Shown here: piece by piece, positions 1 to 64,000 of the stretch
How the letters are laid out: each line of letters begins with the position of its first letter
Position numbering within the stretch: the stretch's first letter is position 1
NCBI RefSeq assembly: GCF_039503195.1
Contig: NZ_JBCJKP010000001.1
Location: forward strand, 9,300,001 to 9,364,000
From: Streptomyces mirabilis
GTDB taxonomy: Bacteria; Actinomycetota; Actinomycetes; Streptomycetales; Streptomycetaceae
DNA length: 64,000 bases
Direction: 5' to 3'
Notes under the pieces: generated by a model
What the model saw: only the letters and a program-made list of their open reading frames with translations
Told to the model about the DNA's origin: nothing
Databases searched by the model: none
Position numbers and translations under genes: made by a program

Positions 1-860
1 AGCTGCTGCTCACGACGGAGGGCGTCGAGCTCGGCGATCCGGGTCTCCTGCACGACGACGTCCTGCCGGGCCGCGGCGTCCGCGAGCGGTCCTGCCTGCC
101 GCGCCTTCGCCGCCGCCTTGTCGCGCTCGGCCTGGTAGCCGGCCTGGAGGATCTCGCTGTCCCGGGTCGCCTCCGACATCCGGGCCGCGGCCTTCTGTTC
201 GGCCTCGGTGGCGAGACGATTCGCCTCCGCCTGCGCGATGCGCGCGTCCCGCTGTACGGCGGCGGCGTGCGGCATCGCGAGGTTCTTGATGTACCCGGTC
301 GGGTCCTCGATCTCGTGGATCTGCAGCGAGTCGACGATCAGACCGAGCTTCTCCATCTCCGTACCGCACGCGGCCCGGGTCTGGCCGGTCAGCTTCTCCC
401 GGTCGCGGATCATGTCCTCGACGGTCAACCCGCCGACGATGGACCGCAGATGACCGGCGAACACGTTGTGCACCCGCTCCGACATCATCTTCTGCTGGTC
501 GAGGAAACGACGCCCCGCGTTGGCGATCGACACGAAGTCGTCGCCCACCTTGAAGATGACCACGCCCCGCACCTTCAGCGGAATGCCCTGGGTGGTCACG
601 CAGTCCACGTGCAGCTCGGTCTCGTTGAGGTCGAGCGAGATCTTCCGTACCGCCTGCACACCCGGCAGGACCAGCGTGCCGCGCCCCGTCACGATGCGGA
701 ATCCCATGCCCTCTTCAAGGCCTTCGGTCCGATGCTTCGAACCGGAGATGATCAGTGCTTCGTTGGGCTCCGCGACACGCCACATGAGCTTGAAGACCAC
801 AACGATGAAGATCAGTGCGAGGACAACCGCCCCCGCTACGACGCCGACAACCATCGGCAT
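1..860 (-). CDS. Flotillin-like SPFH membrane protein (C-terminus beyond window)
   Basis: Reading leftwards from ATG 860 the frame is open to the window edge (286 codons), so the C-terminus is not seen. Residues 1-24 are a hydrophobic anchor. About residues 28-190 are an SPFH/Band 7 domain (EPNEALIISG, VLPGVQAVRKISLDLNETE, TTQGIPLKVRGVVIFKVGD). From about 200 the chain becomes an Ala/Glu/Gln/Arg-rich coiled coil, as in flotillins. Family role: scaffold of ordered membrane microdomains. Start choice: AAGGGGG lies directly upstream (861-870); a second ATG at 854 is possible. A GGTGCC/GGCACC hairpin (876-892) sits in the leader. The NfeD-like gene at 1006-1224 reads the same way, the usual partner arrangement. 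Confidence 0.9.
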   Translation of the reverse strand, partial: MPMVVGVVAGAVVLALIFIVVVFKLMWRVAEPNEALIISGSKHRTEGLEEGMGFRIVTGRGTLVLPGVQAVRKISLDLNETELHVDCVTTQGIPLKVRGVVIFKVGDDFVSIANAGRRFLDQQKMMSERVHNVFAGHLRSIVGGLTVEDMIRDREKLTGQTRAACGTEMEKLGLIVDSLQIHEIEDPTGYIKNLAMPHAAAVQRDARIAQAEANRLATEAEQKAAARMSEATRDSEILQAGYQAERDKAAAKARQAGPLADAAARQDVVVQETRIAELDALRREQQ

Positions 861-1005
861 ACGCCCCCTTTGGATGGTGCCCTATCGGCACCGAACGAAG
901 GGAGTGTGCTCCTGTGCAAGACCGCGGTACAGACGCTGGCGGATCCTTGTTGCAATCTTGACGCACACCGCTCTCACCTGGGGCGGAGCGTGCACAGACG
1001 AGCCG

Positions 1006-1224
1006 TCAACTGTCGTACGCGGCCGATACGTACACCGTGCGCGGCGGCAGGTACTCGACCACCATCACCACCGTGCCGCGCTCGATCCGCTCCTTCGAGG
1101 CTGCCGGGTACGCGAGAAAATGCTCGGCGCCGCCGCGGACCCGGACGATCACCTCACCGACGAGCCCGGGTCCGACCGTGCCGGTGACCCGCCCCATCAA
1201 CCCGACCATCGACGCATCGTCCAT
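1006..1224 (-). CDS. Small NfeD-like OB-fold protein
   Basis: 72-residue protein with no membrane segment. The beta-rich stretches GEVIVRVRGGAEHFLAYP and VVMVVEYLPPRTVYVS resemble the soluble OB-fold domain of NfeD-type proteins, which partner flotillins. The gene lies just upstream of the flotillin gene on the same strand, 145 bases away. I start it at ATG 1224; the frame runs further upstream, but that extension is Arg/Pro-rich and overlaps the end of the amidase gene. No strong ribosome site is visible; ATG 1209 is an alternative. Family assignment rests on sequence character and position. Confidence 0.65.
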   Translation of the reverse strand: MDDASMVGLMGRVTGTVGPGLVGEVIVRVRGGAEHFLAYPAASKERIERGTVVMVVEYLPPRTVYVSAAYDS

Positions 1225-1327
1225 GGGCCCAGCGTACGGCCGGAATCCCCTGGTCAGTGCCTTCGCGGCGAACTCGCTCACCGGCACGAGCCCCGAACCC
1301 GCCCACCGGCACGTGCGGTCAACTCGT

Positions 1328-2752
1328 CTACACCGCGGGGGAGTCCGCGGGCGCCCCGTGCGGCGGCCAGTGTTCGTGCCAGCGCTGGTCGGCCTCCAAC
1401 TGGGCGGCAAGGGAGACGAGCAGCGGTTCGCTGTTCGCCGGACCGAGGAGCTGGGCGCCGACCGGCAGGCCGCCGTCGACGAACCCCGCGGGGACGTTCA
1501 CCCCCGGCCAGCCCAGGATGTTCCACGGCCAGGCGTAGGGGCAGGCGGCGATCATGGCCCGGTCGGTGCCGAAGCCGTTCAGGTTCATCATCGAACCGAT
1601 GCGCGGCGGGGGAGCGGCCGTGGTCGGCGCGAGCAGGACGTCGTACGTGTCGAAGAGCGCGCCGATCCGTCGGTGCAGGGTCGCTTCGGCGCGCCTGGCC
1701 ACGCGCAGGGGCGCGCCGCCGAGCAGTCGGCCGAGCCGGGCCGCGCCCAGGGTCCGCCGGTCGAGGAGGTGCGGGTGCGGCAGGTCGCGCACCCGCTCGG
1801 CGATCCCGGCCGTCGCGCGCGGAACGAAGGTGAGCCCGATCTGCCCGTACCGCGGCTCGGCCTCCTCCACCGTGTGGCCGAGCGCCGCGAGCCGCTCCGC
1901 GAGCGCGACCACCCGCGCCCGTACGACGGGGTCCAGGCGCGCGGGCAGCGCCGTGAACGGCGGCTTCAGCGACAGCGCGATCCGCAGCCGGCCCGGCTCG
2001 CGGCCCGCCGCCTCGGACACCCGCAGCGCGGGCGGGCGGTGCAGATCGCCGTCGTGGTTGCCGCTCGCCGCGTCCAGGAGCAGGGCCGCGTCCGCGACCG
2101 TACGGGCGAGGGTGCCGTTGACCGTGATGCCCTGGAAGGACTCCGCGCGCGGCCAGGTCGAGATCCGGCCGCGCTGCGGCTTGATGCCGATGAGGTGGGT
2201 CCAGGAGGCCGGGATGCGGACCGAGCCCGCGCCGTCCGAGCCCAGCGCCGCCGGGACAAGGCCCGCCGCGACCGCCGCCGCCGAGCCGCCGGACGAGCCG
2301 CCCGGAGTGTGCTCGGCGTGCCAGGGGTTGCGGGTGGCGCCGAAGGCGGGCCCCTCGGTGAACGGCCACTGGCCGAGCTCGCAGGTGTTGGTCTTGCCGA
2401 TGACGATCGCGCCGGCCGCGCGCAGCCGCCGTACCGCCTCCCCGTCCTCGGCCTCGGGCGGGAACACACCCCGGCAGCCGAACGCGGTCGGCTCGCCCGC
2501 CACGTCCATGTCGTCCTTCACCGCCACCGGTACCCCGAGCAGCGGCCTGCGCACTCCGGCGGCGAGTTCCCTGTCCGCCGCGTCGGCCTCGGCGAGCGCC
2601 GCTTCGGCGCGCACCACCCGGAAGGCGTTCAGGGAGTGCTGCGTCGCCTCGATACGGGCCAGCGCACGCTCGACCAGCTCGCGTGCGCTCACCTCCCCGT
2701 GGGCGAGGGCGCGCGCACACTCCGCCAGACCTGCGGCACGGTCGTGAGTCAT
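1328..2752 (-). CDS. Amidase, amidase-signature family
   Basis: 474-residue cytoplasmic hydrolase of the amidase signature family, which cleaves carboxamides with a Ser-cisSer-Lys triad. The triad is visible: K79 in PVAVKDDMDV, S153/S154 in TPGGSSGGSAAAV and S177 in GSDGAGSVRIPAS. Length is normal and no export signal is seen. Start ATG 2752 is chosen because GGAGGT (2761-2766) precedes it at good spacing; the frame could extend to 2908 but that would run into the divergent regulator's leader. Substrate cannot be told from sequence; GatA-like and aryl-amide amidases look similar, but no gatB/gatC neighbour is present, so it is not the tRNA amidotransferase. Divergent from the LacI gene. Confidence 0.9.
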   Translation of the reverse strand: MTHDRAAGLAECARALAHGEVSARELVERALARIEATQHSLNAFRVVRAEAALAEADAADRELAAGVRRPLLGVPVAVKDDMDVAGEPTAFGCRGVFPPEAEDGEAVRRLRAAGAIVIGKTNTCELGQWPFTEGPAFGATRNPWHAEHTPGGSSGGSAAAVAAGLVPAALGSDGAGSVRIPASWTHLIGIKPQRGRISTWPRAESFQGITVNGTLARTVADAALLLDAASGNHDGDLHRPPALRVSEAAGREPGRLRIALSLKPPFTALPARLDPVVRARVVALAERLAALGHTVEEAEPRYGQIGLTFVPRATAGIAERVRDLPHPHLLDRRTLGAARLGRLLGGAPLRVARRAEATLHRRIGALFDTYDVLLAPTTAAPPPRIGSMMNLNGFGTDRAMIAACPYAWPWNILGWPGVNVPAGFVDGGLPVGAQLLGPANSEPLLVSLAAQLEADQRWHEHWPPHGAPADSPAV

Positions 2753-2779
2753 ACGTGACCACCTCCGGAGCACGTCGTC

Positions 2780-2791
2780 TACCGCACGGTA
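2780..2791. promoter_or_regulatory. Possible LacI-type operator
   Basis: Perfect palindrome TACCG-CA-CGGTA between the divergent amidase (start 2752) and LacI-family gene (start 2923). LacI-family proteins bind short palindromes with a central CG or nearby step and commonly control the adjacent divergent promoter. The assignment is inferred from position and symmetry only. Confidence 0.35.
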
Positions 2792-2922
2792 ACCGCACCA
2801 TGGGCCATCCCGCACGAGATGCGGAAGTTCCCTCGCGGAAGCGGGTGTTCCGGCATGTCGGGCCCACGAGGTTCCCCCGGCGCGAAGGAATGCCCGGGGT
2901 TTCTGCAAGGATGCGGGACGTC

Positions 2923-3957
2923 ATGGTGCAGATACCGAAGCAGCCCGTCCCGCCGACGCCCGCACAACGCCCCGTGCCGACGAGTGCCGATGTGGCGCGC
3001 CTGGCGGGCGTCTCCCGGGCCACCGTCTCGTACGTACTGAACAACACCAGCGCCGTCCGGATCAGCGAGCCCACCCGCCGCCGCGTCCACGAGGCGGCCA
3101 AGGAACTCGGGTACGTTCCGCACGCCGCCGCCCGTTCCCTGCGCGCCGGACACAGCCGTATGGTCCTGATGCCCACGCCGAGCGTGCCCGTGGGACCGCT
3201 CTACAGCCAGTTCCTCAACGAACTTCAGTGGGCGCTGGGCCGTCTGGATTACACGGTCGTGCAGTACGGCAGTGTCGGCCTGCACGGCGACGAGGCCGCC
3301 CGCGCCTGGGCGGAGCTGCGGCCGGTCGCCGTGCTGGTGCCCGGCAGCGACCTCGGCCCGCAGGGTGTGGCCGTCCTCAAGCGCTCCGGCGCCCGGGCCG
3401 TCGTCACGCTCGGCCCCGAGCGCGTCGAGGGCGCCCACGCGCTGCTCATGGACCACGACAAGGTCGGCCACGGCGCGGGCGTCCACCTGCTGGCCCGCGG
3501 TCGCCGCCGGATCGGCGTCGTGGTGCCCGAGGAACCCGGCCTGGAGATCTTCTCCAAGTCCCGGCTCGACGGCGTACGCCGGTCCCTGACCGGCACCGAC
3601 GCCACGGCGACCGCGCTGCCGCTCGCGTACGAGGAGGGGGCCGCCGCCCGGCTGGCGGCGCGCTGGCGCTCGCTCGGCCTGGACGCCGTGTTCGCCTACA
3701 ACGACGAGTACGCCATGCTGCTGATGCGCGCCCTCCAGGAGGAGGGCGTCGGCATCCCGGACGAGACGGCCGTCATCGGCGCCGACGACCTCATGCTCGG
3801 GCGACTGCTGCGGCCCCGCCTCAGCACCGTCCACATCGAACTGCCGTCCGGGCGCGACCTCGCGGAACTGGTCGACCGGGTGGTGCGCGAACCGGGCGCG
3901 GCGCCCGAGAGCCACGAGGTACTGGGCGCGCGGGTGGTGCACCGCGACTCGACCTGA
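2923..3957 (+). CDS. LacI-family transcriptional regulator
   Basis: 344-residue DNA-binding regulator. The N-terminal helix-turn-helix is clear (SADVARLAGVSRATVSYVLN), followed by the hinge helix region (GYVPHAAARSLRAGHS) and a periplasmic-binding-protein-like effector domain (about residues 75-340) ending in VIGADDLMLGRLLRPRLSTV. ATG 2923 and ATG 2911 are both possible; AAGGA at 2907-2911 fits 2923 better. It is divergent from the amidase and lies upstream of pobA and the aldehyde dehydrogenase in the same direction, so it could control either side. The effector is unknown; LacI proteins usually sense sugars, but aromatic catabolic use is possible here. Confidence 0.9.
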   Translation: MVQIPKQPVPPTPAQRPVPTSADVARLAGVSRATVSYVLNNTSAVRISEPTRRRVHEAAKELGYVPHAAARSLRAGHSRMVLMPTPSVPVGPLYSQFLNELQWALGRLDYTVVQYGSVGLHGDEAARAWAELRPVAVLVPGSDLGPQGVAVLKRSGARAVVTLGPERVEGAHALLMDHDKVGHGAGVHLLARGRRRIGVVVPEEPGLEIFSKSRLDGVRRSLTGTDATATALPLAYEEGAAARLAARWRSLGLDAVFAYNDEYAMLLMRALQEEGVGIPDETAVIGADDLMLGRLLRPRLSTVHIELPSGRDLAELVDRVVREPGAAPESHEVLGARVVHRDST

Positions 3958-4035
3958 GAGAGGCTGTAGCTGGTCCCCGGCCGCATCCGACCCGTTCGGA
4001 CCGGATGTGGCCCGATCAGGTACGGGAGGCGCGCC

Positions 4036-5214
4036 ATGCGGACCACGGTCGGCATCATCGGCGGTGGCCCCGCCGGGCTCCTGCTGGCCCGGCTGCTGCA
4101 CCGCGCGGGCATCGACTGCGCCGTGCTGGAGAGCAGGTCGCGCGTCTACGTCGAGCACCGCCAGCGCGCCGGGATGCTGGAGCAGGGCTCGGTCGACGCC
4201 CTGCGCGCGTGCGGAGCCGCCGACCGGCTGGACGCCGAGGGCCTGGTCCACCACGGCATCGAGCTGCGCTTCGACCGCGAGCGCCATCACATCGACTTTC
4301 CCGCCCTCACCGGTGGCCGTACCGTCACGATCTATGCCCAGACGGAGATCGTGCGAGATCTGATCTCCCTCCAACTCGCCGCCGGGCCACCGCTGTTGTT
4401 CGAGGCCGAGGCCCTCGCGGTCGAGCGCCCGGAGAGCGACGCGCCGGTCGTGCGCTTTGTGCACGAGGGTCGTGAACAGGCCCTGAGCTGTGCCTACGTG
4501 GTGGGCTGCGACGGCTACCACGGCATCTCCCGGAACGCCTTTCCCGCCGACGGGAGCCGCACGTACGCGCACGACTACCCGTACTCCTGGCTCGGGATCC
4601 TCGCCGATGTGCCGCCCTCGGGCGAGGAGTTGATCTACGCGCGCGGTGTCGGCGGCTTCGCTCTGCACAGCATGCGCTCGCCGACCGTGTCCCGGCTGTA
4701 CTTCCAGGTCCCGAACGGTACCGACGTCGCCGACTGGCCCGACGAGCGCATCTGGGACGAACTCGCCGCGCGCTTCGCGGTCGACGGCGACTGGCGCCTG
4801 GGGCGCGGACCCATCACCTCCAAGTCGGTCACCTCGATGCGGAGTTACGTCCACGAGCCGATGAGTCACGGCCGGCTCTTCCTCGCGGGGGACGCCGCGC
4901 ACATCGTGCCGCCGACCGGGGCCAAGGGGCTCAACCTCGCCGTCTCCGACGTACGGGTGCTGGCCCGCGGGCTCATCGAGTCGCATCGCACGGGATCGAC
5001 CCAACTTCTCGACCAGTACTCGGACTTGTGTCTCGAGCGGGTATGGCAGGCCACCCGCTTCTCGTACGACATGACTAGAATGTTGCACGCTCAACCAAAT
5101 GGGGATGTCTTCGACCACCGGATCCAGCTCGCCCGGCTGCGCCGGATCACGACATCCCGCCACGCGGCCGCCGAACTGGCCGCGAACTACACGGGACTGC
5201 CGCTGGGACCGTGA
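4036..5214 (+). CDS. pobA: 4-hydroxybenzoate 3-monooxygenase
   Basis: 392-residue flavoprotein hydroxylase that converts 4-hydroxybenzoate to protocatechuate using NAD(P)H and O2. FAD-binding GXGXXG is at the N-terminus (VGIIGGGPAGLLLARLL); the middle DG motif is VVGCDGYHGISR and the FAD ribityl motif GD is LFLAGDAAHIVPPTGAKGLN. The PobA-typical RAGMLEQGSVD and PYSWLGILAD segments are present, and length equals the family norm. Start ATG 4036 has GGGAGG (4023-4028). It is followed 37 bases later by an aldehyde dehydrogenase, consistent with a route from a hydroxybenzaldehyde through hydroxybenzoate into the protocatechuate branch; ring-cleavage genes are not in the window. Confidence 0.93.
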   Translation: MRTTVGIIGGGPAGLLLARLLHRAGIDCAVLESRSRVYVEHRQRAGMLEQGSVDALRACGAADRLDAEGLVHHGIELRFDRERHHIDFPALTGGRTVTIYAQTEIVRDLISLQLAAGPPLLFEAEALAVERPESDAPVVRFVHEGREQALSCAYVVGCDGYHGISRNAFPADGSRTYAHDYPYSWLGILADVPPSGEELIYARGVGGFALHSMRSPTVSRLYFQVPNGTDVADWPDERIWDELAARFAVDGDWRLGRGPITSKSVTSMRSYVHEPMSHGRLFLAGDAAHIVPPTGAKGLNLAVSDVRVLARGLIESHRTGSTQLLDQYSDLCLERVWQATRFSYDMTRMLHAQPNGDVFDHRIQLARLRRITTSRHAAAELAANYTGLPLGP

Positions 5215-5251
5215 GTCCCGGTGGTCAACAGTGAACGATCGGAGAGCCGAC

Positions 5252-6688
5252 ATGCCGCTGCTCGACCCCAAGACCTGGCAGCCCCGCACCCTGGCGGGCG
5301 GTGAGTACGCCGTCACCGAACCCGCCACCGGAGAGACGCTGGCCACGGTCACGCTCGCCGCCGCCGAGGACATCGGCACGGCCGCGCGGGACGCCCGTGC
5401 CGCCCAGGCGGAGTGGGCGAAGGCACCGCACTTCGTGCGCGCCGCCGTACTGCGCAGGGCCGGCGACCTGTTCGCCGCCCACGCCGACGAGCTGCGCGAC
5501 TGGATCGTGCGCGAGTCCGGCTCGATCCCGGGCAAGGCCGACTTCGAACTGCACGTCGCGGCCCAGGAGTGCTACGAGGCCGCCGCCCTCGCCTCCCGCC
5601 CCAGCGGCCAGATCCTTCCCTCCGAGGCACCGCGTCTGTCCTACACCCGACGCGTCCCGGTCGGTGTGGTGGGCGTGATCTCCCCCTTCAACGCCCCGCT
5701 GATCCTCTCGATCCGCTCGGTGGCCCCGGCACTCGCGCTCGGCAACGCCGTCGTCCTGAAGCCGGACCCGCGCACCGCCGTCTGCGGCGGACTCGCGCTC
5801 GCCGCCGTCTTCGCCGAGGCGGGGCTCCCGGAGGGTCTGCTGCACGTTCTGCCCGGCGGTCCGGAGGCGGGCCAGGCGCTGGTCGCCGACCCGAACGTGC
5901 CGGTGATCTCCTTCACCGGATCGACCGCCGCCGGCCGCGCGGTGGGCGAGGCGGCGGGCCGCCTCCTCAAGCGCGCCCACCTGGAGTTGGGCGGCAACTC
6001 GGCGCTGATCGTCCTTGAGGACGCCGACATCGACGCGGTGATCTCCACGGCCGCGTGGGGCTCGTTCTTCCACCAGGGCCAGATCTGCATGACGACGGGC
6101 CGTCACCTCGTCCACGCCTCCCTCTACGAGGAGTACGTCGAGCGGCTCGCCGCCAAGGCCGACTCGCTCGCCGTCGGCGACCCGCACCGTGAGCAGGTGC
6201 ACCTCGGGCCCATCATCGACAGCGCCCAACTCGCCAAGGTCCAGGGGCTGGTGGAGTCCAGCACGGCGCGCGGCGCGAAGCTCGCGGCCGGTGGCACGCA
6301 TGAGAGGCTCTTCTACCGTCCGACGGTCCTCGCGGGAGTCGACGACGCGACGCCCGCGTACGCCGAGGAGGTCTTCGGCCCGGTGGCGCCCGTACGATCG
6401 TTCGCGGACGCCGACGAGGCCGCGGCCCTCGCCGCCGCCGGACCCTACGGCCTCTCACTGGGCATCGTCACCCGGGACACCGCGCGCGGCCTGGACCTGG
6501 CCGAGCGCATCCCGACCGGGATCGCCCACATCAACGACCAGACCGTCAACGACGAGGCCGTGGCCCCCTTCGGCGGGATCGCCGCCTCCGGCACCGGTGC
6601 CCGCTTCGGCGGTGAGGCCAACCTGGAGGCCTTCACCGACGTACGCTGGACGACGGTGCGCGGAGATGTGGCGCCGTACCCGTTCTGA
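5252..6688 (+). CDS. Aldehyde dehydrogenase, benzaldehyde/vanillin type
   Basis: 478-residue NAD(P)-dependent aldehyde dehydrogenase. Visible landmarks: GVVGVISPFNAPLILSIRSV, the coenzyme-loop FTGSTAAGRAVGEAAG, the catalytic Glu in LELGGNSALIVLEDADID and catalytic Cys in FHQGQICMTTGR, then EEVFGPVAPV. The SPFNAPL variant and general look match benzaldehyde, vanillin and salicylaldehyde dehydrogenases. Start ATG 5252 has GGAGAG at 5241. Placed just after pobA, it probably oxidises an aromatic aldehyde to the acid that PobA hydroxylates (inference). Ends 68 bases before the convergent thioredoxin gene. Confidence 0.9.
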   Translation: MPLLDPKTWQPRTLAGGEYAVTEPATGETLATVTLAAAEDIGTAARDARAAQAEWAKAPHFVRAAVLRRAGDLFAAHADELRDWIVRESGSIPGKADFELHVAAQECYEAAALASRPSGQILPSEAPRLSYTRRVPVGVVGVISPFNAPLILSIRSVAPALALGNAVVLKPDPRTAVCGGLALAAVFAEAGLPEGLLHVLPGGPEAGQALVADPNVPVISFTGSTAAGRAVGEAAGRLLKRAHLELGGNSALIVLEDADIDAVISTAAWGSFFHQGQICMTTGRHLVHASLYEEYVERLAAKADSLAVGDPHREQVHLGPIIDSAQLAKVQGLVESSTARGAKLAAGGTHERLFYRPTVLAGVDDATPAYAEEVFGPVAPVRSFADADEAAALAAAGPYGLSLGIVTRDTARGLDLAERIPTGIAHINDQTVNDEAVAPFGGIAASGTGARFGGEANLEAFTDVRWTTVRGDVAPYPF

Positions 6689-6756
6689 CGGAAGGGTGGT
6701 GCGGGACTTGCCCGCCCGCGGCCCGCTGGACCTGTTCGCCCTGCGGCCCGGTGGAC

Positions 6757-7143
6757 CTACTCGCCCTGCGGAGCCTGCTTGGCCTGCTGCTCCGCGATGG
6801 ACTTGCGGACCTCGTCCATGTCCAGCTTCCGGGCCTGTCCGATGACGTCCGTCAGGGCGGCCTCGGGCAGTGCCCCGGGCTGGGCGAAGATCGCGACCTG
6901 GTCGCGGACGATCATCAGCGTCGGGATCGACTGGATGTCGAAGGCGGCGGCCAGCTCGGGCTGCGCCTCCGTGTCGACCTTCGCGAACACCAGGTCCGGG
7001 TTGGCCTCCGCGGCCTTCTCGTAGACCGGGGCGAACTGACGGCACGGCCCGCACCAGGAGGCCCAGAAGTCGATCAGGACGAACTCGTTGTCCGTGACCG
7101 TCTGGTCGAAGTTCTCCTTGGTCAGCTCCATCGTGCTGCTCAT
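6757..7143 (-). CDS. Thioredoxin
   Basis: 128-residue thioredoxin-fold protein with the classical active site FWASWCGPCRQFAPVYE and the cis-proline segment DIQSIPTLMIVRD. It reduces protein disulfides in the cytoplasm. An extra C-terminal helix and Gln/Ala-rich tail (after about residue 105) lengthen it beyond the 105-110 residues of minimal thioredoxins. Start ATG 7143 is preceded by GAAGAGG. It is divergent from the disulfide-type flavin reductase starting at 7279, with a 135-base shared promoter region; the pairing suggests common redox regulation, but no specific site was recognised there. Confidence 0.92.
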   Translation of the reverse strand: MSSTMELTKENFDQTVTDNEFVLIDFWASWCGPCRQFAPVYEKAAEANPDLVFAKVDTEAQPELAAAFDIQSIPTLMIVRDQVAIFAQPGALPEAALTDVIGQARKLDMDEVRKSIAEQQAKQAPQGE

Positions 7144-7278
7144 GGCGTGACTACCTCTTCCTGATGTCGGGCCTCGGGCCTCGGGGCGAAGCCGGTGTGC
7201 ACAACGCCACCCCTGGGCGGCGTATTCCGCGCACGTACCCGTGTGGCCTCCGAGCACACCAACAACCAGACTGGGCCC

Positions 7279-8712
7279 ATGACGGAAACGGAATCCATCG
7301 CGTACGACGTCGTGGTGCTCGGGGCCGGGCCCGTGGGGGAGAACGTCGCCGACCGCGCCCGCGCGGCCGGCCTCTCCACCGCGGTCGTGGAGAGCGAACT
7401 GGTCGGCGGCGAGTGCTCGTACTGGGCCTGCATGCCCAGCAAGGCTCTCCTGCGCCCGGTCATCGCCCGCGCCGACGCCCGCCACGTGCCCGGCCTCAGC
7501 CAGGCGGTGCAGGGCCCCCTCGACGTCCCCGCGGTCCTCGCCCACCGCGACTACTACACCTCCCAATGGAAGGACGACGGACAGGTCGGCTGGCTGGACG
7601 GCATCGGCGCCGTCCTGTATCGCGGACACGGGCGCCTCGCCGGGCCGCGCAAGGTGGCCGTCGACGGGCCCGACGGCGAGCGGCAGGTGCTCACGGCCCG
7701 GCACGCGGTCGCCGTCTGCACCGGCACCCGCGCCCTGCTCCCCGACCTGCCGGGGCTCGACCAGGTCCGGCCCTGGACCAGCCGTGAGGCCACCAGCGCG
7801 CACGAGGTGCCGGGTCGGCTCATCGTGGTGGGGGGCGGTGTCGTCGCCGTCGAGATGGCCACGGCCTGGCAGGCGTTCGGTTCCCAGGTCACCGTCCTCG
7901 TCCGCGGCAAGGGACTGCTGCCCCGCATGGAGCCCTTCGCCGGTGAGCTGGTCGCCGAGTCGCTGAAGGAGGCGGGCGCGGACGTCCGCACCGGCACCTC
8001 GGTGACCGCGGTGACGCGCGAGGGCTCCACCGTGGTGGCCCTCACCGACACCGGCGACCGCATCGAGGCCGACGAGATCCTCTTCGCCACCGGCCGTGTG
8101 CCCCACACCGACGACCTCGGCCTCGACACGATCGGCCTCGAGCCCGGCTCCTGGCTCGACGTCGACGACAGCCTGCGAGTCACCGGCAGCGACTGGCTGT
8201 ACGCGGTCGGCGACGTGAACCACCGCGCGCTCCTCACCCACCAGGGCAAGTACCAGGCGCGGATCGCCGGCGCCGCCATCGCCGCCCGTGCCGCCGGAGT
8301 GCCCCTCCTGGAGACCGACCCCTGGGGCGCGCACTCGGCGACCGCCGACCACGGAGCCGTCCCCCAGGTCGTCTTCACCGACCCGGAGGCCGCGGCCGTC
8401 GGCCTCTCCCTCGCCGAGGCCGAGCGCGCGGGCCTGCGCGTCCGCGCCGTCGACGTCGACATGTCCTCCGTGGCGGGCGCGGGCCTGTACGCGGACGGCT
8501 ACCGTGGCAGGGCCCGCATGGTCGTCGACATCAACCGCGAGATCCTGGTGGGCCTCACCCTGGTCGGCCCCGGCGTGGGGGAACTGATCCACTCGGCGAC
8601 CATCGCCATCGCCGGCGAGGTTCCGATCAGCCGCCTGTGGCACGCGGTCCCGTCGTACCCGACGGTGAGCGAAGTGTGGCTGCGGCTGCTGGAGATGTAC
8701 CGGGACGCGTAG
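7279..8712 (+). CDS. FAD-dependent pyridine nucleotide-disulfide oxidoreductase
   Basis: 477-residue class I flavin disulfide reductase, homologous to dihydrolipoamide dehydrogenase and mercuric reductase. FAD site VVVLGAGPVGENVADRA; redox pair in GGECSYWACMPSKALLRP (Cys-x4-Cys); NAD(P) site LIVVGGGVVAVEMAT; second FAD motif WLYAVGDVN; dimer domain with a conserved C-terminal HAVPSYPTVSE carrying the catalytic His-x4 segment. The substrate is not evident: there is no lipoyl enzyme or mer gene nearby. Start ATG 7279 follows a poor ribosome site. Divergent from thioredoxin, so a thiol-redox role is plausible. Confidence 0.9.
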   Translation: MTETESIAYDVVVLGAGPVGENVADRARAAGLSTAVVESELVGGECSYWACMPSKALLRPVIARADARHVPGLSQAVQGPLDVPAVLAHRDYYTSQWKDDGQVGWLDGIGAVLYRGHGRLAGPRKVAVDGPDGERQVLTARHAVAVCTGTRALLPDLPGLDQVRPWTSREATSAHEVPGRLIVVGGGVVAVEMATAWQAFGSQVTVLVRGKGLLPRMEPFAGELVAESLKEAGADVRTGTSVTAVTREGSTVVALTDTGDRIEADEILFATGRVPHTDDLGLDTIGLEPGSWLDVDDSLRVTGSDWLYAVGDVNHRALLTHQGKYQARIAGAAIAARAAGVPLLETDPWGAHSATADHGAVPQVVFTDPEAAAVGLSLAEAERAGLRVRAVDVDMSSVAGAGLYADGYRGRARMVVDINREILVGLTLVGPGVGELIHSATIAIAGEVPISRLWHAVPSYPTVSEVWLRLLEMYRDA

Positions 8713-9447
8713 CCGAAGCCGGTCGCCGGGGTACGGCCGTCTGTGATCGACGGGCCAGGACCGGCCGCTCGGACGCCGGCGGCCTGAGCGCCGAGGGCGC
8801 GGATTCCGGCCCTCCGGAACTGGACGGCCGGGTTCACCCGTTCGGCGTCCGCTGTTCGGGTCCCGGTGGCCTTGGGGTTCGGCCGTCCGGGATCGACGGG
8901 CTGGGCCCTGTCGTTGGGTGGCGGGGATTGGCGGGGTCTGGCTCCCCGGCGGGTTCGGGTTCGGGTTCGACCGGCTCGGTTGGGCCGGCTCGGTTCGACC
9001 GGCAGGGGCCGGTCGTTCGGGCGTCGACGGCTTCCCCCCCGGGGGGTCTCGGACCCGGGAATTGATGGGCCGTCGGCGGTCGTCCGGACTTCGGTGGGTC
9101 CGGGCCGGGCCGTCCGAGGCGGCGCGGCCGAGCCCGACGGGTCCGGCGGTTCGGGCTCGACGTCGGTTGGGACCGTGGCTTTCCGGGGCCGCCCGTACCC
9201 GGCCCCGACCCCGTCGGCGGGTTCGGCCGGGTCCGGCCACCGGTCCCACCGTCGGGTTCAGCCGGGCGCGGCCCCTGGTCCTGCCGGCTGGTTGAGCCGG
9301 GTCCGGCCCCCCGGCGCCGGGCCCGGAGAGCGTCCCGTTCTCAGCCGGCTCGGTCGTGACCGGACCGCCGGGCCCCCCGCAGGGCGCGGCATCGCGCCGC
9401 CTTCGTTGCCGCACAGCCGTCGCCGGAGGCGCCCGCGGCGCGCACCC
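8713..9447. other. 735-base G+C-rich low-complexity gap between convergent genes
   Basis: No credible gene. Both flanking genes end here. The sequence is rich in recurring words such as GGGTTCGGGTTCG, GGCTCGGTT, GATCGACGGGC and CCGGTC/CGGGTCC, open in several frames at once without any recognisable protein. A run of C followed by G (CCCCCCCC-GGGGGG, 9033-9046) can form a short hairpin. It may act simply as bidirectional termination space, or it may be decayed repeat DNA. Confidence 0.5.
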
Positions 9448-10104
9448 TCAGTCGGGCAGGGCGAAACCCAGAGCGGCGGCGGCCTCCGCAGGAGTCGGCT
9501 GCGCCCAGCGCTCCGCCATCGCCTGGGTGGAAGACAGCGAACGCAACTCGGCACGGTCGAGGTAGAGCACGCCGTCCAGGTGATCCGTCTCGTGCTGGAC
9601 GATCCGCGCGGGCCACCCCGTGAACACCTCGTCGATCGCCCGGCCCCGCTCGTCCAGAGCGGTCAGCCGCACCTCGGCGTGCCGGGCCACCACGGCCTGC
9701 CACCCCGGCACGCTCAGACACCCCTCGAAGAACACGGGCCGCCCCGCGCCCACCCCCTCGTACGACGGATTCACCAGCGCCCGGAACGGCTGCGGCACCC
9801 GCCCGCGCACCACCCGCACCTCCTCGGAGACCGGCGCCGGATCCTCGATGACCGCGATCCGCAGGGGCACGCCGACCTGCGGTGCCGCGAGGCCGACGCC
9901 CGGCGCCGCGTGCATGGTGGCGCGCAGGGCGGCGACGAAGCGGGTCAGGAGCCCCGGGTCGAGCTGGCCGGCGAAGGGCTCGGCGGGGCGGCGCAGCACC
10001 GGGTCCCCGGCGGCGACGATGGGCAACGGGCCTTCATGGTCGAGGAGTTCCTCGACCAGCTCGCTCAGGGGGCGGGAGGCGCTGGGGTCACGTTCGGATG
10101 CCAT
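9448..10104 (-). CDS. def: Peptide deformylase
   Basis: 218-residue metalloprotease-fold enzyme that removes the formyl group from nascent N-terminal methionine. All three motifs are present: motif 1 GVGLAAPQVGV, motif 2 EGCLSVPGW (metal Cys) and motif 3 QHETDHLDG (metal His pair and catalytic Glu). An N-terminal extension of about 25 residues (SRPLSELVEELLDHEGPLP) precedes the usual start and is common in Streptomyces copies. Start ATG 10104 lacks a strong ribosome site. It reads away from the divergent PepSY gene. Confidence 0.93.
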   Translation of the reverse strand: MASERDPSASRPLSELVEELLDHEGPLPIVAAGDPVLRRPAEPFAGQLDPGLLTRFVAALRATMHAAPGVGLAAPQVGVPLRIAVIEDPAPVSEEVRVVRGRVPQPFRALVNPSYEGVGAGRPVFFEGCLSVPGWQAVVARHAEVRLTALDERGRAIDEVFTGWPARIVQHETDHLDGVLYLDRAELRSLSSTQAMAERWAQPTPAEAAAALGFALPD

Positions 10105-10302
10105 CGCGCCAGGATGCCAAGACCGATCGCGCCAAGCGAGGCGGCGCCAGGGGCGTCTGCCGGGTCCCCACACGCCTGTACGTGTGACTCGGACCACAGG
10201 GCGGCCCGGGAACTCGACGCCCCTGCGCCCCGACTTCTGGACCACCACGGACCACTCCGGGCCGAGAGTCCAACTCCCCGGCCCACGGCCCGAGTCCATC
10301 CC

Positions 10303-10390
10303 TGTCCCGTCCGCGTACCCGTCCCGTCCCCGTCCGCGTCCCTGCCCCGTCCTTGTCCCACTCCTGTCCCCGCTTCTGTCCGCATTCCCC
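10303..10390. repeat. Degenerate CCCGTCC-type short repeats
   Basis: Pyrimidine-rich stretch of loosely repeated 6-7 base words (CCCGTCC, CCTGTCC, CCGCGT) upstream of the PepSY gene, between the divergent deformylase and PepSY starts. It probably arose by slippage; no regulatory site was identified in it. Confidence 0.5.
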
Positions 10391-10417
10391 TCACCGTCCG
10401 ACCGGAGAAGCCCGCCC

Positions 10418-11824
10418 ATGTCCACCGCTCCCACGACCACGACGGACGAGTCCCCCAAACCCGTCGCCCCGGCCCCCACCAGAAAGGCGGCCCTGCGCCC
10501 CCTGATCCTGCGCCTGCACTTCTACGCGGGCATACTCGTCGCCCCGTTCCTGCTGGTCGCGGCCCTGACCGGCTTCCTGTACGCCGCCTCGTACCAGGCC
10601 GAGAAGATCGTGTACGCGCATGAGCTGACCGTCCCGGTCGGCGACGACAAGCTGCCGCTGTCCGAGCAGGTGGCCGCCGCCCGCAAGGCCCACCCGCAGG
10701 GCGCGGTCTCCGCCGTACGACCGTCGCCTGAAGCGGACGCGACGACCAGGGTGCTGCTCTCCGGCGTCCCCGGCGTCGGCGAGGGGCACACACTCGCGGT
10801 GTTCGTGGACCCGTACACGGCGAAGGTGCGCGGATCGCTGGAGCAGTACGGCGCCACCGGCGCGCTCCCGCTGCGCACCTGGATCGACGAGCTCCACCGT
10901 GACCTGCATCTCGGTGAGAACGGCCGGCTCTACAGCGAACTCGCCGCGAGCTGGCTGTGGGTCATCGCGGCCGGCGGGCTGGTGCTGTGGTTCGGCCGGC
11001 GGCGAGCCCAGCGCAAGGTGCGGGGCATGTCCGGGCGCCGTCGCACCCTCGGGCTGCACGGCACCGTCGGTGTGTGGGCGGCAGCCGGGTTCTTCTTCCT
11101 GTCGGCGACCGGACTCACCTGGTCGACCTACGCCGGCGCCGACATCGACGAACTCAGGACCTCGCTCGGCCAGGCGACCCCCTCGGTGTCCGCGTCGGTG
11201 GCGGCCGGCGGCGAGCACGCGGGCCACACCGGCACGGGGTCCGGCGGCACCACGGCCTCGACCACGCCCCGGGACCTCGACAGGATCCTCGCGGCCGCCC
11301 GCGCCGAGAGCCTCGGCGACCCCGTCGAGATCGTCGTACCCGCCGACGCCTCCACGGCGTACGTGGTCAAGCAGGTCCAGCGCAGCTGGCCCGAGAAGCA
11401 GGACTCCGTCGCCGTGGACCCGACGACGGGCAAGGTCACCGACGAACTCCACTTCGCCGACTACCCGCTGCTCGCCAAACTGACGCGCTGGGGCATCGAC
11501 GCCCACAGCGGCGTCCTCTTCGGCCTCGTCAACCAGATCGCCCTGATGGCCCTCGCGCTCTGCCTCGTCCTGCTGATCGTGTGGGGCTACCGCATGTGGT
11601 GGCAGCGCGGCCGTGCCTCCGCGTTCGGCCGCCCCATCCCGCGCGGCGCCTGGCAGCAGGTCCCGCCGCAGATCCTCGTCCCGCTCATGGCGGCCGTCGC
11701 CGTGCTCGGCTACTTCGTCCCGCTGCTCGGCATCCCGCTCGCGGTGTTCGTCGCCGTGGACGTCGTCCTCGGCGCGATCGCGTACCGCCGTGGCAAGCGC
11801 AACCAGGGAGGCCAGGTAGCGTGA
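10418..11824 (+). CDS. PepSY-domain membrane protein (PiuB-like)
   Basis: 468-residue polytopic membrane protein of the PepSY_TM family. Four predicted helices: LHFYAGILVAPFLLVAALTG near residue 40, AASWLWVIAAGGLVLWF near 185, TVGVWAAAGFFFLSATGL near 220 and NQIALMALALCLVLLIVWGY near 380, with extra hydrophobic segments at the C-terminus (LVPLMAAVAVLGYFVPLLG). PepSY modules lie between them outside the membrane. A His/Gly/Thr-rich stretch (GGEHAGHTGTGSGG) may bind metal. Relatives are often linked to iron uptake or reduction. Start ATG 10418 has CGGAGAAG at 10402-10409. The BlaI/M56 pair follows in the same direction 31 bases later and may be co-transcribed. Confidence 0.85.
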   Translation: MSTAPTTTTDESPKPVAPAPTRKAALRPLILRLHFYAGILVAPFLLVAALTGFLYAASYQAEKIVYAHELTVPVGDDKLPLSEQVAAARKAHPQGAVSAVRPSPEADATTRVLLSGVPGVGEGHTLAVFVDPYTAKVRGSLEQYGATGALPLRTWIDELHRDLHLGENGRLYSELAASWLWVIAAGGLVLWFGRRRAQRKVRGMSGRRRTLGLHGTVGVWAAAGFFFLSATGLTWSTYAGADIDELRTSLGQATPSVSASVAAGGEHAGHTGTGSGGTTASTTPRDLDRILAAARAESLGDPVEIVVPADASTAYVVKQVQRSWPEKQDSVAVDPTTGKVTDELHFADYPLLAKLTRWGIDAHSGVLFGLVNQIALMALALCLVLLIVWGYRMWWQRGRASAFGRPIPRGAWQQVPPQILVPLMAAVAVLGYFVPLLGIPLAVFVAVDVVLGAIAYRRGKRNQGGQVA

Positions 11825-11855
11825 TCGGGTAGGGGAACGCCGGAGGGAGACGGAC

Positions 11856-12323
11856 ATGGCGCAGCGCGACCGAGAGGACCCGCACCGGCCTCCCAGGCGC
11901 CGCGGGCAGGGCGAGTTGGAGAGCCAGGTGCTCGGCGCGCTGCGCGAGGCGGAGGCCCCGGTGACCGCCGCCTGGGTGCAGGAACGGCTCGGCGGCGACC
12001 TCGCCTACACCACCGTCGTCACCATCCTGACCCGGCTGCTCGCCAAGGACGCGGTGGCCCGCGAACGACGCGGACGCTCCTTCGTGTGGCGGCCCACCGC
12101 CGACGTCGCGGGCCTGGCCGCGCTCAAGATGCGCCGGCTTCTCGACGGCGAGAGCGACCGCGAGGCCGTCCTCGCCAGCTTCGTCACCGCGCTGCCGCCG
12201 GACGACGAACAGGTCCTGCGCGCGCTCCTGGAGACGGCCCACGCGACGGGCGGGGCCGAGGCGACGGACGGGGCCGATGTGGTGGGCGGGGCCGACGGGG
12301 TGCCCGACGGTACGGAAGACTGA
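11856..12323 (+). CDS. BlaI/MecI-family repressor
   Basis: 155-residue winged-helix regulator. The core GELESQVLGALREAE...AYTTVVTILTRLLAKDAVARE matches the BlaI/MecI/CopY family, including the TVVTIL recognition-helix signature. A Gly/Ala/Asp-rich tail (after about 130) is unusual and likely disordered. Strong ribosome site GGAGGGAGA before ATG 11856. The M56 metalloprotease gene starts six bases after its stop, the standard repressor/sensor-protease pair in which the membrane protease triggers cleavage of the repressor. The target could be the downstream CBS proteins or the upstream PepSY gene. Confidence 0.9.
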   Translation: MAQRDREDPHRPPRRRGQGELESQVLGALREAEAPVTAAWVQERLGGDLAYTTVVTILTRLLAKDAVARERRGRSFVWRPTADVAGLAALKMRRLLDGESDREAVLASFVTALPPDDEQVLRALLETAHATGGAEATDGADVVGGADGVPDGTED

Positions 12324-12329
12324 CGTCTC

Positions 12330-13289
12330 ATGCGGGTCTTCGTCTTTCTGCCGCTCGTCCTGCCACTCAGTGCCTGGCCGGTGGCACGCCTCGCCGAACT
12401 GCATCTGCATCCGCGTACGGCCACCCGGCTGCTGACGGCGGTCGCCACCGTCATGGCCCTGTGCAGCACACTCTGCCTGGCCCTGCTCATGGTCGTCGGG
12501 ACCGCGCAGCTGCCCGGCAACCCCCTCCCGGACGGCTGGTCCGACGCGGAGGTCCGTGCGGCGGTCCCGCACGACGAGATCGCGGGCAAGGCGGCGATCC
12601 CGGCCCTGGTCCTGGTCCTCGCGGTCTGCGCACGCACCCTGTGGCGCCACCGCCGGGTCGCCCAGCGCGCGCGGCGGGCGCTCGCCGCGCTGCCCAGCCG
12701 CTCCGTGGTCGTACTGCCCGAGGAGAAGCCCTACGCCTACGCTCTCCCCGGCGGACGCCGCGACCGCGTGGTGGTCACCACGGCCCTGCTGCGTGGCCTC
12801 ACCTCACCCGAGCGCCGTGCCCTGTTCGCGCACGAGCGGGCCCACCTGACGGCCGCTCACCACCGCCACCTGCTCGCCGTACGACTCGCGGCGCGCGCCA
12901 ATCCGTTCCTGCGGCCGCTGCGTACGACCGTCGTCTACACCACGGAGCGGTGGGCGGACGAGGACGCGGCCCGGTCGGTCGGCAACCGCACGGTGGTGGC
13001 GCGGGCGATCGGCAAGGCGGCCCTGCTGTCGGGCGGGGGCCCGGTGCCGGCGTTCGCCACGTTCACCGGCTTCGCCGGATTCGCGTCCGCGGGTTCTGTG
13101 TCGCGCCGGGTCGCCGCCCTGCTGCGCCCCGCGCCGGCGGCCCGCAGCTGGCCGTCCGTGTTCACGTCCGTGGGGCTGGCCGCCTGGGGTGCCGCGGTCG
13201 GCACGCTCGTCTCCGCGATGTCGTCGGCGAACTCGGCCGTGACGATGGTCCTGATCCTGCACGCGGCCACGCCGCTGCCGCCGCTGTAG
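12330..13289 (+). CDS. M56-family membrane metalloprotease (BlaR1/MecR1-like)
   Basis: 319-residue integral membrane protease. Hydrophobic helices near residues 3-17, 33-57, 88-105 and 275-315; the zinc motif HERAH lies in LFAHERAHLTAAHHRH, and the downstream acidic ligand fits ERWADEDAA. It lacks the extracellular penicillin-binding sensor domain of BlaR1, as do most Streptomyces family members, so the signal is unknown. Translationally close to the BlaI gene (six-base gap), indicating an operon in which it would inactivate that repressor. Confidence 0.88.
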   Translation: MRVFVFLPLVLPLSAWPVARLAELHLHPRTATRLLTAVATVMALCSTLCLALLMVVGTAQLPGNPLPDGWSDAEVRAAVPHDEIAGKAAIPALVLVLAVCARTLWRHRRVAQRARRALAALPSRSVVVLPEEKPYAYALPGGRRDRVVVTTALLRGLTSPERRALFAHERAHLTAAHHRHLLAVRLAARANPFLRPLRTTVVYTTERWADEDAARSVGNRTVVARAIGKAALLSGGGPVPAFATFTGFAGFASAGSVSRRVAALLRPAPAARSWPSVFTSVGLAAWGAAVGTLVSAMSSANSAVTMVLILHAATPLPPL

Positions 13290-13357
13290 CTCGGCCATTA
13301 CGCCGCTGCAGCTCGGCCGCCACTCCTCTGTTGCTCCGCCACCACTCCTCGTGGTTC

Positions 13358-13371
13358 CTACAGCCGTGTAG
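13358..13371. promoter_or_regulatory. Candidate BlaI-type operator
   Basis: Perfect dyad CTACA-GCCG-TGTAG, 172 bases before the first CBS-protein gene and 69 bases after the M56 gene. BlaI/MecI proteins recognise TACA/TGTA-containing dyads, so this may be where the neighbouring BlaI homologue acts on the CBS-protein operon. Assignment is inferred. Confidence 0.4.
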
Positions 13372-13542
13372 AAAGAACGTCGGCGGCTGGGAACTCGTTT
13401 GCGAACAGAATCGTTTCCCAGGGACACGCCGACTCCGGAGGAGCGCTTCCTTGTCCGCCAGACCGACGGACCCCCCGGGACACAGTCCCGAACCACCCCG
13501 CCTGATCTCTCTTGAGCGCGGCACACAGTGGGGTGGTGTTCG

Positions 13543-14976
13543 ATGAGTGCCGCACTCGGCCTGCTGGCCGTCCTCGTCCTGACCGCCGGCACCGGCTATT
13601 TCGTCGCCCAGGAGTTCGCGTACGTCGCCGCCGACCGCCTCGCGCTCGCGCGGGAAGCGGCAGCGGGCGACCGACGCGCCACCCGCGCCCTGAAGGTGCT
13701 GGAGCGGCTGTCCTTCATGCTGTCGGGCGCCCAGCTCGGGATCACCGTGACCGGTCTGGTCGTCGGCTTCCTCGCCGAGCCGTCCGTGTCCGCCCTGCTC
13801 AAGCCCGTCCTCACCGGGACCGGCATCCCGGACGGCGCCGTCACCGGCATCTCGGTGGTGCTGGCCTTCGTGTTCGCGACCGTGCTCCAGATGGTGCTGG
13901 GCGAACTGGCCCCCAAGAACCTGGCCCTGGCCGTCCCGGAGCGCCTCGCGAAGGCCCTGGCGAGCTCCACGCTCGCGTATCTGAAGGTCGTCGGCCCGGT
14001 CGTACGGCTTTTCGACGGCGCCGCCAACAAGCTGCTGCGCAAGGTCGGCATCGAGCCCGTCGAGGAACTCCACCACGGCGCGACCCTCGAGGAACTCGGC
14101 CACCTCATCGGCGAGTCGCACGAGCACGGGCAGCTGCCGCGCGAGACCGCCGACCTCCTCGACCACGCCCTGGAGTTCTCCGACCGCACCCTCGACGAGG
14201 TGATGGTGCCGCGCGCCGACGCCGTCTTCGTCCGCAGGGGCGCGACGGCCACGGAAGCCGTCCAGCTGATCGCCAAGCACGGACACTCGAACTACCCCGT
14301 CCTCGGCGACCACCCGGACGACATCACCGCCGTCCTGGGCGTACGCGAGCTCATGCGGCTGCCCGCCGACCGGTTCACCCGCACGACGGCCGGCGCGCTC
14401 GGCCGCGGACCGCTGCTGCTGCCCGACACCCTGCCGCTGCCCGAGGCCGTGGCACAGATGCGGGCCTACGACGACGAGTTCGCCGTCGTCCTCGACGAGC
14501 ACGGGGGCGTGGCGGGCGTCGTCACCTACGAGGACATCGCCGAGGAACTCGTCGGCGACATCGCGGACGAGACCGACACCGTCAAGGAGATCGCGGTCGC
14601 CGACGGGGAGGGGTGGCTCGTCGACGCCGGCCGCCGACTGGACGAGGTCGCCGAGGCGACCGGCATCGGCCTGCCCGAGGAGGACGACTACGACACGGTG
14701 GCGGGGTTGATCGTCGACCGCCTAGGTCGCTTCCCGGCCATCGAGGACCGCGTCGTCGTCGAACTGTCCGACGGGGGCCGCGTCTCGATCGACGTACAGG
14801 CCCTGGACCGCCACGTACCGGAACGGGTCCGTCTGGAACGTCTGCCGGCGACGGAGAGTACGGAGAGTACGGAGAGTACGGAGAGTACGGAGAGTACGGA
14901 CCGTACGGATGGCGTGGGCGGCACGGACCGCGTCCACCGTACGCACCGTGGGGACAGTGCGGAGAAGCAGGCATGA
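13543..14976 (+). CDS. CorC/HlyC-family membrane protein with CBS pair
   Basis: 477-residue protein with an N-terminal DUF21 (CNNM) membrane domain (helices near 2-22, 60-85, 100-125; LSGAQLGITVTGLVVGF, MVLGELAPKNLALA), a cytosolic CBS pair (about 200-345; VMVPRADAVFV, DEFAVVLDEHGGVAGVVTYE) and a CorC_HlyC C-terminal domain (DDYDTVAGLIVDRLGRFP). Family members take part in Mg2+/Co2+ transport. The extreme C-terminus contains five TES tripeptide repeats encoded by a perfect 9-base tandem repeat. Start ATG 13543 has GGGGTGG. Its stop overlaps the next gene's start (ATGA), so the two paralogues are translationally coupled. Confidence 0.9.
   Translation: MSAALGLLAVLVLTAGTGYFVAQEFAYVAADRLALAREAAAGDRRATRALKVLERLSFMLSGAQLGITVTGLVVGFLAEPSVSALLKPVLTGTGIPDGAVTGISVVLAFVFATVLQMVLGELAPKNLALAVPERLAKALASSTLAYLKVVGPVVRLFDGAANKLLRKVGIEPVEELHHGATLEELGHLIGESHEHGQLPRETADLLDHALEFSDRTLDEVMVPRADAVFVRRGATATEAVQLIAKHGHSNYPVLGDHPDDITAVLGVRELMRLPADRFTRTTAGALGRGPLLLPDTLPLPEAVAQMRAYDDEFAVVLDEHGGVAGVVTYEDIAEELVGDIADETDTVKEIAVADGEGWLVDAGRRLDEVAEATGIGLPEEDDYDTVAGLIVDRLGRFPAIEDRVVVELSDGGRVSIDVQALDRHVPERVRLERLPATESTESTESTESTESTDRTDGVGGTDRVHRTHRGDSAEKQA
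14851..14895 (+). repeat. Five perfect copies of a 9-base tandem repeat
   Basis: The unit ACGGAGAGT is repeated five times without error, followed by a diverged copy (ACGGACCGT). It is in frame within the CBS protein and encodes (T-E-S)n near its C-terminus. Because the unit is a multiple of three, copy-number change would alter tail length without breaking the frame. Confidence 0.9.
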
Positions 14977-15992
14977 GTTTCTCGATGGCGCTCTTCGTGA
15001 CCGTGCTGCTCCTGATCGGCAGCGGGTTCTTCGTGGCCGCCGAGTTCGCGTTGGTCGCCGCCAAGCGGCACCGGCTGGAACAGGCCGCGGCGGCCGGGCA
15101 ACGCGGCGCCAGGGCCGCGCTGGCCGGAATGCGCGAGCTGTCACTGATGCTGGCGGGCGCCCAACTGGGCATCACCGTCTGCACGCTGGGCCTGGGCTCG
15201 GTGTCCAAGCCCGCGATCTCGCACGAACTCGACCCACTGCTCCACAAGGCTGGCCTGCCCAGTGGCCTGAGCTACGGAGTGTCCTTCGCGCTCGCGATGT
15301 TCGTCGTGGTCTTCCTGCACATGGTGGTCGGCGAGATGGCCCCCAAGTCCTGGGCCATCGCGCACCCCGAGCGTTCCGCCATGCTGCTCACGCCGCCGTT
15401 CCGGGCCCTGACCCGGACGGTGCGTCCGTTGATCGTGGGGCTGAACAAGGTGAGCAACGCGCTGGTCCGGCTCTGCCGAGTCACTCCGCGCGACGAACTG
15501 GCCTCGGTCCACAACCGCGAGCAACTCACCCACCTCGTCGAGGAGTCGGAGCGGCTCGGGCTGATCAGCAAGGAGGACTCCGAGCTGATCACCAGCTCAC
15601 TGACCGAACCGCAGCACCCGGTCGGCGACCTCCGGATCCCGGCCGACCGGATCACCTCGGTCCCCGCCGACGCCACGATCGACGCCGTACTGGGCGTCGC
15701 CGGGGACAGTGACCGCACCCGCCTCCTGGTCCGCGACGGCGTCACGGTCCTCGGCTCGGTGCACGCCCGTGACGCCCTGGTCGCCCGCGCGCAGGGCCGG
15801 CCCGCGGTCGCCCGCGACCTGGCCCGCCCCGTCCCGGAGCTGGCACCGCACGACACGGTCGCCCACGCCGTCGAACAGCTCCGCCTGCACCGCGCCTCCC
15901 TCGCCGTCGTACGCGACGACACGGGGCGGCTGACCGGTCTGGTCAGCCTGGACGACCTGCTGGCACGGCTGATGGAGCCGCGCGCGGCGTGA
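14973..15992 (+). CDS. Second CorC/HlyC-family CBS membrane protein
   Basis: 339-residue paralogue of the preceding protein. DUF21 membrane domain with helices near 4-24, 60-80 and 92-118 (LAGAQLGITVCTLGLGSV, MVVGEMAPKSWAIAHPE), then CBS motifs (DRITSVPADATIDAVL, LAVVRDDTGRLTGLVSL). It lacks the C-terminal CorC_HlyC domain, ending soon after the second CBS repeat, so the pair probably works as an unequal heteromer. GGAGAAG precedes ATG 14973, inside the last codons of the upstream gene. A strong terminator follows. Confidence 0.9.
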   Translation: MSFSMALFVTVLLLIGSGFFVAAEFALVAAKRHRLEQAAAAGQRGARAALAGMRELSLMLAGAQLGITVCTLGLGSVSKPAISHELDPLLHKAGLPSGLSYGVSFALAMFVVVFLHMVVGEMAPKSWAIAHPERSAMLLTPPFRALTRTVRPLIVGLNKVSNALVRLCRVTPRDELASVHNREQLTHLVEESERLGLISKEDSELITSSLTEPQHPVGDLRIPADRITSVPADATIDAVLGVAGDSDRTRLLVRDGVTVLGSVHARDALVARAQGRPAVARDLARPVPELAPHDTVAHAVEQLRLHRASLAVVRDDTGRLTGLVSLDDLLARLMEPRAA

Positions 15993-15998
15993 CACGGC

Positions 15999-16068
15999 AG
16001 AGGCCGGGTGCCGTGGCTGTGGCCGGTCACCTCGATGACCGGCCACGGCGCTCCGGCACCCGGCCTCT
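15999..16068. terminator. Two-tier hairpin terminator
   Basis: Outer arms AGAGGCCGGGTGCCG (15999-16013) and CGGCACCCGGCCTCT (16054-16068) are perfectly complementary; inner arms GTGGCCGGTCA (16019-16029) and TGACCGGCCAC (16036-16046) are also perfect. It sits seven bases after the stop of the second CBS gene, between convergent genes, and is nearly symmetrical, so it can terminate both strands. Confidence 0.85.
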
Positions 16069-16178
16069 TCGTCCTGCTCTCGGAGACGTTCACGCCCTCG
16101 ACGCTCATGCCCTCGGGAGACGTTCACGTCCTCAGCGGGCCTGCGCGCTCCCAGGTGCGGTCGCACCCGCAAGGGCGG

Positions 16179-16526
16179 TCACGCCTGCTCGAAGTCACCC
16201 GCGAGCGCGGAGGCGATCCGCAGGTGCGACTCGGCCTCGTCGTGACGCCCCTGGCGCTGGAGCGTGCGCCCCAGCATCAGCCGGGCGTAGTGCTCCACCG
16301 GGTCACGCTCGACGAGCGCGCGCAACTCGGTCTCAGCACGGCGCAGTTGGGCCGAGTGGTAGTACGCGCGGGCCAGCAGCAGCCGCGGTCCGGTCTGCTC
16401 CGGCACCTCGTCCACAAGGCCGCCCAGAACGCGCGCCGCGCCGGCGTAGTCCTTGGCGTCGAAGAACAGCTGCGCCCGCTCCCAGCGCTCCGCGGCCGTC
16501 CCCTGGTCGTAGTACTTCGTGTCCAC
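16179..16526 (-). CDS. Small tetratricopeptide-repeat protein
   Basis: 115-residue soluble protein made of about three TPR helices pairs: ERWERAQLFFDAKDYAGAAR, TGPRLLLARAYYHSAQLRRA and HYARLMLGRTLQRQGRHDEA match the TPR consensus (A/G-Y-A/L-P pattern). TPR proteins act as protein-binding scaffolds; partner unknown. Start GTG 16526 is fixed by an excellent ribosome site, AAGGAGGTC, six bases upstream. Lies downstream of, and in the same direction as, the MarR-like pair. Confidence 0.85.
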   Translation of the reverse strand: MDTKYYDQGTAAERWERAQLFFDAKDYAGAARVLGGLVDEVPEQTGPRLLLARAYYHSAQLRRAETELRALVERDPVEHYARLMLGRTLQRQGRHDEAESHLRIASALAGDFEQA

Positions 16527-16594
16527 TGCTGACCTCCTTCGAGTGCCAGAACCTCACCCGATGGTTGAATATTCCACCACCTCGCTCGTGGGCG

Positions 16595-17035
16595 TCATCC
16601 GCCGGCCAGCACCGCGTTGGCCCGCTCCGTCACCAGGGTCAGCACGCGCCCCACCGTCGCCAGGTCCTCGGCCGGGATGCCCGCGTACAGCCGGGCCGCG
16701 ATCTCGTTCCCGGCCGTGCGGATCTCCTCGAACACCTCACGGCCGTGCTCGGTGAGCGACACCAGCGAGGCATCCGTCTCCGTCAGCAGCTTGAGGGCCG
16801 TCATTTCCGCGACGGTCTCCTCGGCCGCCGACTCCTCGACCTTCAGTGCCCCGGTCAGCCGCCCCACGAGCCGGTCGCGCTCGACGGTGCCGCCCTGGTC
16901 CGCGACGGCCCGCAGGGCCACCGACTGGTTGAAGGTGCTTCCGATGCGGACCAGCACGGCCTCCAGGGCCGCGCGGCTCGCGTAGTGGGCCAGCCCCAGG
17001 ACCTGGCCGCCGACCGGGGGAGTGGGAATGCTCAT
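16595..17035 (-). CDS. MarR-like winged-helix protein
   Basis: 146-residue protein with a MarR-type fold: an N-terminal dimer helix (ALEAVLVRIGSTFNQSVALR), the helix-turn-helix region (TVERDRLVGRLTGALKVEES) and wing plus helix (LLTETDASLVSLTEHGREVF). It begins two bases after the stop of the upstream MarR gene, whose last codons hold its ribosome site GAGGAG, so the two are translationally coupled and may heterodimerise or act in sequence. Target and ligand unknown. Confidence 0.75.
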   Translation of the reverse strand: MSIPTPPVGGQVLGLAHYASRAALEAVLVRIGSTFNQSVALRAVADQGGTVERDRLVGRLTGALKVEESAAEETVAEMTALKLLTETDASLVSLTEHGREVFEEIRTAGNEIAARLYAGIPAEDLATVGRVLTLVTERANAVLAGG

Positions 17036-17037
17036 GG

Positions 17038-17565
17038 CTACTCCTCAGGATGTGAATCGAGATGTGTGTCGAGAGATGCATCGCTCGGCGAGTCGCTCGG
17101 CGTATCGAGCGATACGTCGAGCAGGGTCGCCAGCTCGCGGCTGAACGCCTTCGTGCGCTCGCCGCCGAGCCCGCCGAGCGGTTCCAGGAGCTGTTCGAGC
17201 AGCCCCTGGACCACCCCGATCGCGCGCCGTGCGACCTCGCGTCCGTCCTCCGTGAGCGACAGTCGGATCGCACGTGGATCGGCGGGATCGCGCGTCCGGT
17301 CGACGACACCGGCCGCCTCCAGGACACGGGCCAGCTTCGATACGTAGAGCGGTTCGAGTCCGGTGTGATCGGCGAGTTGACGCTGGCTGGGCCGCCGCCC
17401 GGCCCTGTGCATCCCGTACAGCGACGCGACCAGCGAGTACTGGGCGTGGGTCAGACCCAGCGGCGCGACCGCCCGATCGACGGCCACGCGCCACTTCGTG
17501 GACAGGCGCCAGACGAGAAAGCCGGGGGTCGCGTGCTCGGATGTCGAACTCATGAGAAAAACCAT
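17038..17565 (-). CDS. MarR-family transcriptional regulator
   Basis: 175-residue regulator with a clear MarR winged helix: LTHAQYSLVASLYGM, RPSQRQLADHTGLEPLYVSK (recognition helix) and RTRDPADPRAIRLSLTEDGR (wing). The C-terminal 20 residues are an Asp/Ser/His-rich repeat-like tail (SLDTPSDSPSDASLDTHLDS). Start ATG 17565 has no ribosome site, but TATAGT ends eight bases upstream, which suggests leaderless transcription; ATG 17553 is the alternative. First gene of a leftward pair with the MarR-like gene below it; likely autoregulated through the direct repeats just upstream. Confidence 0.88.
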   Translation of the reverse strand: MVFLMSSTSEHATPGFLVWRLSTKWRVAVDRAVAPLGLTHAQYSLVASLYGMHRAGRRPSQRQLADHTGLEPLYVSKLARVLEAAGVVDRTRDPADPRAIRLSLTEDGREVARRAIGVVQGLLEQLLEPLGGLGGERTKAFSRELATLLDVSLDTPSDSPSDASLDTHLDSHPEE

Positions 17566-17567
17566 AC

Positions 17568-17593
17568 ATGGCTACTATATCCATGGCTACTAT
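17568..17593. promoter_or_regulatory. Direct repeats at the MarR promoter
   Basis: ATGGCTACTAT occurs at 17568-17578 and again at 17583-17593, a 15-base period, immediately upstream of the leftward MarR gene. On the minus strand the first copy contains TATAGT, a good -10 hexamer. The overlap of repeat and promoter fits an autoregulatory operator. Confidence 0.5.
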
Positions 17594-17724
17594 TTTGCGC
17601 CGTCCCCGACCAACGCCCCACCGACCTCCGCCCGTGGTCCTAGGACCGCACCGACTCCGGCCCAAGTACCCCCGTCCGGGGGAGTCCGGAGGGGTCCGGG
17701 GGAGCCCAGGGGAGGGAGGACGGC

Positions 17725-17754
17725 CTGACGGACGGTCCCCGACGGGTCTAGGTT
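17725..17754 (+). promoter_or_regulatory. Leaderless promoter of the pirin gene
   Basis: CTGACG (17725-17730), 18-base spacer, TAGGTT (17749-17754), then seven bases to ATG 17762. The spacing places the transcription start on the A of the start codon, and no ribosome site is present, the pattern of leaderless Streptomyces genes. Confidence 0.6.
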
Positions 17755-17761
17755 GTGGCCC

Positions 17762-18727
17762 ATGAGCAATCTTGATCGCGAGGCAGTTCCCGCGCTGTGC
17801 GGTGGCCGCGGTTTCGTGGTGGCCGAGCCGGTGCGTGAACTCCTCAGTCCCCGTCGGGTCAAGCTCGGCGAGTCCACCGAAGTCCGCCGCCTGCTGCCCA
17901 ACTTGGGCCGCCGCATGATCGGCGCGTGGTGCTTCGTCGATCACTACGGGCCCGACGACATCGCCGACGAGCCCGGTATGCAGGTCCCGCCGCACCCGCA
18001 CATGGGACTCCAGACCGTCAGCTGGCTCCACGAGGGCGAGGTGCTGCACCGCGACTCCACGGGCGGCCTGCAGACGATCCGCCCGCGCGAACTGGGCCTC
18101 ATGACGTCCGGAAGGGCCATCAGCCACTCCGAGGAGAGTCCCAAGTCGCACGCCCGCTTCCTGCACGGCGCGCAACTGTGGGTCGCCCTCCCCGACGGCC
18201 ACCGCCACACCGACCCGCACTTCGAGCACCACGCCGAGCTGCCCCTCGTCACGGCCGCCGGCCTCAAGGCCACGCTCATCCTGGGCACCGTCGACGGCAC
18301 GACCTCGCCCGGCACGACGTACACCCCGATCGTCGGCGCCGACCTGTCCCTCGCGAGCGGCGCCGAGGTACGACTGCCGCTGGAGCCCGACTTCGAGTAC
18401 GCCGTCCTGTCCATGTCCGGCGAGGCGCACGTCGACGGCGTACCGATGCTCCCGGGCTCCATGCTCTACCTCGGCTGCGGTCGCACCGAACTCCCCCTGC
18501 GTGCCGAGTCGGAGGCGTCCCTCATGCTCCTGGGCGGCGAGCCGTTCGAGGAGGAGCTGGTCATGTGGTGGAACTTCATCGGCCGTTCCCAGCAGGAAAT
18601 CGAAGAGGGCCGCAAGGACTGGATGGAGGGCACCCGCTTCGGCGAGGTACATGGCTACGACGGCGCCCCCCTGCCCGCTCCCGAACTCCCGCCAGTACCG
18701 CTGAAGCCACGGGGCCGGGTGCGTTGA
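17762..18727 (+). CDS. Pirin-family bicupin protein
   Basis: 321-residue iron-binding bicupin. The N-terminal metal site is intact (PPHPHMGLQTVSWLHEGEVL, then the second His/Glu cluster in SGRAISHSEESP), and the pirin-typical GAQLWVALPD and FVDHYGPDD are present; the C-terminal cupin is more degenerate (VLSMSGEAHVDGV). Bacterial pirins act as redox-sensitive modulators or as quercetinases. Start ATG 17762 appears leaderless. Divergent from the MarR pair, which might regulate it. Confidence 0.92.
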   Translation: MSNLDREAVPALCGGRGFVVAEPVRELLSPRRVKLGESTEVRRLLPNLGRRMIGAWCFVDHYGPDDIADEPGMQVPPHPHMGLQTVSWLHEGEVLHRDSTGGLQTIRPRELGLMTSGRAISHSEESPKSHARFLHGAQLWVALPDGHRHTDPHFEHHAELPLVTAAGLKATLILGTVDGTTSPGTTYTPIVGADLSLASGAEVRLPLEPDFEYAVLSMSGEAHVDGVPMLPGSMLYLGCGRTELPLRAESEASLMLLGGEPFEEELVMWWNFIGRSQQEIEEGRKDWMEGTRFGEVHGYDGAPLPAPELPPVPLKPRGRVR

Positions 18728-19481
18728 CCTGCGGTTATGCGCATGGGTCGGGTGTCCGTGTGGCGTGGTGGGCGTCCTCCTGGGCAGGAACGGCCCGGGG
18801 GGAGGGCCGCGTCTCGTGGTGATCGACTCGGGTCGGGGCGCGACGTGCAGGTGATGGCGTCTGTGTGACCAGGTCGGCTCACAGAAGCCCTCCGGGATTC
18901 GGTGGGTGCGTGGTGACGGCTGGTTCGGGTGACGAAGAGATCTTCTTGAAGTTGTCTACCGAGATGCCCTGACCTGCGGTGATGAGTTCGGCACCGACTC
19001 TGACCTGCCTGGATAACCCTTTCAGGCTCTTTCGGGATCCTGCCGCGTCACGCAGCCCATTCTCCCCACGCGCTCCCCACGGCGGCTCATGCTCCCCAGA
19101 TTCTCCCCAGGAGGGTTGCCGGGTGGTGATCGTTGGGCGTGTTCTGGAAGGCCCGCCGACCATGTGCTCCGGTCACGCTTCGTGGCCGATGGCGGCACGG
19201 AAGATGCTGCAGTACTGCCGCAGGGACTGCGCCAGTACATCGCGGGCGCGCCCACATGGTGAGTTGTCCCGGAAGAGACCGGACGACCCCGTGACCTGGA
19301 ATGCGGGGCGGCTTCGTGTTACTGACGTGCGTAGATGGCCTTTCGGCTGTCTCACGCTCGTGCTCGTTGACGCGGCCGGAAGTCCCAGAAAAGTCCCACA
19401 GAGTTCCCGCTGCTCTTGGACGTCATGCCCGGATACCCAGTGGCGGGCACAGGCCGGGAGACGCCAACGGGACGGAGAGCA
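18728..19481. other. Gene-poor stretch upstream of an IS110 relic
   Basis: No supported gene. It contains a cluster of CTCCCCA words (about 19058-19110) and GTCACGCAG (19046-19054), short repeated words of the sort found at recombinase arm sites, but no integrase or tRNA is nearby. Codon use in all frames is poor. It is probably remnant mobile DNA linked to the IS110 fragment to its right. Confidence 0.4.
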
Positions 19482-19515
19482 GCGGATCACCCCCGCGTCC
19501 GCGGGAGTGATCCGC
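19482..19515. repeat. Near-perfect palindrome resembling one type I-E CRISPR repeat
   Basis: Arms GCGGATCACCCCCGCG and CGCGGGAGTGATCCGC pair at 15 of 16 positions around a two-base loop. The first 21 bases closely resemble the GGATCACCCCCGCG...CGCGGG core of actinomycete type I-E repeats. Only one copy is present, with no second repeat and no cas gene, so it is either an orphan repeat or a hairpin terminator. Confidence 0.4.
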
Positions 19516-19527
19516 ACTTCGCCGGCG

Positions 19528-19870
19528 GAAGACTGCCGTCAGCTCTCACGCCGTCTTGAGGGAGATCTCCTCGCCGCCGGCGAGCGGATCGTGCGCGTCC
19601 CGCCCCAGCTCATGGCTCACTGCCATACCGCCGCCTGCACCTACGCAAGTCCGACCCCATCGACGCCCTGGTCGCAGCCAAAGCGGCACTGCGGGAACCG
19701 GACCTGCCGACCGCGCACCTCGACGACGCGAGCAGAGAGGTGCGCCTGCTCATGGACCACCGCGACAACCTGGTCGCCGAACGCACCCGCGTGATCAACC
19801 GGTTGCGCTGGCACGTGCACGAACTCGGCCCCGCACTCGACCCTCCGGCTCGGAGTCTCACCAAAGCGGA
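19528..19870 (+). pseudogene. IS110-family transposase fragment, frameshifted
   Basis: The first part reads DCRQLSRRLEGDLLAAGERI and VRVPPQLMA, the second, in another frame, KSDPIDALVAAKAALREPDL followed by VRLLMDHRDNLVAERTRVIN and RLRWHVHELGP; both are characteristic of the N-terminal DEDD region of IS110 transposases. A frameshift lies near 19615. The start codon, the catalytic remainder and the C-terminal Tnp_20 domain are missing, so the element is dead. The terminal ends were not recognised. Confidence 0.8.
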
Positions 19871-19997
19871 CGTGACCTTACTCGACTTCATGGATCCTGA
19901 TCGCTTCGGGGGCGCCGCATCGAAACGTGCAGATGCGTTTGCGGGATGGCACCCTTGCTCTGACCTTTGATGCATAAGGGCTCGCCGTTGAAGTGGC

Positions 19998-20777
19998 TCA
20001 GGGCCGGTACACCATCCCGGGTTGGGGCTTGGCGGGGGCGAGCAACTGTGACACCGTGACGATGGTGTAGCCGCGCTGCTTGAGCGCCTTGATGATTCCC
20101 GGGACCGCGGGAACGGTCCCCTTGTGCAGGTCGTGCAGCAGGATGATGCCGTCGCGGTGGGTCTGGTCGAGCACCCGCTTGGTGATCAGGGCCGAGTCGG
20201 TCGTCTCGTAGTCCTTGGCCGTGACGCTCCACAGCACCTGCGCCAGCCCCAAGTCCCGGCAGATCTTGGCCACCTTGCGGTTGGTGCGGCCCTCCGGCGG
20301 ACGCATCAGGATGGGCCTGGTGCCGGTGATCTTCTCGATGGCGTCCTGTGTCCGGGCCAGCTCCTGACGGGCGTCGTTCTCGTTGATATCCGTCAAAACC
20401 TCGTGATACCACGTGTGATTGCCGATTTCGTGCCCCTCGTCCGAGATGCGACGCAGGATCGCGGGGTACTTCGCGATGTGGCCCTGGCCCTGGACGAAGA
20501 ACGTCGCGTGCAGATCATCCTGCTTCAGGATGTCCAGCAGCTTGGGGGTCGTCAGGCTGGGGCCGCCGTCGAAGGTGAGGGCCACGCACTTCGCCTTGCG
20601 GCAGTCGACGTTCCCGGCCACCGATCCCGATGCCTTGCCCCGGGCGGCGCGCGGCGAGGTGTGATCGTAGGTCGTCACCGTCATGGCCAGAGTCACGGCG
20701 ACGGCCAGGACGACGGCCGCCGCTGCCGCGACGGCGATGAGTATGCGTGACCGTCTTGTACGTGCGTTGAAGAACAT
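19998..20777 (-). CDS. Secreted polysaccharide deacetylase (NodB fold)
   Basis: 259-residue protein with an N-terminal signal-anchor (ILIAVAAAAAVVLAVAVTLA, residues about 12-32) and a NodB homology domain: LTFDGGPS, HEIGNHTWYHEV (metal His pair), RPILMRPPEGRTN and IILLHDLHKG. It should remove acetyl groups from cell-wall or exopolysaccharide outside the membrane. Odd point: motif 1 is TFDGGP where the canonical TFDDGP carries a metal-binding Asp, so metal binding or activity may be altered. ATG 20777 has AAGGG upstream. It follows the acyltransferase by 35 bases, the third gene of a leftward glycan operon. Confidence 0.88.
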   Translation of the reverse strand: MFFNARTRRSRILIAVAAAAAVVLAVAVTLAMTVTTYDHTSPRAARGKASGSVAGNVDCRKAKCVALTFDGGPSLTTPKLLDILKQDDLHATFFVQGQGHIAKYPAILRRISDEGHEIGNHTWYHEVLTDINENDARQELARTQDAIEKITGTRPILMRPPEGRTNRKVAKICRDLGLAQVLWSVTAKDYETTDSALITKRVLDQTHRDGIILLHDLHKGTVPAVPGIIKALKQRGYTIVTVSQLLAPAKPQPGMVYRP

Positions 20778-20812
20778 ACGAGCCCTTTCTTCGGTGGGGT
20801 GGGGTTGCGGGG

Positions 20813-21949
20813 TTACCGCGTGCGGGTGAGAGCGGGTTGCGCGGCAAGGTCCCGCGGCCGCATGTCGAGTGTCAGGCGATACCTCAGACGGCGTCCGAGC
20901 CGACGCTCCACCAGGGTGTGGACCAGCAGGGACAGCCCCAGCATGCAGATGACGGACAGTGCCATCGAGGGCAGCGGCCCCAGCCTCGGGAACGCCCGGA
21001 TCAAGCCCTTGGCCAATGGGATTCCGAGGCTCTGGTGGACGAGGTAGAAGGGGTAGGTGAGCGCCCCCGCGGTGACCGGCCAACGCCATCGCAGTCCGGC
21101 GAGCGGGCCGATTCCGGCGAGGGCCAGCAGCCCGAGGCAGAGGGTGAGAACGACCGCGCAGACGGCCCAAGAGGGCCGGCCCTCGCCAGGGGGTACGGCG
21201 GCGTGGTCGGCCACCCGCAGTTCGAGCACGGTGAGCTGGTAGCACCAGGCGAAACCGAGCAGCAGCCAGAGCAGCAGGCTCTGTCCGAACCTGTGCATGA
21301 GGTAGAGCACGATCCCGGCGACGAACAGGCCGGTGTACCGGGGCAGTACGAAGTCGTCGAGTAGGGGCGAGTGGAGTTCAAGGGCGATGACACCGGCCAG
21401 GAGCCAGGCTCCGCAGAAGGCCACCACCCGCCGGTAGGACAGGCCGAAGACGAGCAGTGCGGCCATCAGCAGGTAGAAGCGTGCCTCCACCCAGAGGGTC
21501 CAGCTGACTCCGTCGACCGGATCGAGCCCCAGCGGCCCTGGGGCCATGGTCAGGTTCCCCAGAATCGTACGGGGGTCGATGTGCGTGGTGGCGGGCCGAT
21601 GGCCCAGCCGCGAGGCCAGGACGAGCAGGACGACCAGGAGTACCGCGCACCAGTAGGCCGGGAAGAGCCGTGAGATTCGGGAGACGGCGAACTGTGCGGG
21701 AGTTCTTCCCCAGCAGCTCATGCAGATCACGAAGCCGCTGATGAGGAAGAAGAACTCGACGCCGAGCCACCCGTAGCCGCCGATGTCGTGCAGGAACGGG
21801 GCGAGATCCCGGAGCTCGGTTCTGCCCCAGAAGTGCGGGGTGGGCGTTCCCAGGAAGTGGTACGCGGCCACCATCAGCGCTGCCACCAGACGTAGCCCGT
21901 CTATCGTGGTCAGGCGCGACTGCTCATTGCGAGGTTCGGGGGACGGCAC
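20813..21949 (-). CDS. Acyltransferase 3 family membrane protein
   Basis: 378-residue polytopic O-acyltransferase with about ten hydrophobic helices. The family N-terminus is clear: TTIDGLRLVAALMVAAYHFL (catalytic His), GVEFFFLISGFVI and RRLRL-type loop RISRLFPAYW. It transfers acetyl or other acyl groups to sugars on the outer face. Start is GTG 21949; no strong ribosome site, but it begins 12 bases after the methyltransferase stop, so coupling is likely. Its partner deacetylase follows, so acylation and deacylation of one glycan may be coordinated. Confidence 0.88.
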   Translation of the reverse strand: MPSPEPRNEQSRLTTIDGLRLVAALMVAAYHFLGTPTPHFWGRTELRDLAPFLHDIGGYGWLGVEFFFLISGFVICMSCWGRTPAQFAVSRISRLFPAYWCAVLLVVLLVLASRLGHRPATTHIDPRTILGNLTMAPGPLGLDPVDGVSWTLWVEARFYLLMAALLVFGLSYRRVVAFCGAWLLAGVIALELHSPLLDDFVLPRYTGLFVAGIVLYLMHRFGQSLLLWLLLGFAWCYQLTVLELRVADHAAVPPGEGRPSWAVCAVVLTLCLGLLALAGIGPLAGLRWRWPVTAGALTYPFYLVHQSLGIPLAKGLIRAFPRLGPLPSMALSVICMLGLSLLVHTLVERRLGRRLRYRLTLDMRPRDLAAQPALTRTR

Positions 21950-21961
21950 GTCGGGGCCGTG

Positions 21962-22420
21962 TCAGCAGACAGTGGGTAGGGGCGAGTGGCTGACGCGTAT
22001 CTTCGACGGGCCGTGCGGGCGCTGCTCCCAGCCCTCGAAGCCGTAGTAGTTGCCGGTGTGGAGGTGGCCGATGAAGTGCCAGCCGCCGCGCAGGTTGCCG
22101 CGGCCGATGTCGAGCATGCGGTGCTCGGGGCGCAGGCCGTGTTCGACGAGGTGGTCGAACTGCATCTGCCCGAGCGCCAGCCACCGGTCGTGGGTCTGGC
22201 TGCCGACTGCGGCCTCCGGGTTGCGGCGGGTGTCCGAAGCCATCACGGCCCGGTAGTAGCCGACGTGGTCGGGGTGCTTGAGACACAGCCACGCGTCCCG
22301 GCCGGCCCGGCGAAGGTACGGGACGACGCGGCCGGGGTGGCGCAGGGCGTAACCGGTCTTGTGGGTGAGGGCGGCGCGGTTGTGGCGCAGTTTCTTCGGC
22401 GACTTGGCGTCGGCGGGCAT
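21962..22420 (-). CDS. SAM-dependent methyltransferase, truncated
   Basis: 152 residues with a class I methyltransferase motif near the C-terminus: HRMLDIGRGNLRGGWHFIGH then GNYYGFE. Relatives with the D-x-G-x-G-x-LRGG motif continue for roughly another 100 residues after the YYG(I/F) strand, so this protein stops after the SAM-binding core begins and probably lacks activity. In addition the usual GCG is GRG. Start ATG 22420 has an excellent GGAGGT site. First gene of the leftward glycan operon; methyl transfer to a glycan is the likely ancestral role. Confidence 0.65.
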   Translation of the reverse strand: MPADAKSPKKLRHNRAALTHKTGYALRHPGRVVPYLRRAGRDAWLCLKHPDHVGYYRAVMASDTRRNPEAAVGSQTHDRWLALGQMQFDHLVEHGLRPEHRMLDIGRGNLRGGWHFIGHLHTGNYYGFEGWEQRPHGPSKIRVSHSPLPTVC

Positions 22421-22491
22421 GGCGAAGCGACCTCCGTACAGACAAAGGGGGGATCCGGGTGAGGGGTGAGGGAGACGGTACGGCGACGACG

Positions 22492-23448
22492 TCAGACGCG
22501 GCGGCGCAGGAGCAGCACGGTGACGACCGTGAGCAGCACGGCCAGGCCGCCGAGGACTGCGGTGTCGGTCCACTGGAAAGTCCAGTAGTCACCGGCCGGG
22601 TTGGCCTCGTAGAAGCGGGCCACGTACCCGTGCGCCGTCATGCACTCCTTGAGCTGGGCACCTGACGGGAAGGGGCAGTTGAACACGGAGTCGTGGCGGC
22701 CGGAGGCTGTGATCAGGCCGTAGTTACCGGTCGACCACTTATCGCCCATCGGCGCTTTGGGGGCGCCGCCGGCGCTGACGTAGGTGCGCGGCGGGACCAG
22801 TAGCCGGGTCCAGTGTGTCCACTCCAGCAGGAGTGTCATCATCCCCGTCACCAGCAGAGTCAGGCCCATCGCTGCCAGGACCCGGCGGGCCAGCAGGCCC
22901 AGCAGCGTGCCGGCTGTCAGGCCGAACAGGGCGGCCGCGGCGACGCGCGGGCCCGAGCCGCTCAGGGCCGTGTTGTCGTACCAGAACAGGCCGTAGCTGC
23001 GGTCGGCGGCCGGTCGCCACCACCATGCGAACGCTCCCGCGAGCAGGCCGGACAGGACGGTCGTGGTCGCCGCGGCCAGGGCGAACCGGGAGGCGAACCA
23101 CTGACCGCGGCTCAGACCCTGGGCGAGGACCAGGCGGTGTGTGCCCAGTTCCCGGTCGCGGCCCAGCAACGGGGCGCCCCAGAAGACGCCGATGACGACG
23201 GGCAGGGCGATGTTCAGCGCCCCGAGGTACTTCAGCGGTTCGACATCCAGCAGGAGCGGCAGGCCGGTGTCGGACCGTGTGCAGTACAGCGGCCCGGTGG
23301 CGCAGTGGTTGAACAGCCCGCTGCGCAGTGCGTCCAGCATGCCCGAGCGGTAGTACGCGGCGATCGCCGCGGTGAGGACCAGGGCGGCCGCGCCGATGCC
23401 TGCTGGTACGCGCTGCTGGCGCCAGGCGAGCCAGAAGGAGCCCTTCAC
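22492..23448 (-). CDS. ABC-2 type transporter permease
   Basis: 318-residue membrane protein with six hydrophobic segments (near residues 14-32, 76-95, 118-142, 165-188, 195-212 and 295-315) and a long outward loop of about 80 residues before the last helix, containing Cys residues (FNCPFPSGAQLKECM). It fits permeases of small GntR-linked ABC exporters. GTG 23448 overlaps the stop of the ATPase gene (GTGA), so it is coupled to it. Substrate unknown. Confidence 0.82.
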   Translation of the reverse strand: MKGSFWLAWRQQRVPAGIGAAALVLTAAIAAYYRSGMLDALRSGLFNHCATGPLYCTRSDTGLPLLLDVEPLKYLGALNIALPVVIGVFWGAPLLGRDRELGTHRLVLAQGLSRGQWFASRFALAAATTTVLSGLLAGAFAWWWRPAADRSYGLFWYDNTALSGSGPRVAAAALFGLTAGTLLGLLARRVLAAMGLTLLVTGMMTLLLEWTHWTRLLVPPRTYVSAGGAPKAPMGDKWSTGNYGLITASGRHDSVFNCPFPSGAQLKECMTAHGYVARFYEANPAGDYWTFQWTDTAVLGGLAVLLTVVTVLLLRRRV

Positions 23449-24358
23449 GCCGCCGCCTCCGTCCGCTCGCCCGCGGCGGGATGCCCCGGTGTCTCGCCGG
23501 CCTGGAGATAGCCGATCAGGATGTCCTCCAGCCTGGGCCGTGCTACGTGCCAGTCACCGCGCAGTGGTCCGCCTTGCCGTATCAGGGCGGTCAGCTGCCT
23601 GCCGGCGGTACGGCGCTGTACGACAGTGTGCTGTCCGACCAGGGCGTCGGCCCGGTCGGCGGGTCCGGTCAGTAGGGCGTGGCTCTCGCGCAGTGCCTCG
23701 GCGTCCTCGCTCAGCTCGGCGCGGCCGTCGCGCAGCACCAGCACCCAGTCGCAGGTCTCCTCCAGTTCCGGCAGGACGTGCGAGGACAGCACGATGCTCG
23801 TGCCGCGCTCGGCGGCCTCGGCCATGAGTTCCGCCATGATCTCGCCTCGTGCCACGGGGTCGAGGTCGGCCAACGGCTCGTCGAGCAGCAGGAGTTCGGG
23901 CCGCTTGCCCAGGGCCAGGGCAAGCGCGACGCGGGTGCGCCGCCCGGGGGACAGGTCGCCGACGCGGGCGTCGAGCGGGATGCCGCCCTCGTGGACGATC
24001 CGCTCGGCGGCCGTCCGGTCCCACGAGGAGTTCAGCTTCTCGCCCATCAGCAGGGTGTCCGCCACGGTGAAACGGGGGTAGAGCGGCTTGTCCTGGGTGA
24101 GCAGGGCGACCCGGGCGCGAGCCTCGGACGTGCCGGGCGCGGTACCCAGCACACGCAGTTCCCCGAGCCGGCTTGCAGGAGGCCGCCGGCCAGGTGCAGC
24201 AGGGTGCTCTTGCCGGCGCCGTTGCGTCCTACGAGGGCGGCGATACGACCGCCGGGTACGGTGAACTCGCATTCCCGCAGGGCCCAGCCGCTCCGCCGCC
24301 GGTACCGGAATCCGAGTCCCGTGGCGCGCAACGCGGCCGGCGCGTCAGGCCTGGTCAT
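23445..24358 (-). pseudogene. ABC transporter ATPase with a single-base frameshift
   Basis: Starts at ATG 24358 with a strong GGAGG site. The first frame has Walker A (ALVGRNGAGKSTLLHLAGG); the second frame carries Q-loop LLTQDKPLYPRF, signature LSPGRRTRVALALALG, Walker B LLLLDEPLADLDP and switch VLSSHVLPELEETC. The frames join if one G is added to the C4 run at 24161-24164 (giving SGELRVLG). Thus a one-base deletion in a homopolymer breaks an otherwise normal ATPase of about 304 residues. It may be a real mutation or a sequencing error. It is the middle gene of gntR-ATPase-permease. Confidence 0.85.
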
Positions 24359-24785
24359 GCGTCCTCCTTCTTCCCTTCCCGGTCGCCCGGGTGTGGCTGT
24401 CGTGTTCGTTGCCGTAGGCGTCCAGAACTGCTGTGACCATGGCGAGTACATCGGCCCGTTCCAGGCCTCCGGCCCGGGCGCGTGCCACCCAGTCGGTGAC
24501 CTCCCGGCGCAGCGGCGAGTCGTCCTCTGTGCCGGGCCGGACGAGTGATCGCGTCACGAAGGTTCCGAGACCGCGGCGCAGTTCGACCAGGCCGGCCTGC
24601 TCCAAGTCACGGTAGGCCCGGAGTACCGTGTTGGGGTTGATGGCGGTCGCCGCCACCACCTCCTTTGCCGTGGGCAGCTTGTCCCCGACCTTGAGGAAGC
24701 CCATCCGGAGCGCTCGCTCGGTCTGCTCGATGATCTGCACGTAGGCCGGTACGCCGCTGCCACGGTCGATCCGGTAGTCGATCAC
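24345..24785 (-). CDS. GntR-family regulator, YtrA subfamily
   Basis: 146-residue repressor with an N-terminal GntR winged helix (VPAYVQIIEQTERALRMGFL, LPTAKEVVAATAINPNTVLR, RAYRDLEQAGLVELRRGLGT) and the short C-terminal helical dimer domain of the YtrA subgroup. These regulate adjacent ABC transporter operons. GTG 24785 has AGGAAGG upstream; its end overlaps the ATPase start by 14 bases. A perfect 11-base inverted repeat just upstream is the likely operator. Confidence 0.92.
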   Translation of the reverse strand: MIDYRIDRGSGVPAYVQIIEQTERALRMGFLKVGDKLPTAKEVVAATAINPNTVLRAYRDLEQAGLVELRRGLGTFVTRSLVRPGTEDDSPLRREVTDWVARARAGGLERADVLAMVTAVLDAYGNEHDSHTRATGKGRRRTHDQA

Positions 24786-24801
24786 GTCGCCTTCCTCGGT
24801 T

Positions 24802-24841
24802 CCACCATGCTTGTGCTAATGAATTAATGGAAGCATGGTGG
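24802..24841. promoter_or_regulatory. Operator dyad of the GntR/ABC operon
   Basis: CCACCATGCTT (24802-24812) and AAGCATGGTGG (24831-24841) form perfect 11-base arms around an A+T-rich 18-base centre (with ATTAAT at 24823-24828), 17 bases upstream of the GntR start. Position and symmetry fit autoregulation by a YtrA-type repressor. Confidence 0.65.
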
Positions 24842-25034
24842 ATGTCCGGGGCACTGTCAAACGCCTATGAGCGCGCAAGCACGGATGGGGCACCGTTGGT
24901 GGGTCATGCCTCATGTGTGAGACACAGGGAGCCCCGCGCCGTCTGGCTGCGCTCGGTGAATGGCTTCTCCAGTGCCGTCCGGCTCGGCGGGTGCGGCCTC
25001 GTGATGCTGACGGCGGGGCCGTCGCGGAGCCACC

Positions 25035-25345
25035 GTGCTCCCGATCCGCATCTTCGGTCCGGTCGGAGCTCCGCTGGCGTCGATCTTCATGCTGGTCATG
25101 GGGAACGCCACCAGCGGTGGCGTGCTGCCACCCGAATTTCTGCCCGGTTGGTGACGCCGCTCGCTTCGGTCATGCCCGCCGGCGGCGGCGTCCGCGCGGT
25201 GGACGGCATCGCCTACTTCCACCACGACGGACTGACCAGCGGCATTGTGGTGCTGTCGGTATGGATCGCCCTCTGTGTGGCGGGGCTGTTCCTGCTGACC
25301 GGATCGCCGCGTCGGCGGGATCCTGCATGTCGCGAGGTCGTGTGA
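25035..25345 (+). pseudogene. C-terminal relic of a DUF3533/YhgE-like membrane protein
   Basis: The reading PIRIFGPVGAPLASIFMLVM then GNATSGGVLPPEFLPGW ends at TGA 25152-25154; one frame over it continues TPLASVMPAGGGVRAVDGIA then YFHHDGLTSGIVVLSVWIA. The order hydrophobic helix, N(A)xSG..PE(F/M)LP, PPG, YF, final helix matches the C-terminus of the intact protein at 55206-56447. The N-terminal two thirds are absent, and a frameshift lies near 25150. Confidence 0.7.
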
Positions 25346-25709
25346 TCGGCGGTTGCAACAGGCCCCGGACCACGTACGACTCGATGCGCCCTGTGTCCAA
25401 CCCGCTCACGAGTCGTTGCTCGCCCTCGTGGAGGCGGAGGGGCGGCAGCGAGCCTTCACCGCGCACGCCGCCTGACTGTCCGGCCTCCGGCGGACCCTTC
25501 TGCTCATCAGGGGATCCGGCAAAGGCGGATAAGCCCAGGCCCTGCAAGGCTCTGCCTCGTTGATGATGCCCGCCTCAGAGCACCGGCAAATTGCGGCACG
25601 GCCAGTGCCTGTGCTGTCACATGAGTGCGGGATCCCACTGCCACAAGCTGTGTCACACCGTCTGGCCCTGTCTTGTCTAAGAGGTGTCGAACAACAAACA
25701 GAGGGTCTG
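25346..25709. other. Leader of the NDH-2 gene without a supported gene
   Basis: Short open frames only, none with recognisable protein similarity or normal codon use. GCTGTGTCACACCG (25647-25660) contains a TGTG-CACA dyad about 50 bases before the NDH-2 start. Possibly the remains of the gene preceding the DUF3533-like relic. Confidence 0.35.
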
Positions 25710-27065
25710 ATGCGTGAAATTGTGATTGTCGGTGGCGGCTATGCAGGCTTCTACGCTGCATGGGGCCTCGAAAAGAGGCTTGGTACAGCAGAGGCGCGGA
25801 TCACGGTTGTCGACCCCCGCCCTTACATGACATACCAACCGTTTCTGCCGGAGGTGACGGCCGGATCGGTCGAGGCTCGTCACGCCGCCGTGTCGCTGCG
25901 GCGGCACCTGCGCCGTGCCCGGTTGATCGCAGGGACCGTGACCGCGATCCGCCATGCAGACCGGACGATCACGGTACGGCCTGCCAAGGGAGCTGACTAC
26001 GAACTGCGTTATGACACCCTCGTCGTCACCGCCGGCGCCGTGACCCGCACCTTCCCCATCCCGGGGCTTGCGCAGCACGCGATCGGACTGAAGCACGTCG
26101 AAGAGGCGGTGGCCATCCGCGACCGGCTGATGACCGCGTTCGACCAGGCGGCGTCCTTGCCTCCCGGCGCCGAGCGGCGAAGGCTGCTGACCGTGACGTG
26201 CGTGGGTGGCGGGTTCTCCGGAGTCGAGGGCTTCGGAGAACTGCTGTCGCTCGCGACGGCGATGCTGAAGTCGTATCCGGAGCTGAACAGCGACGAGCTG
26301 TCCTTCCACATGGTCGAGGCTCGGGGCCGCATTCTGCCCGAGGTGGGGGACAAGCCGGGCGCCTGGGTGGTGCGCTCTTTGGAACGCCGTGGCGCGCACG
26401 TTCACCTCAACACGCAGATCCACTCCCTCGCCGACGGCCATGTAGTGCTTTCCAACGGGGAGGAGTTCGATTCCGCGTTGGTCGTATGGACCGCCGGCAA
26501 TGCCTCCAATCCGGTCGTGCACAACCACTCGGATCTTCCGATCGACGAGCGAGGTCTGCTTGTGGTCCGGCCCGATCTGCGCGTGGGTACCGACAGCGAA
26601 CTCGTTTCGGATGCATGGGCGGCCGGGGACGACGCGGCCGTTCCCGACCTGGCTTCAACGGTGCCGGGGGCTCACACGGTGCCGAACGCCCAGCACGCCG
26701 TACGGCAGGGCAGACTCCTCGCGAAGAACATCGTGGCCGACCTGCGCGGGGGGCGGATCAAAAACTACCGCCACAGCAGTTTGGGGGTGGTGGCGACCTT
26801 GGGGCTGGGACGGGGCATCTTCCAGTACAAGAGGATCGTCATCAAGGGGCTTCCTGCCTGGCTGATGCACCGGGGCTATCACGTCCTGGCCGTGCCCTCG
26901 TGGGAACGTAAGATCCGCGTCCTCACGGTCTGGCTCACGGCTGCGGTCTTCGGCCGAGATCTCGTCTCCCTCGCCTCCGTCCAGCATCCACGGGACGCGT
27001 TCGTCACGAGCGGCGATCCGCAGCGCCCTGGGGAGAGCCCGACGAGTGGCCGCAGGGCCGCATGA
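25710..27065 (+). CDS. ndh: Type II NADH dehydrogenase
   Basis: 451-residue single-subunit, non-proton-pumping NADH:quinone oxidoreductase at the inner membrane face. FAD-binding VIVGGGYAGFYAAWGLEKRL at the N-terminus; NADH-binding TCVGGGFSGVEGFGELLSLA; quinone-pocket type AWAAGDDAAVPDLAS and NAQHAVRQGRLLAKNI. The C-terminal region (GIFQYKRIVIKGLPAWLMHR, VWLTAAVFGRDLV) is the amphipathic membrane anchor. ATG 25710 follows GAGGG. The gene opens the accessory respiratory/stress island; together with the orphan cytochrome b it suggests an alternative electron-transport set. Confidence 0.92.
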   Translation: MREIVIVGGGYAGFYAAWGLEKRLGTAEARITVVDPRPYMTYQPFLPEVTAGSVEARHAAVSLRRHLRRARLIAGTVTAIRHADRTITVRPAKGADYELRYDTLVVTAGAVTRTFPIPGLAQHAIGLKHVEEAVAIRDRLMTAFDQAASLPPGAERRRLLTVTCVGGGFSGVEGFGELLSLATAMLKSYPELNSDELSFHMVEARGRILPEVGDKPGAWVVRSLERRGAHVHLNTQIHSLADGHVVLSNGEEFDSALVVWTAGNASNPVVHNHSDLPIDERGLLVVRPDLRVGTDSELVSDAWAAGDDAAVPDLASTVPGAHTVPNAQHAVRQGRLLAKNIVADLRGGRIKNYRHSSLGVVATLGLGRGIFQYKRIVIKGLPAWLMHRGYHVLAVPSWERKIRVLTVWLTAAVFGRDLVSLASVQHPRDAFVTSGDPQRPGESPTSGRRAA

Positions 27066-27453
27066 GCACGCGGGAAAGGCCGTGAGGCTGCCGACGCCAG
27101 GCGGCAGCAGCCTGCCGGAGGGGGCGGTGAGCGGAGGCATGCCGCTCGGCTGGAGACGGAGCACGGCAACTGGGCCTGGGCTCGTGGCGCGGCGCGGCAG
27201 GTGTTTCCGACCGATCGGACGATCCGAGCTGCCACAGACTGACTCGTCGTCGGCTCACGGGAACGTCGCCGCGCACGATGCGGCCACGCGTGCTGCATCG
27301 TGGGCTTCCCTTCATCCGGCAGCCGCAGGACGCCTGTCACAGGTGGATGAGCTGCTCGGTCCATTTGTTGTGAAGGCCGCACCACAACGGTGCGATGGAC
27401 GGTGTCCTTACGGCTCTCCCGTGGGAAGCCGTCATGCAAGGGAAGGATTCCCC
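27066..27453. other. Intergenic stretch after NDH-2
   Basis: No supported gene. Overlapping open frames here have atypical codon use. The right end carries a purine-rich ribosome site (GGAAGGA, 27440-27446) serving the next possible gene. Confidence 0.3.
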
Positions 27454-28005
27454 ATGAGGGCCGTTGCGATCGACGACGGGGGGCGCATGGATACCGAGAA
27501 CGCTGCGAGCGTCAGATCTCACGGACATGAGGCGGTTGTGGTTCCGGCCGTCAGCGGAGGCTACGTACTCACGGACGAAGGTCTGTCCGAGGACTTGGGC
27601 TTGGTGATCGATGACGAGGCCGTCACGGAGACGTTGTGCCGCACCATGGCGAACCTCCTTTCGACAGAGGTAGTCGCCGGTGTACGGCACCATGTCGCTC
27701 TGCCCGTCAGGCAGTCGCGAATGCCCTTCTCGACCATCCGTTCCACCCAGCCCTTCGAGTCCGCTGGCGACATGGCCGACGCCTCCACCGAAGACACGGC
27801 CGTCTGGGCCGCACCCGCCGACATTCGGCCGGTGTCGTACGACGAGGTTGCCACGTCTGTCGCCCCTACCGCTTGCTTCAGCCCTCTACACGGCGTCCGG
27901 CTTCGGTCCCTGCCTTCGTCCACCTACCAAGCGCCGAGGGCGTTTCCGCCTTCACGCACCCGGGCCTACTGCCTTTCCTGCGGAGCACACCATGAACACC
28001 AGTAA
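27454..28005 (+). CDS. Hypothetical protein
   Basis: 183-residue possible protein starting at ATG 27454 with a good ribosome site (GGAAGGATTCCCC). The first 100 residues have plausible codon use and an acidic character (YVLTDEGLSEDLGLVIDDEA); the last 60 are Arg/Ser/Pro-rich and look non-coding, which may point to a frameshift and loss of the true end. It overlaps the next gene by 14 bases. No family recognised. Confidence 0.35.
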   Translation: MRAVAIDDGGRMDTENAASVRSHGHEAVVVPAVSGGYVLTDEGLSEDLGLVIDDEAVTETLCRTMANLLSTEVVAGVRHHVALPVRQSRMPFSTIRSTQPFESAGDMADASTEDTAVWAAPADIRPVSYDEVATSVAPTACFSPLHGVRLRSLPSSTYQAPRAFPPSRTRAYCLSCGAHHEHQ

Positions 28006-28333
28006 GGAGGCCGCACGCGGCCTGACCGACATCGAGACCTTCCTGTACAGGCACGCTCATCTGGAAGCAGCACGGCAGCGCGTGAGGGTTTTCACCACGC
28101 GGGTGCCGGGGCTCACCGAGGAGCAGAAGGTGGATATCGCGAGCTGGTACCTCAAGGAACAGACATACGTCGCACGCATGGTGACGGACCACCTCGCTGC
28201 AAACATCAGCGAGGTGCAGCAGCAGCACCGTGTCCGCTTCATGCGATGGCTACGAGGAACGCTCACCGCGATGATCCTGATCACTGTGGCCATGACCTTG
28301 TGCTTCGCTGTGCTCCTGGGGTCGTTGGGCTGA
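27992..28333 (+). CDS. Small C-terminally anchored membrane protein
   Basis: 113 residues: a soluble helical N-terminal part (RHAHLEAARQRVRVFTTRVP, EEQKVDIASWYLKEQTYVAR) followed by a single C-terminal transmembrane helix (GTLTAMILITVAMTLCFAVL). Codon use is normal for the genome, and GCGGAG lies before ATG 27992. The tail-anchor arrangement suggests a membrane-associated regulatory or respiratory accessory protein, but no family was recognised. Confidence 0.7.
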   Translation: MNTSKEAARGLTDIETFLYRHAHLEAARQRVRVFTTRVPGLTEEQKVDIASWYLKEQTYVARMVTDHLAANISEVQQQHRVRFMRWLRGTLTAMILITVAMTLCFAVLLGSLG

Positions 28334-28437
28334 ACTGCCGGGCGCCGCTCACTATCACCCGGAGTGCGGGCCCCCTCGGCCCGCTGCGAGCGAAGCAGCA
28401 GTTCAGGGCAGTGGACCGCGGCCCGACGCTCGCCTCG

Positions 28438-28959
28438 TCATCGATGAGTGGCCTTGGTCGACTCGGCGGACCCGACCCCCTTGTTTGTCGCCGACCCATG
28501 GCGTTCGAGTGTGCTGCGAACACCATTGATGCTTCCGCTATCGGAGTCACGGCCCAGAGCGGCGGCTATATCAAGGCCCGTACATCGACGTCGTCGGCTG
28601 CGGCGAAGTGCTCCATGATCTGCTCGGTGAGCTGGTCGTACCCGGGTCGTCCCCGGCCGGAGCAGGACGGTCCGCGTCCTCGCTCCTGCTCGGCGGCTTC
28701 TGCGCCCGAGGTGCAGGTGGAGGCAATCTCCGTTTGCAGGACGACGGGCTTCGGAATCTGGGCCTGCTTCGCGGCAGCTGGGGCACGCATCAAGGACTCG
28801 AAGGTGCTGAGAGCCCGTCGCACCGAGCCGAGGTTGCGCCACGATCGCAGCAAGTTCCCTTTCCAGCGCCTGCTTCTGGATCCGCAGGCAGGCCGAATCC
28901 TCTTGGAGGCGTTCGGCAGTGACCTCGATGTCGTGCGTCGGATGGGTTACAGAGACCAT
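28438..28959 (-). pseudogene. Winged-helix-type conserved protein with two frameshifts
   Basis: Starting at ATG 28959 (ribosome site GAGAGG), the frame gives VTAERLQEDSACLRIQKQAL-ERELAAIVAQ, then sense moves to the next frame (GSVRRALSTFESLMRAPAAA ... YDQLTEQIMEHFAAADDVDV) and returns to the first (LDIAAALGRDSDSGSINGVR). The joined protein is a coiled coil plus C-terminal winged-helix of a type common in Streptomyces. The shifts lie near 28840 and near 28563; the latter is explained by one missing C in GGGCC. Two compensating one-base changes in one gene mean decay or sequencing error. Confidence 0.75.
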
Positions 28960-29434
28960 GCGTTCCTCTCATCCTGTACCCCCAGCCACGTCTCGTTATA
29001 GCTGCGTGCCGCTCGGCCCGGACGCGGAAATGGGTACCCCGCCGACATGACATGCATCAGCCCACAAGGGCGCCGTGACGTCTGACCAGGCTCCATCGTG
29101 CTCGGCGGAAGATCCACCACGACTGCCGTCGCGCGATGCCGCGTTCGACCGGTGCCCGTACTGAAAAGCCTCACTGCCCCCAACGGTGCGTTTGCGCGAT
29201 TGCGGGCCCGTCGGCCGGCGGTCGAGTCGAATCACTAGATCATGCGATGCGTCTCAGGGGCGAGCGGGGTCACTCTGGCTGTTCGGGGCTGTCCGGACGC
29301 GGTGCCCACCGCATGAGCGCCTGTGTGAGGAGCGTCCGTGTGTGACTGCCGCTCATGGTGTGTCGGGCTCCGTGTCACATTTTTCGATCCTCGCCGGTCA
29401 ATGGTTCGACAGGTCGAGCGGATGAGGGAGGCGG
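28960..29434. other. Gap before the nitroreductase relic
   Basis: No supported gene. It holds the first copy of a 26-base imperfect direct repeat. The last 40 bases before 29435 match the leader of the intact nitroreductase gene (GATGAGGGAG then the start), so the duplication that made the relic included upstream DNA. Confidence 0.4.
29229..29254. repeat. 26-base imperfect direct repeat, copy 1
   Basis: Matches 29925-29950 at 23 of 26 positions (core ATGCGATGCG). Weaker similarity continues to the right (GTCACTCTGGCTG against GTGACTCATTATGG). It lies about 180 bases upstream of the nitroreductase relic. Confidence 0.6.
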
Positions 29435-29770
29435 GTGGTCTTGGACGTCCATGAGGCGGGCGGGCCCTCGCCGCCGAACTGCTCAGCCGCGCATGAGCAG
29501 CCGGGCGGTGCGCGGATTCACCGACCGGCATGTCCCGAAGGAGGTGCTGGAGCGCGTGCTGTCCGCCGCTGCCTGGGCCGTCCGGATCGAACCGCCATCC
29601 GTGGCACGTCTACGTGCCGGTCGGCTGGTCGTGGGCCGAGAGCAAGAAGCGTGTCGGCGAGCAGCGCTACGGCGCAGTCGGTATTCCGCGCTAGGACATG
29701 GAGGCGCGACAGAGGGCCGGTGCCGCGAATGGGGGCTGTTTCGGCGCTCCCACCGTCCTCGGTTCGAGGA
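29435..29770 (+). pseudogene. Nitroreductase relic
   Basis: GTG 29435 begins VLDVHEAG; another frame gives SSRAVRGFTDRHVPKEVLER then VLSAAAWA, followed by WHVYV, GEQRYGAVGIPR and, after a stop, MEARQRAGAANGGCFGAP. Each piece matches, in order, the intact nitroreductase at 53187-53858 (SRRAVRGFIDRPVPREVLER, GEERYSALGI, WEARQRAASANWTCFGAPAA). The copy has several frameshifts, a stop and an internal deletion of about 40 codons, and lacks the C-terminal third. Confidence 0.85.
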
Positions 29771-29797
29771 CGCCATTGTCACATTCCCTGTGGCTAG

Positions 29798-30370
29798 GCT
29801 GCGAAATTCATTGCCCGTCCCAGCGCGGGGTCGATGGCCAACCGTTGGCTGTGCCGAAGGCCATGTTCGGAAGAGACCGCATGCCGACACCCTGAGGCAG
29901 GCTCTGCCGCTCTGCCGGCCAGCGGAATCACTCGATTATGCGATGCGCCTACACGCCAATGTGACTCATTATGGCCTGGTTGGCGAAGAATGCATTCCAT
30001 TACCTGAAGAAAAGTGCAGCTGTTGCTCAGAGTCCTGGTGTGAGCCAAGGGGTGGGCCGCGAGACCACGATGTCTCTGCCTGACCGCCGTTGTTCTGACA
30101 ACAGCCTGCGACATTCCTATGTGCCGGTTCGGTCGGAGGAGCGGGACCGATTCGGATCTCTGGTTCAGATGCGATGGAACCAGTCGTGACTTTTGGTGGC
30201 CGCATTTCCCGCAGCACCCGAACAAGCCAAGCGGAGCCTCATGCCCGGCGCGAGTCGGCCGTGAGGAGCGCGTCGCAGGGACGGCTTGTCGAATCAGCCT
30301 GCTTGCACGCGGTAGGGAAGTGATCCCGCCACGCGAAAGCCGTATCCGGAAAAACGAGGACCACAGAATC
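29798..30370. other. A+T-richer leader of the sigma-factor gene
   Basis: No supported gene. Base composition is less G+C-rich than neighbouring genes, and it holds the second 26-base direct repeat. The long leader before the ECF sigma gene probably contains its promoter, but no clear -35/-10 pair was identified. Confidence 0.35.
29925..29950. repeat. 26-base imperfect direct repeat, copy 2
   Basis: Matches 29229-29254 at 23 of 26 positions. It lies about 420 bases upstream of the ECF sigma-factor gene. The two copies flank the nitroreductase relic. Confidence 0.6.
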
Positions 30371-31306
30371 ATGTATCTCAAGTCGTCCCCTACGACGAGT
30401 GACCTTGACGAGGCTGTTTCTGCCTTTGTGCAGCACCGGGCGCGCCTCTTCGGGATTGCCTACCGTGTGCTTGGCAGCGTGGTCGAGGCTGAGGACGTGG
30501 TCCAGGAGGTGTGGCTGCGTTGGCAGAAGACCGACCGCTCCGTTGTGGTGAGCCCGGTGGCCTTCCTGTCGAGCGCGACGACCCGCTTGGCCATCAATGT
30601 GGCGCAGTCGGCGAGGGTGCGTCGGGAGACCTACATCGGGCCCTGGTTGCCCGAGCCTGTCGACACCAGTTTGGACCCGGAGGTGGGCGCGCAGCGGGCG
30701 GAGGCACTGGAGTTGGCCCTGTTGCTGGTACTGGAGAAGCTGAGTCCCACTGAACGGGCCGCGTACGTCCTGCGCGAGGCGTTCGACTACTCCTATCCGG
30801 AGATTGCTGGGATCCTGCAGCTCAGCGTCGTCAACGTGCGCCAGATCGTGAGTCGTTCCCGCAAGCGTCTGTGGGGCGAGCCGCGGGCGAGTGTGGACGC
30901 GGTGGAGCATCGACGCCTGCTGGATGCCTTCGTCTCAGCGGCTCGCACCGGGGATGTGGCCTCGTTGGAAGCCGTCCTCACCCCTGACACCGTCAGCCTG
31001 TCCGACGGCAATGGTCTCCGAGGCGCCGCCCGTGTACCTGTGGTGGGCCGTGCGCGTGTGGCCAACCTGGCGACCGCCACTCCGCGGTTCTGGCGGGAGG
31101 CGGACCTGGGGCTGGTCCAGGCCAATGGCCGGACGAGCGTGATGATGTACCGCGACGGTTCTCCCACCGCGATCCTGACGATCGCCGCTTCGAGGGAAGG
31201 CATACACAAGGTGATGTGGGTGTTCAACCCGAGCAAGATCGCCGCATTTCTGGACTCCCGCGCCCGCTGCGCAACTGTTCCCGGTCTTGCGTCGGCTCAT
31301 GGGTGA
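30371..31306 (+). CDS. ECF sigma factor, SigJ-like with SnoaL-type C-terminal domain
   Basis: 311-residue extracytoplasmic-function sigma factor. Region 2 is FVQHRARLFGIAYRVLGSVV followed by EAEDVVQEVWLRW; region 4 is LSPTERAAYVLREAFDYSYP then EIAGILQLSVVNVRQIVSRS. Residues about 190-300 form an NTF2/SnoaL-like domain (RLLDAFVSAARTGDVASLEA), which in SigJ/ECF41-like factors replaces an anti-sigma protein and controls activity from within. No anti-sigma gene is adjacent. ATG 30371 has GAGGA eleven bases upstream; an earlier start in the same frame is possible but has poor coding character. Confidence 0.9.
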   Translation: MYLKSSPTTSDLDEAVSAFVQHRARLFGIAYRVLGSVVEAEDVVQEVWLRWQKTDRSVVVSPVAFLSSATTRLAINVAQSARVRRETYIGPWLPEPVDTSLDPEVGAQRAEALELALLLVLEKLSPTERAAYVLREAFDYSYPEIAGILQLSVVNVRQIVSRSRKRLWGEPRASVDAVEHRRLLDAFVSAARTGDVASLEAVLTPDTVSLSDGNGLRGAARVPVVGRARVANLATATPRFWREADLGLVQANGRTSVMMYRDGSPTAILTIAASREGIHKVMWVFNPSKIAAFLDSRARCATVPGLASAHG

Positions 31307-31315
31307 GCCACGCTC

Positions 31316-31334
31316 CCCAGTTTCCTCAACTGGG
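31316..31334. terminator. Short hairpin after the sigma-factor gene
   Basis: Perfect seven-base arms CCCAGTT/AACTGGG with a five-base loop, ten bases after the ECF sigma stop. No T-run follows, as is common for Streptomyces terminators. Confidence 0.45.
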
Positions 31335-31436
31335 CGCTGGCTGCTGGGAATTCACCACCAGAGGCCGGGTCCGGCGCGCCACGGAGGCGTTCCGATCACG
31401 CCTCCGTCGACCGGTTTGACGGGTGGTAATCGGCAG

Positions 31437-32088
31437 TCAGCGGGCGTGTACAAGTTGGGGTGAGAGGCCCGTGGGGCCCAACGTCCGCCATGCTGTGGGA
31501 CCGTGGCGAGCGGTAGCGACAAGGTCGTGGCCTGGACGGATGTGTGGCCGACGGCCCTGTCCCGGACGGACGGCGTGGCCGGTGTCGGCGGCGTCGCGCA
31601 GGAACCGCCCCAGGCGGCGACAGGCGGCAGCAGCGCGATCGGGCCCCGGACCGGCGGCCCCGGCGGTGTCGGAGCCGGGCCACAAAAGCAGCAACGTACC
31701 CCAGGCTCTGGTGCCGGTGACGAACGGTGCCGTGGCCGCCGCGCAGTGGTACGGAAGTGCGATCGCCGTACGCGGATGGCGCCGGGCGAACTCCTCGAAA
31801 GGTCGCTCAGTCAGACCAGCCGTCGTTGACGCAGCGCCTCCCGCACCGGAACAGGACTGGACAGCGCCACTCGGGACCAGGGCGTCAGATATTCCGCCGG
31901 CAGCCCCGCGGCCACCTCCAACCGCAGCGCCAGCCCGTCGGGCGCCAGCAGGAAGACCGCACCCGCGAGCCCCCCCGTGTCGCGCACGGCGAACTCCAGC
32001 AGCCGGTCCAGCTCGCCCGGCGAATCGACCCGGAGGCGGGGGAGGACGGACGAGGCCCATAGGGCTGTACCGCGCCGTCTTCCCGCAT
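31437..32088 (-). pseudogene. N-terminal GAF half of a SpoIIE-type regulator, frameshifted
   Basis: Reading left from ATG 32088: MREDGAVQPYGP, then shifted LPRLRVDSPGELDRLLEFAV and TGGLAGAVFLLAPDGLALRL up to REALRQRRLV, a stop, then shifted again TERPFEEFARRHPRTAIALP and ACRRLGRFLRDAADTG. This is the GAF-containing N-terminal part of a Streptomyces multi-domain phosphatase. Shifts near 32064 and 31813 are each explained by one missing base in a short homopolymer (GGGCC, TCTGA). Everything after the GAF domain is absent. It lies head to head with the SpoIIE fragment on the other strand. Confidence 0.75.
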
Positions 32089-32149
32089 GGCGCACATACC
32101 AGCACCGTACGTCCGCGCGCGGGAGGACCGGCCGTGCCGACCATCGCGG

Positions 32150-33293
32150 CAGCATCCCTTGGGGGGTGACTGGTTCGATGTGATCCCGCTGTCCGGCGCG
32201 CGGGTGGCCCTTGTCGTCGGTGATGTGGTCGGACACGGGATCGACGCCGCCGCGACCATGGGCCGGCTCCGTACCGCCGTGCGCACGCTCGCCGACATGG
32301 AGCTGCCCCCCGACGAACTGTTGGCCCACCTCGACGACACGGTCCAGCGGCTGGCCGAGGAGGATGCCGACGCCCCGGAGCAGTACCCCCGGGCTGTGGG
32401 GCCCACCTGTCTGTACGCGGTCTACGACCCGGTCACCCGCCGGTGCACCATGGCCCGGGCCGGGCACCCCCCCGCCCGCGATCATCGACCCGCAGGGGTG
32501 GGTTGCCTTCCCCGACCTGCCCAGCGGAACCCCACTGGGTATCGGGCTGGGAGTCCCCTTCGAGGCCGTAGAGCTGGAACTGCCCGAGGGAAGTCTCCTC
32601 GGCCTGTACACCGACGGCCTCATCGAGACCCGCGACCACGACATCGACGTGGGAATGCAACGCCTCGACACCGCTCTGGCGCAACCGAGCCGCTCCCTGG
32701 AAGAACTCTGCAGTCGCGCGATGGAGACCTTCCCGGGGCAGGCACCCTCCGACGACGCCACGCTGCTCCTCGTCCGGACCCGTACGCTCAGCCCCACCCA
32801 GGTAGCCTCCTGGGTGCTGCCCAGCGGCCAGACCGCTGCCCGCATTGCCCGGCACATGGCAGCCCGTGAGCTGACCGAATGGGGCCTGGGAGGTCTTGAG
32901 GACGCCACGAGGCTGATCGTCAGCGAACTGGTCACCAACGCCGTCCGCCACGGCAGCGGCCAGATCACTCTGCGCCTGATCCGGCACCAGGTCCTGACCT
33001 GCGAGGTGTTCGACACGAGCGCCTGCCCCCCACGTCTGCTCAGCGCACGCACCCATGACGAGAATGGCCGCGGCCTCTGCCTGGTCGCCCAGTTGTCCCG
33101 CAGATGGGGTTTCCGCACCGTATCGGGTGGCAAGGTGGTCTGGGCCGAAGAAGATCTGGCCCCCGCATCAGCACACGCACAGGCCCTTGGGATACCACCC
33201 ATGGCCAAGGAGCGACCCGTCCTCGGCTCCGCGTGGCCCGCGACACCCACAGACCCCGGCGTCGTCCCGGGACGCGGTTCCGCGCCCTGGTAA
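32150..33293 (+). pseudogene. SpoIIE phosphatase plus HATPase half, N-truncated and frameshifted
   Basis: Begins abruptly with GGDWFDVIPLSGARVALVVG followed by DVVGHGIDAAATMGRLRTAV, the metal-binding PP2C/SpoIIE core. At a C7 run (32467-32473) the frame shifts; removing one C restores GHPPPAIIDPQGWVAF. It continues through LLGLYTDGLIETRDHDIDVG and a C-terminal anti-sigma-type HATPase (IVSELVTNAVRHGSGQITLR, GRGLCLVAQLSRRWGFR) to TAA 33291. The N-terminal sensor region is missing. Such proteins control sigma factors by anti-anti-sigma dephosphorylation. Confidence 0.8.
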
Positions 33294-33527
33294 TGCGCTC
33301 GCCGGTGTCCACCCGTGTCCAGGAGAGACGAGGTGGCAGATCGCCTTCCGTGCGATGTGTGTTCTCCATGCCGCGGGTTCTTGGTTTGTGAAGGCCGCCG
33401 ACAGGGGGCAGGGTGATCTTGGAGCTCTGCGCGTGGCAGCAGGCGCACGGCCCGCCGCAGATGCGGTACACCAGCCCGCGAGCGGTGCCGGACCGCCCGT
33501 TCCGGGCAGGCCTACGGAGGTGTAGCA

Positions 33528-33965
33528 GTGTCGGCAGAGGACCCAGCGAACGAGACCGCCGAACGGGACATCGAGTCGACGTTCGGCCCCAGGATGCTGG
33601 CGGACGTCAAGCCACCCTTCATTCCCGAGGGAGCATCGGGGATGACCGTCTTCGTCGAGTGGCCGCCTGGCCACCCCGGGACTCCTCCGCACCGCCACTC
33701 GGGGTCGTGTTTCGGCTACGTCCTCGAAGGAGCGGTCCGGTGAGAGCTTGAGGGTGAGCCGGAACACGTGATCAAGGCCGGCGAGACGTTGTGGGAGCCG
33801 GGCGGTGAGGTGATCCACTACCAGAACGGCAACGCCTCGTCGGACGCGCCGGCCAAGTACATCGTGTTCATGATGTGCGCCCGGGGTCAGCCGATGCTCA
33901 CCCTGGTCGAGGAGCAGGAGCTGACGGAGCGGGCCCATTTGCGCACCTCGCGCCCCACCGACTGA
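33528..33965 (+). pseudogene. Cupin-domain protein interrupted by an in-frame TGA
   Basis: GTG 33528 has a strong GGAGGTG site. The frame reads FVEWPPGHPGTPPHRHSGSC then FGYVLEGAVR, stops at TGA 33741-33743, and continues in the same frame ELEGEPEHVIKAGETLWEPG then GEVIHYQNGNASSD to TGA 33965. The metal-binding His cluster (PPHRHSG) and the second cupin motif (WEPGGEVIHY) are both present, so one nonsense codon is the only defect in a 145-residue protein. A second copy of the C-terminal half lies at 40857-41095, where Phe stands at the stop position. Confidence 0.8.
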
Positions 33966-34044
33966 CCGGCCACCTCACGCAAGCCGATTCCGAAGGAGCC
34001 CGTCGACTCCCTGGCAGGGCGCGATAAGGCAGGAGCGCCGCCGA

Positions 34045-34500
34045 TGTCCTGTACGACACACTGACAGCGCTATTCGCGGCGGCAGTCATGCACACACTGC
34101 GACATGGTGCCGTGTCACGAAGTCCGCGACGGCACGGCCAGGGCGATCATCTGTTGTACGGCACCATGGCCCTGGCCAGGGCCATGGTGCCGTACAACAG
34201 GGGACGCGTGCTGCGCTGTGCGCCGCTTCCAGATGTCGAGACCGACCGCAAACGCACCGTGGCTGCCGTACGCAGCCGGCATGGCACTGATGGCCTGGAC
34301 GATGCACTCCCCGGCGGGCCCGTCGCGCGAGATCCTGGCCGCAGGTCTCCGGGCAGCGCCTCAAGCCGCGCTCTGCGGTCATTTCGCACCGGAATCGAAG
34401 GCCGGCGGTGCGGTCCACGGAAGTGCTGGCGTTGCCCTCTTTGTATGCGCCCTCCGGTCCGCTGACACGTGGCTCATCGAGCTCCGCGCGTCGCCGCCAC
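34045..34500 (+). pseudogene. DUF5134-like membrane protein relic
   Basis: DVLYDTLTALFAAAVMHTLR and DHLLYGTMALARAMVPYN, followed in another frame by WLPYAAGMALMAWTMHSPAG and GVALFVCALRSADTW, align in order with the intact protein at 40163-40786 (YMLTALFTAAAVRALRQG, HLLHAAMALAMAVMPW, LPYAVGMAAMTWMSYRAAGH, GVLALYLLTCSLRSL). At least one frameshift and loss of the C-terminus make it a pseudogene. A 50-base perfect palindrome lies inside it. Confidence 0.75.
34152..34201. repeat. 50-base perfect palindrome
   Basis: Every base from 34152 to 34201 pairs with its partner around the centre 34176/34177 (arms begin CTGTTGTACGGCACCATGGC and meet at CTGG/CCAG). There is no loop, so it can extrude as a 25-bp cruciform. 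It lies in the DUF5134-like relic, in the segment matching the second membrane helix. Confidence 0.9.
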
Positions 34501-34508
34501 TCGGATCG

Positions 34509-35060
34509 CTAGGTTCGCGAGATCGCTTTTGGCGAAGGCCTCATCGCCCTGAGTACGGCGACGCCGATGTGCCTGCCGCGGATCAGCGAGGAGGACAAGG
34601 CGGAGTCGAAGAAGGAGGCTCCGGGCAGGACCGTCACGGCCTCCATCCGGGCGTTGACCAGATCCGAATCGACCTGGTCCTCGGTGGGATACAGGTGTCC
34701 AAGGCCATCAGTTACTCACCGTCCGCTGCTCGATCGATCCCACCCGGCTCCACGAGTTCCTCCACCTGGGCGACGATGATCCGCTCGGCCGTCGCGGCCA
34801 GGGGGAAGCTGCGGGTCGACTTGCTGAACACCGGATTCCCGTGCCGGTCTCCCTCAGCGGCGCGCACCAGCGCGAAGTCTGTGCTGGATCCCCCGCTCCA
34901 GCAGGTACTCGGTGCCGTCGAAGTCCCGGCCCTCCATGGCCGGCGAGGTCAAAGCGACCCCGCCGGACCAGAGTTCGTCCCCCGCAACTTGCGGCCGTCG
35001 TTCGGCGCCGCCAGGTACGTCTTGCCCGTACGTACGGCGTGCTCCTCTCCGGCGAAGAGA
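34509..35060 (-). pseudogene. 3-oxoacid CoA-transferase subunits A and B, relics
   Basis: On the minus strand: SPAMEGRDFDGTEYLLERGI, then shifted GDRHGNPVFSKSTRSFPLAA and ERIIVAQVEELVEPGGID (end of subunit A), then another frame MEAVTVLPGASFFDSALSSS followed by LIRGRHIGVAVLRAM ending at TAG 34509 (subunit B, with the GASFFDS and IRGGH(V/I)DVAVLGA motifs). The catalytic Glu segment and the beginnings of both subunits are missing and several frames are used. Ancestral role: CoA transfer from succinyl-CoA to acetoacetate or a dicarboxylate. Confidence 0.75.
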
Positions 35061-35156
35061 TCTGGTCGGCGCGCAACCTGCGTCGGGCTGGGAGGAGGGG
35101 ACGGCGCGCAACCGACAGTCCCCCGAGTGCGAGCGCCCGTCACAGGGGGACCGGCG

Positions 35157-35185
35157 TTGAGGGCACGCATGGCCTGCGGCATGCT
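35157..35185 (+). promoter_or_regulatory. Possible leaderless promoter of the LAL regulator
   Basis: TTGAGG (35157-35162), 17-base spacer, CATGCT (35180-35185), six bases to ATG 35192. No ribosome site precedes the ATG, so transcription may start at or next to it. The -10 hexamer is imperfect. Confidence 0.35.
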
Positions 35186-35191
35186 TGCCCC

Positions 35192-38044
35192 ATGCGCAGC
35201 ACAGACCCCACGGGCGACCTGGACCCCGGGCGCGGGAACCAGGCTGGGACGGGGCTGCGCCTCAGGGGACGGGACCGTGAGATCGCGGCTGTCCGCGCGG
35301 CTCTGGTGACGGTGCGTGCTGGACGGGGCGCCTGCGTCGTCGTGGAAGGCGCGCCCGGCGTCGGCAAGAGCCGGCTGCTCGCGGAGCTGGACGAGCGGGC
35401 GCAGCGGTGCGGGTTCGACGTGGTCTCCGTACGGGCCGACGAGTTCGATCAGTATGCGGCAGGAGCCGCCCTGCAGTCCGTCCTGCAGGCCTCCGACGGT
35501 TCCGCCCGAGCTGCCGCAGCCGTGAACGACCAGCGGCTCTGGCTGCTGGACAGCATCGCGGACGCTCTGGAGGAACGGGCTCAGCGCGCGCCGGTGCTTG
35601 TGCTCGTGGACGACGCGCAATGGGCGGATCCGGCCACGCTCTTCGCGCTGCGTACGCTGCCCGGACGACTGGCAGCCTCGCGGATCCTGTGGGTGCTGGC
35701 GGTACGGTCGGAGGCCGAGCGGCCGACCGTGGCCAGGGTGCGGGAGGACCTCGAACGGCTCGGGGCCCGATGGCTGACCCTCGGCCCTCTGCCACAGCAG
35801 GAACTGGAGAACATCGCGGCCGACATGCTCGGGGCGAAGCCTTCCCCACATCTGGCCAGGATGTTGCGAGGCGTCGCGGGCAATCCGTTCTTGGCGATCG
35901 AACTGGTGCGCTCTTTTCCTGACACGGATGCGGTCAAAGTGGAGGCGAGCGCGGCCGGCCGGCTGTACCGCGACATCCCCGTCGGCTTCCGCCAGAGTGT
36001 CGCCGCCCGGCTGGAGCAGCTCCCGGAGGATGCCGTGCGCCTGCTCCAGATCGGCTCCGTCCTCGGCCGCGAATTCGACTTCGGCACGGTCGCCCGCATG
36101 CTAGGCAGGCAGGTCGGCAGCCTGCTGTCAGGCGTGGAGGCCGCCCTGAACGCCGGTCTGCTCGCGGCGGAAGGCCCGCGACTCGCCTTCCGCCACGATC
36201 TCCTGCGGCAGGCCGTCCACGAGAACCTACCGCCGGCCGTACGGACCGCTCTGCACCGGGAGGCCGCCGAGAGTCTGCGCGCCACCGGGGCACGATCGGC
36301 GGAGGTGGCCTGGCATGTCGTCATGGCGGGCGGCCCGGTCGACGACGACGCCGTGGCCTCGCTGCACACCGCCGTACGGGAACTGTCCTCGACGGCACCC
36401 GACGCGGCCGCCGACTTCGCTCAGCGGATCGCCGGCCTGCTGCCCCCGCGCGACCGGCGTCGCGTCAGTCTGTTGACCGACGCTGCCGAGTACCTCGGCA
36501 GGACCCGCCGGGTTCACGAGGCGCTCGATCTGGTCGACGCCGCCCTCTCGGACGGCCTGGAGCCGCTACCGGAGGCAAACCTGCGCCTGGTGGCTGCCGA
36601 AATACACCAGGCCGCGGGAGACGACGCCGCCGCCATGACACACCTGCAGGAGGCTCTGGACCTCCCCGCGCTGCCGTCAGACCTACGTGCCCTGCTGCTG
36701 AAGACCCAAGCGACGGGCCACGTGTACCTCGGGAACATCACCGCTGCCGAGCAGACGGACACCGGCCTGGTCGCGACCTCCTACCGGAGCCACGATCCGG
36801 CAGTCGTCGTCAGCGGCATGGTGTTCCAGTCGCAGACGTTCTTCTACCGTGGGCGCTTGGCCCGAGCTCTGGAGCTTGCCGAGGCAGCCACCGCACGCGC
36901 CTACACCGAGCCCACCGTGCCCTACCTGCGGCCCCCGAGAATTCCGGCGCTGTGGCTGGCCATTGTGCTGACCACCACTGACCGGCTTGCGGACACCGAG
37001 CGGGTGCTGCGCGAGGGACAGCACGAAGCGGAGGCGCTGGGCCTCGGCTGGTCACTTCCCCACTGGCACGCTCGCCGTGCCTGCGCCCTGCTCGAACAGG
37101 GCGCGCTGGACGACGCGGCCGTGGAGGCCGAGGCCGGTCTGGCGGTGGCGGACGAACTTGAGATCACCCAGCCGAATCCGCTGGCTCGCTCCGTGCTGGC
37201 ACTGGTGGAGATCAGGCGCGGTGACCTTGCCAGGGCGAGGGACCATCTCCGCGCCGCCGAAGCCGGCTCCGGCACGAACGCGCAGCGGTACGGCCTGTGG
37301 GTGGCTCTCGCGCGCGCCTGCCTGGCGGACGCGGAGGGCCGGGACAAGGCAGCGGCAGCGGCACTCACAGGCAGCTTCGAAGACAACGAGCCGACGCGGC
37401 TGCTCGCCCTTCCGCCGTCCCACTGGCCTGGAATCGTGCGTATCGCGCTGCGCGGCGAGGAGCCGTCGGTCGCGCAGGCTGTGTCCGGCGTACTACGCAC
37501 CCTGACCGCCCGGGACGACAGTCAGGAGATCATCGCGGCCGTCCGTGCCCATGTGGACGGTCTGCTCCACAGCGACCGCCGTGCACTCACGTCCGCCATC
37601 ACCAGCTACCGGAGCACCGGCAGGCGACTGGCTCTGGCCGCGGCATGCGAGGACCTCGGCGAGCTCATGTCCACATCAGTCGATACGGCGCAGGCGATCC
37701 GGTGCCTCGAAGAAGCGGGTCAGCTGGCGTTGGCCTCGGGAGCCCTGCGCGATCACGAACGGATCCGGCGGCGCCTACGGCAGCTCGGCGTGCGCGCGGG
37801 CGCCGCGCGGCACGACACGGTCAGCTCCCCGGGGTGGGGGAGTCTGACCCAATCCGAGCGGAAGCTGATCCCGCTCGTCGTGGACGGCCTCACCAATCGG
37901 GCGATCGCCGACCGGCTCCACGTTTCCGTGCACACCGTCAACACCCACATGAGGCACATCTTCACCAAACTCGGCATCAACACCCGCGTCGAACTGACCC
38001 GCTTGGCCGTCGAACGGGGCGATATCGCCGACGGGGCCGAGTGA
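35192..38044 (+). CDS. Large ATP-binding LuxR-family regulator (LAL)
   Basis: 950-residue transcription activator of the MalT/LAL type. AAA ATPase at the N-terminus: Walker A VVEGAPGVGKSRLLAEL (about residue 50), Walker B PVLVLVDDAQWADPATL (about 135). A long TPR-like helical middle (about 400-860) senses ligand or partner. C-terminal LuxR helix-turn-helix: LTQSERKLIPLVVDGLTNRA then IADRLHVSVHTVNTHMRHIF. ATG 35192 is chosen because the earlier frame overlaps the CoA-transferase relic and no ribosome site is found there. Often such genes are pathway-specific activators; the adjacent acyl-CoA dehydrogenase reads the other way. Target unknown. Confidence 0.9.
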   Translation: MRSTDPTGDLDPGRGNQAGTGLRLRGRDREIAAVRAALVTVRAGRGACVVVEGAPGVGKSRLLAELDERAQRCGFDVVSVRADEFDQYAAGAALQSVLQASDGSARAAAAVNDQRLWLLDSIADALEERAQRAPVLVLVDDAQWADPATLFALRTLPGRLAASRILWVLAVRSEAERPTVARVREDLERLGARWLTLGPLPQQELENIAADMLGAKPSPHLARMLRGVAGNPFLAIELVRSFPDTDAVKVEASAAGRLYRDIPVGFRQSVAARLEQLPEDAVRLLQIGSVLGREFDFGTVARMLGRQVGSLLSGVEAALNAGLLAAEGPRLAFRHDLLRQAVHENLPPAVRTALHREAAESLRATGARSAEVAWHVVMAGGPVDDDAVASLHTAVRELSSTAPDAAADFAQRIAGLLPPRDRRRVSLLTDAAEYLGRTRRVHEALDLVDAALSDGLEPLPEANLRLVAAEIHQAAGDDAAAMTHLQEALDLPALPSDLRALLLKTQATGHVYLGNITAAEQTDTGLVATSYRSHDPAVVVSGMVFQSQTFFYRGRLARALELAEAATARAYTEPTVPYLRPPRIPALWLAIVLTTTDRLADTERVLREGQHEAEALGLGWSLPHWHARRACALLEQGALDDAAVEAEAGLAVADELEITQPNPLARSVLALVEIRRGDLARARDHLRAAEAGSGTNAQRYGLWVALARACLADAEGRDKAAAAALTGSFEDNEPTRLLALPPSHWPGIVRIALRGEEPSVAQAVSGVLRTLTARDDSQEIIAAVRAHVDGLLHSDRRALTSAITSYRSTGRRLALAAACEDLGELMSTSVDTAQAIRCLEEAGQLALASGALRDHERIRRRLRQLGVRAGAARHDTVSSPGWGSLTQSERKLIPLVVDGLTNRAIADRLHVSVHTVNTHMRHIFTKLGINTRVELTRLAVERGDIADGAE

Positions 38045-38441
38045 GCGGTGCCCCGGCCCGGGAGGTGCGGCCTGCAACGCTGAGGGTGAAGCCGATGAGC
38101 ATGCGCCTACGACGAGCACCGACGGGTTCGGCGCCATGCCCGAAAACGGGCCTTCGACCCCCGCGAGGGTCTGTGCGGGCCGGCCGGCATCGCGCTTTGT
38201 CGTGAGGACACGTGCACACAGCCGGCCTCTGCGGCCGCAACAGGTTGGACTCCCGACTCTGCGGCCTTCGCGCTCCTGCTCCGCGTCTGCGAACCGGATC
38301 TGCGACCTGTGTATCCCGGCGAACGCCGACTAGTTGTGGCGCAAGTGGCAGCCGAGGTGATGACTGCCGTCGCGAGTTGAACACTGACGCAAGCCTGGTT
38401 CCCCCAGGGGCTGCTTACTTCCTCGGAGAGTGCAGCACGGC
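38045..38441. other. Convergent gap with a possible gene remnant
   Basis: No full gene. One frame reads AFALLLRVCEPDLRPVYPGE then RRLVVAQVAAEVMTAVAS and stops, which looks like the end of a real protein but has no start or recognisable family. The stretch separates the convergent LAL and acyl-CoA dehydrogenase genes. Confidence 0.35.
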
Positions 38442-39647
38442 TCACACGAAGGCGCTCTGCCCGGTGATGGACTTGCCGACTATGAGGGTTTGCATCTGGC
38501 GGGTGCCCTCGTAGGAGTAGAGGGCCTCGGCGTCGGCGAAGAACCGTGCGATGTCGTAGTCGAGGACGATGCCGTTGCCGCCGAAGATCTCGCGGCTGAA
38601 CGCGACGACCTCCCGCATCCGGGACGTGGTGAACCCCTTGGCCAGCGCCGAGTGGTCATCGCGGAAGATGCCCTGGTCCTGCAGTCGAGCGAGCTGTACC
38701 AGCATGCCCCAGGAGGCGGTGATGTCGCCCAGGCTCTTCACCAGGAGGTCCTGCACCATCTGGAACCCGGCGATAGGACGCCCGAACTGCTGACGCTCCT
38801 TGGCGTAGGCGAGTGCGAGCTCATAGGCACCGATCATGACACCCAGAGCCTGCCAGGCGACACCGCTGCGCGTGAAGCGCAGGATCTCCGCGACGTCCCT
38901 GAAGGAGTTGATGTTCTGGAGGCGGTTCGCCTCCGGCACCCGTACGTCGTTCAGGGCGATCTCGGCGTTCTGTACGATCCGCAGCGCAATCTTGCCCTCG
39001 ATCTTCACCGGCACGAAGCCGGGGGTGTCTTTCTCGACGACGAAGCCCTTGACCTGGTTGTCGTCTACGTCCCGCGCCCACACCACGACGTGGTCGGCGA
39101 AGGTGGCGTTGCCGATCCACCGCTTCGCGCCGTTGAGGACCCAGGTGTCGCCCTGGAGCTTGGCGGTGGTGCGCATGCCACCGGAGACGTCGGAGCCACC
39201 CAGCGGCTCGGTCATGGCGAAAGCGCCGATCTTCTCCATCGAGGCCATGGCGGGCAGCCACCTCTGACGCTGCTCCTGGTCGCCGCCGGTGTAGATGGAG
39301 TAGAAGCTGAGCCCATTGTGAACGCCGAAGAAGGTGGCGACCGAGGCGTCGACGCGACTCATCTCCATCGCGAGCATGCCGCCGAGCAGATGGCTGACTG
39401 CAGGCAGGTGCTCACCGTAACCCTCGTAAGACAGGGCGGTCAGCCCGCTCCCGCGGAACTTCTCGATCAGTTCCATGGGGAACTCGCCCTTGTCCCAGTA
39501 CCTGTTGACCATCGGCTTCACTTCGTCACGCAGGAAGGCGCGGGCCTTGCGCAGCATCTTGCGCTCGTCGTCCGGGAGGAGCGCCTCGTAGAGGTAGAAG
39601 TCGGCGCCCAGCAGGTCGTCCGGCGGTGCAGGGGGAGTGGTGGTCAT
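38442..39647 (-). CDS. Acyl-CoA dehydrogenase, glutaryl-CoA dehydrogenase-like
   Basis: 401-residue flavoprotein of the acyl-CoA dehydrogenase family. Signature 1 is [20 protein letters not shown], followed by [20 protein letters not shown]; signature 2 region [21 protein letters not shown]-terminal catalytic Glu in [16 protein letters not shown], the position and YEGT motif typical of glutaryl-CoA and short-chain enzymes. It transfers electrons to ETF. ATG 39647 has AAGGAGAA. The CoA-transferase relic nearby suggests that both came from a former dicarboxylate or lysine degradation set. Confidence 0.9.
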
Positions 39648-40162
39648 GTCAGTTCTCCTTTTGGTGTCGGACATGGCAGAGGCGGTCCAGGGCGAACGAG
39701 CTGGCGAGGTATCCGTGGCCGCGGGCCTCGCTGTCCTGACCAGGGGTGTCCTCAAAGGTCAGCGTGATGTTGTCGGCGTTCGCTGCCAGGCCGTCTTCGC
39801 GTAAGGGTGTGGCGCGTCGGCCTTCTGCAGGAGCGGGTCAGTGACGGCCGGATCGATGGCCGGCCAGTTCGGCAGGCGTGCGCAGGTCGAGGTCCAGCAT
39901 GGCGACGGACCACGGAGGGCACGGCTCGACGGCGGGAAGCCGGCGTCCGTTCCCGTTGCCGTCTCACCATGACAGACGCTGCCAGACGGCCCGGTTTCTG
40001 GCTGAGCCCATCCAACAAGTCGTGTCCAACTCCATATTCTGCGCACCTTCGCGTCTTGGAGGCTCTTCGATTCCAGACCACCAGTTGACCGACGAGCCAC
40101 CCCGTTTGTGACGGCTGCCGACACGTGGTTCGTCCGACTGAGAGGGGTGAGAGTGCGAGGAG
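39648..40162. other. Upstream gap of the acyl-CoA dehydrogenase gene
   Basis: No supported gene. On the minus strand a short frame (DLDLRTPAELAGH, then after a stop [20 protein letters not shown]) ending directly before the dehydrogenase ribosome site looks protein-like but is broken; family not recognised. The remainder has poor coding character. Confidence 0.35.
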
Positions 40163-40786
40163 TCAATGGGGCATCAGAAGCATGACCACCGTGCCCATGG
40201 CGGTCGCACCGTCCCAGAAGCGGTTGCAAGCACTCTTGACGCTGGTCGAGTTGTCGGCCGTTTCGGTGGTTGCGCGCAGTGCAGGCATGCCACGGGTCAG
40301 CGAGCGAAGAGAACATGTGAGGAGGTACAGCGCGAGCACTCCTGTGACGACGCTGTCGGCCTTCGACTCACCCATGGAGTGGCTGAGATGCATGGCCTGG
40401 TGCGCTGTCGGAACGCCCTCGGCCATGGTCTGGTGCGAATGGCCCGCCGCGCGGTACGACATCCAGGTCATCGCCGCCATGCCGACCGCGTAGGGCAGCC
40501 TCCTCGCGGTTGCCGACAGCTGTCGCTCCTGGCCACTGTTGACAGCGGTCAGCGGGAACCACAGTGCGGCGGCGGCGAAGAAGACCGACTGCGGCAGCTC
40601 CGGCAGAGCGCGGCCCCAGCTCCACGGCATCACGGCCATGGCCAGGGCCATGGCGGCGTGCAGCAGATGGTCGACGCGGCTGCGGCAAGCGCGAGTCCGT
40701 GTCAGGACACCCTGCCGGAGCGCGCGGACAGCGGCCGCTGTGAACAGGGCGGTCAGCATGTAGTCGACAACTTCAGTGGCACTCAT
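40163..40786 (-). CDS. DUF5134-like membrane protein
   Basis: 207-residue membrane protein with about six hydrophobic helices (near 8-22, 38-56, 65-83, 98-116, 142-160, 185-205). Between helices four and five lies a His/Met-rich loop (GHSHQTMAEGVPTAHQAMHL then SHSMGES), which suggests copper or other soft-metal binding; DUF5134 proteins are found near copper and redox genes in actinomycetes. ATG 40786 has GAGGG. A decayed copy lies at 34045-34500. Confidence 0.8.
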   Translation of the reverse strand: MSATEVVDYMLTALFTAAAVRALRQGVLTRTRACRSRVDHLLHAAMALAMAVMPWSWGRALPELPQSVFFAAAALWFPLTAVNSGQERQLSATARRLPYAVGMAAMTWMSYRAAGHSHQTMAEGVPTAHQAMHLSHSMGESKADSVVTGVLALYLLTCSLRSLTRGMPALRATTETADNSTSVKSACNRFWDGATAMGTVVMLLMPH

Positions 40787-40856
40787 GCCGAATCGCACCC
40801 TCCCATGGAGCGGGCAGAATCCGTGTCGGAACTGCATTGTGTGAGTGGGTGGTTGG

Positions 40857-41095
40857 TCAGTCTGTGGGGCGTGGGGCGCGCAGCTGGGCCAGTTCGGCCA
40901 GTTCCCTCTCACTGACCAGTTCGAGCATGGGCTTGCCCGGTGCGCACATCATGGTCACGACGAACCGAGTCCGCGTATCCCCAAGCGCGTTGCCGTCCTG
41001 GTAATGGATCACATCACCACCCGGCTCCCAGAACGTCCCGCCGGCTTCGATCACGCGCTCGGGCTCGCCCTCAAGCTCGAAGGGACCGCTCCTTC
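40857..41095 (-). pseudogene. C-terminal cupin fragment
   Basis: The frame SGPFELEGEPERVIEAGGTF then WEPGGDVIHYQDGNALGDTR through MLELVSERELAELAQL to APRPTD and stop matches the C-terminal half of the cupin gene at 33528-33965 nearly residue for residue. The N-terminal His cluster is absent; the left-hand break lies inside the end of the HAD gene. Confidence 0.8.
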
Positions 41096-41701
41096 GACCC
41101 CCAGTAGTTCTCCGAGTCGTGTCGTGGAGTGCTCTGCGCTGCGATGCAGGACAGTGGCCATTCCCAGTGCCCCGGCGGGCGGCAGGTTCACCGCGTTGTC
41201 GTCGATGAAGACGCATTCCTCGCCGGGTACTTCGAGCATCTTGAGGATGAGCTCGTACACAGCCGGCTCCGGTTTCCGCAGTCCGTGCTGCCCGGAAATG
41301 AGCGCCACGTCGAAGGCCGCGTCGATGTCGAAGCCTCGATACATGTTCCATGGCGCCAAGCCCATGCTGTTGGACAGCAGACCAATCCTCAGTCCGCAGT
41401 CGCGGGCCCTGGCCAGCACCGACACCATGGATTCGTCGAGACGGGAATCCGCGAAGATCCGTCCCAGAAGGTTGGTGCTGTCGATGCCCAGTGCCTGGCC
41501 CATGCGACGGTTCCAATCGAACTGAGTGGCCCTGCCGCGTTCGAGGTCGTGAGTGAGCGAGACCATTGCCGGGTTCCGATACCAGGAGTGCTCCACCGCT
41601 CCTTCGGAAAGGCCTTCACGGGCTTCGAAGCCACGCACCGCATCATCGAGCGATGTCGTGAGCACTCCCCCGTAGTCGACTATGAGACATGTTCTCGGCA
41701 C
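41051..41701 (-). CDS. HAD-superfamily phosphatase with a fused 3' end
   Basis: 216 residues. All HAD motifs are present: motif I TCLIVDYGGVLTTSLDD, motif II GLLSNSMG, motif III Lys in GLRKPEPAVYE and motif IV ECVFIDDNAVNLPPAGALGM. The family normally ends near ELLG(V/L), reached about 15 residues before the stop; the last residues (PSSLRASPSA) are read out of frame from the cupin fragment, so the native 3' end was replaced at a junction near 41095. GTG 41701 is the likely start (AGAGG upstream). Probably still folded and active on a small phosphorylated metabolite. Confidence 0.8.
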   Translation of the reverse strand: MPRTCLIVDYGGVLTTSLDDAVRGFEAREGLSEGAVEHSWYRNPAMVSLTHDLERGRATQFDWNRRMGQALGIDSTNLLGRIFADSRLDESMVSVLARARDCGLRIGLLSNSMGLAPWNMYRGFDIDAAFDVALISGQHGLRKPEPAVYELILKMLEVPGEECVFIDDNAVNLPPAGALGMATVLHRSAEHSTTRLGELLGVEGAVPSSLRASPSA

Positions 41702-41740
41702 AGTGTTCCGAACCTCTCTTCCACGCCGTCTGGTTGACTC

Positions 41741-42390
41741 ATGTTGTCGCAGGGCGCCTACCAGATCAGCGCCGCGTCCTATGACATCCTGCAGGCGGAG
41801 CGTGACAGGGCACGGGTACGGCGACGGTATGCCGGTGATGTCAAGCAAGCCCGTGTCGGTGTGCTGGATGTCGGTGCCGGAATTGGCCGTGTCACGCTGA
41901 CGAGCCTCACCGAGTCGCAGGTACCGGTAGGTGCTGTCGAGCCGACACATGCCATGCGTTCGCCGTTGATGTCTCGGCTCGCGTCGAACAGACCGGCCTT
42001 CGCAAGGTGGCCTGCGTTGCGATATGCCACAACACGGTCGTCTGCCATCCCCCGACAGCCCGGCGTGCACTGTGGCCGGTCGTCGCCGACGTACCCGTGC
42101 CTGGAGGCACCTTGCTCCGTCAGCTTTCGCTGACCCGTCTCCCCCTTCGCGACACCGCATATGACCTGCCGATCCAGCGAGTTGGCGAGCACGAGTACGG
42201 GGGGACGCCTGATGACGCCGGCCGAGGCGGGCCGGATCCGGATTCGTTTCGCCTACTGGGTACGGGACGAGGGGGGCGTACTGAGTGAGCACAATGAGAC
42301 CTTCGGGATGTGGTCGGCCTCCCCCGAGAAGGTGATCGAGGAATTGAGGCAGTGCGGTTTCGCACCGTCGACCTATGGCCGCTCCGTTCA
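41741..42390 (+). pseudogene. SAM-dependent methyltransferase, frameshifted
   Basis: ATG 41741 frame: YQISAASYDILQAERDRARV, ARVGVLDVGAGIGRVTLTSL (SAM motif I), VPVGAVEPTHAMRSPLMSRL. A second frame carries CHNTVVCHPPTARRALWPVV then PGGTLLRQLSLTRLPLRDTA and RVGEHEYGG; a third carries IRIRFAYWVRDEGGVLSEHN then IEELRQCGF. Order and content fit a complete class I methyltransferase of about 240 residues, with a deletion and two shifts. Divergent from the HAD gene. Confidence 0.8.
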
Positions 42391-44013
42391 GCGCAGGTGC
42401 TCATTGGCGATCTCCTGGTACTCCTGCAAGGTCGGCTTGGGGATCTGCGAGCCCTCGCCGTAGAAGGCGCGGCTGAACTTGACACGCAGGCGCCGAGAAA
42501 GGCGGGCGTCGGCACCTGGACTCTCCGCTTTGCCGTTCGGGCCGGGTGCGATCGGCGTGTATTGCTCATGCTGTGTACGAAGGTGGAGTTCCGCCTGGCT
42601 CAGAGGCGCGTGCACCTCGACGAACTCGCCGTGCGGCAAGCGCTTGATGACACCGGTCTCGCGACCGTGCAGCACCTTGTCCCGATCTCTGCGTTGCAGA
42701 CCGAGGGCACACCGCTTCGTCACGGCGTAGGCTGCGACAGGCGCGACGAAGAGGCCGATGCGGACCGTCCACGTCACTGATTCGACCGAGAGATGGAACC
42801 GGGTGGCGATGATGTCGTTCGCGGCGCCGATGAGCGACACCAGGTAGAAGCTGATCCAGGCGGCACCGAGTGCCGTTCGCACAGGGCGGTTGCGTGGTCT
42901 GTCAAGAAGGTGCTGCTCACGATCGTCCCCGGTCACCCATGCCTCGATGAACGGATATGCGCCCATGGCCAGGAAGAGGCCGACGCCTGCCACCAGCGGA
43001 ATCAGGTTGTCCAGTGCCAGGGTGTGGCCCCAGAAGGCGATTTCCCAGCCGGGCATGACTCGCAGCAGTCCGTCCGCCACGCCCATGTACCAGTCGGGCT
43101 GCGATCCGGCCGAGACCTGGTCGACGCGGTAGGGGCCGTACAGCCAGATGGGATTGATCTGCGCGAGTGCCGCGATCGCGAAGATGACACCGGCGACCAG
43201 GAAGAAGAAGCCCGCGGACTTCACCGCCCGCACCTTGAGCGGCAGGCCCACCGCATTCTTGTTGCTCCGTCCAGGGCCTGGATACTGCGTGTGCTTGTGG
43301 TGGAGCAGCAGGATCAGATGGACCACGAGCAGTCCCACCATGATGGCTGGGATGATCAGAACATGGATTGTGTTGAAGCGCGCCACCAGTTCACTGCCCG
43401 GGAACTCGCCCCCGAAGAGAAACATCGAAAGGTAGGTTCCGACGATCGGTATGGAAAGGATCGTCCCGTTCACGACGGCGAGCCCGGTTCCGGAGAGGAG
43501 GTCATCCGGAAGGTCGTATCCGGTCAACCCTCCGAACATTCCGAGGATCAGCAACAGGAATCCGAACAGCCACTGGAATTCACGGGGCTTGCGGAAGGCG
43601 CCGGTGAAGAATACGCGCAGCATGTGGACGAGCATGGACCCGATGAACACCAGCGCTGCCCAGTGATGGGCCTGTCGGATCAACAGGCCGCCCCGGACGT
43701 CGAAGGAGAGGTGCATGGTCGAGTCGAACGCCTCCGACACCGTCTGCCCCCGCAACGGCATGTAGCTGCCGTTGTACTGCACCTCTTTCATTGACGGATG
43801 GAAGTACAGGGTCAGATAGACCCCTGTCACGATAATGACGATGAAACTGTAGAGACAGATCTCTCCCAGCAAGAAGGACCAGTGGTCCGGGAAGACCTTA
43901 CGTGCTTTAGCGCGGATCAGGCCGTAGGGGCCCAGGCGTCCGTCCGCCCAGCGGGCAATCCGATCGCCACCGCCTCCTTCGCCTGCTTCTTCTTTCTGGC
44001 TCTGATCATCCAT
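42388..44013 (-). CDS. Orphan cytochrome b of a bc1-type complex (QcrB-like)
   Basis: 541-residue integral membrane protein with the full actinobacterial QcrB layout: eight or nine helices, haem-ligand His pairs in RQAHHWAALVFIGSMLVHML and TIHVLIIPAIMVGLLVVHLI, FRKPREFQWLFGF loop, the Qo-site motif as QPDWYMG and a C-terminal cytosolic extension of about 140 residues. It would carry electrons from menaquinol towards a cytochrome c oxidase. No qcrC, qcrA or oxidase genes are adjacent, so it is an additional copy outside the main operon. ATG 44013 has AGGGG. Lies next to a WhiB gene. Confidence 0.9.
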   Translation of the reverse strand: MDDQSQKEEAGEGGGGDRIARWADGRLGPYGLIRAKARKVFPDHWSFLLGEICLYSFIVIIVTGVYLTLYFHPSMKEVQYNGSYMPLRGQTVSEAFDSTMHLSFDVRGGLLIRQAHHWAALVFIGSMLVHMLRVFFTGAFRKPREFQWLFGFLLLILGMFGGLTGYDLPDDLLSGTGLAVVNGTILSIPIVGTYLSMFLFGGEFPGSELVARFNTIHVLIIPAIMVGLLVVHLILLLHHKHTQYPGPGRSNKNAVGLPLKVRAVKSAGFFFLVAGVIFAIAALAQINPIWLYGPYRVDQVSAGSQPDWYMGVADGLLRVMPGWEIAFWGHTLALDNLIPLVAGVGLFLAMGAYPFIEAWVTGDDREQHLLDRPRNRPVRTALGAAWISFYLVSLIGAANDIIATRFHLSVESVTWTVRIGLFVAPVAAYAVTKRCALGLQRRDRDKVLHGRETGVIKRLPHGEFVEVHAPLSQAELHLRTQHEQYTPIAPGPNGKAESPGADARLSRRLRVKFSRAFYGEGSQIPKPTLQEYQEIANEHLR

Positions 44014-44313
44014 GCCCCTGCAACCATTCCTCATCCGGACCGAAAGGGACGCTCTTGATGTCATGAGCCTGTTTTGTAGCCGACAGGAAATGGATACGGC
44101 AGGTTAGTCGCCTGTCGTGGGCAGAGCTGAGACAGGCGGGGCATCAAATCTGTTTCCATCCGTGTTCCGTGTGTGCGTACGACCGAAGGTCGGACTTTCC
44201 GACGTGCTGCGCATAGCTGGGCAGCCCTGCCACGCCGCGTCGACTCAGCCCCCGCGCCGAATCCGGGATCACGGACGGTCTTCATGGTGGCTGCACTCCT
44301 TGGGCGAGCAGGC
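44014..44313. other. Intergenic stretch between WhiB and cytochrome b genes
   Basis: About 300 bases with no supported gene. It is the leader of the cytochrome b gene, and the leftward WhiB gene ends at its right edge, so both could share a transcript. No clear promoter was picked out. Confidence 0.3.
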
Positions 44314-44646
44314 TCATGACTGCTTCCACCCATATGACCGGGCATGAGGCTTGGATGTGACACGTGTGGCCCCGAGATGGTGCTCAGCGCTGTCACGCCG
44401 CCTCATCAGGCGGCGTTCGCCCTCCGTCCTTCCACCCCAGATGCCTTCCACCTGCTCGACCCGCATGGCCCAGCTGAGGCACTGATCCATGACAGGGCAA
44501 CGACAGCAGACGGCCTTGGCCTCGGCGATCTGAACATGCGTCAGGACGCCGTTACCTATGGGGAAGAACAGTTCGGGGTCGATGCGCACGCAGGCTCCCC
44601 GTTCGCGCCAGTGCATTGCGTGGTTGCCTTGTTCTGCTGCGGTCAC
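44314..44646 (-). CDS. WhiB-family iron-sulfur regulator
   Basis: 110-residue Wbl protein. Four cluster Cys are present: one in ERGACVRIDPELFFP and three in AKAVCCRCPVMDQCLSWAM (C-x2-C-x5-C pattern), followed by the turn motif EGIWGGRTEGERR and a basic C-terminal tail. Wbl proteins hold a redox- or NO-sensitive [4Fe-4S] cluster and act with the principal sigma factor. GTG 44646 is the start. Position upstream of the orphan cytochrome b suggests that it controls the respiratory genes here. Confidence 0.93.
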   Translation of the reverse strand: MTAAEQGNHAMHWRERGACVRIDPELFFPIGNGVLTHVQIAEAKAVCCRCPVMDQCLSWAMRVEQVEGIWGGRTEGERRLMRRRDSAEHHLGATRVTSKPHARSYGWKQS

Positions 44647-44701
44647 GGTCTTTCTCGTCTCCGGGAAGGATTCCAGGGGTTGTCATGTGAGACCGGGCAC
44701 C

Positions 44702-44718
44702 TGACACATGTGTGACAC
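44702..44718. promoter_or_regulatory. CACATGTG-centred motif upstream of WhiB
   Basis: TGACACATGTGTGACAC, 56 bases upstream of the WhiB start, contains the palindrome CACATGTG. The minus-strand core TGTCACACATG recurs at 48879-48889 upstream of the ferritin-like/FAR operon. A shared regulator site is possible. Confidence 0.35.
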
Positions 44719-44731
44719 GGCAGCGGACACC

Positions 44732-44850
44732 GGGTATGTCAATTCAACTGCTGATCTTGGTTGTTGCGTGGGGTCAGGCGACTCTCGAAGGCGACCTGGA
44801 ACGTGTTCAGGAATGCCTTCCAGTGGCATGGTCCACCTCTCGTATCTCGA
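44732..44850 (-). mobile_element. IS256-family element end, relic
   Basis: From GGGTATGTCAATTCAACTGC onward the sequence parallels the left end of the intact IS256-type element at 58801, then the transposase C-terminus on the minus strand (WKAFLNTFQVAFESRLTP against WKAPLNAFQIAFEGRLTP). Only about 120 bases survive. The 230 bases to its right hold no supported gene. Confidence 0.8.
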
Positions 44851-45079
44851 CCTCGAGGGAGAGGGAGGAGCCGCTGCCCGAACTGCCTGGCGCTGGAGAA
44901 CTTGGCACTTCCGGCACGCCAGTGCTTCGGACCGCCGGGCTTGAAGGGCCAGGAGGACAGCGGCCTCGGTGAACTGGTCGGCGGGCAGGCGCAGCGGGCG
45001 GCCCTCCGTTTGTACGCCGGTCGTGGACCCCGAGGTCGCCTGGCCGAGGGCGGGCCGGTGTCCGACACCCACCACGCAG

Positions 45080-45119
45080 CCGGTATGCATCACACGCGGA
45101 CGTGTGTGATCCATACCGG
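45080..45119. terminator. Inverted repeat after the flavoprotein gene
   Basis: CCGGTATG (45080-45087) pairs with CATACCGG (45112-45119), and an inner imperfect pairing ATCACACG/CGTGTGTGAT extends the stem. It lies 65 bases beyond the stop of the leftward flavoprotein operon, consistent with termination; a regulatory dyad is the alternative. Confidence 0.5.
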
Positions 45120-45183
45120 TGCGCGGCGTGGCCGTGCCGATGCCCGAGTGCCGGTCACGCGCGCGGGCCATCGTCCGCCGTGC

Positions 45184-46884
45184 TCAGACCACGATCTTGC
45201 GCGGATTGAAGTTGCCGCCAGGGTCGGCAGCGCCGAAGAGGCCCGACATGATTGCGACACCCTCCGTCGAGATGTCCTCCTCCAGCCAAGGCGCGTGCTC
45301 CAGGCCCACCCCGTGGTGGTGCGAGATCGTGCCGCCGGCGTCGACGAACGCCTGCTGGATCCCGCGCTTGACGATGTCGTACTCGCCGAGCGGGTCGTCA
45401 CCGAACACGAAGGCGAAAGTGAAATAGAGGCAGGCTCCAGAGTGGTATGAGTGCGACAAGTGCGACATGGTCCAGCCTGCGCGGCCGATCTTCTCGTAGG
45501 CGTGGTCGGCCGCGTCGTAGACCGCCGCGTGGATGCCACGAAGCTTCGACCATGGACCGGCGGTCTCGCTCACGTCGCCGGCGGCACCGTGGTCGAGGAG
45601 GAAGTCGCGGATGTACGGCGTGTCGAACTTCTTCTGGTCGTAGAGCGCACCGGGGCCCCTGCCGACGCCGATGCCGTGATGCTTGCGCACGATCCGGTCG
45701 ACGAGCGACTTCTGCCGTTTCACGTGTGCCCCGTCGCCCTCGAAGCCGATGAAGGAGAGGCACATCTCGTCGAGGCTCCAGCCACGCCTCTTGAGATACG
45801 CCATGAGGCCTGTCTGTGCCTTCTTCTGAATGCCCTTCGACTCCTTGCTCGTCGCCAGGGAGAAGGCCGTCTCGTGCGCGTCCGAGATACGGGTGACCGA
45901 GGGCGAGACGTCGCTCTCGGCGATCTTCTGCATCGCAGCGAGGCCGTGGTCGAGATTCTTGAAGAAGTAGGCGTGGATGGCCCGCTTCTCGGGGAGTCGG
46001 TGCACCTGCACCGTGACCTCGGTGATGACGCCGAGCCGCCCCTCGGAGCCCACCACCATCTCCCGGACGCTCGGCCCGGTCGACGCGCTCGGAACGGCAC
46101 GGATCACGAGGACCCCGCCGGCCCGCACGACACGCAGCCCCTTGACGATGTCCGCTATGTCGCCGTATTTGTCCGACTGCATGCCGGACGAGCGCGTGGC
46201 GACCCACCCGCCGAGCGTCGAGTGGGTGAACGAGTCGGGGAAGTGCCCCATCGTCCAGCCGTCCCGGTTGAGTTGAGCCTCAAGATCAGGGCCCAGCGCC
46301 CCGGCCTGGACGCGCGCCAGCCCGGAGTCGGGGTCGATCTCCAGCACCCGGTTGAGGCGGCCGAGGTCGAGTGAGACGACCACCCGGGACTCGTCCATGT
46401 GCGGCTCAAGGCTGCCCGCGATATTGCTGCCGCCCCCAAAGGGGATGATCACGGCGTCCGCCTCGACGGACGCGTGGATGACGCTTTGCACCTCTGCCTC
46501 GTCGGCCGGGTAGACGATCACATCGGGACTGCGTGCTATCTCGCCGGCTCTGATGCGGACCAGGTCACGCAGGCTCTTGCCGTACGTGTGGACGACCCGG
46601 GACAGGTCATCGACAACGGTGTTCCCGGCTCCGACGATGCCGCCCAGAACCGCGACGAACTCCTCGGACGCCGTCGAGGCCGACACCCTCAACCGCGAGA
46701 AGTCGGGCCGTTCGGTGCGTTCGCCCGCCCAGAGATCGAGGCCGATGGCCTCTTGTACGAACGGCGCGAAACCAGGCTTGTCCTCGTGTCGGAAGCCGAC
46801 ACCTTCCACGCCCCAGCCCCACCACTTCATGTGTTTCACATCATCGGTGCGCATCGCGTCGGTGCGGTCGGTGGGTTCAGTCAC
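45184..46884 (-). CDS. Alkyldihydroxyacetonephosphate synthase-like FAD enzyme
   Basis: 566-residue vanillyl-alcohol-oxidase-fold flavoprotein. The FAD-binding N-terminal half has PDVIVYPADEAEVQSVIHAS, AVIIPFGGGSNIAGSLEPHM and TLGGWVATRSSGMQSDKYGD then VVGSEGRLGVITEVT. The C-terminal half has GACLYFTFAFVFG (active-site Tyr region of alkyl-DHAP synthase) and GGTISHHHGVGLEHAPWLEE, whose triple His is the hallmark of AGPS. Family reaction: exchange of the acyl chain of acyl-DHAP for a fatty alcohol, giving an ether lipid precursor. GTG 46884 has AAGGAGA and overlaps the acyltransferase stop (GTGA). Last gene of the leftward operon. Confidence 0.85.
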   Translation of the reverse strand: MTEPTDRTDAMRTDDVKHMKWWGWGVEGVGFRHEDKPGFAPFVQEAIGLDLWAGERTERPDFSRLRVSASTASEEFVAVLGGIVGAGNTVVDDLSRVVHTYGKSLRDLVRIRAGEIARSPDVIVYPADEAEVQSVIHASVEADAVIIPFGGGSNIAGSLEPHMDESRVVVSLDLGRLNRVLEIDPDSGLARVQAGALGPDLEAQLNRDGWTMGHFPDSFTHSTLGGWVATRSSGMQSDKYGDIADIVKGLRVVRAGGVLVIRAVPSASTGPSVREMVVGSEGRLGVITEVTVQVHRLPEKRAIHAYFFKNLDHGLAAMQKIAESDVSPSVTRISDAHETAFSLATSKESKGIQKKAQTGLMAYLKRRGWSLDEMCLSFIGFEGDGAHVKRQKSLVDRIVRKHHGIGVGRGPGALYDQKKFDTPYIRDFLLDHGAAGDVSETAGPWSKLRGIHAAVYDAADHAYEKIGRAGWTMSHLSHSYHSGACLYFTFAFVFGDDPLGEYDIVKRGIQQAFVDAGGTISHHHGVGLEHAPWLEEDISTEGVAIMSGLFGAADPGGNFNPRKIVV

Positions 46885-47603
46885 GAACGGTCTCCTTCAG
46901 GTATACGACGTGAGTTCGCACTCACGCCGAGGATGCGGTCGGAGTTCTCCTCGGTCAGGGTGAGGATTGCCGAGCGGATGCGTTCGGTGAACTCGCTCCT
47001 CAACTCCCCGGGAAAAGCAGTCAGCGGTTCGCCGAAGACAACCCCGACCGGCAGACGGCCCGGTTTCGGCCAATTCGATCCGCGAGGATGCGCCGCATGC
47101 GCGCCGATGACCGCGACGGGGAGCACCGGCACCTCGGCCGACGAGGCGAGCGCCGCCGCCCCCGGCTTGAACGCCCCGAGCGATCCGTCGCGCGAGCGGG
47201 TCCCCTCGGGAAAGATCAGGAGCGGCACTCCCCGACTCAGCAAAGCCTTGGCGCTCGCTCCGCGCGCGTTCATTCCGGTGCGGTCGACCGGGAAGGCGTT
47301 GAAGAAGAGGGCCGTGAGGCCGCGCCGCCGCCACACGTCGAAGAAGTAGTCGGCGGCGGCTCCCACCGCGAGGTAGCGCGCCAGTCGGCGAGGCAGCGCG
47401 CCCATGATGAGTGGCGTGTCGAGGTGCGAGGAGTGATTGGCGACGACGACATACGAGTCCTCGACGTCAGCCAAGCGCTCGCGCCCGAGTATCGTGACGC
47501 TGGTCACGCTCCAGACGAGGGGCTTCAGCAGCCCCCGTTGCGCGATGAAACGCGCCGCGGCGTGTGAGCGTGAGGTGAAACGGTCGCGTATCGTCGCGGG
47601 CAT
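46881..47603 (-). CDS. PlsC-family 1-acyl-sn-glycerol-3-phosphate acyltransferase
   Basis: 240-residue membrane-associated acyltransferase. Block I catalytic NHSSHLD is in VVVANHSSHLDTPLI; block II is FFNAFPVDRTGM; block III LLIFPEGTRSRDGSLGAFKP; block IV VPVLPVAVIGAH. It should acylate the sn-2 position of lysophosphatidate or the alkyl equivalent. ATG 47603 has AAGGAAAC. It is the middle gene between SDR and alkyl-DHAP-synthase-like gene, overlapping the latter, which places acylation in the same ether-lipid route. Confidence 0.9.
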   Translation of the reverse strand: MPATIRDRFTSRSHAAARFIAQRGLLKPLVWSVTSVTILGRERLADVEDSYVVVANHSSHLDTPLIMGALPRRLARYLAVGAAADYFFDVWRRRGLTALFFNAFPVDRTGMNARGASAKALLSRGVPLLIFPEGTRSRDGSLGAFKPGAAALASSAEVPVLPVAVIGAHAAHPRGSNWPKPGRLPVGVVFGEPLTAFPGELRSEFTERIRSAILTLTEENSDRILGVSANSRRIPEGDRS

Positions 47604-47642
47604 CCGTTTCCTTCCCGTGCGGGTTCGCCCGCACTGATTCCT

Positions 47643-48449
47643 TCAGTGAGTGAGACTGTCGTTGCGGCTGGAGGAGATCCGTCGCGAGATCCACCGCACT
47701 GTGCGGCGTGGAAGATGACGTGTGAACCAGATGAGCAACTGGTACCGGAAGCTCGGCACGGAGATCACCCGTCCGCGGCGCACGTCGCGCAGACTCGTCT
47801 CGACGAGTCGCCGGGCGTCGAGCCAGAGGAAGTTCGGAATGCTCGACGACCGGATTCCGGCCCGCGTGTGAAATTCCGTGCGGACCCAGCCCGGACAGAG
47901 TGCCGTCACGGTGACGCCCGTTCCATGGAGCTCGTTCGCCAGTCCCTCTGAGAGCGAGGTCACGAAGGCCTTGACGGCCGAATAGCTCCCCATGGTGACG
48001 AACCCAGCCGTGCTCGACACATTGACGATCGCACCGTGCCCGCGTTCGCGCATGGCCCGCCCAGCGACGCCGGCGAGCACCAGCACCACGCGCCCCATGA
48101 CCTCGATCGCCCGGTCGTGCGGAGTGGTGTCGGCCGAGGTCATCGGTGCGTGCACGCCGAAACCGGCGTTGTTCACGAGCATGTCCACCGGACGGGCGGG
48201 ATCCTCCAGCCGGGCGGCGACACGCTCGACGTCGGCACGATCGGACAGGTCTGCGGGCAGCACCTCGACAGCACAGCCCCGGGACTCGAGCTCGGCCGCC
48301 ATCCGGCCGAGCCGCTCCCTGTCGCGCGCCACCAGGACAAGGTCCCATCCGCGGTCTGCCAGAGCGCGCGCGAACGCCGCTCCGATACCCGACGTGGCAC
48401 CGGTGACAAGTGCGACCCGCGTGCGGCTCAGCACAGTCTCATCTGCCAT
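47643..48449 (-). CDS. Short-chain dehydrogenase/reductase
   Basis: 268-residue classical SDR. NADP-binding VALVTGATSGIGAAFARALA, NNAG motif VDMLVNNAGFGVHAP, catalytic Ser-Tyr-Lys in IVNVSSTAGFVTMGSYSAVK, and PG motif ALCPGWVRTEF. The C-terminal 45 residues (SFRYQLLIWFTRHLPRRTVR) are hydrophobic and basic, as in DltE-like or acyl-DHAP-reductase-like membrane-linked SDRs. In context it is the best candidate to reduce the keto group of alkyl-DHAP. ATG 48449; ribosome site distant. First gene of the leftward operon. Confidence 0.88.
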   Translation of the reverse strand: MADETVLSRTRVALVTGATSGIGAAFARALADRGWDLVLVARDRERLGRMAAELESRGCAVEVLPADLSDRADVERVAARLEDPARPVDMLVNNAGFGVHAPMTSADTTPHDRAIEVMGRVVLVLAGVAGRAMRERGHGAIVNVSSTAGFVTMGSYSAVKAFVTSLSEGLANELHGTGVTVTALCPGWVRTEFHTRAGIRSSSIPNFLWLDARRLVETSLRDVRRGRVISVPSFRYQLLIWFTRHLPRRTVRWISRRISSSRNDSLTH

Positions 48450-48985
48450 CTGCGCGACATCCGAGCTCCCCGCTCGTATCCATTTCGTGGGGCGGCGAGC
48501 GGGTCCACGCCGTCGATCCCGACACCGGCCTTCCGAGCCACCTGGTCAACAACCCGCTTCTGCATGGGAACTTGAAGATCCGCAAGATTTCCATGTTCGA
48601 CGTCCGACGAGCCGGCCCAGGTGAATGGCCACGGTCGTACAACAGCAGATGACTGAGTCCTCGCGCATGACACACCTTTCGTTTCTGGGCTCATGGCGTT
48701 AGACCGGGCATGCATCCGTGTTGTGACACGAGCTTCCGCACATGACCGAGGAGAGCGATGCCCAGCAAGGTCCGGCGCACGCCGCCTGCGCCGAGACACC
48801 ACACCGATCCGCGGGATCTCTCGCTCTTCCCAGCACAGGCCGTAAACGCAGGCCCCCATACGGAACCAACTCACATGTCACACATGCGCCGGTTGCCTGG
48901 TCTAACGTGACGGCCCCCGACGGCTTCTCGCATGCTCCGGGGCTTCTGCAGAGTTTCCCCTGCTCCCGCCCCAGAAAGCCCGTGT
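48450..48985. other. 536-base divergent control region of the two lipid operons
   Basis: No supported gene. It separates the leftward SDR operon from the rightward ferritin-like/FAR operon and must hold both promoters. Noticeable: TGTCACACATG at 48879-48889, shared in core with the WhiB upstream region, and TTGTGACACGAGC near 48721. One minus-strand frame (VPMQKRVVDQVARKAGVGID) looks protein-like but is short. Confidence 0.4.
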
Positions 48986-49813
48986 ATGAACTCGAACAAC
49001 GAGACGACGACCGCGCCGCCCGAGACAGCGGGATTCGACGTGCGTGAGTTCGCCCGTACGGCACACGGCAGCCACCGCGGAACGCTCGACCTCGGGTCGC
49101 TCGCCAAAGAGCCGCTCGACACCGAATCCGTCCGGCTCGTTCGCGCGCTGCGCGACATGGAACGTGCGACGCTGCACCGCGTGCGTGACCTCCTCGTCAC
49201 GGCGACACATAAGGACGCCCGTGTCACCGCGTTCCTCACCACGTGGATGTTCGAGAGGTTCTGGATAGCCGATGCCCTCGACGCCGTCCTGGATGTGTCT
49301 CCCGCCGCCCGCGACCTCCCGTCGAGCGCCGGTCCGGCACGGTGGGTACTGTCGGAGCGCCGCGAACGCCGTGGCCCGATCCGTCGTTCCCTCATCGCCA
49401 ACATCACCGGTACACAGATCGTCGCCGAACACGTGACGACGGGCCTCGTGGACGAATGGATCACGCACGCGGCCTATCGGCGTCTGGCCGGCGTGTCCTC
49501 CGCCATGGCGGCGATCATCAACCCTGTGGTGGAGATCAAGCATCGCCACATCCGCTTCCTCGCGGAGGAGGCGGAGCGCCGACTCCAGCGCTCGGCCCGC
49601 GCCCAGCGCATCACCCGCCGAGCCCTCCGGCACGCCGCCTGGCCGCTCGGCTCGGTCGACCGCTCCGGGCACGAGCGCATCTTCTTCGAACGCCATGTCT
49701 TCGGCGACCAGAGCGGGCGAGCCGAGGCGCGCCGTATCCGCGGGATGGTCGCCGCGCTCCCCGGCATCCGTCCCGGTGTCGCATCCACCGTGGAATCGAG
49801 GCTCCTTCCGTGA
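48986..49813 (+). CDS. Ferritin-like superfamily protein with one degenerate iron site
   Basis: 275-residue helical protein related to the one at 52125. LVRALRDMERATLHRVRDLL, MFERFWIADALDAVL and VVEIKHRHIRFLAEEAERRL correspond to the metal-ligand helices of ferritin-like proteins. The last helix keeps an E-x-x-H motif (EIKH), but the first E-x-x-H helix reads ERFW with His lost, so the diiron site looks incomplete. Possibly a structural partner of the second protein. ATG 48986; no strong ribosome site. Its stop overlaps the reductase start (GTGA). Confidence 0.75.
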   Translation: MNSNNETTTAPPETAGFDVREFARTAHGSHRGTLDLGSLAKEPLDTESVRLVRALRDMERATLHRVRDLLVTATHKDARVTAFLTTWMFERFWIADALDAVLDVSPAARDLPSSAGPARWVLSERRERRGPIRRSLIANITGTQIVAEHVTTGLVDEWITHAAYRRLAGVSSAMAAIINPVVEIKHRHIRFLAEEAERRLQRSARAQRITRRALRHAAWPLGSVDRSGHERIFFERHVFGDQSGRAEARRIRGMVAALPGIRPGVASTVESRLLP

Positions 49814-52125
49814 TATCGCACAACGCGAAGACCGAACTCGGCAACGCGCACGTCCTGCTGACCGGCGCGACCGGTTTCGTCGGGCAGGCGGTGCTTGAGC
49901 GGCTGCTCACCGACCACCCCGCCACCCACATCTCACTTCTCGTGCGCCGGAAGGGCAGTCAGACCGGGCAGGACCGGCTCCGACAGCTTCTGCGCAAACC
50001 CGTGTTCGAGCGCTGGCGAGATGCTGTGGGCGCCGAAGAGGCCGAGCGCATCGTCCGCACACGGATCACAGTGCTCGACGGCAGTATGACCAGCATCCCC
50101 GAGCTGCCCTCCCACCTTGATGTCGTCATCCACTCGGCGTCGACCGTCTCGTTCGACCCGCCCATCCACGAGGCGTTCGACACGAACGTCAAAGGCGCCG
50201 TAAGCCTCTACGAGGCCCTGCTCGCGTCCGGATTCGACCCGCACGTCGTCCATGTGTCGACCTGTTACGTCGGAGGGCTCCGTCGCGGTGTGGTGCCCGA
50301 GGCCAAGCTCGAACACGATGTCCTCTGGCACACCGAGTGGACCTTGGCGACACGAACCCATGAGCAGACCGAACTCACCTCGCGGGAGCCGGCGATGCTT
50401 GAGCAGTTCATGTCCCGCGCCCGCGGCAACCACGGGAAGGAGGGCCCGATCGCGGCGGCCCGCGCGAGCGAGAACGCGCGCCGCGAGTGGGTGCGTTCCC
50501 AGCTCGTCGCCGCTGGCCGGCGGCGCGCGCAGAGTCTGGGGTGGACCGACGTCTACACCCTGACGAAGGCACTCGCCGAACGTGCCGCGGAAGACCTCTG
50601 GGGCGAGGCCGGACACCGGCTTTCGGTGGTTCGGCCCGCGATCATCGAGAGCGCGTTCCAGCATCCGTTCCCCGGTTGGATCGACGGCTTCAAGGTCGCC
50701 GATCCGCTGATCTTCGCCTACGGCCGGGGCCAGCTGCCCGACTTCCCGGGGCTCCCCGACTCGATCCTCGATGTCATCCCCGTCGACTTCGTCGTCAACG
50801 CCATCCTGGCCGTGGCGGCCAACCCGACCTCTGTCGACGAGCCGAGGTACTTCCACATCGCCTCGGGCGCGTCGAATCCACTGCCTTTCCACCGCATGTA
50901 CGAGAACGTACGCGACTACTACACGCAGCACCCGATTCCCAAGGACGACGGATTCGTCAAAGTGCCGGCCTGGAAGTTCTCGGGCGAGCGCAAGTTCAAC
51001 CGGGGCCTTCGGCTGGCGAAGAAGAAGGCCGACCTGTGGGACGCCGCTCTGCGGCTGATGCCGAACGACGAGCGCAAGCGCGCTCTCGCAACCCAGAACG
51101 CCAAGCTGCGCGCCGGTATCGCCACCCTCCGCAACTTTATCGACCTCTACCGCGCGTATGCGCAGACCGAGATCGTCTTCGACGACCGCAACGCCCGCGC
51201 GCTGAACAACGCCCTTCCGGCTGAGGTGCGCGAGGACCGTGGCTTCGATGTGGAGCGGATCGACTGGGAGGAGTACCTGCAGAAGGTGCACCTCCCCGCC
51301 CTCAGTGAGATGACAGCGTCCTACCGTCGCCGGAAGGCCGCGGCCGCCCGGCCGGCGAACGCCAGGCCGCAAGGCGAACTGCCGCTGCGTACCGACGTAG
51401 TCGCCGTCTTCGACCTCGAACGGACCGTCGTCGACTCCAACATCGTCGAGCAGTACCTCTGGGTGCGCACCGCGGGCTTCCACAAGGCGGCCTGGCCGAA
51501 GGAGGTGGCGGACCTGCTCGCCTCACTGCCTGGCTACCTCCGCGCCGAAAGACGTGACCGCGGCGAGTTCATCCGCGCGTTCCTGCGCCGTTACCGCGGC
51601 ATGCCCATCGCCCGCCTTGAGGAGGTCGTGCAGCGCGGGTACGCCGATACGATGCTGCGGCACACGAGCGCGGACGCCCTGGCGCGTATCCGCGAGCACC
51701 GTGCGGCAGGTCACCGGACCGTCCTGGTCACCGGCTCCATCGGCCTTCTCGCCGCTCCGCTCGCCGACCTGTTCGACGAGGTCGTCGGGAGCTCGATGCA
51801 CGTGAGGGACGGTGTGCTCACCGGCTACCTGGCGAAGCCTCCGCTTGTGGACGAAGCGAGGGCCGCGTGGCTTCAGCGGTACTCCGAGGAGGGCGGCTAT
51901 GACCTCGCCGCCTCCTACGGTTACGGCGACAGCCACTCCGACCTGCCATGGCTGTCTCTGCTGGGAAAGCCCTCGGCGATCAACCCCGACGCCGTACTGG
52001 CGCGCGAGTCGCACAAGAGGAACTGGAACATCTACCGCTGGAAGAGCGGCGGTTCGGGTGTGCGCCGCGACGTCATCGCGGCACGGACGACGCTTCCGAC
52101 GCGCACCGACGAGAAGAGCGACTGA
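49810..52125 (+). CDS. Fatty acyl-CoA reductase fused to a HAD-IB domain
   Basis: 771-residue two-domain enzyme. N-terminal extended SDR/fatty acyl-CoA reductase: NADPH site VLLTGATGFVGQAVLERLLT, active-site Tyr-Lys in VYTLTKALAERAAEDLWG, FAR-typical PGWIDGFKVADPLIFAYGRG and LDVIPVDFVVNAILAVAAN. C-terminal HAD-IB domain (about 560-745): VVAVFDLERTVVDSN, VLVTGSIGLLAAPLADLF, SYGYGDSHSDLPWLSLLGKP. FAR reduces acyl-CoA to the fatty alcohol needed by alkyl-DHAP synthase. In the HAD motif the second Asp is Glu (DLERT), as in some PSP-like proteins, so phosphatase activity is uncertain. GTG 49810 is coupled to the gene before; its stop overlaps the next ATG. Confidence 0.87.
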   Translation: MISHNAKTELGNAHVLLTGATGFVGQAVLERLLTDHPATHISLLVRRKGSQTGQDRLRQLLRKPVFERWRDAVGAEEAERIVRTRITVLDGSMTSIPELPSHLDVVIHSASTVSFDPPIHEAFDTNVKGAVSLYEALLASGFDPHVVHVSTCYVGGLRRGVVPEAKLEHDVLWHTEWTLATRTHEQTELTSREPAMLEQFMSRARGNHGKEGPIAAARASENARREWVRSQLVAAGRRRAQSLGWTDVYTLTKALAERAAEDLWGEAGHRLSVVRPAIIESAFQHPFPGWIDGFKVADPLIFAYGRGQLPDFPGLPDSILDVIPVDFVVNAILAVAANPTSVDEPRYFHIASGASNPLPFHRMYENVRDYYTQHPIPKDDGFVKVPAWKFSGERKFNRGLRLAKKKADLWDAALRLMPNDERKRALATQNAKLRAGIATLRNFIDLYRAYAQTEIVFDDRNARALNNALPAEVREDRGFDVERIDWEEYLQKVHLPALSEMTASYRRRKAAAARPANARPQGELPLRTDVVAVFDLERTVVDSNIVEQYLWVRTAGFHKAAWPKEVADLLASLPGYLRAERRDRGEFIRAFLRRYRGMPIARLEEVVQRGYADTMLRHTSADALARIREHRAAGHRTVLVTGSIGLLAAPLADLFDEVVGSSMHVRDGVLTGYLAKPPLVDEARAAWLQRYSEEGGYDLAASYGYGDSHSDLPWLSLLGKPSAINPDAVLARESHKRNWNIYRWKSGGSGVRRDVIAARTTLPTRTDEKSD

Positions 52126-52919
52126 TGGCTTTCGACATAGACAAGTACACGAAGAACTCCACCGGCGTGCAGTGGGCCGACCTCGACTTCGAGGAGTTCG
52201 AGCGCAACCCGCTGCCCGAGGAGACGCTGCGTACGCTGCGCTATATGTGTGACATCGAATACCACACAGTGTGCTACCTGCGTGATCTGCTGACGACCCC
52301 GTCTCACGACGAGCCCGCGGTGGGCGCTTTCATGACGATGTGGAACCGCGAGGAGTTCTGGCACGGCGAAGCGCTCGCGGCCGTGCTGGAGCGCCACGGC
52401 CACCGAGTCGACTTCGACGAGCTCAAGGCGACCCGTCTGAAACTCGGCTGGAAGGACCGCCTGGGGACGGTGAAGCAGACGGTGATTGGCCGGCTGGTCG
52501 GAAACGACTTCGTCGCCGTGCACATGGCGTGGGGCGCGGCGAACGAGTGGTCGGCGACAGCGGCGTATCACCGACTTGCTGCGCTGGAGAGCCACCCAGT
52601 GCTGGTACCGCTGCTGAAGCGGATCGCACAGCAGGAGACGAAGCACGTCGCGTTCTACGCATCGCAGGCACGTGACCGGCTCGCGGCCAGCAAGAAAGCC
52701 CGCGTGGTCGCTCGGCTGGCGCTCGAAAACGCCTGGGGCCCGGTCGGCTCGGGCGTCATGCCCGAGACCGAGGTCACGCACGTCATGACTCACCTCTTCG
52801 CCGGCTCCGAGGGCCGCAAATTCATCCGCGACATCGACTCGCACATCGCGAAGCTGCCGGGCATGGACGGGCTGCGCATTGTCGAGGACGCCATGGACAA
52901 GCGCGGGATCGCTTCCTGA
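52125..52919 (+). CDS. Ferritin-like diiron protein
   Basis: 264-residue helical protein with intact diiron ligands: first helix CDIEYHTVCYLRDLL, E77-x-x-H80 in NREEFWHGEALAAVL, and E-x-x-H again in AQQETKHVAFYASQARD. Such sites activate O2 for desaturation, hydroxylation or aldehyde deformylation. It overlaps the reductase stop by one base (TGATG), so it belongs to that operon and most likely acts on a lipid alcohol, aldehyde or ether chain. It is distantly related to the protein at 48986. Function on substrate not known. Confidence 0.8.
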   Translation: MAFDIDKYTKNSTGVQWADLDFEEFERNPLPEETLRTLRYMCDIEYHTVCYLRDLLTTPSHDEPAVGAFMTMWNREEFWHGEALAAVLERHGHRVDFDELKATRLKLGWKDRLGTVKQTVIGRLVGNDFVAVHMAWGAANEWSATAAYHRLAALESHPVLVPLLKRIAQQETKHVAFYASQARDRLAASKKARVVARLALENAWGPVGSGVMPETEVTHVMTHLFAGSEGRKFIRDIDSHIAKLPGMDGLRIVEDAMDKRGIAS

Positions 52920-52921
52920 TG

Positions 52922-53067
52922 TTGATGTCAAACGGCTGGTACAACAGCTGACGTAATGAGCCGAGTTGTCGGTGGGTGATGAGGCAGCAGGTGAGTTTGA
53001 GGAACGCTTCATGGATGTTGGAACGGCGTTCTCAGCGGATGCGAAGGCGGTGGAAGCCGTGCGCTTT
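52922..53067 (-). pseudogene. IS5-type transposase C-terminal relic
   Basis: On the minus strand the sequence reads (with a stop in place of the usual Trp) HRLRIR then ERRSNIHEAFLKLTCCLITH followed by RQLGSL, the standard C-terminus of IS5-type Streptomyces transposases. It begins three bases after the diiron gene's stop, so an old insertion lies right at the 3' end of the lipid operon. Confidence 0.75.
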
Positions 53068-53186
53068 CCCCGTTGTTCCCCGCAGTGTCTGGCGCGGCTC
53101 CGGGGCAACGTCACAGGCTGCGTCGTGAGATGCAGTCCTGCTGCCACATCACCCGCCCACCTGTAACGCGCAAAAAGTACCGCTGA

Positions 53187-53858
53187 CTAATCATCGACGA
53201 ACGTGACCGTCTCGTCGAGCAGTGCTCGGCCTGTGCGGTTGTAGGGCACTGCGCTGTCTTCGAATCCGATCGACATACCGCAGAAGAGGATGAGGTCGTC
53301 CGGGGGTGACAGGACCTCCGCTACGGTCTTGCGATAAACCGACCACGCCATCTGCGGGCAGCTGTGCAGGCCTTCGGCACGGAGCAGCAGCATCACGGTC
53401 TGCAGATACATGCCCAAGTCGGACCACTGGGGCCGGCCCAGACCTCGGTCGATGTAGCAGAACAGCGCGGCGGGCGCGCCGAAGCATGTCCAGTTCGCGG
53501 AAGCGGCCCTCTGGCGGGCCTCCCAGTCCTCGTGCGCGATGCCGAGTGCGCTGTAGCGCTCCTCACCGAAGGCGGATCGGCGCTCCCGGTACGGGGACTT
53601 CAGTGTCGGCGGGTACATCTCGTATTCCCGCTCGTCCCAGGGATCGCACGCGGTCACACGCCCGTCGGCGAGCTCCTTGAGTTCGCCCAGCGGTCGGCCG
53701 GTCAGCACGTAGACGTGCCAGGGCTGGAGGTTGGACCCGGATGGCGCCCAAGCGGCAGCGGAGAGCACCCGCTCCAGTACCTCCCTCGGGACGGGCCGGT
53801 CGATGAATCCACGTACGGCTCGTCGGCTCGTGACTGCCTCGTAGACGTCCAAGATCAC
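53187..53858 (-). CDS. Nitroreductase-family FMN protein
   Basis: 223-residue nitroreductase. FMN phosphate/isoalloxazine contacts SRRAVRGFIDRPVPREVLER and AAAWAPSGSNLQPWHVYVL at the N-terminus; LGMYLQTVMLLLRAEGLHSC and GMSIGFEDSAVPYNRTGR at the C-terminus. It reduces nitro or quinone compounds with NAD(P)H. GTG 53858 with GAGGGAG upstream. A decayed copy with the same leader lies at 29435-29770, so this gene was duplicated within the region. Confidence 0.9.
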   Translation of the reverse strand: MILDVYEAVTSRRAVRGFIDRPVPREVLERVLSAAAWAPSGSNLQPWHVYVLTGRPLGELKELADGRVTACDPWDEREYEMYPPTLKSPYRERRSAFGEERYSALGIAHEDWEARQRAASANWTCFGAPAALFCYIDRGLGRPQWSDLGMYLQTVMLLLRAEGLHSCPQMAWSVYRKTVAEVLSPPDDLILFCGMSIGFEDSAVPYNRTGRALLDETVTFVDD

Positions 53859-54069
53859 CAGTCTCCCTCATCTGCTCTACATGCCTTCCACCTTGCCAGT
53901 CGGAGGACTCTAGAACGTAACAATATGCGCAAAATGCTATATACGGCACTAGTGCCGAGACGCGTCCCGCACAGCCGACCACGAGGAAGGCACTGCTCCG
54001 CGCTGCGATCGCCGTGAGCTCCCGCTCGCCTCGTGAACAGAGACGCAGCGGTGGCGGTGAGGCAGGAAA

Positions 54070-54375
54070 GTCATGACGGAGCCGGAGGCCGGCTGCACAG
54101 CGGTGTTCCGGGCCCTCCTCGGGGCGGTGGCGTGGGATACCCCGAAGCCCCTGGCGCTCTACACCGACGGCCTCATCGAACGTCGGCACGAAGATATCGA
54201 CACCGGTCCGTCCCGGCTCGCCGACTCCCTGGTCCGCAACCAGGTAGACGACTCCGAGACCTGCGCCGACGCCGTGCTCACCGACCTGCTCCCACCCGGC
54301 GACGCCACCGACGACACGGCCCTGGTCATGGTGCGCCTGAGAACCCAGCCCACTACTTCCGTGTGCTCGGTCAGA
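54070..54375 (+). pseudogene. SpoIIE phosphatase C-terminal fragment
   Basis: KPLALYTDGLIERRHEDIDT, GPSRLADSLVRNQVDDSETC and DATDDTALVMVRLRTQ match the end of the SpoIIE domain of the broken gene at 32150-33293 (LLGLYTDGLIETRDHDIDVG). No phosphatase start or HATPase domain is present. Another duplication remnant in the island. Confidence 0.7.
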
Positions 54376-54517
54376 TCCCGCGGAGGACAGCGAAGTCACC
54401 GTCGTTCCTCGCCCTGCGGCAGTCGAGAACAGCGCCCCCTCCATCCCGGTGTCGGTCGATTCCCCGCCTGAGGCATGTGCCCGGCTCCAGCTCTTCCGGC
54501 CGGTGCGGAAAGGGAGG

Positions 54518-54916
54518 TCAGTGACCTGACGCGGCCGGTTGATCTGGTGGTGAGCTGCTCGCTGGAAGGTGATCTTCCGCCCACAGGAACAGAACGGCCA
54601 GGGGGATGAGGGAGGTCTTGCCGTGCGGGGAGAGTGCGTAACGGGTTCGCGATGACGGCCCGGGCCGGACGTCCTGGGCGACCAGATCGATCACGGTCAG
54701 TTCCTGGAGCCGCTGGGCGAGCATGCGGTTGCTGATGCCGGGGAGGCGCTCGCGAATCTGAGCGAAGTCGGCCGGGCCTTTGGCCAGAGCCATGAGGATC
54801 AGGCCGTTCCAACGACTGCTGAGCAGGGCGAAGGCCCGAGTGATGGCCGGAGAGGCATCGGTCGACTGTGGATGCTCGGTCCGGCGGGCCGGCTGAGGGT
54901 GTTGTGGGACAGGCAT
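54518..54916 (-). CDS. HxlR-family regulator
   Basis: 132-residue winged-helix regulator. ITRAFALLSSRWNGLILMAL, FAQIRERLPGISNRMLAQRL (recognition helix) and QELTVIDLVAQDVRPGPSSR then TRYALSPHGKTSL match the HxlR pattern, though the usual Cys near the N-terminus (C-P-[IV]) is replaced by Ser. Start is ATG 54916 (GGAACGG) or ATG 54949. HxlR proteins typically respond to quinones or aldehydes and control a divergent reductase. The neighbours are a nitroreductase and a membrane protein. Confidence 0.87.
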   Translation of the reverse strand: MPVPQHPQPARRTEHPQSTDASPAITRAFALLSSRWNGLILMALAKGPADFAQIRERLPGISNRMLAQRLQELTVIDLVAQDVRPGPSSRTRYALSPHGKTSLIPLAVLFLWAEDHLPASSSPPDQPAASGH

Positions 54917-55205
54917 GGTGTGTATCCGTTCCGGTACGGCGCGAGCCATCGCGGTTCAACACTCGCGCGGTACTCGGTGGTCGTAGTCGTACTCGTGTCG
55001 GGAGTCAGCCCGTGTGTCTGCCGGGCCGCGCCCTCGGTGTGTTGCTAGCGCGCGTTGACAGCCAGGACCGCGCCCCGGCCAGGAACATGGCGCCAGAGGC
55101 GACGAAGGCCAGGGAGCAGCCGCGCGTCAGCGCCTCATTCGCCTTCGACACTGGACCGAAGTTGCCGGCGACCCGGGCCTGATTGCACACATGTAGCGAT
55201 CGGCA

Positions 55206-56447
55206 TCAGTCGTCGCCGTCATGGCGACGGGCGTGGGCGTGACGTCGAACCGACAAAGCGTTGCCGGACCCCGGCAAGGCCGGGAGCAATTCCCCGGAAG
55301 CCGGCGCACCGGTCTTCTTGCTGCGGGGTTCCCTGATGACCCAGTGGCCGTACATGACTGCCGTGAGCCCGCAGACGCTCCACAGGGCGAGGACGGCCAG
55401 GTGGCCGGCGTCGGCGTTGCCGTCGAAGTATGTGGTGTCGCGAAGCAGACTGGCTCCGGCGCCCGGGGGCAGCCACTGGCCGACGTAGTCCACACCCTTG
55501 GGAAGCATCTCAGGAGCGGAGGTGGCGCCGGAGAAGGCGTTTCCGACGAAGACCATGAGCGCGGCGCTGAGCCCGAGGCCCGCCGGCCCGAGGAGTCGGA
55601 TCACGCCGGCAGTGGTGGCGCTGATGGAGAGCAGGTCGAGCGCCAGGATCGCCCACGTGGCCACGTGATTGTGGGGCAGTGCCCCGAGGAAACCCTGGGC
55701 CACGAGATAGACGCCGAGGGCCGCGACGGCGCATGCGACGAGGAGTGTCAGCACTCGATGCCGCGGGCGTGCCAGGCCGCGAGCCATCGTGACAAACGCC
55801 CCGATCAGGATGCCGCAGATCGTGAGCGGGAAGACCGATGAGCTGAACACCACGCCCCGGGGGTCATCTGTGGCGACGGGCACCACGTCCATCGCCTTCA
55901 CGAGGACCTTCACCGAGGAATCAGCACCGGCGGCTCCCTGCGGGGCGGCCTTCGGGCGGGCATCACCCTGCTGGGCGGCTGTCTGCTTGTGGGCCTTCGC
56001 CGGGGAATGTGCACCGTCGGTCTTCTGTTCGGCAGCCTTCTGCCGGGCGGTCATCTGCTGGGTGGCCTTGTCGGCCAACTGCTGTCCGACATCGGTCAGA
56101 AGCTGGGCCACGGAGGGGCTGGCGGCGGTGGCCTTCAGCACGGTGACGCTGTGGTCGGAGATGGCGAAGGCGCCGTAGACGTCCCTGTTCTTGATCGCCC
56201 ACCGCGCGGCCTGCTGGTCGGGATAGAGGCGGAAGTCGAACGCGCCGGGCTTCTCACGGGTCAGCCCCTCCACCGCGTGCTGGCTGGCCGGCCCCGTGCC
56301 CACGATTCCGACCGAGACGTCGCGCGGCGAGATCCGCCCCGCCGGCCAGGCGAACGCCAACACCGCCAGGGTGATCGCTATGGGCAGCGCCACGGCGGCG
56401 ATGGCTACTTCCCGCCATGCCTGGTGTCCTGACAAGGGGTTTCTCAC
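55206..56447 (-). CDS. DUF3533/YhgE-like membrane protein
   Basis: 413-residue membrane protein: N-terminal helix AIAAVALPIAITLAVLAFAW (about 15-35), a large outer domain with a Gln/Lys/Ala-rich low-complexity segment (about 145-185), then five helices (VFPLTICGILIGAFVTMARG, LLVACAVAALGVYLVAQGFL, WAILALDLLSISATTAGVIR, GLGLSAALMVFVGNAFSG, VLALWSVCGLTAVMYG). The architecture is that of ABC-2-like YhgE/DUF3533 proteins. GTG 56447 has GAGG. It is divergent from a TetR gene, which likely represses it. A relic of its C-terminus lies at 25035-25345. Confidence 0.8.
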   Translation of the reverse strand: MRNPLSGHQAWREVAIAAVALPIAITLAVLAFAWPAGRISPRDVSVGIVGTGPASQHAVEGLTREKPGAFDFRLYPDQQAARWAIKNRDVYGAFAISDHSVTVLKATAASPSVAQLLTDVGQQLADKATQQMTARQKAAEQKTDGAHSPAKAHKQTAAQQGDARPKAAPQGAAGADSSVKVLVKAMDVVPVATDDPRGVVFSSSVFPLTICGILIGAFVTMARGLARPRHRVLTLLVACAVAALGVYLVAQGFLGALPHNHVATWAILALDLLSISATTAGVIRLLGPAGLGLSAALMVFVGNAFSGATSAPEMLPKGVDYVGQWLPPGAGASLLRDTTYFDGNADAGHLAVLALWSVCGLTAVMYGHWVIREPRSKKTGAPASGELLPALPGSGNALSVRRHAHARRHDGDD

Positions 56448-56466
56448 AGTACGGCCTCACGAAAAA

Positions 56467-56548
56467 GAATGGTCGTTTTATTAGGTCCTCAGCTTGGCCT
56501 GTCGTACCGGGACGCGTCAACAGGAATGTTCATTTTCTTTGGTAGGCT
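56467..56548. promoter_or_regulatory. TetR control region with repeated half-sites and leaderless promoter
   Basis: GAATGGTCGTTTT (56469-56481) and GAATGTTCATTTT (56524-56536) are related direct repeats between the divergent membrane-protein and TetR genes. TAGGCT (56543-56548) ends six bases before the TetR ATG, which lacks a ribosome site, so that gene is probably leaderless. The repeats are candidate TetR binding sites. Confidence 0.45.
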
Positions 56549-56554
56549 GGTCAT

Positions 56555-57163
56555 ATGCCCAAGGTCACCCAGCAGCACATGGACGCCCGTCGCGAGCAGA
56601 TCCTGGACGCAGCGCGCCGTTGTTTCCTCCGCGACGGGTTCCACTCCACGTCCATGCAGGACCTGTTCGCGGAGGCCGGGCTGTCCTCGGGTGCGGTGTA
56701 CCGGCACTTCACCAGCAAGGACGAGATGATCCTCGCGATCGCCGAGGAGAACATGCGGGATGTCCTCGACATCACGCTCGCTGTCGCCACGAACCGGCAA
56801 GGTCAATCCATGGGGGCGATCCTGGCGGAACTGCTCGACGTGATTCGCGCCAAGTCCGTCGAGGGGCAAGACGTGGCCGGCCTCGCGGTTCTGGTCTGGG
56901 GAGAGGCTATGCGCAACCGCTCGCTGGCGCGCAAGCTCGACCATCTCTTGGGTCGCATACGTGCCAATCTGATCACCCTGGTCCATGACCACCAGGAAAG
57001 CGGTGTTTTGCCCACGAACGCGACAGCCGAGGGGATCGCGTCAACGATGCTCTCCATCCTCCCCGGCTATATCCTCCAAGTGGCTCTGCTCAATCCGGCT
57101 GTTGTGGCCGAGGTGCCTGACGCGGTGCGGGCGTTGTGGCCGGGGCCGGCCGGTGAGCGCTGA
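56555..57163 (+). CDS. TetR-family repressor
   Basis: 202-residue regulator with an N-terminal TetR helix-turn-helix (REQILDAARRCFLRDGFHST, MQDLFAEAGLSSGAVYRHFT then SKDEMILAIAEE) and an all-helical ligand domain (about 75-195). ATG 56555 appears leaderless. It is divergent from the DUF3533-like membrane protein, a common repressor/exporter layout, so it presumably controls that gene and itself. Ligand unknown. Confidence 0.92.
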   Translation: MPKVTQQHMDARREQILDAARRCFLRDGFHSTSMQDLFAEAGLSSGAVYRHFTSKDEMILAIAEENMRDVLDITLAVATNRQGQSMGAILAELLDVIRAKSVEGQDVAGLAVLVWGEAMRNRSLARKLDHLLGRIRANLITLVHDHQESGVLPTNATAEGIASTMLSILPGYILQVALLNPAVVAEVPDAVRALWPGPAGER

Positions 57164-57257
57164 GCGTCCTCACCACTTACAGCGCTGCATGCGCTGGTCT
57201 CTGGTGGATGTCCGTGGGCAGAGAGATGTCCAGGGCTTGCCGGGAGCGGCCGCGGAC

Positions 57258-57715
57258 CGACTCGGATCAGCAAGCTGTTTGAGCGTTGCCGCTTCAGGGT
57301 GCGGACGGCAGTGGAGGCTGACGACATTCGACGCGGGCTGCATCGTGCTCTGCGGAGGAACGGCAGGACTTCAGTCGTGCGGCGCCGCCTTCGCCGGGCG
57401 ACTCTGCTGCGGGCAGTGCGTGGTTGACGGTTTGCTCGGTGGGTGTGAGGTCGCGGCCCGGCGGAGGGTTTCGTCATCCACGAGTCGGCTCCCAGGTACG
57501 CGCGGGCGGCGAGGATCAGGGCGTCTTGCCGTTCGCAGATCTGCATGTCTCTGTGGGCGGGGCGTGGTCAGGCTGTGTGTGGCCCGGCAGTGCGGGCCAG
57601 ATCCACGGGCAGCCGGCCGTCCGGAGCGGTCACCAGTTGCACGATCGCGCTGTGTCTGCAGTGGTTGCGGCCTCGTGCGTTGTGTTTCTCGTCGGCGGCA
57701 CTCGATCAGGACTCG
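57258..57715 (-). pseudogene. IS5-type transposase relic
   Basis: Minus-strand pieces IVQLVTAPDGRLPVDLAR, then ICERQDALILAARAYLGADS followed by WMTKPSAG and LRRARCSPRRMSSASTAVRT then LKRQR match in order the C-terminal half of the small IS5-type DDE transposases. Stops and shifts break the frame. It directly precedes the 880-bp IS5-type element, adding to an insertion-sequence cluster. Confidence 0.7.
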
Positions 57716-57748
57716 TGCCGAAAGCTTCACTCTTCAGCAGCCGAGTAA

Positions 57749-58628
57749 CTGATCATTTCAGAATGAGATCCGTGTGGTGGCTTGGTAGTTGGGTGTTGTG
57801 TCGGCAGGATCTGTCGGGTGTCTGCTGATCTTGTGCCTGATGACCTCTGGGAGCGCATAGCCCCGCTGTTGCCGGTTCGGCCGGCCAGACGGCTCGGTAT
57901 CCCGGGCGTCTGCCGGTGGATGACCGGGCTGCGTTGCGGGGCATCGTTTACGTGCTGTGCAAGAGTGTGAGCTGGCGGGACGTTCCCGCAGAACAGGTCG
58001 GGTGCAGTGGGGTGACGGCCTGGCGGCGTCTGCGGGACTGGACCGAAGCGGGCGTCTGGCCGCGGCTGCACGAGGTCCTGTTGGCGGAACTGCGTCAAGA
58101 GGGCCTGGTGGAGATGGACGACGCCGCCATCGACGGCTCGCACGTCAGGGCGCTCAAGGGGGCTCACACCGGACCTTCGCCGGTCGACCGTGCCCGCCCG
58201 GGCAGCAAGCACCACCTCATCGCCGACCGGCATGGAACCCCACTCGCTGTCTCTCTGACCGGCGGAAACCGTCACGACGTCACCCAGCTCATGCCGCTGC
58301 TGGACGCCATCCCACCCATCCGCGGGTTACGGGCCGGCCACGCAGCCGGCCCCGGCGGCTGTTCGCCGACCGCGGCTACGACTTCGACAAGTACCGCCGC
58401 CTCGTCCGGGCTCGGGGGATCACACCGAAGATCGCCCGCCGCGGCACCCCGCACGGTTCCGGGCTGGGCAGGACCAGATGGGTCGTCGAGCGGACCTTCG
58501 CCTGGCTGCATCAGTTCAAACGACTGCGCATCCGTTACGAGATACGCGCCGACCTCCACCTCGTACTGCTCCAACTCGCCTGCAGCATCATCTTGAGACG
58601 ACTCCGAACCTCATTCTGAAACGATCAG
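57749..58628. mobile_element. IS5-family element, 880 bp, with TAA target duplications
   Basis: Ends CTGATCATTTCAGAATGAG (left) and CTCATTCTGAAACGATCAG (right) are inverted repeats with one mismatch; TAA flanks both sides (57746-57748 and 58629-58631), fitting the three-base T-N-A duplications of some IS5 subgroups. It carries one transposase gene, now frameshifted. Confidence 0.85.
57820..58619 (+). pseudogene. IS5-family transposase, two frameshifts
   Basis: Frame 1: SADLVPDDLWERIAPLLPVR. Frame 2: PVDDRAALRGIVYVLCKSVS, WRDVPAEQVGCSGVTAWRRL, VEMDDAAIDGSHVRALKGAH (first catalytic Asp), GTPLAVSLTGGNRHDVTQLM (second Asp region). Frame 3: RRLFADRGYDFDKYRRLVRA, RTRWVVERTFAWLHQFKRLR (catalytic Glu) to TGA 58619. 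The joins lie near 57893 and 58335. Programmed frameshifting is known in IS5 relatives, but two shifts without slippery sites point to decay or sequencing errors. Confidence 0.82.
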
Positions 58629-58800
58629 TAAGCCACGCTCGGACGAGAACAACGCGTTACCTACTTCAATAAGCTTTGCCACCTGGGGAGTTGTGAGACG
58701 GGCGACCCATGACCGGAGGTAATGTACTGGTCGGTCGCTGGTACACCACCCGGCCGTACACCGTCTTCGGCCGACCACGACCGGTCGGCGCCACAAGCCA

Positions 58801-60190
58801 GGGTGTGTCAATTTAACGGCTGATCTTGGTTGTTGATGGTCAGTTGTTGCTCGGGGTCAGGCGGCCCTCGAAGGCGATCTGGAACGCGTTGAGGGGTGCT
58901 TTCCAGCGCATGGTCCACCTCTTGCGGCCCTTCCCGGTCGGGTCCAGGCTCATCAGTGCCATGTAGATGCACTTGAGGGCGGCGGCCTCATTGGGGAAGT
59001 GCCCGCGGGCGCGGACGGCCCTGCGGATGCGGGCGTTGACACTCTCGATCGCGTTCGTGTTGCAGATGACCTTGCGGATCTCGACGTCGAAGGAGAGGAA
59101 GGGCACGAACTCGGCCCAGGCGTCCGACCACAGCTTCACGATCGCTGGATACTTCTTCCCCCACGCCTCCTGGAAGTCCAGGAAACGTTCCGTCGCCGCG
59201 TCCTCGCTGGGCGCGGTGTAGACGGGCTTGAGGGCCTTGGCCACCTTGTCCCAGTCCTGACGGGCGGCGTATCGGAACGAGTTCCGCAGCAGGTGAACCA
59301 CGCACGTCTGGACGATCGTGCGAGGCCAGACGGTCTCCACGGCCTCGGGCAGGCCCTTGAGCCCGTCGCAGACCAGCATCAGCACGTCGTCCAGGCCGCG
59401 GTTCTTCAGCTCGGTGAACACGTGCAGCCAGTACTTGGCGCCCTCGCCGCCGTCGCCGGCCCAGATGCCGAGGATGTCGCGGGTGCCGTCCACGGTCACC
59501 GCCATCACCACGTAGACGGGACGGTTGGCGACCTGCCCGTCCCTGATCTTGACGTTGATCGCGTCCACGAACAGGACGGGGTAGACACGGTCGAGGGGCC
59601 GGTTCTGCCACTCGGCCATGCCCTCGATCACTTTGTCGGTAATGGTGGAGATGGTCTGCTTGGACACCTCGGCGCCGTAGACCTCGGCCAGGTGGGCGGA
59701 TATCTCGCCGTGCGTGAGCCCCTTCGCGGACAGCGACAGCACCATCTCGTCGACCCCGGTTAGCCGCCGCTGCCGCTTCTTGACGATCTGCGGCTCGAAC
59801 GTGCCCGAGGTGTCACGCGGGACTTTGACCTCGACCGGTCCGACGTCGGTCAGCACGGTTTTGGCCCGGCCCCCGTTGCGGGAGTTGCCGCTGCCCCGGC
59901 CGGCGGCATCGTGCTTCTCGTAGCCGAGGTGATCGGCGATCTCACCTTCCAGCGCAGACTCCAGGACCCGCTTGGTCAGCTGCTGCAGTAGCCCACCTTG
60001 CCCGGTCAGCTGCAGCCCCTCCCACCGGGCCCGCTCCACCAGCATCGCGACTAGTTGCTCGTCGGACACGGGCGCAGGCTGCCCCAACTGGGCACTCTCG
60101 GCAAGCTTCACGGTCTCCAACTCCACGGCGGTGTCAGTCACTTGACGTCTCTCCCATGATCGTCGGATCCGCCGTTAGATTTACACTCCC
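58801..60190. mobile_element. Intact IS256-family element, 1390 bp, with 8-bp target duplication
   Basis: Left end GGGTGTGTCAATTTAACGGC and the complement of the right end GGGAGTGTAAATCTAACGGC are inverted repeats (21 of 25 over the first 25 bases). ACAAGCCA lies on both sides (58793-58800 and 60191-60198), the eight-base duplication usual for IS256. It contains one complete transposase, so the insertion appears recent. A relic of a related element lies at 44732-44850. Confidence 0.9.
58840..60141 (-). CDS. IS256-family (mutator-type) transposase
   Basis: 433-residue DDE transposase, full length. N-terminal GLQLTGQGGLLQQLTKRVLE and EGEIADHLGYEKHD; first Asp in PVLFVDAINVKIRDGQVANR; second Asp in GLDDVLMLVCDGLKGLPEAV; C/H-type TIVQTCVVHLLRNSFRYA; Glu in ICNTNAIESVNARIRRAVRA. 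GTG 60141 has GGGAGAG. No frameshift, so the enzyme is probably active. Codes leftwards within the element. Confidence 0.95.
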   Translation of the reverse strand: MTDTAVELETVKLAESAQLGQPAPVSDEQLVAMLVERARWEGLQLTGQGGLLQQLTKRVLESALEGEIADHLGYEKHDAAGRGSGNSRNGGRAKTVLTDVGPVEVKVPRDTSGTFEPQIVKKRQRRLTGVDEMVLSLSAKGLTHGEISAHLAEVYGAEVSKQTISTITDKVIEGMAEWQNRPLDRVYPVLFVDAINVKIRDGQVANRPVYVVMAVTVDGTRDILGIWAGDGGEGAKYWLHVFTELKNRGLDDVLMLVCDGLKGLPEAVETVWPRTIVQTCVVHLLRNSFRYAARQDWDKVAKALKPVYTAPSEDAATERFLDFQEAWGKKYPAIVKLWSDAWAEFVPFLSFDVEIRKVICNTNAIESVNARIRRAVRARGHFPNEAAALKCIYMALMSLDPTGKGRKRWTMRWKAPLNAFQIAFEGRLTPSNN

Positions 60191-60267
60191 ACAAGCCAAG
60201 CCGGACTACGACTCGATGCCCGGCTGGGGTTGGCCGAGTGCCGGACGACTGCGGTCCGTTCGACTGC

Positions 60268-60438
60268 TCAACGGGACGGAGGCCGCTGCAGAGCGGCGAA
60301 GATGGCTTTCATCCGCTCGTTGAGCGCCATGAGTTCTTCGCGCAGCGCGTTGATTCGGGGTTGAAGTTCGGCGGCTTCGGCGGTCGGTGTTACGACTGTG
60401 GCCGCCGGGTCGATGCCGTTCTCCCCGGCTTGGGTCAT
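60268..60438 (-). CDS. 56-residue coiled-coil protein
   Basis: ATG 60438 has a very good AAGGA site. The product is acidic at first, then a single helix with heptad character (AEAAELQPRINALREELMAL then NERMKAIFAALQRPPSR). Codon use is normal. It starts 43 bases after the YceI stop on the same strand, so it is probably co-transcribed with it. Too short for most gene-finding cut-offs; no family recognised. Confidence 0.7.
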   Translation of the reverse strand: MTQAGENGIDPAATVVTPTAEAAELQPRINALREELMALNERMKAIFAALQRPPSR

Positions 60439-60480
60439 CGTGTGTCCTTCTGCTGGATACGCCGGCAGGCCTCTCGCGGC

Positions 60481-61077
60481 CTATGCGCCCTGTGTCTGGT
60501 CCAGCCGCACGGCACGGATGTCGAGAGTCAGCTTCACCTTGTCGCTGATCAGAACTCCGCCCGTGGCCAGGGCCCTGTTGCCGCCAAGCCCCCAGTCGGA
60601 ACGCCGCAAGGTGGCCGTGCCCGTGAAGCCGACACGGTTCTGACGGTGAGCGTCCCGGCTCGCTCCGCCGAACCCAAGGTCGACGTGAACGGGCAGTTCG
60701 ATGTCCTTGAGCAGGAGGTATCCCGCCATGCGGAAGTGATCGTGACCGGCATGCAGGATTCCGCCCGAGCGGAAGCTCATGAGGGGGAACGTCGTGGCAT
60801 CGAGGAAATCAGGGCCGGTGACATGCACGTCCCGTTCCGGATAGCCTGTGTCAACACTGCAGGTTTGGACACTGAGGTAGGCCTCGGACCGAGCGGGACA
60901 TTTCCCGTCAAGCTTGAGAATCCCCTCGAAGGTGGTGAATTTTCCGCGTACGTTCGTGACCATGCCGTACCGGACGGAAAAACCGATCGTGCTGTGGACC
61001 GGGTCGATAGCGTAGACGCCGGTCAGCCCTGCAAAGGGGGCGCTGCGAAAAATAGTGGTTTCCGTGCGGTTGAACAT
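60481..61077 (-). CDS. YceI-family lipid-binding protein
   Basis: 198-residue lipocalin-like beta-barrel. Family landmarks: GVYAIDPVHSTIGFSVRYGM, VTNVRGKFTTFEGILKLDGK, RDVHVTGPDFLDATTFPLMS and the strand pair HFRMAGYLLLKDIELPVHVD. No signal peptide, unlike the periplasmic E. coli protein, as usual for actinobacterial members. It binds polyisoprenoid-type lipids and is often induced by stress. ATG 61077 has AAGGAA. Confidence 0.92.
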   Translation of the reverse strand: MFNRTETTIFRSAPFAGLTGVYAIDPVHSTIGFSVRYGMVTNVRGKFTTFEGILKLDGKCPARSEAYLSVQTCSVDTGYPERDVHVTGPDFLDATTFPLMSFRSGGILHAGHDHFRMAGYLLLKDIELPVHVDLGFGGASRDAHRQNRVGFTGTATLRRSDWGLGGNRALATGGVLISDKVKLTLDIRAVRLDQTQGA

Positions 61078-61181
61078 GGCGAGCCGGTTCCTTCGGGCGT
61101 GGATCTCAGATAGGGGCGCATTCTGCGGTGAATCTGCGACCGGACCGGCCCCTGACTGCCGCCAGGGGCCACTCGCAGGGC

Positions 61182-61928
61182 CTACCGCTTCTGCCCAAGC
61201 CAGTCGGAGAACCGGGTCTCGGTGATATGCGCGTCAGGACCTGGCACGAGCGTGGTTTCCTTCAGCTCGGCACCGGAGTACGGGGCGCTCGGGTCCGTGA
61301 CGACCGTGCGGGTGTCGTCCTTGTCGGCGAGTATCTGACGGATGAGTTCGTCGAGCTGGAACACGTCCGGGCCGGCGACCTCCACCACGCCGTTGACCGG
61401 GGCACCGACCGCAGTGCGGCCGACGGCAGCGGCCACGTCGTCGGAGTAGATGGGCTGGAACTTGACGGGGGCCAGACGCACGGTGTCGCCCTCGGTCGAG
61501 ATGTCCGCGATCCCGTTCACGAACTCGAAGAACTGAGTGGCGTGGACGATGGAGTACGGGATGTCGGAGGCCTTGATCAGCTCTTCCTGCGCCTGCTTGG
61601 CACGGAAGTAGCCGCTCTCCTGAAGGCGGTCGGTACCGACCACGGACAGCGCCACGTGGTGCGTCACACCAGCGTCCGCCTCGGCCCGCAGGAGATTGGT
61701 GGTCGAGGTGCGGAAGAAGTTCATGACGTCTTCGTCGTCCCAGGACGGGGAGTTGGACACATCGACCACGACCGACGCGTCCTGCAGTGTCTCGGCAAGC
61801 CCTTCGCCGGTCAGTGTGTTGACGCCGGTGTTGGGTGAGGCTGCGACCGCCTCGTGCCCGTACTCGTTGAGCTTGCCTATCAGCTTCGAGCCGATGAGCC
61901 CGGTTCCGCCGATCACTACGACCTTCAT
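61182..61928 (-). CDS. NmrA/NAD(P)-binding SDR-like protein
   Basis: 248-residue atypical SDR. NAD(P)-binding KVVVIGGTGLIGSKLIGKLN; the family VVDVSNSPSWDDEDVMNFFR and HHVALSVVGTDRLQESGYFR then AKQAQEELIKASDIPYSIVH (Tyr-x3-Lys-like YFRAK) are present. These proteins act as redox or quinone sensors or reductases. ATG 61928 has GAAAGGA. It lies upstream of YceI in the same direction with a gap of about 100 bases. Confidence 0.9.
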   Translation of the reverse strand: MKVVVIGGTGLIGSKLIGKLNEYGHEAVAASPNTGVNTLTGEGLAETLQDASVVVDVSNSPSWDDEDVMNFFRTSTTNLLRAEADAGVTHHVALSVVGTDRLQESGYFRAKQAQEELIKASDIPYSIVHATQFFEFVNGIADISTEGDTVRLAPVKFQPIYSDDVAAAVGRTAVGAPVNGVVEVAGPDVFQLDELIRQILADKDDTRTVVTDPSAPYSGAELKETTLVPGPDAHITETRFSDWLGQKR

Positions 61929-62120
61929 AGCGGTGTCCTTTCATAGGTATTCATGCTGCGGCGCGCAGCTGCGACGAGTTCCTCGTCGGCGCCGAAAGAA
62001 TTTTGGTCTGCGTTGGGAGAGACCGGACAGCAGATCCATTTGTGACAGGGATTCGTAAGAATCGGGAAAATCCCTGGAACGGACCCTCAATGAGACTGTT
62101 CAGCCAGTCGTGGAGGGGCG

Positions 62121-63851
62121 TTATTCGGCGAGCTTTCCGTCGGTCGAGACCTCTGTCATCAGCGCGGAAATCTCGTCGGGAATGGCAGGAATGCTCTCGC
62201 GGGTGATACCGGTCGTGGGTGACCACACGAGGTTGACCTGCTGGGCGGGGTCCTGGTGGGGGTGGTCGCTGCGGTTGTGGCAGCCACGGGTCTCGCGTCG
62301 CTCAAGTGCTGCTTCGAGGGTCGCCCGGGCCGACAGTGCCGCGGACTTGAGATCAAAGGCGTGGGCGAGATCCTGGAAGCCGGCGATGTCCGGGTGGACG
62401 CCGATGTCCGCCATCCTCTTCTCGATCGCCGCGAGTTCCGCGAGCCCGGTGCGCAGGCCTTGTTCGTCGCGTACGACTCCGGCGTGCTCGGTCATGGTGT
62501 TGCGGATGGCGCGCTGCAGGGCGCGGACGTTCTCCGGCCCGTCGGCGACGAGAAGGTCGTCGATCTCCGCGCGGGCCTCTGCGATGGCCGACGCCGACCG
62601 GGGCTGGGCGGTCAGGGACTGCGAGTAGGCGGCGGCCGCCCGGCCCGTGATGCGGCCGAAGACCAGCAGTTCGATGAGACTGTTCCCGCCGAGGCGATTG
62701 GCACCGTGCAGGCCGCTCGACGCCTCACCGATGGCGTACAGACCGCGCACGTCGGTGCGGTGGTCCTCGGGACGTACCCACACCCCACCCATCGAATAGT
62801 GCGCGGTGGGCGCGATCTCGATCGGATCGCGGGTGATGTCCAGCATCTGCAGATCGAGCAGGGTCTGGTAGACCCGGGGGAGACGCGTCATGATCGTCTG
62901 CCGTGGCAGATGGGAGACGTCGAGCCATACTCCGCCCTTGGGCGTCCCCCGCCCTTCCTTGATCTCCGTGTAGGACGCCAAGGCCACGCGGTCGCGGGTC
63001 GACAACTCCATGCGTGCAGGGTCGTAGCGGTTCATGAACCGCTCGCCGAGCGCGTTGCGCAGGATGCCGCCCTCACCTCGGGCGGCCTCGCTGACCAGGG
63101 TTCCGGCCGCGTTCTCCGGCTCGATGATCCCGGAAGGATGGAACTGCACCAGCTCGGCGTCGCGCAGACGGGCTCCGGCCTCCACCGCCAGGCGGAAGGA
63201 ATCGCCTGTGTTCTCGTCGCGCCGGGAGGACGTTCGCCGCCAGATGCGGGTGTGACCACCAGCGGCAAGGATGACGGCGTCGGCGTGGATCAGGTACCGC
63301 GTTCCATGGGTGAGATCGAAGCCGTAGGCACCGAAGACGGCGCCGTCGTGGACCAGAAGCCGGGTGATGTAGACACCGTCGAGCACCGGAACGTTCAGCT
63401 GCTCCGCGCGCCGGATAAGCGTGCGCTGGATCTCCAGACCGGTGTAGTCGCCGGCAAACGCGGTCCGCCGATACTTGTGCGCGCCGAAGAAGCGCTGGGA
63501 GATCCGGCCGTCCTCCTCCCGGGCGAAGGCCATGCCATAGCGTTCCAGGTCGCCGATGCCCTGAGCGGCGCCCTGGGTGACGATCTCCACGGTGCGGGGA
63601 TCGGCCAGCAGATAACTCTCCTTGAGAGTGTCGGCGGCGTGCTGCTGCCAGCTGTCCTCGGGATCCATGGTGGCCAGGGCCGCATTGATTCCTCCAGCAG
63701 CAAGCGCCGTATGCGCGTCCTCCTTGGGACGCTTGCCGACCGCGAGGACGTCGACACCGGCCTCGGCCAGCTCGATCGCCGCTCGCAGCCCAGCACCTCC
63801 GGTTCCGATCACCAGCACCATGGTGGAAATACGTTGTTCGGTGATAGCCAC
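62121..63851 (-). CDS. Fumarate reductase/succinate dehydrogenase-type flavoprotein
   Basis: 576-residue FAD-linked dehydrogenase. FAD-binding MVLVIGTGGAGLRAAIELAE; substrate and catalytic region LVQFHPSGI, RDRVALASYTEI, EIAPTAHYSMGGVWV (catalytic His) and GLYAIGEASSGLHGANRLGG then NSLIELLVFGR. The C-terminal capping domain is complete but the tail is shorter than classical SdhA. No iron-sulfur or membrane anchor subunit is visible downstream; the upstream side leaves the window, so partners may lie there. L-aspartate oxidase is a related alternative. GTG 63851 has GGAG. Confidence 0.87.
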   Translation of the reverse strand: MAITEQRISTMVLVIGTGGAGLRAAIELAEAGVDVLAVGKRPKEDAHTALAAGGINAALATMDPEDSWQQHAADTLKESYLLADPRTVEIVTQGAAQGIGDLERYGMAFAREEDGRISQRFFGAHKYRRTAFAGDYTGLEIQRTLIRRAEQLNVPVLDGVYITRLLVHDGAVFGAYGFDLTHGTRYLIHADAVILAAGGHTRIWRRTSSRRDENTGDSFRLAVEAGARLRDAELVQFHPSGIIEPENAAGTLVSEAARGEGGILRNALGERFMNRYDPARMELSTRDRVALASYTEIKEGRGTPKGGVWLDVSHLPRQTIMTRLPRVYQTLLDLQMLDITRDPIEIAPTAHYSMGGVWVRPEDHRTDVRGLYAIGEASSGLHGANRLGGNSLIELLVFGRITGRAAAAYSQSLTAQPRSASAIAEARAEIDDLLVADGPENVRALQRAIRNTMTEHAGVVRDEQGLRTGLAELAAIEKRMADIGVHPDIAGFQDLAHAFDLKSAALSARATLEAALERRETRGCHNRSDHPHQDPAQQVNLVWSPTTGITRESIPAIPDEISALMTEVSTDGKLAE

Positions 63852-64000
63852 GATCTACTCCGATCGCCGAGGGATTGTCACTCAGTAGGACCAGGACGTC
63901 CTGGAATGTGTGACACCGTTCGTGGACGCTCTCGTGGCAGGTGACGTCCACTGACATCGATCCCATCGACGACCTCGGCGGGCGGGCGTCGGCTGTCACA

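Follow-up and report, generated by a model that had tools for sequence, protein, structure and literature searches.

Six genes of Streptomyces mirabilis very probably direct the synthesis of ether-linked glycerolipids. They occupy two divergent operons of the window (the whole stretch of DNA that was analysed, 64,000 nucleotides), at 45184-48449 on the minus strand and 48986-52919 on the plus strand. In the full reading, to which we assign a probability of roughly 0.45, the ether lipids would be made aerobically by the DHAP route and would probably be plasmalogens, with the soluble ferritin-like protein DI2 carrying out the vinyl-ether step together with its paralogue DI1, and the gene set would have come from a Microbacteriaceae-like donor.

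Organization of the locus

The minus-strand operon encodes the AGPS-like flavoprotein (45184-46884; 566 aa, GTG start), with the Pfam domains FAD_binding_4 and FAD-oxidase_C, a PlsC-type acyltransferase (46881-47603; 240 aa, Pfam Acyltransferase, 7.3e-22) and a short-chain dehydrogenase, SDR (47643-48449; 268 aa, Pfam adh_short, 6.2e-44). Beyond the inter-operon region (48450-48985), the plus-strand operon encodes DI1, a ferritin-like paralogue of DI2 (48986-49813; 275 aa, with an alternative ATG at 48932), a FAR-HAD fusion (49810-52125; 771 aa, GTG start, Pfam NAD_binding_4 at 8.2e-45 and HAD at 2e-32) and DI2 (52125-52919; 264 aa). The ORF coordinates, Pfam matches and comparisons confirm all the families named in the original prediction, namely the AGPS-type flavoprotein, PlsC, SDR, FAR and two ferritin-like proteins. 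Its claim that stops and starts overlap within the operons holds for AGPS/PlsC (4 bp), DI1/FAR-HAD (4 bp) and FAR-HAD/DI2 (1 bp), but fails for SDR and PlsC, which lie 39 bp apart. Overlooked there were the HAD-type domain fused to the reductase and the loss of metal ligands in the first ferritin-like protein, DI1. A sigma-70 consensus scan of 44900-53250 returned 0 promoter sites.

The AGPS-like flavoprotein

By homology and active-site residues the flavoprotein is a member of the AGPS family, and alkyl-DHAP synthase is its predicted activity. A phmmer search of the PDB aligned it over nearly its full length with Dictyostelium AGPS (2uuu, E=2.9e-112) and with 4bby (1.1e-80), some 85 orders of magnitude in E-value ahead of the best oxidase, a glycolate oxidase aligned through the FAD domain only (2.4e-27). 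Residues R332, R426, Y487 and H522-524 align with identical residues of the guinea-pig enzyme, R419, R515, Y578 and H615-617, which we take to be active-site residues of importance, and all six positions are invariant in 20 relatives. The triple-His motif remarked on at the outset is H522-524, the counterpart of guinea-pig H615-617. Were the protein instead an oxidase of the D-lactate/glycolate type, there would be no ether-lipid cluster at all. The two groups have an FAD-binding superfamily in common, and GlcD is the best NCBIfam match, but its 133.7 bits fall short of the cut-off, 567.9; with the AGPS structures scoring far better and the AGPS residues conserved, a lactate or glycolate oxidase identity was rejected and must be considered extremely improbable. 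Profile comparison, proposed beforehand as the test that could refute the AGPS placement, did not side with the oxidases.

Companion enzymes and the proposed pathway

The remaining enzymes of the set are assigned more broadly. PlsC is a candidate DHAP or lyso-lipid acyltransferase, its subfamily model AGP_acyltrn scoring under the NCBIfam cut-off, and SDR is a candidate acyl/alkyl-DHAP reductase whose best NCBIfam match is a mycolate reductase (162 bits, cut-off 380). FAR-HAD joins a fatty acyl reductase domain with the YxxxK motif (Y249/K253) to a C-terminal HAD-IB-like domain with D535-x-E537, and both motifs are kept in 66 of 66 aligned relatives. It scores 97.3 bits with TIGR01490 (cut-off 98.3), and because the FAR C-terminal domain, Pfam Sterile, also falls under its cut-off (34.6 against 35.4 bits), the reductase domain is described as FAR-like only.

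From these families a pathway can be proposed in which FAR-HAD would reduce a fatty acyl thioester to the fatty alcohol, and PlsC would acylate DHAP, the later sn-2 position, or both. AGPS, judged by its family and residues, would form 1-alkyl-DHAP by putting the fatty alcohol in place of the acyl group, and SDR may reduce this product to 1-alkyl-G3P. DI2, as an O2-dependent soluble diiron protein, would then desaturate the alkyl chain at C1'-C2' to form the vinyl ether, assisted by a non-catalytic DI1. The earlier claim that this genome makes ether lipids is well supported by the family and conserved residues of AGPS and by the FAR, acyltransferase and reductase genes that consistently accompany it.

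The ferritin-like pair

DI1 and DI2 are paralogues of 31% identity. The six putative diiron ligands of DI2 (E45, E77, H80, E141, E171 and H174; pattern E / ExxH / E / ExxH) are kept in 90 of 90 sequences, while five of the six positions are retained in 0 of 81 sequences of DI1. Two active diiron enzymes are ruled out by this loss, and DI1 is probably a non-catalytic partner of DI2. The vinyl-ether role that was first suggested for the diiron component does not hold for DI1 and, because its ligands are missing in 81 of 81 sequences, is here confined to the second ferritin-like protein. DI1 was not seen adjoining DI2 in six Jiangella loci, an observation that counts against the full reading.

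Searches with the two proteins gave no Pfam match at E<=0.01 and, once their sequences were cut back to the likely start, no NCBIfam match. Two relatives of DI2 reached 17.4 and 18.3 bits with Pfam FA_desaturase_2 (PF03405), whose cut-off is 22.7, and some database relatives bear a precomputed PF03405 domain. Structural comparison of the DI2 model places its predicted fold nearest to the soluble acyl-ACP desaturases (castor, ivy and DesA2), which share the ligand pattern; identity to these ten structure entries is nevertheless 12-18%. The DI2 sequence by itself found nothing in the PDB better than E 0.081, and a DI1+DI2 profile matched a halohydrin epoxidase (3.8e-4), a likeness taken as chance, and then DesA2 (7.1e-4). 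DesA1/DesA2 already provide a precedent for a degenerate relative.

Conservation and origin

Of 80 named loci, 65 contain the complete set of six genes, most of them in Microbacteriaceae, and 63 keep it in the identical divergent order. Because of this recurrence, the grouping is not due to chance. Streptomyces copies of AGPS are nested among those of Microbacteriaceae in the tree, and the six-gene set was therefore likely acquired horizontally from a Microbacteriaceae-like donor, moving into Streptomyces as one block. DI2 had no match in any of the 8 other Streptomyces genomes of a phylum sample, which, together with the tree, fits the remark that this is not a standard Streptomyces pathway.

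Among 249 Microbacteriaceae genomes, 67 have both DI2 and a close AGPS (E<=1e-120), 2 AGPS only, 8 DI2 only and 172 neither, so that DI2 is present in 67 of the 69 genomes with a close AGPS. In ten genomes tested where DI2 lies apart from AGPS, AGPS is found elsewhere in nine (63-71% identity) and FAR-HAD in all ten (44-65%). Seven of the 249 genomes have adjacent DI1-DI2 and no AGPS at E<=1e-120, which breaks any strict rule that DI2 requires AGPS. Two of these were checked further, and FAR-HAD is absent from both; one has only a 35% AGPS-like protein and the other only a match at E 4.8e-24. Scanned loci with lone DI1-DI2 pairs showed no telling neighbour: Pfam identified DUF6230, DUF6114 and peptidyl-tRNA hydrolase at L153, lysine-decarboxylase-like and NusA-like genes at L214 and L217, and LigD-polymerase-like and YchJ-like genes at L216. 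For 17 distant DI2 relatives in the phylum sample, FAR-HAD is present in 16 genomes and AGPS (E<=1e-70) in one.

Alternative roles for DI2

Co-conservation, fold and elimination together suggest the vinyl-ether step for DI2 with DI1. On this proposal, which we advance tentatively and at somewhat less than even odds, the pair would form a plasmanyl desaturase that is soluble and resembles acyl-ACP desaturases, and would add a third, unrelated plasmalogen route to CarF/PEDS1 and the anaerobic reductases. Several observations speak against it: the seven Microbacteriaceae genomes with DI1-DI2 and no close AGPS, the association of distant DI2 relatives with FAR-HAD rather than AGPS, and the fact that acyl-ACP desaturases use soluble acyl-ACP and are not known to act on ether lipids.

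In an alternative reading, ether lipids are made and DI2, with DI1, desaturates or hydroxylates the fatty chain as acyl-ACP or acyl-CoA, before its incorporation into ether or ester lipids, with no vinyl ether formed. The nearest fold, the relatives slightly below the FA_desaturase_2 cut-off or bearing that domain and the lone pairs all favor it, but by itself it leaves the constancy of DI2 beside close AGPS unexplained, and the acetals of Subtercola (below) are saturated; we regard it as unlikely, though the strongest competitor. A less probable role is action on the fatty aldehyde or alcohol produced by FAR, such as that of an oxygenase or an aldehyde-deformylating enzyme, which would make the link of DI2 to ether lipids indirect.

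Relation to known systems and lipid data

The eukaryotic DHAP pathway for ether lipids and plasmalogens (FAR1, GNPAT, AGPS, acyl/alkyl-DHAP reductase and PEDS1), as excerpted from PMC9131029, shares with the cluster the AGPS homologue with identical active-site residues and the FAR, acyltransferase and reductase families. The cluster differs in being operon-encoded, in the fusion of FAR to a HAD-type domain and in having two ferritin-like proteins. PF10520 (CarF/PEDS1) was found in 0 of 24 genomes, in a search that had no positive control, no control genome having matched. PF09989, a domain of the anaerobic plasmalogen enzyme, was found in 1 of 26 and is absent from the window's own genome. 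The anaerobic reductases (PlsA/PlsR) would yield the same lipid class, but act on diacyl lipids according to excerpts of PMC9702350. In Myxococcus xanthus, bacterial AGPS, FAR-like, acyltransferase and HAD-type genes also lie close together, in the elb operon and in the MXAN_1676-1674 operon with CarF; the fusions differ, however, the CarF desaturase is of a different family, and the excerpts of PMC9131029 do not mention a ferritin-like pair there. CarF/PEDS1 is the one aerobic plasmalogen desaturase named in the literature found, and the same excerpts limit its true bacterial homologues beyond myxobacteria to Leptospira.

Searches of openly licensed papers found no earlier report of ether lipids with AGPS in Streptomyces or of a ferritin-like plasmalogen desaturase, none on the AGPS residues, and for plasmalogens in Microbacteriaceae only a blood-microbiome review. 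Dimethyl acetals, a mark of plasmalogens, are described in some aerobic Actinomycetes, Microbacteriaceae among them: in four Subtercola species (PMC5945732), in Kineococcus rubinsiae (PMC7472656) and in Frigoribacterium faeni, two other Frigoribacterium species being said to have none (PMC12823222). The Subtercola acetals listed are saturated (PMC5945732), a finding that agrees better with a vinyl ether than with a double bond introduced in mid-chain. DI2 or the cluster was found in genomes of Frigoribacterium and Agreia, and no Subtercola is named among the matches listed. Literature and genomes agree only as far as genus or species; a strain having the cluster or DI2 as well as acetals measured by GC-MS was not found, which counts against the vinyl-ether step. 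So does Frondihabitans, in which acetals are reported absent and C14:0 2-OH is a major peak (PMC5945732), despite the presence of DI2 in F. cladoniiphilus. Herbiconiux carries the cluster in three species (L046, L052 and L056), and the excerpted main text on the genus mentions neither acetal nor 2-hydroxy acid.

If correct, the plasmanyl-desaturase proposal for DI2 would account for the orphan dimethyl acetals found in aerobic Actinomycetes. The cluster offers a short list of candidate genes for these marks, to which the literature found had so far assigned none, and the solubility of DI2 should make it easier to handle than a membrane enzyme. Some acetals may also lie hidden under the entry "C14:0 2-OH" of taxonomy tables, which suggests that 2-hydroxy-C14:0 in descriptions of Microbacteriaceae, as a possible plasmalogen-derived acetal, is worth re-examination. 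The peak is only a trace in Lacisediminihabitans profunda (L. changchengi has the cluster) and is absent from Subtercola endophyticus; Salinibacterium metalliresistens has neither acetal nor 2-hydroxy acid among its major acids. The genome paper on Subtercola vilae contains no terms on acetals, ethers or desaturases, and the amounts given for this species disagree between methods, with anteiso-C15:0 acetal at 3.2% (PMC5945732) and 2-OH-C14:0 at 15.6%.

The ether-lipid gene set

The six genes named in the original prediction are all present where it placed them, in two divergent operons (window 45184-52919). The minus-strand operon carries AGPS (an alkyl-DHAP-synthase-type flavoprotein), PlsC (an acyltransferase) and an SDR (a candidate acyl/alkyl-DHAP reductase), and the plus-strand operon carries DI1, FAR-HAD (a fatty acyl reductase fused to a HAD-type domain) and DI2, where DI1 and DI2 are paralogous ferritin-like proteins. 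The overlapping stops and starts predicted within each operon occur as overlaps of 4, 4 and 1 bases, but SDR and PlsC are separated by a 39-base gap. Pfam and NCBIfam match AGPS, PlsC, the SDR, and the FAR and HAD domains; neither DI1 nor DI2 is matched in either database. HAD motif I of FAR-HAD (window 49810-52125, residues 533-544) is D-x-E in 66 of 66 relatives rather than the usual D-x-D, and a phosphatase role for this domain is therefore only putative. Flanking the cluster are cytochrome b-like, acyl-CoA dehydrogenase and nitroreductase-family genes (window 42388-44064, 38442-39755 and 53187-53858).

The flavoprotein is AGPS-like, as was first proposed. When every PDB chain sequence was searched, AGPS of Dictyostelium (2.9e-112) and guinea pig (1.1e-80) far outscored glycolate oxidase, which follows at 2.4e-27 across the FAD domain. 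Residues R332, R426, Y487 and H522-524 align with R419, R515, Y578 and H615-617 of the guinea-pig enzyme, which we take to matter for catalysis, and are invariant among 20 aligned relatives, including one 35% outlier.

Conservation and co-occurrence

Co-occurrence of the six families, a check suggested with the prediction, is borne out in the best 80 of 255 DI2 relatives analyzed as loci: 65 have the complete set, 63 of the 80 in the same divergent order. Of the 15 incomplete loci, four (L019, L027, L045, L067) are on contigs that are short or truncated; in the other 11, DI2, with or without DI1, is separate from the other genes. Ten of these 11 genomes were searched, and all ten have FAR-HAD; nine encode AGPS at another site (63-71% identity), the exception being Actinopolymorpha alba, with only a 37% match. 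SDR, PlsC and AGPS are grouped in six Jiangella genomes; there FAR-HAD precedes AGPS by about 1.5 kb, and DI2 lies apart.

Among 249 Microbacteriaceae genomes, AGPS (E<=1e-120) occurs in 69 and DI2-family matches (E<=1e-10) in 78, or 75 at E<=1e-100 after three are excluded: G433, with DI1 only, and G367 and G489, whose E-values are near 1e-11 to 1e-12. Both are found in 67 genomes, AGPS only in 2, DI2 only in 8 and neither in 172 (Fisher's p = 7e-49, shared ancestry ignored). A contig edge falls inside FAR-HAD in G433, the G428 contig starts inside the cluster, and G422 has AGPS and FAR-HAD without DI2. Seven DI2-only genomes are left (G347, G378, G400, G423, G460, G529, G544), each with DI1 adjoining DI2. 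Two of them, G400 and G460 (identical to G240 and G283), were checked further: FAR-HAD was not found at E<=1e-10, and the closest AGPS-like matches were one at E 4.8e-24 and one at 35% identity. The DI1-DI2 pairs of these seven genomes, which have no close AGPS (L153, L213-L217 and that of G460), lie in varied housekeeping surroundings.

In the phylum-wide sample, DI2-family matches occur in 20 of 296 genomes: the window's own, the two lone-pair genomes checked further above, and 17 at 33-49% identity, of which 16 have FAR-HAD (E<=1e-60) and one has AGPS (E<=1e-70). For both genes, the best few candidates per genome were scored. FAR-HAD is present in 78 of the 296 and AGPS-like proteins in 46, the latter at 33-40% identity apart from the window's own; neither by itself marks this pathway. 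With the window's own genome set aside, 45 of 295 Actinomycetota genomes carry a distinct AGPS-like subfamily (L124-L152; 33-40% identity), and just two of the 45 (G155, G283) have a DI2-family match.

Proposed pathway

FAR, PlsC, AGPS and SDR would supply the steps of the DHAP route of ether-lipid synthesis, as outlined in PMC9131029. Making a plasmalogen then requires an O2-dependent C1'-C2' desaturation. A search of 24 genomes for CarF, a known aerobic plasmalogen desaturase, run without a positive control, gave no match, and PF09989, a domain we associate with an anaerobic plasmalogen enzyme, is present in 1 of 26 genomes. The Ruaniaceae genome KH17 (L061/G014) has both the cluster and a PF09989 protein, and might thus have two plasmalogen routes. 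Within the set, only DI2 combines an intact diiron pattern with a desaturase-like fold, which makes it, by company and elimination, the candidate for desaturation; DI1 would most simply be a non-catalytic partner. Assignment as an ether-lipid cluster is well supported, while the vinyl-ether role of DI2 is the leading hypothesis, which we put at a little under even odds, with real contrary evidence.

Dimethyl acetals and plasmalogens

Acid methanolysis converts vinyl ethers to dimethyl acetals. Such acetals are read as indicating plasmalogens in PMC7472656, where GC-MS of Kineococcus rubinsiae showed anteiso-C15:0 acetal in place of the C14:0 2-OH assigned by the MIDI system. Published values are, for four Subtercola species, 6.9-17.0% iso-C16:0 acetal and 3.2-11.0% anteiso-C15:0 acetal (PMC5945732) and, for four of five Subtercola type strains, 3.9-15.6% 2-OH-C14:0 in MIDI profiles (PMC9287328), which fits such misassignment in kind, not always in amount. 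Reports of "C14:0 2-OH" from Microbacteriaceae may reflect a misassignment of anteiso-C15:0 dimethyl acetal (PMC7472656, PMC9287328, PMC5945732). Frigoribacterium faeni is recorded with the acetal (PMC12823222) and 17.0% C14:0 2-OH (PMC7033078), and Glaciihabitans tibetensis with 4.2% C14:0 2-OH. The G. tibetensis genome carries the complete cluster (L088), and DI2 or the cluster is present in Agreia, Frigoribacterium and Frondihabitans. Agreement between acetal or 2-OH reports and the cluster is at genus or species level, with misfits, and is not a controlled test.

Origin of the cluster

An AGPS tree was built from 62 sequences, the window's and those of 61 loci, excluding frames with stops or shorter than 500 aa and rooted for drawing only. 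The window's AGPS forms one clade with four Streptomyces and Actinacidiphila (100/99), sister to Schumannella (100/99) within Microbacteriaceae. DI2 was not found in any of the eight other same-genus genomes of the phylum sample. Horizontal acquisition of the cluster is the simplest reading. IS4/5-like and Mutator-family transposases lie 5-7 kb beyond the cluster, at window 57916-58596 and 58840-60141. A complete cluster is also present in L016, titled as an Acidobacteria MAG; its AGPS falls among Microbacteriaceae in the tree, and the taxonomic label is probably a binning error.
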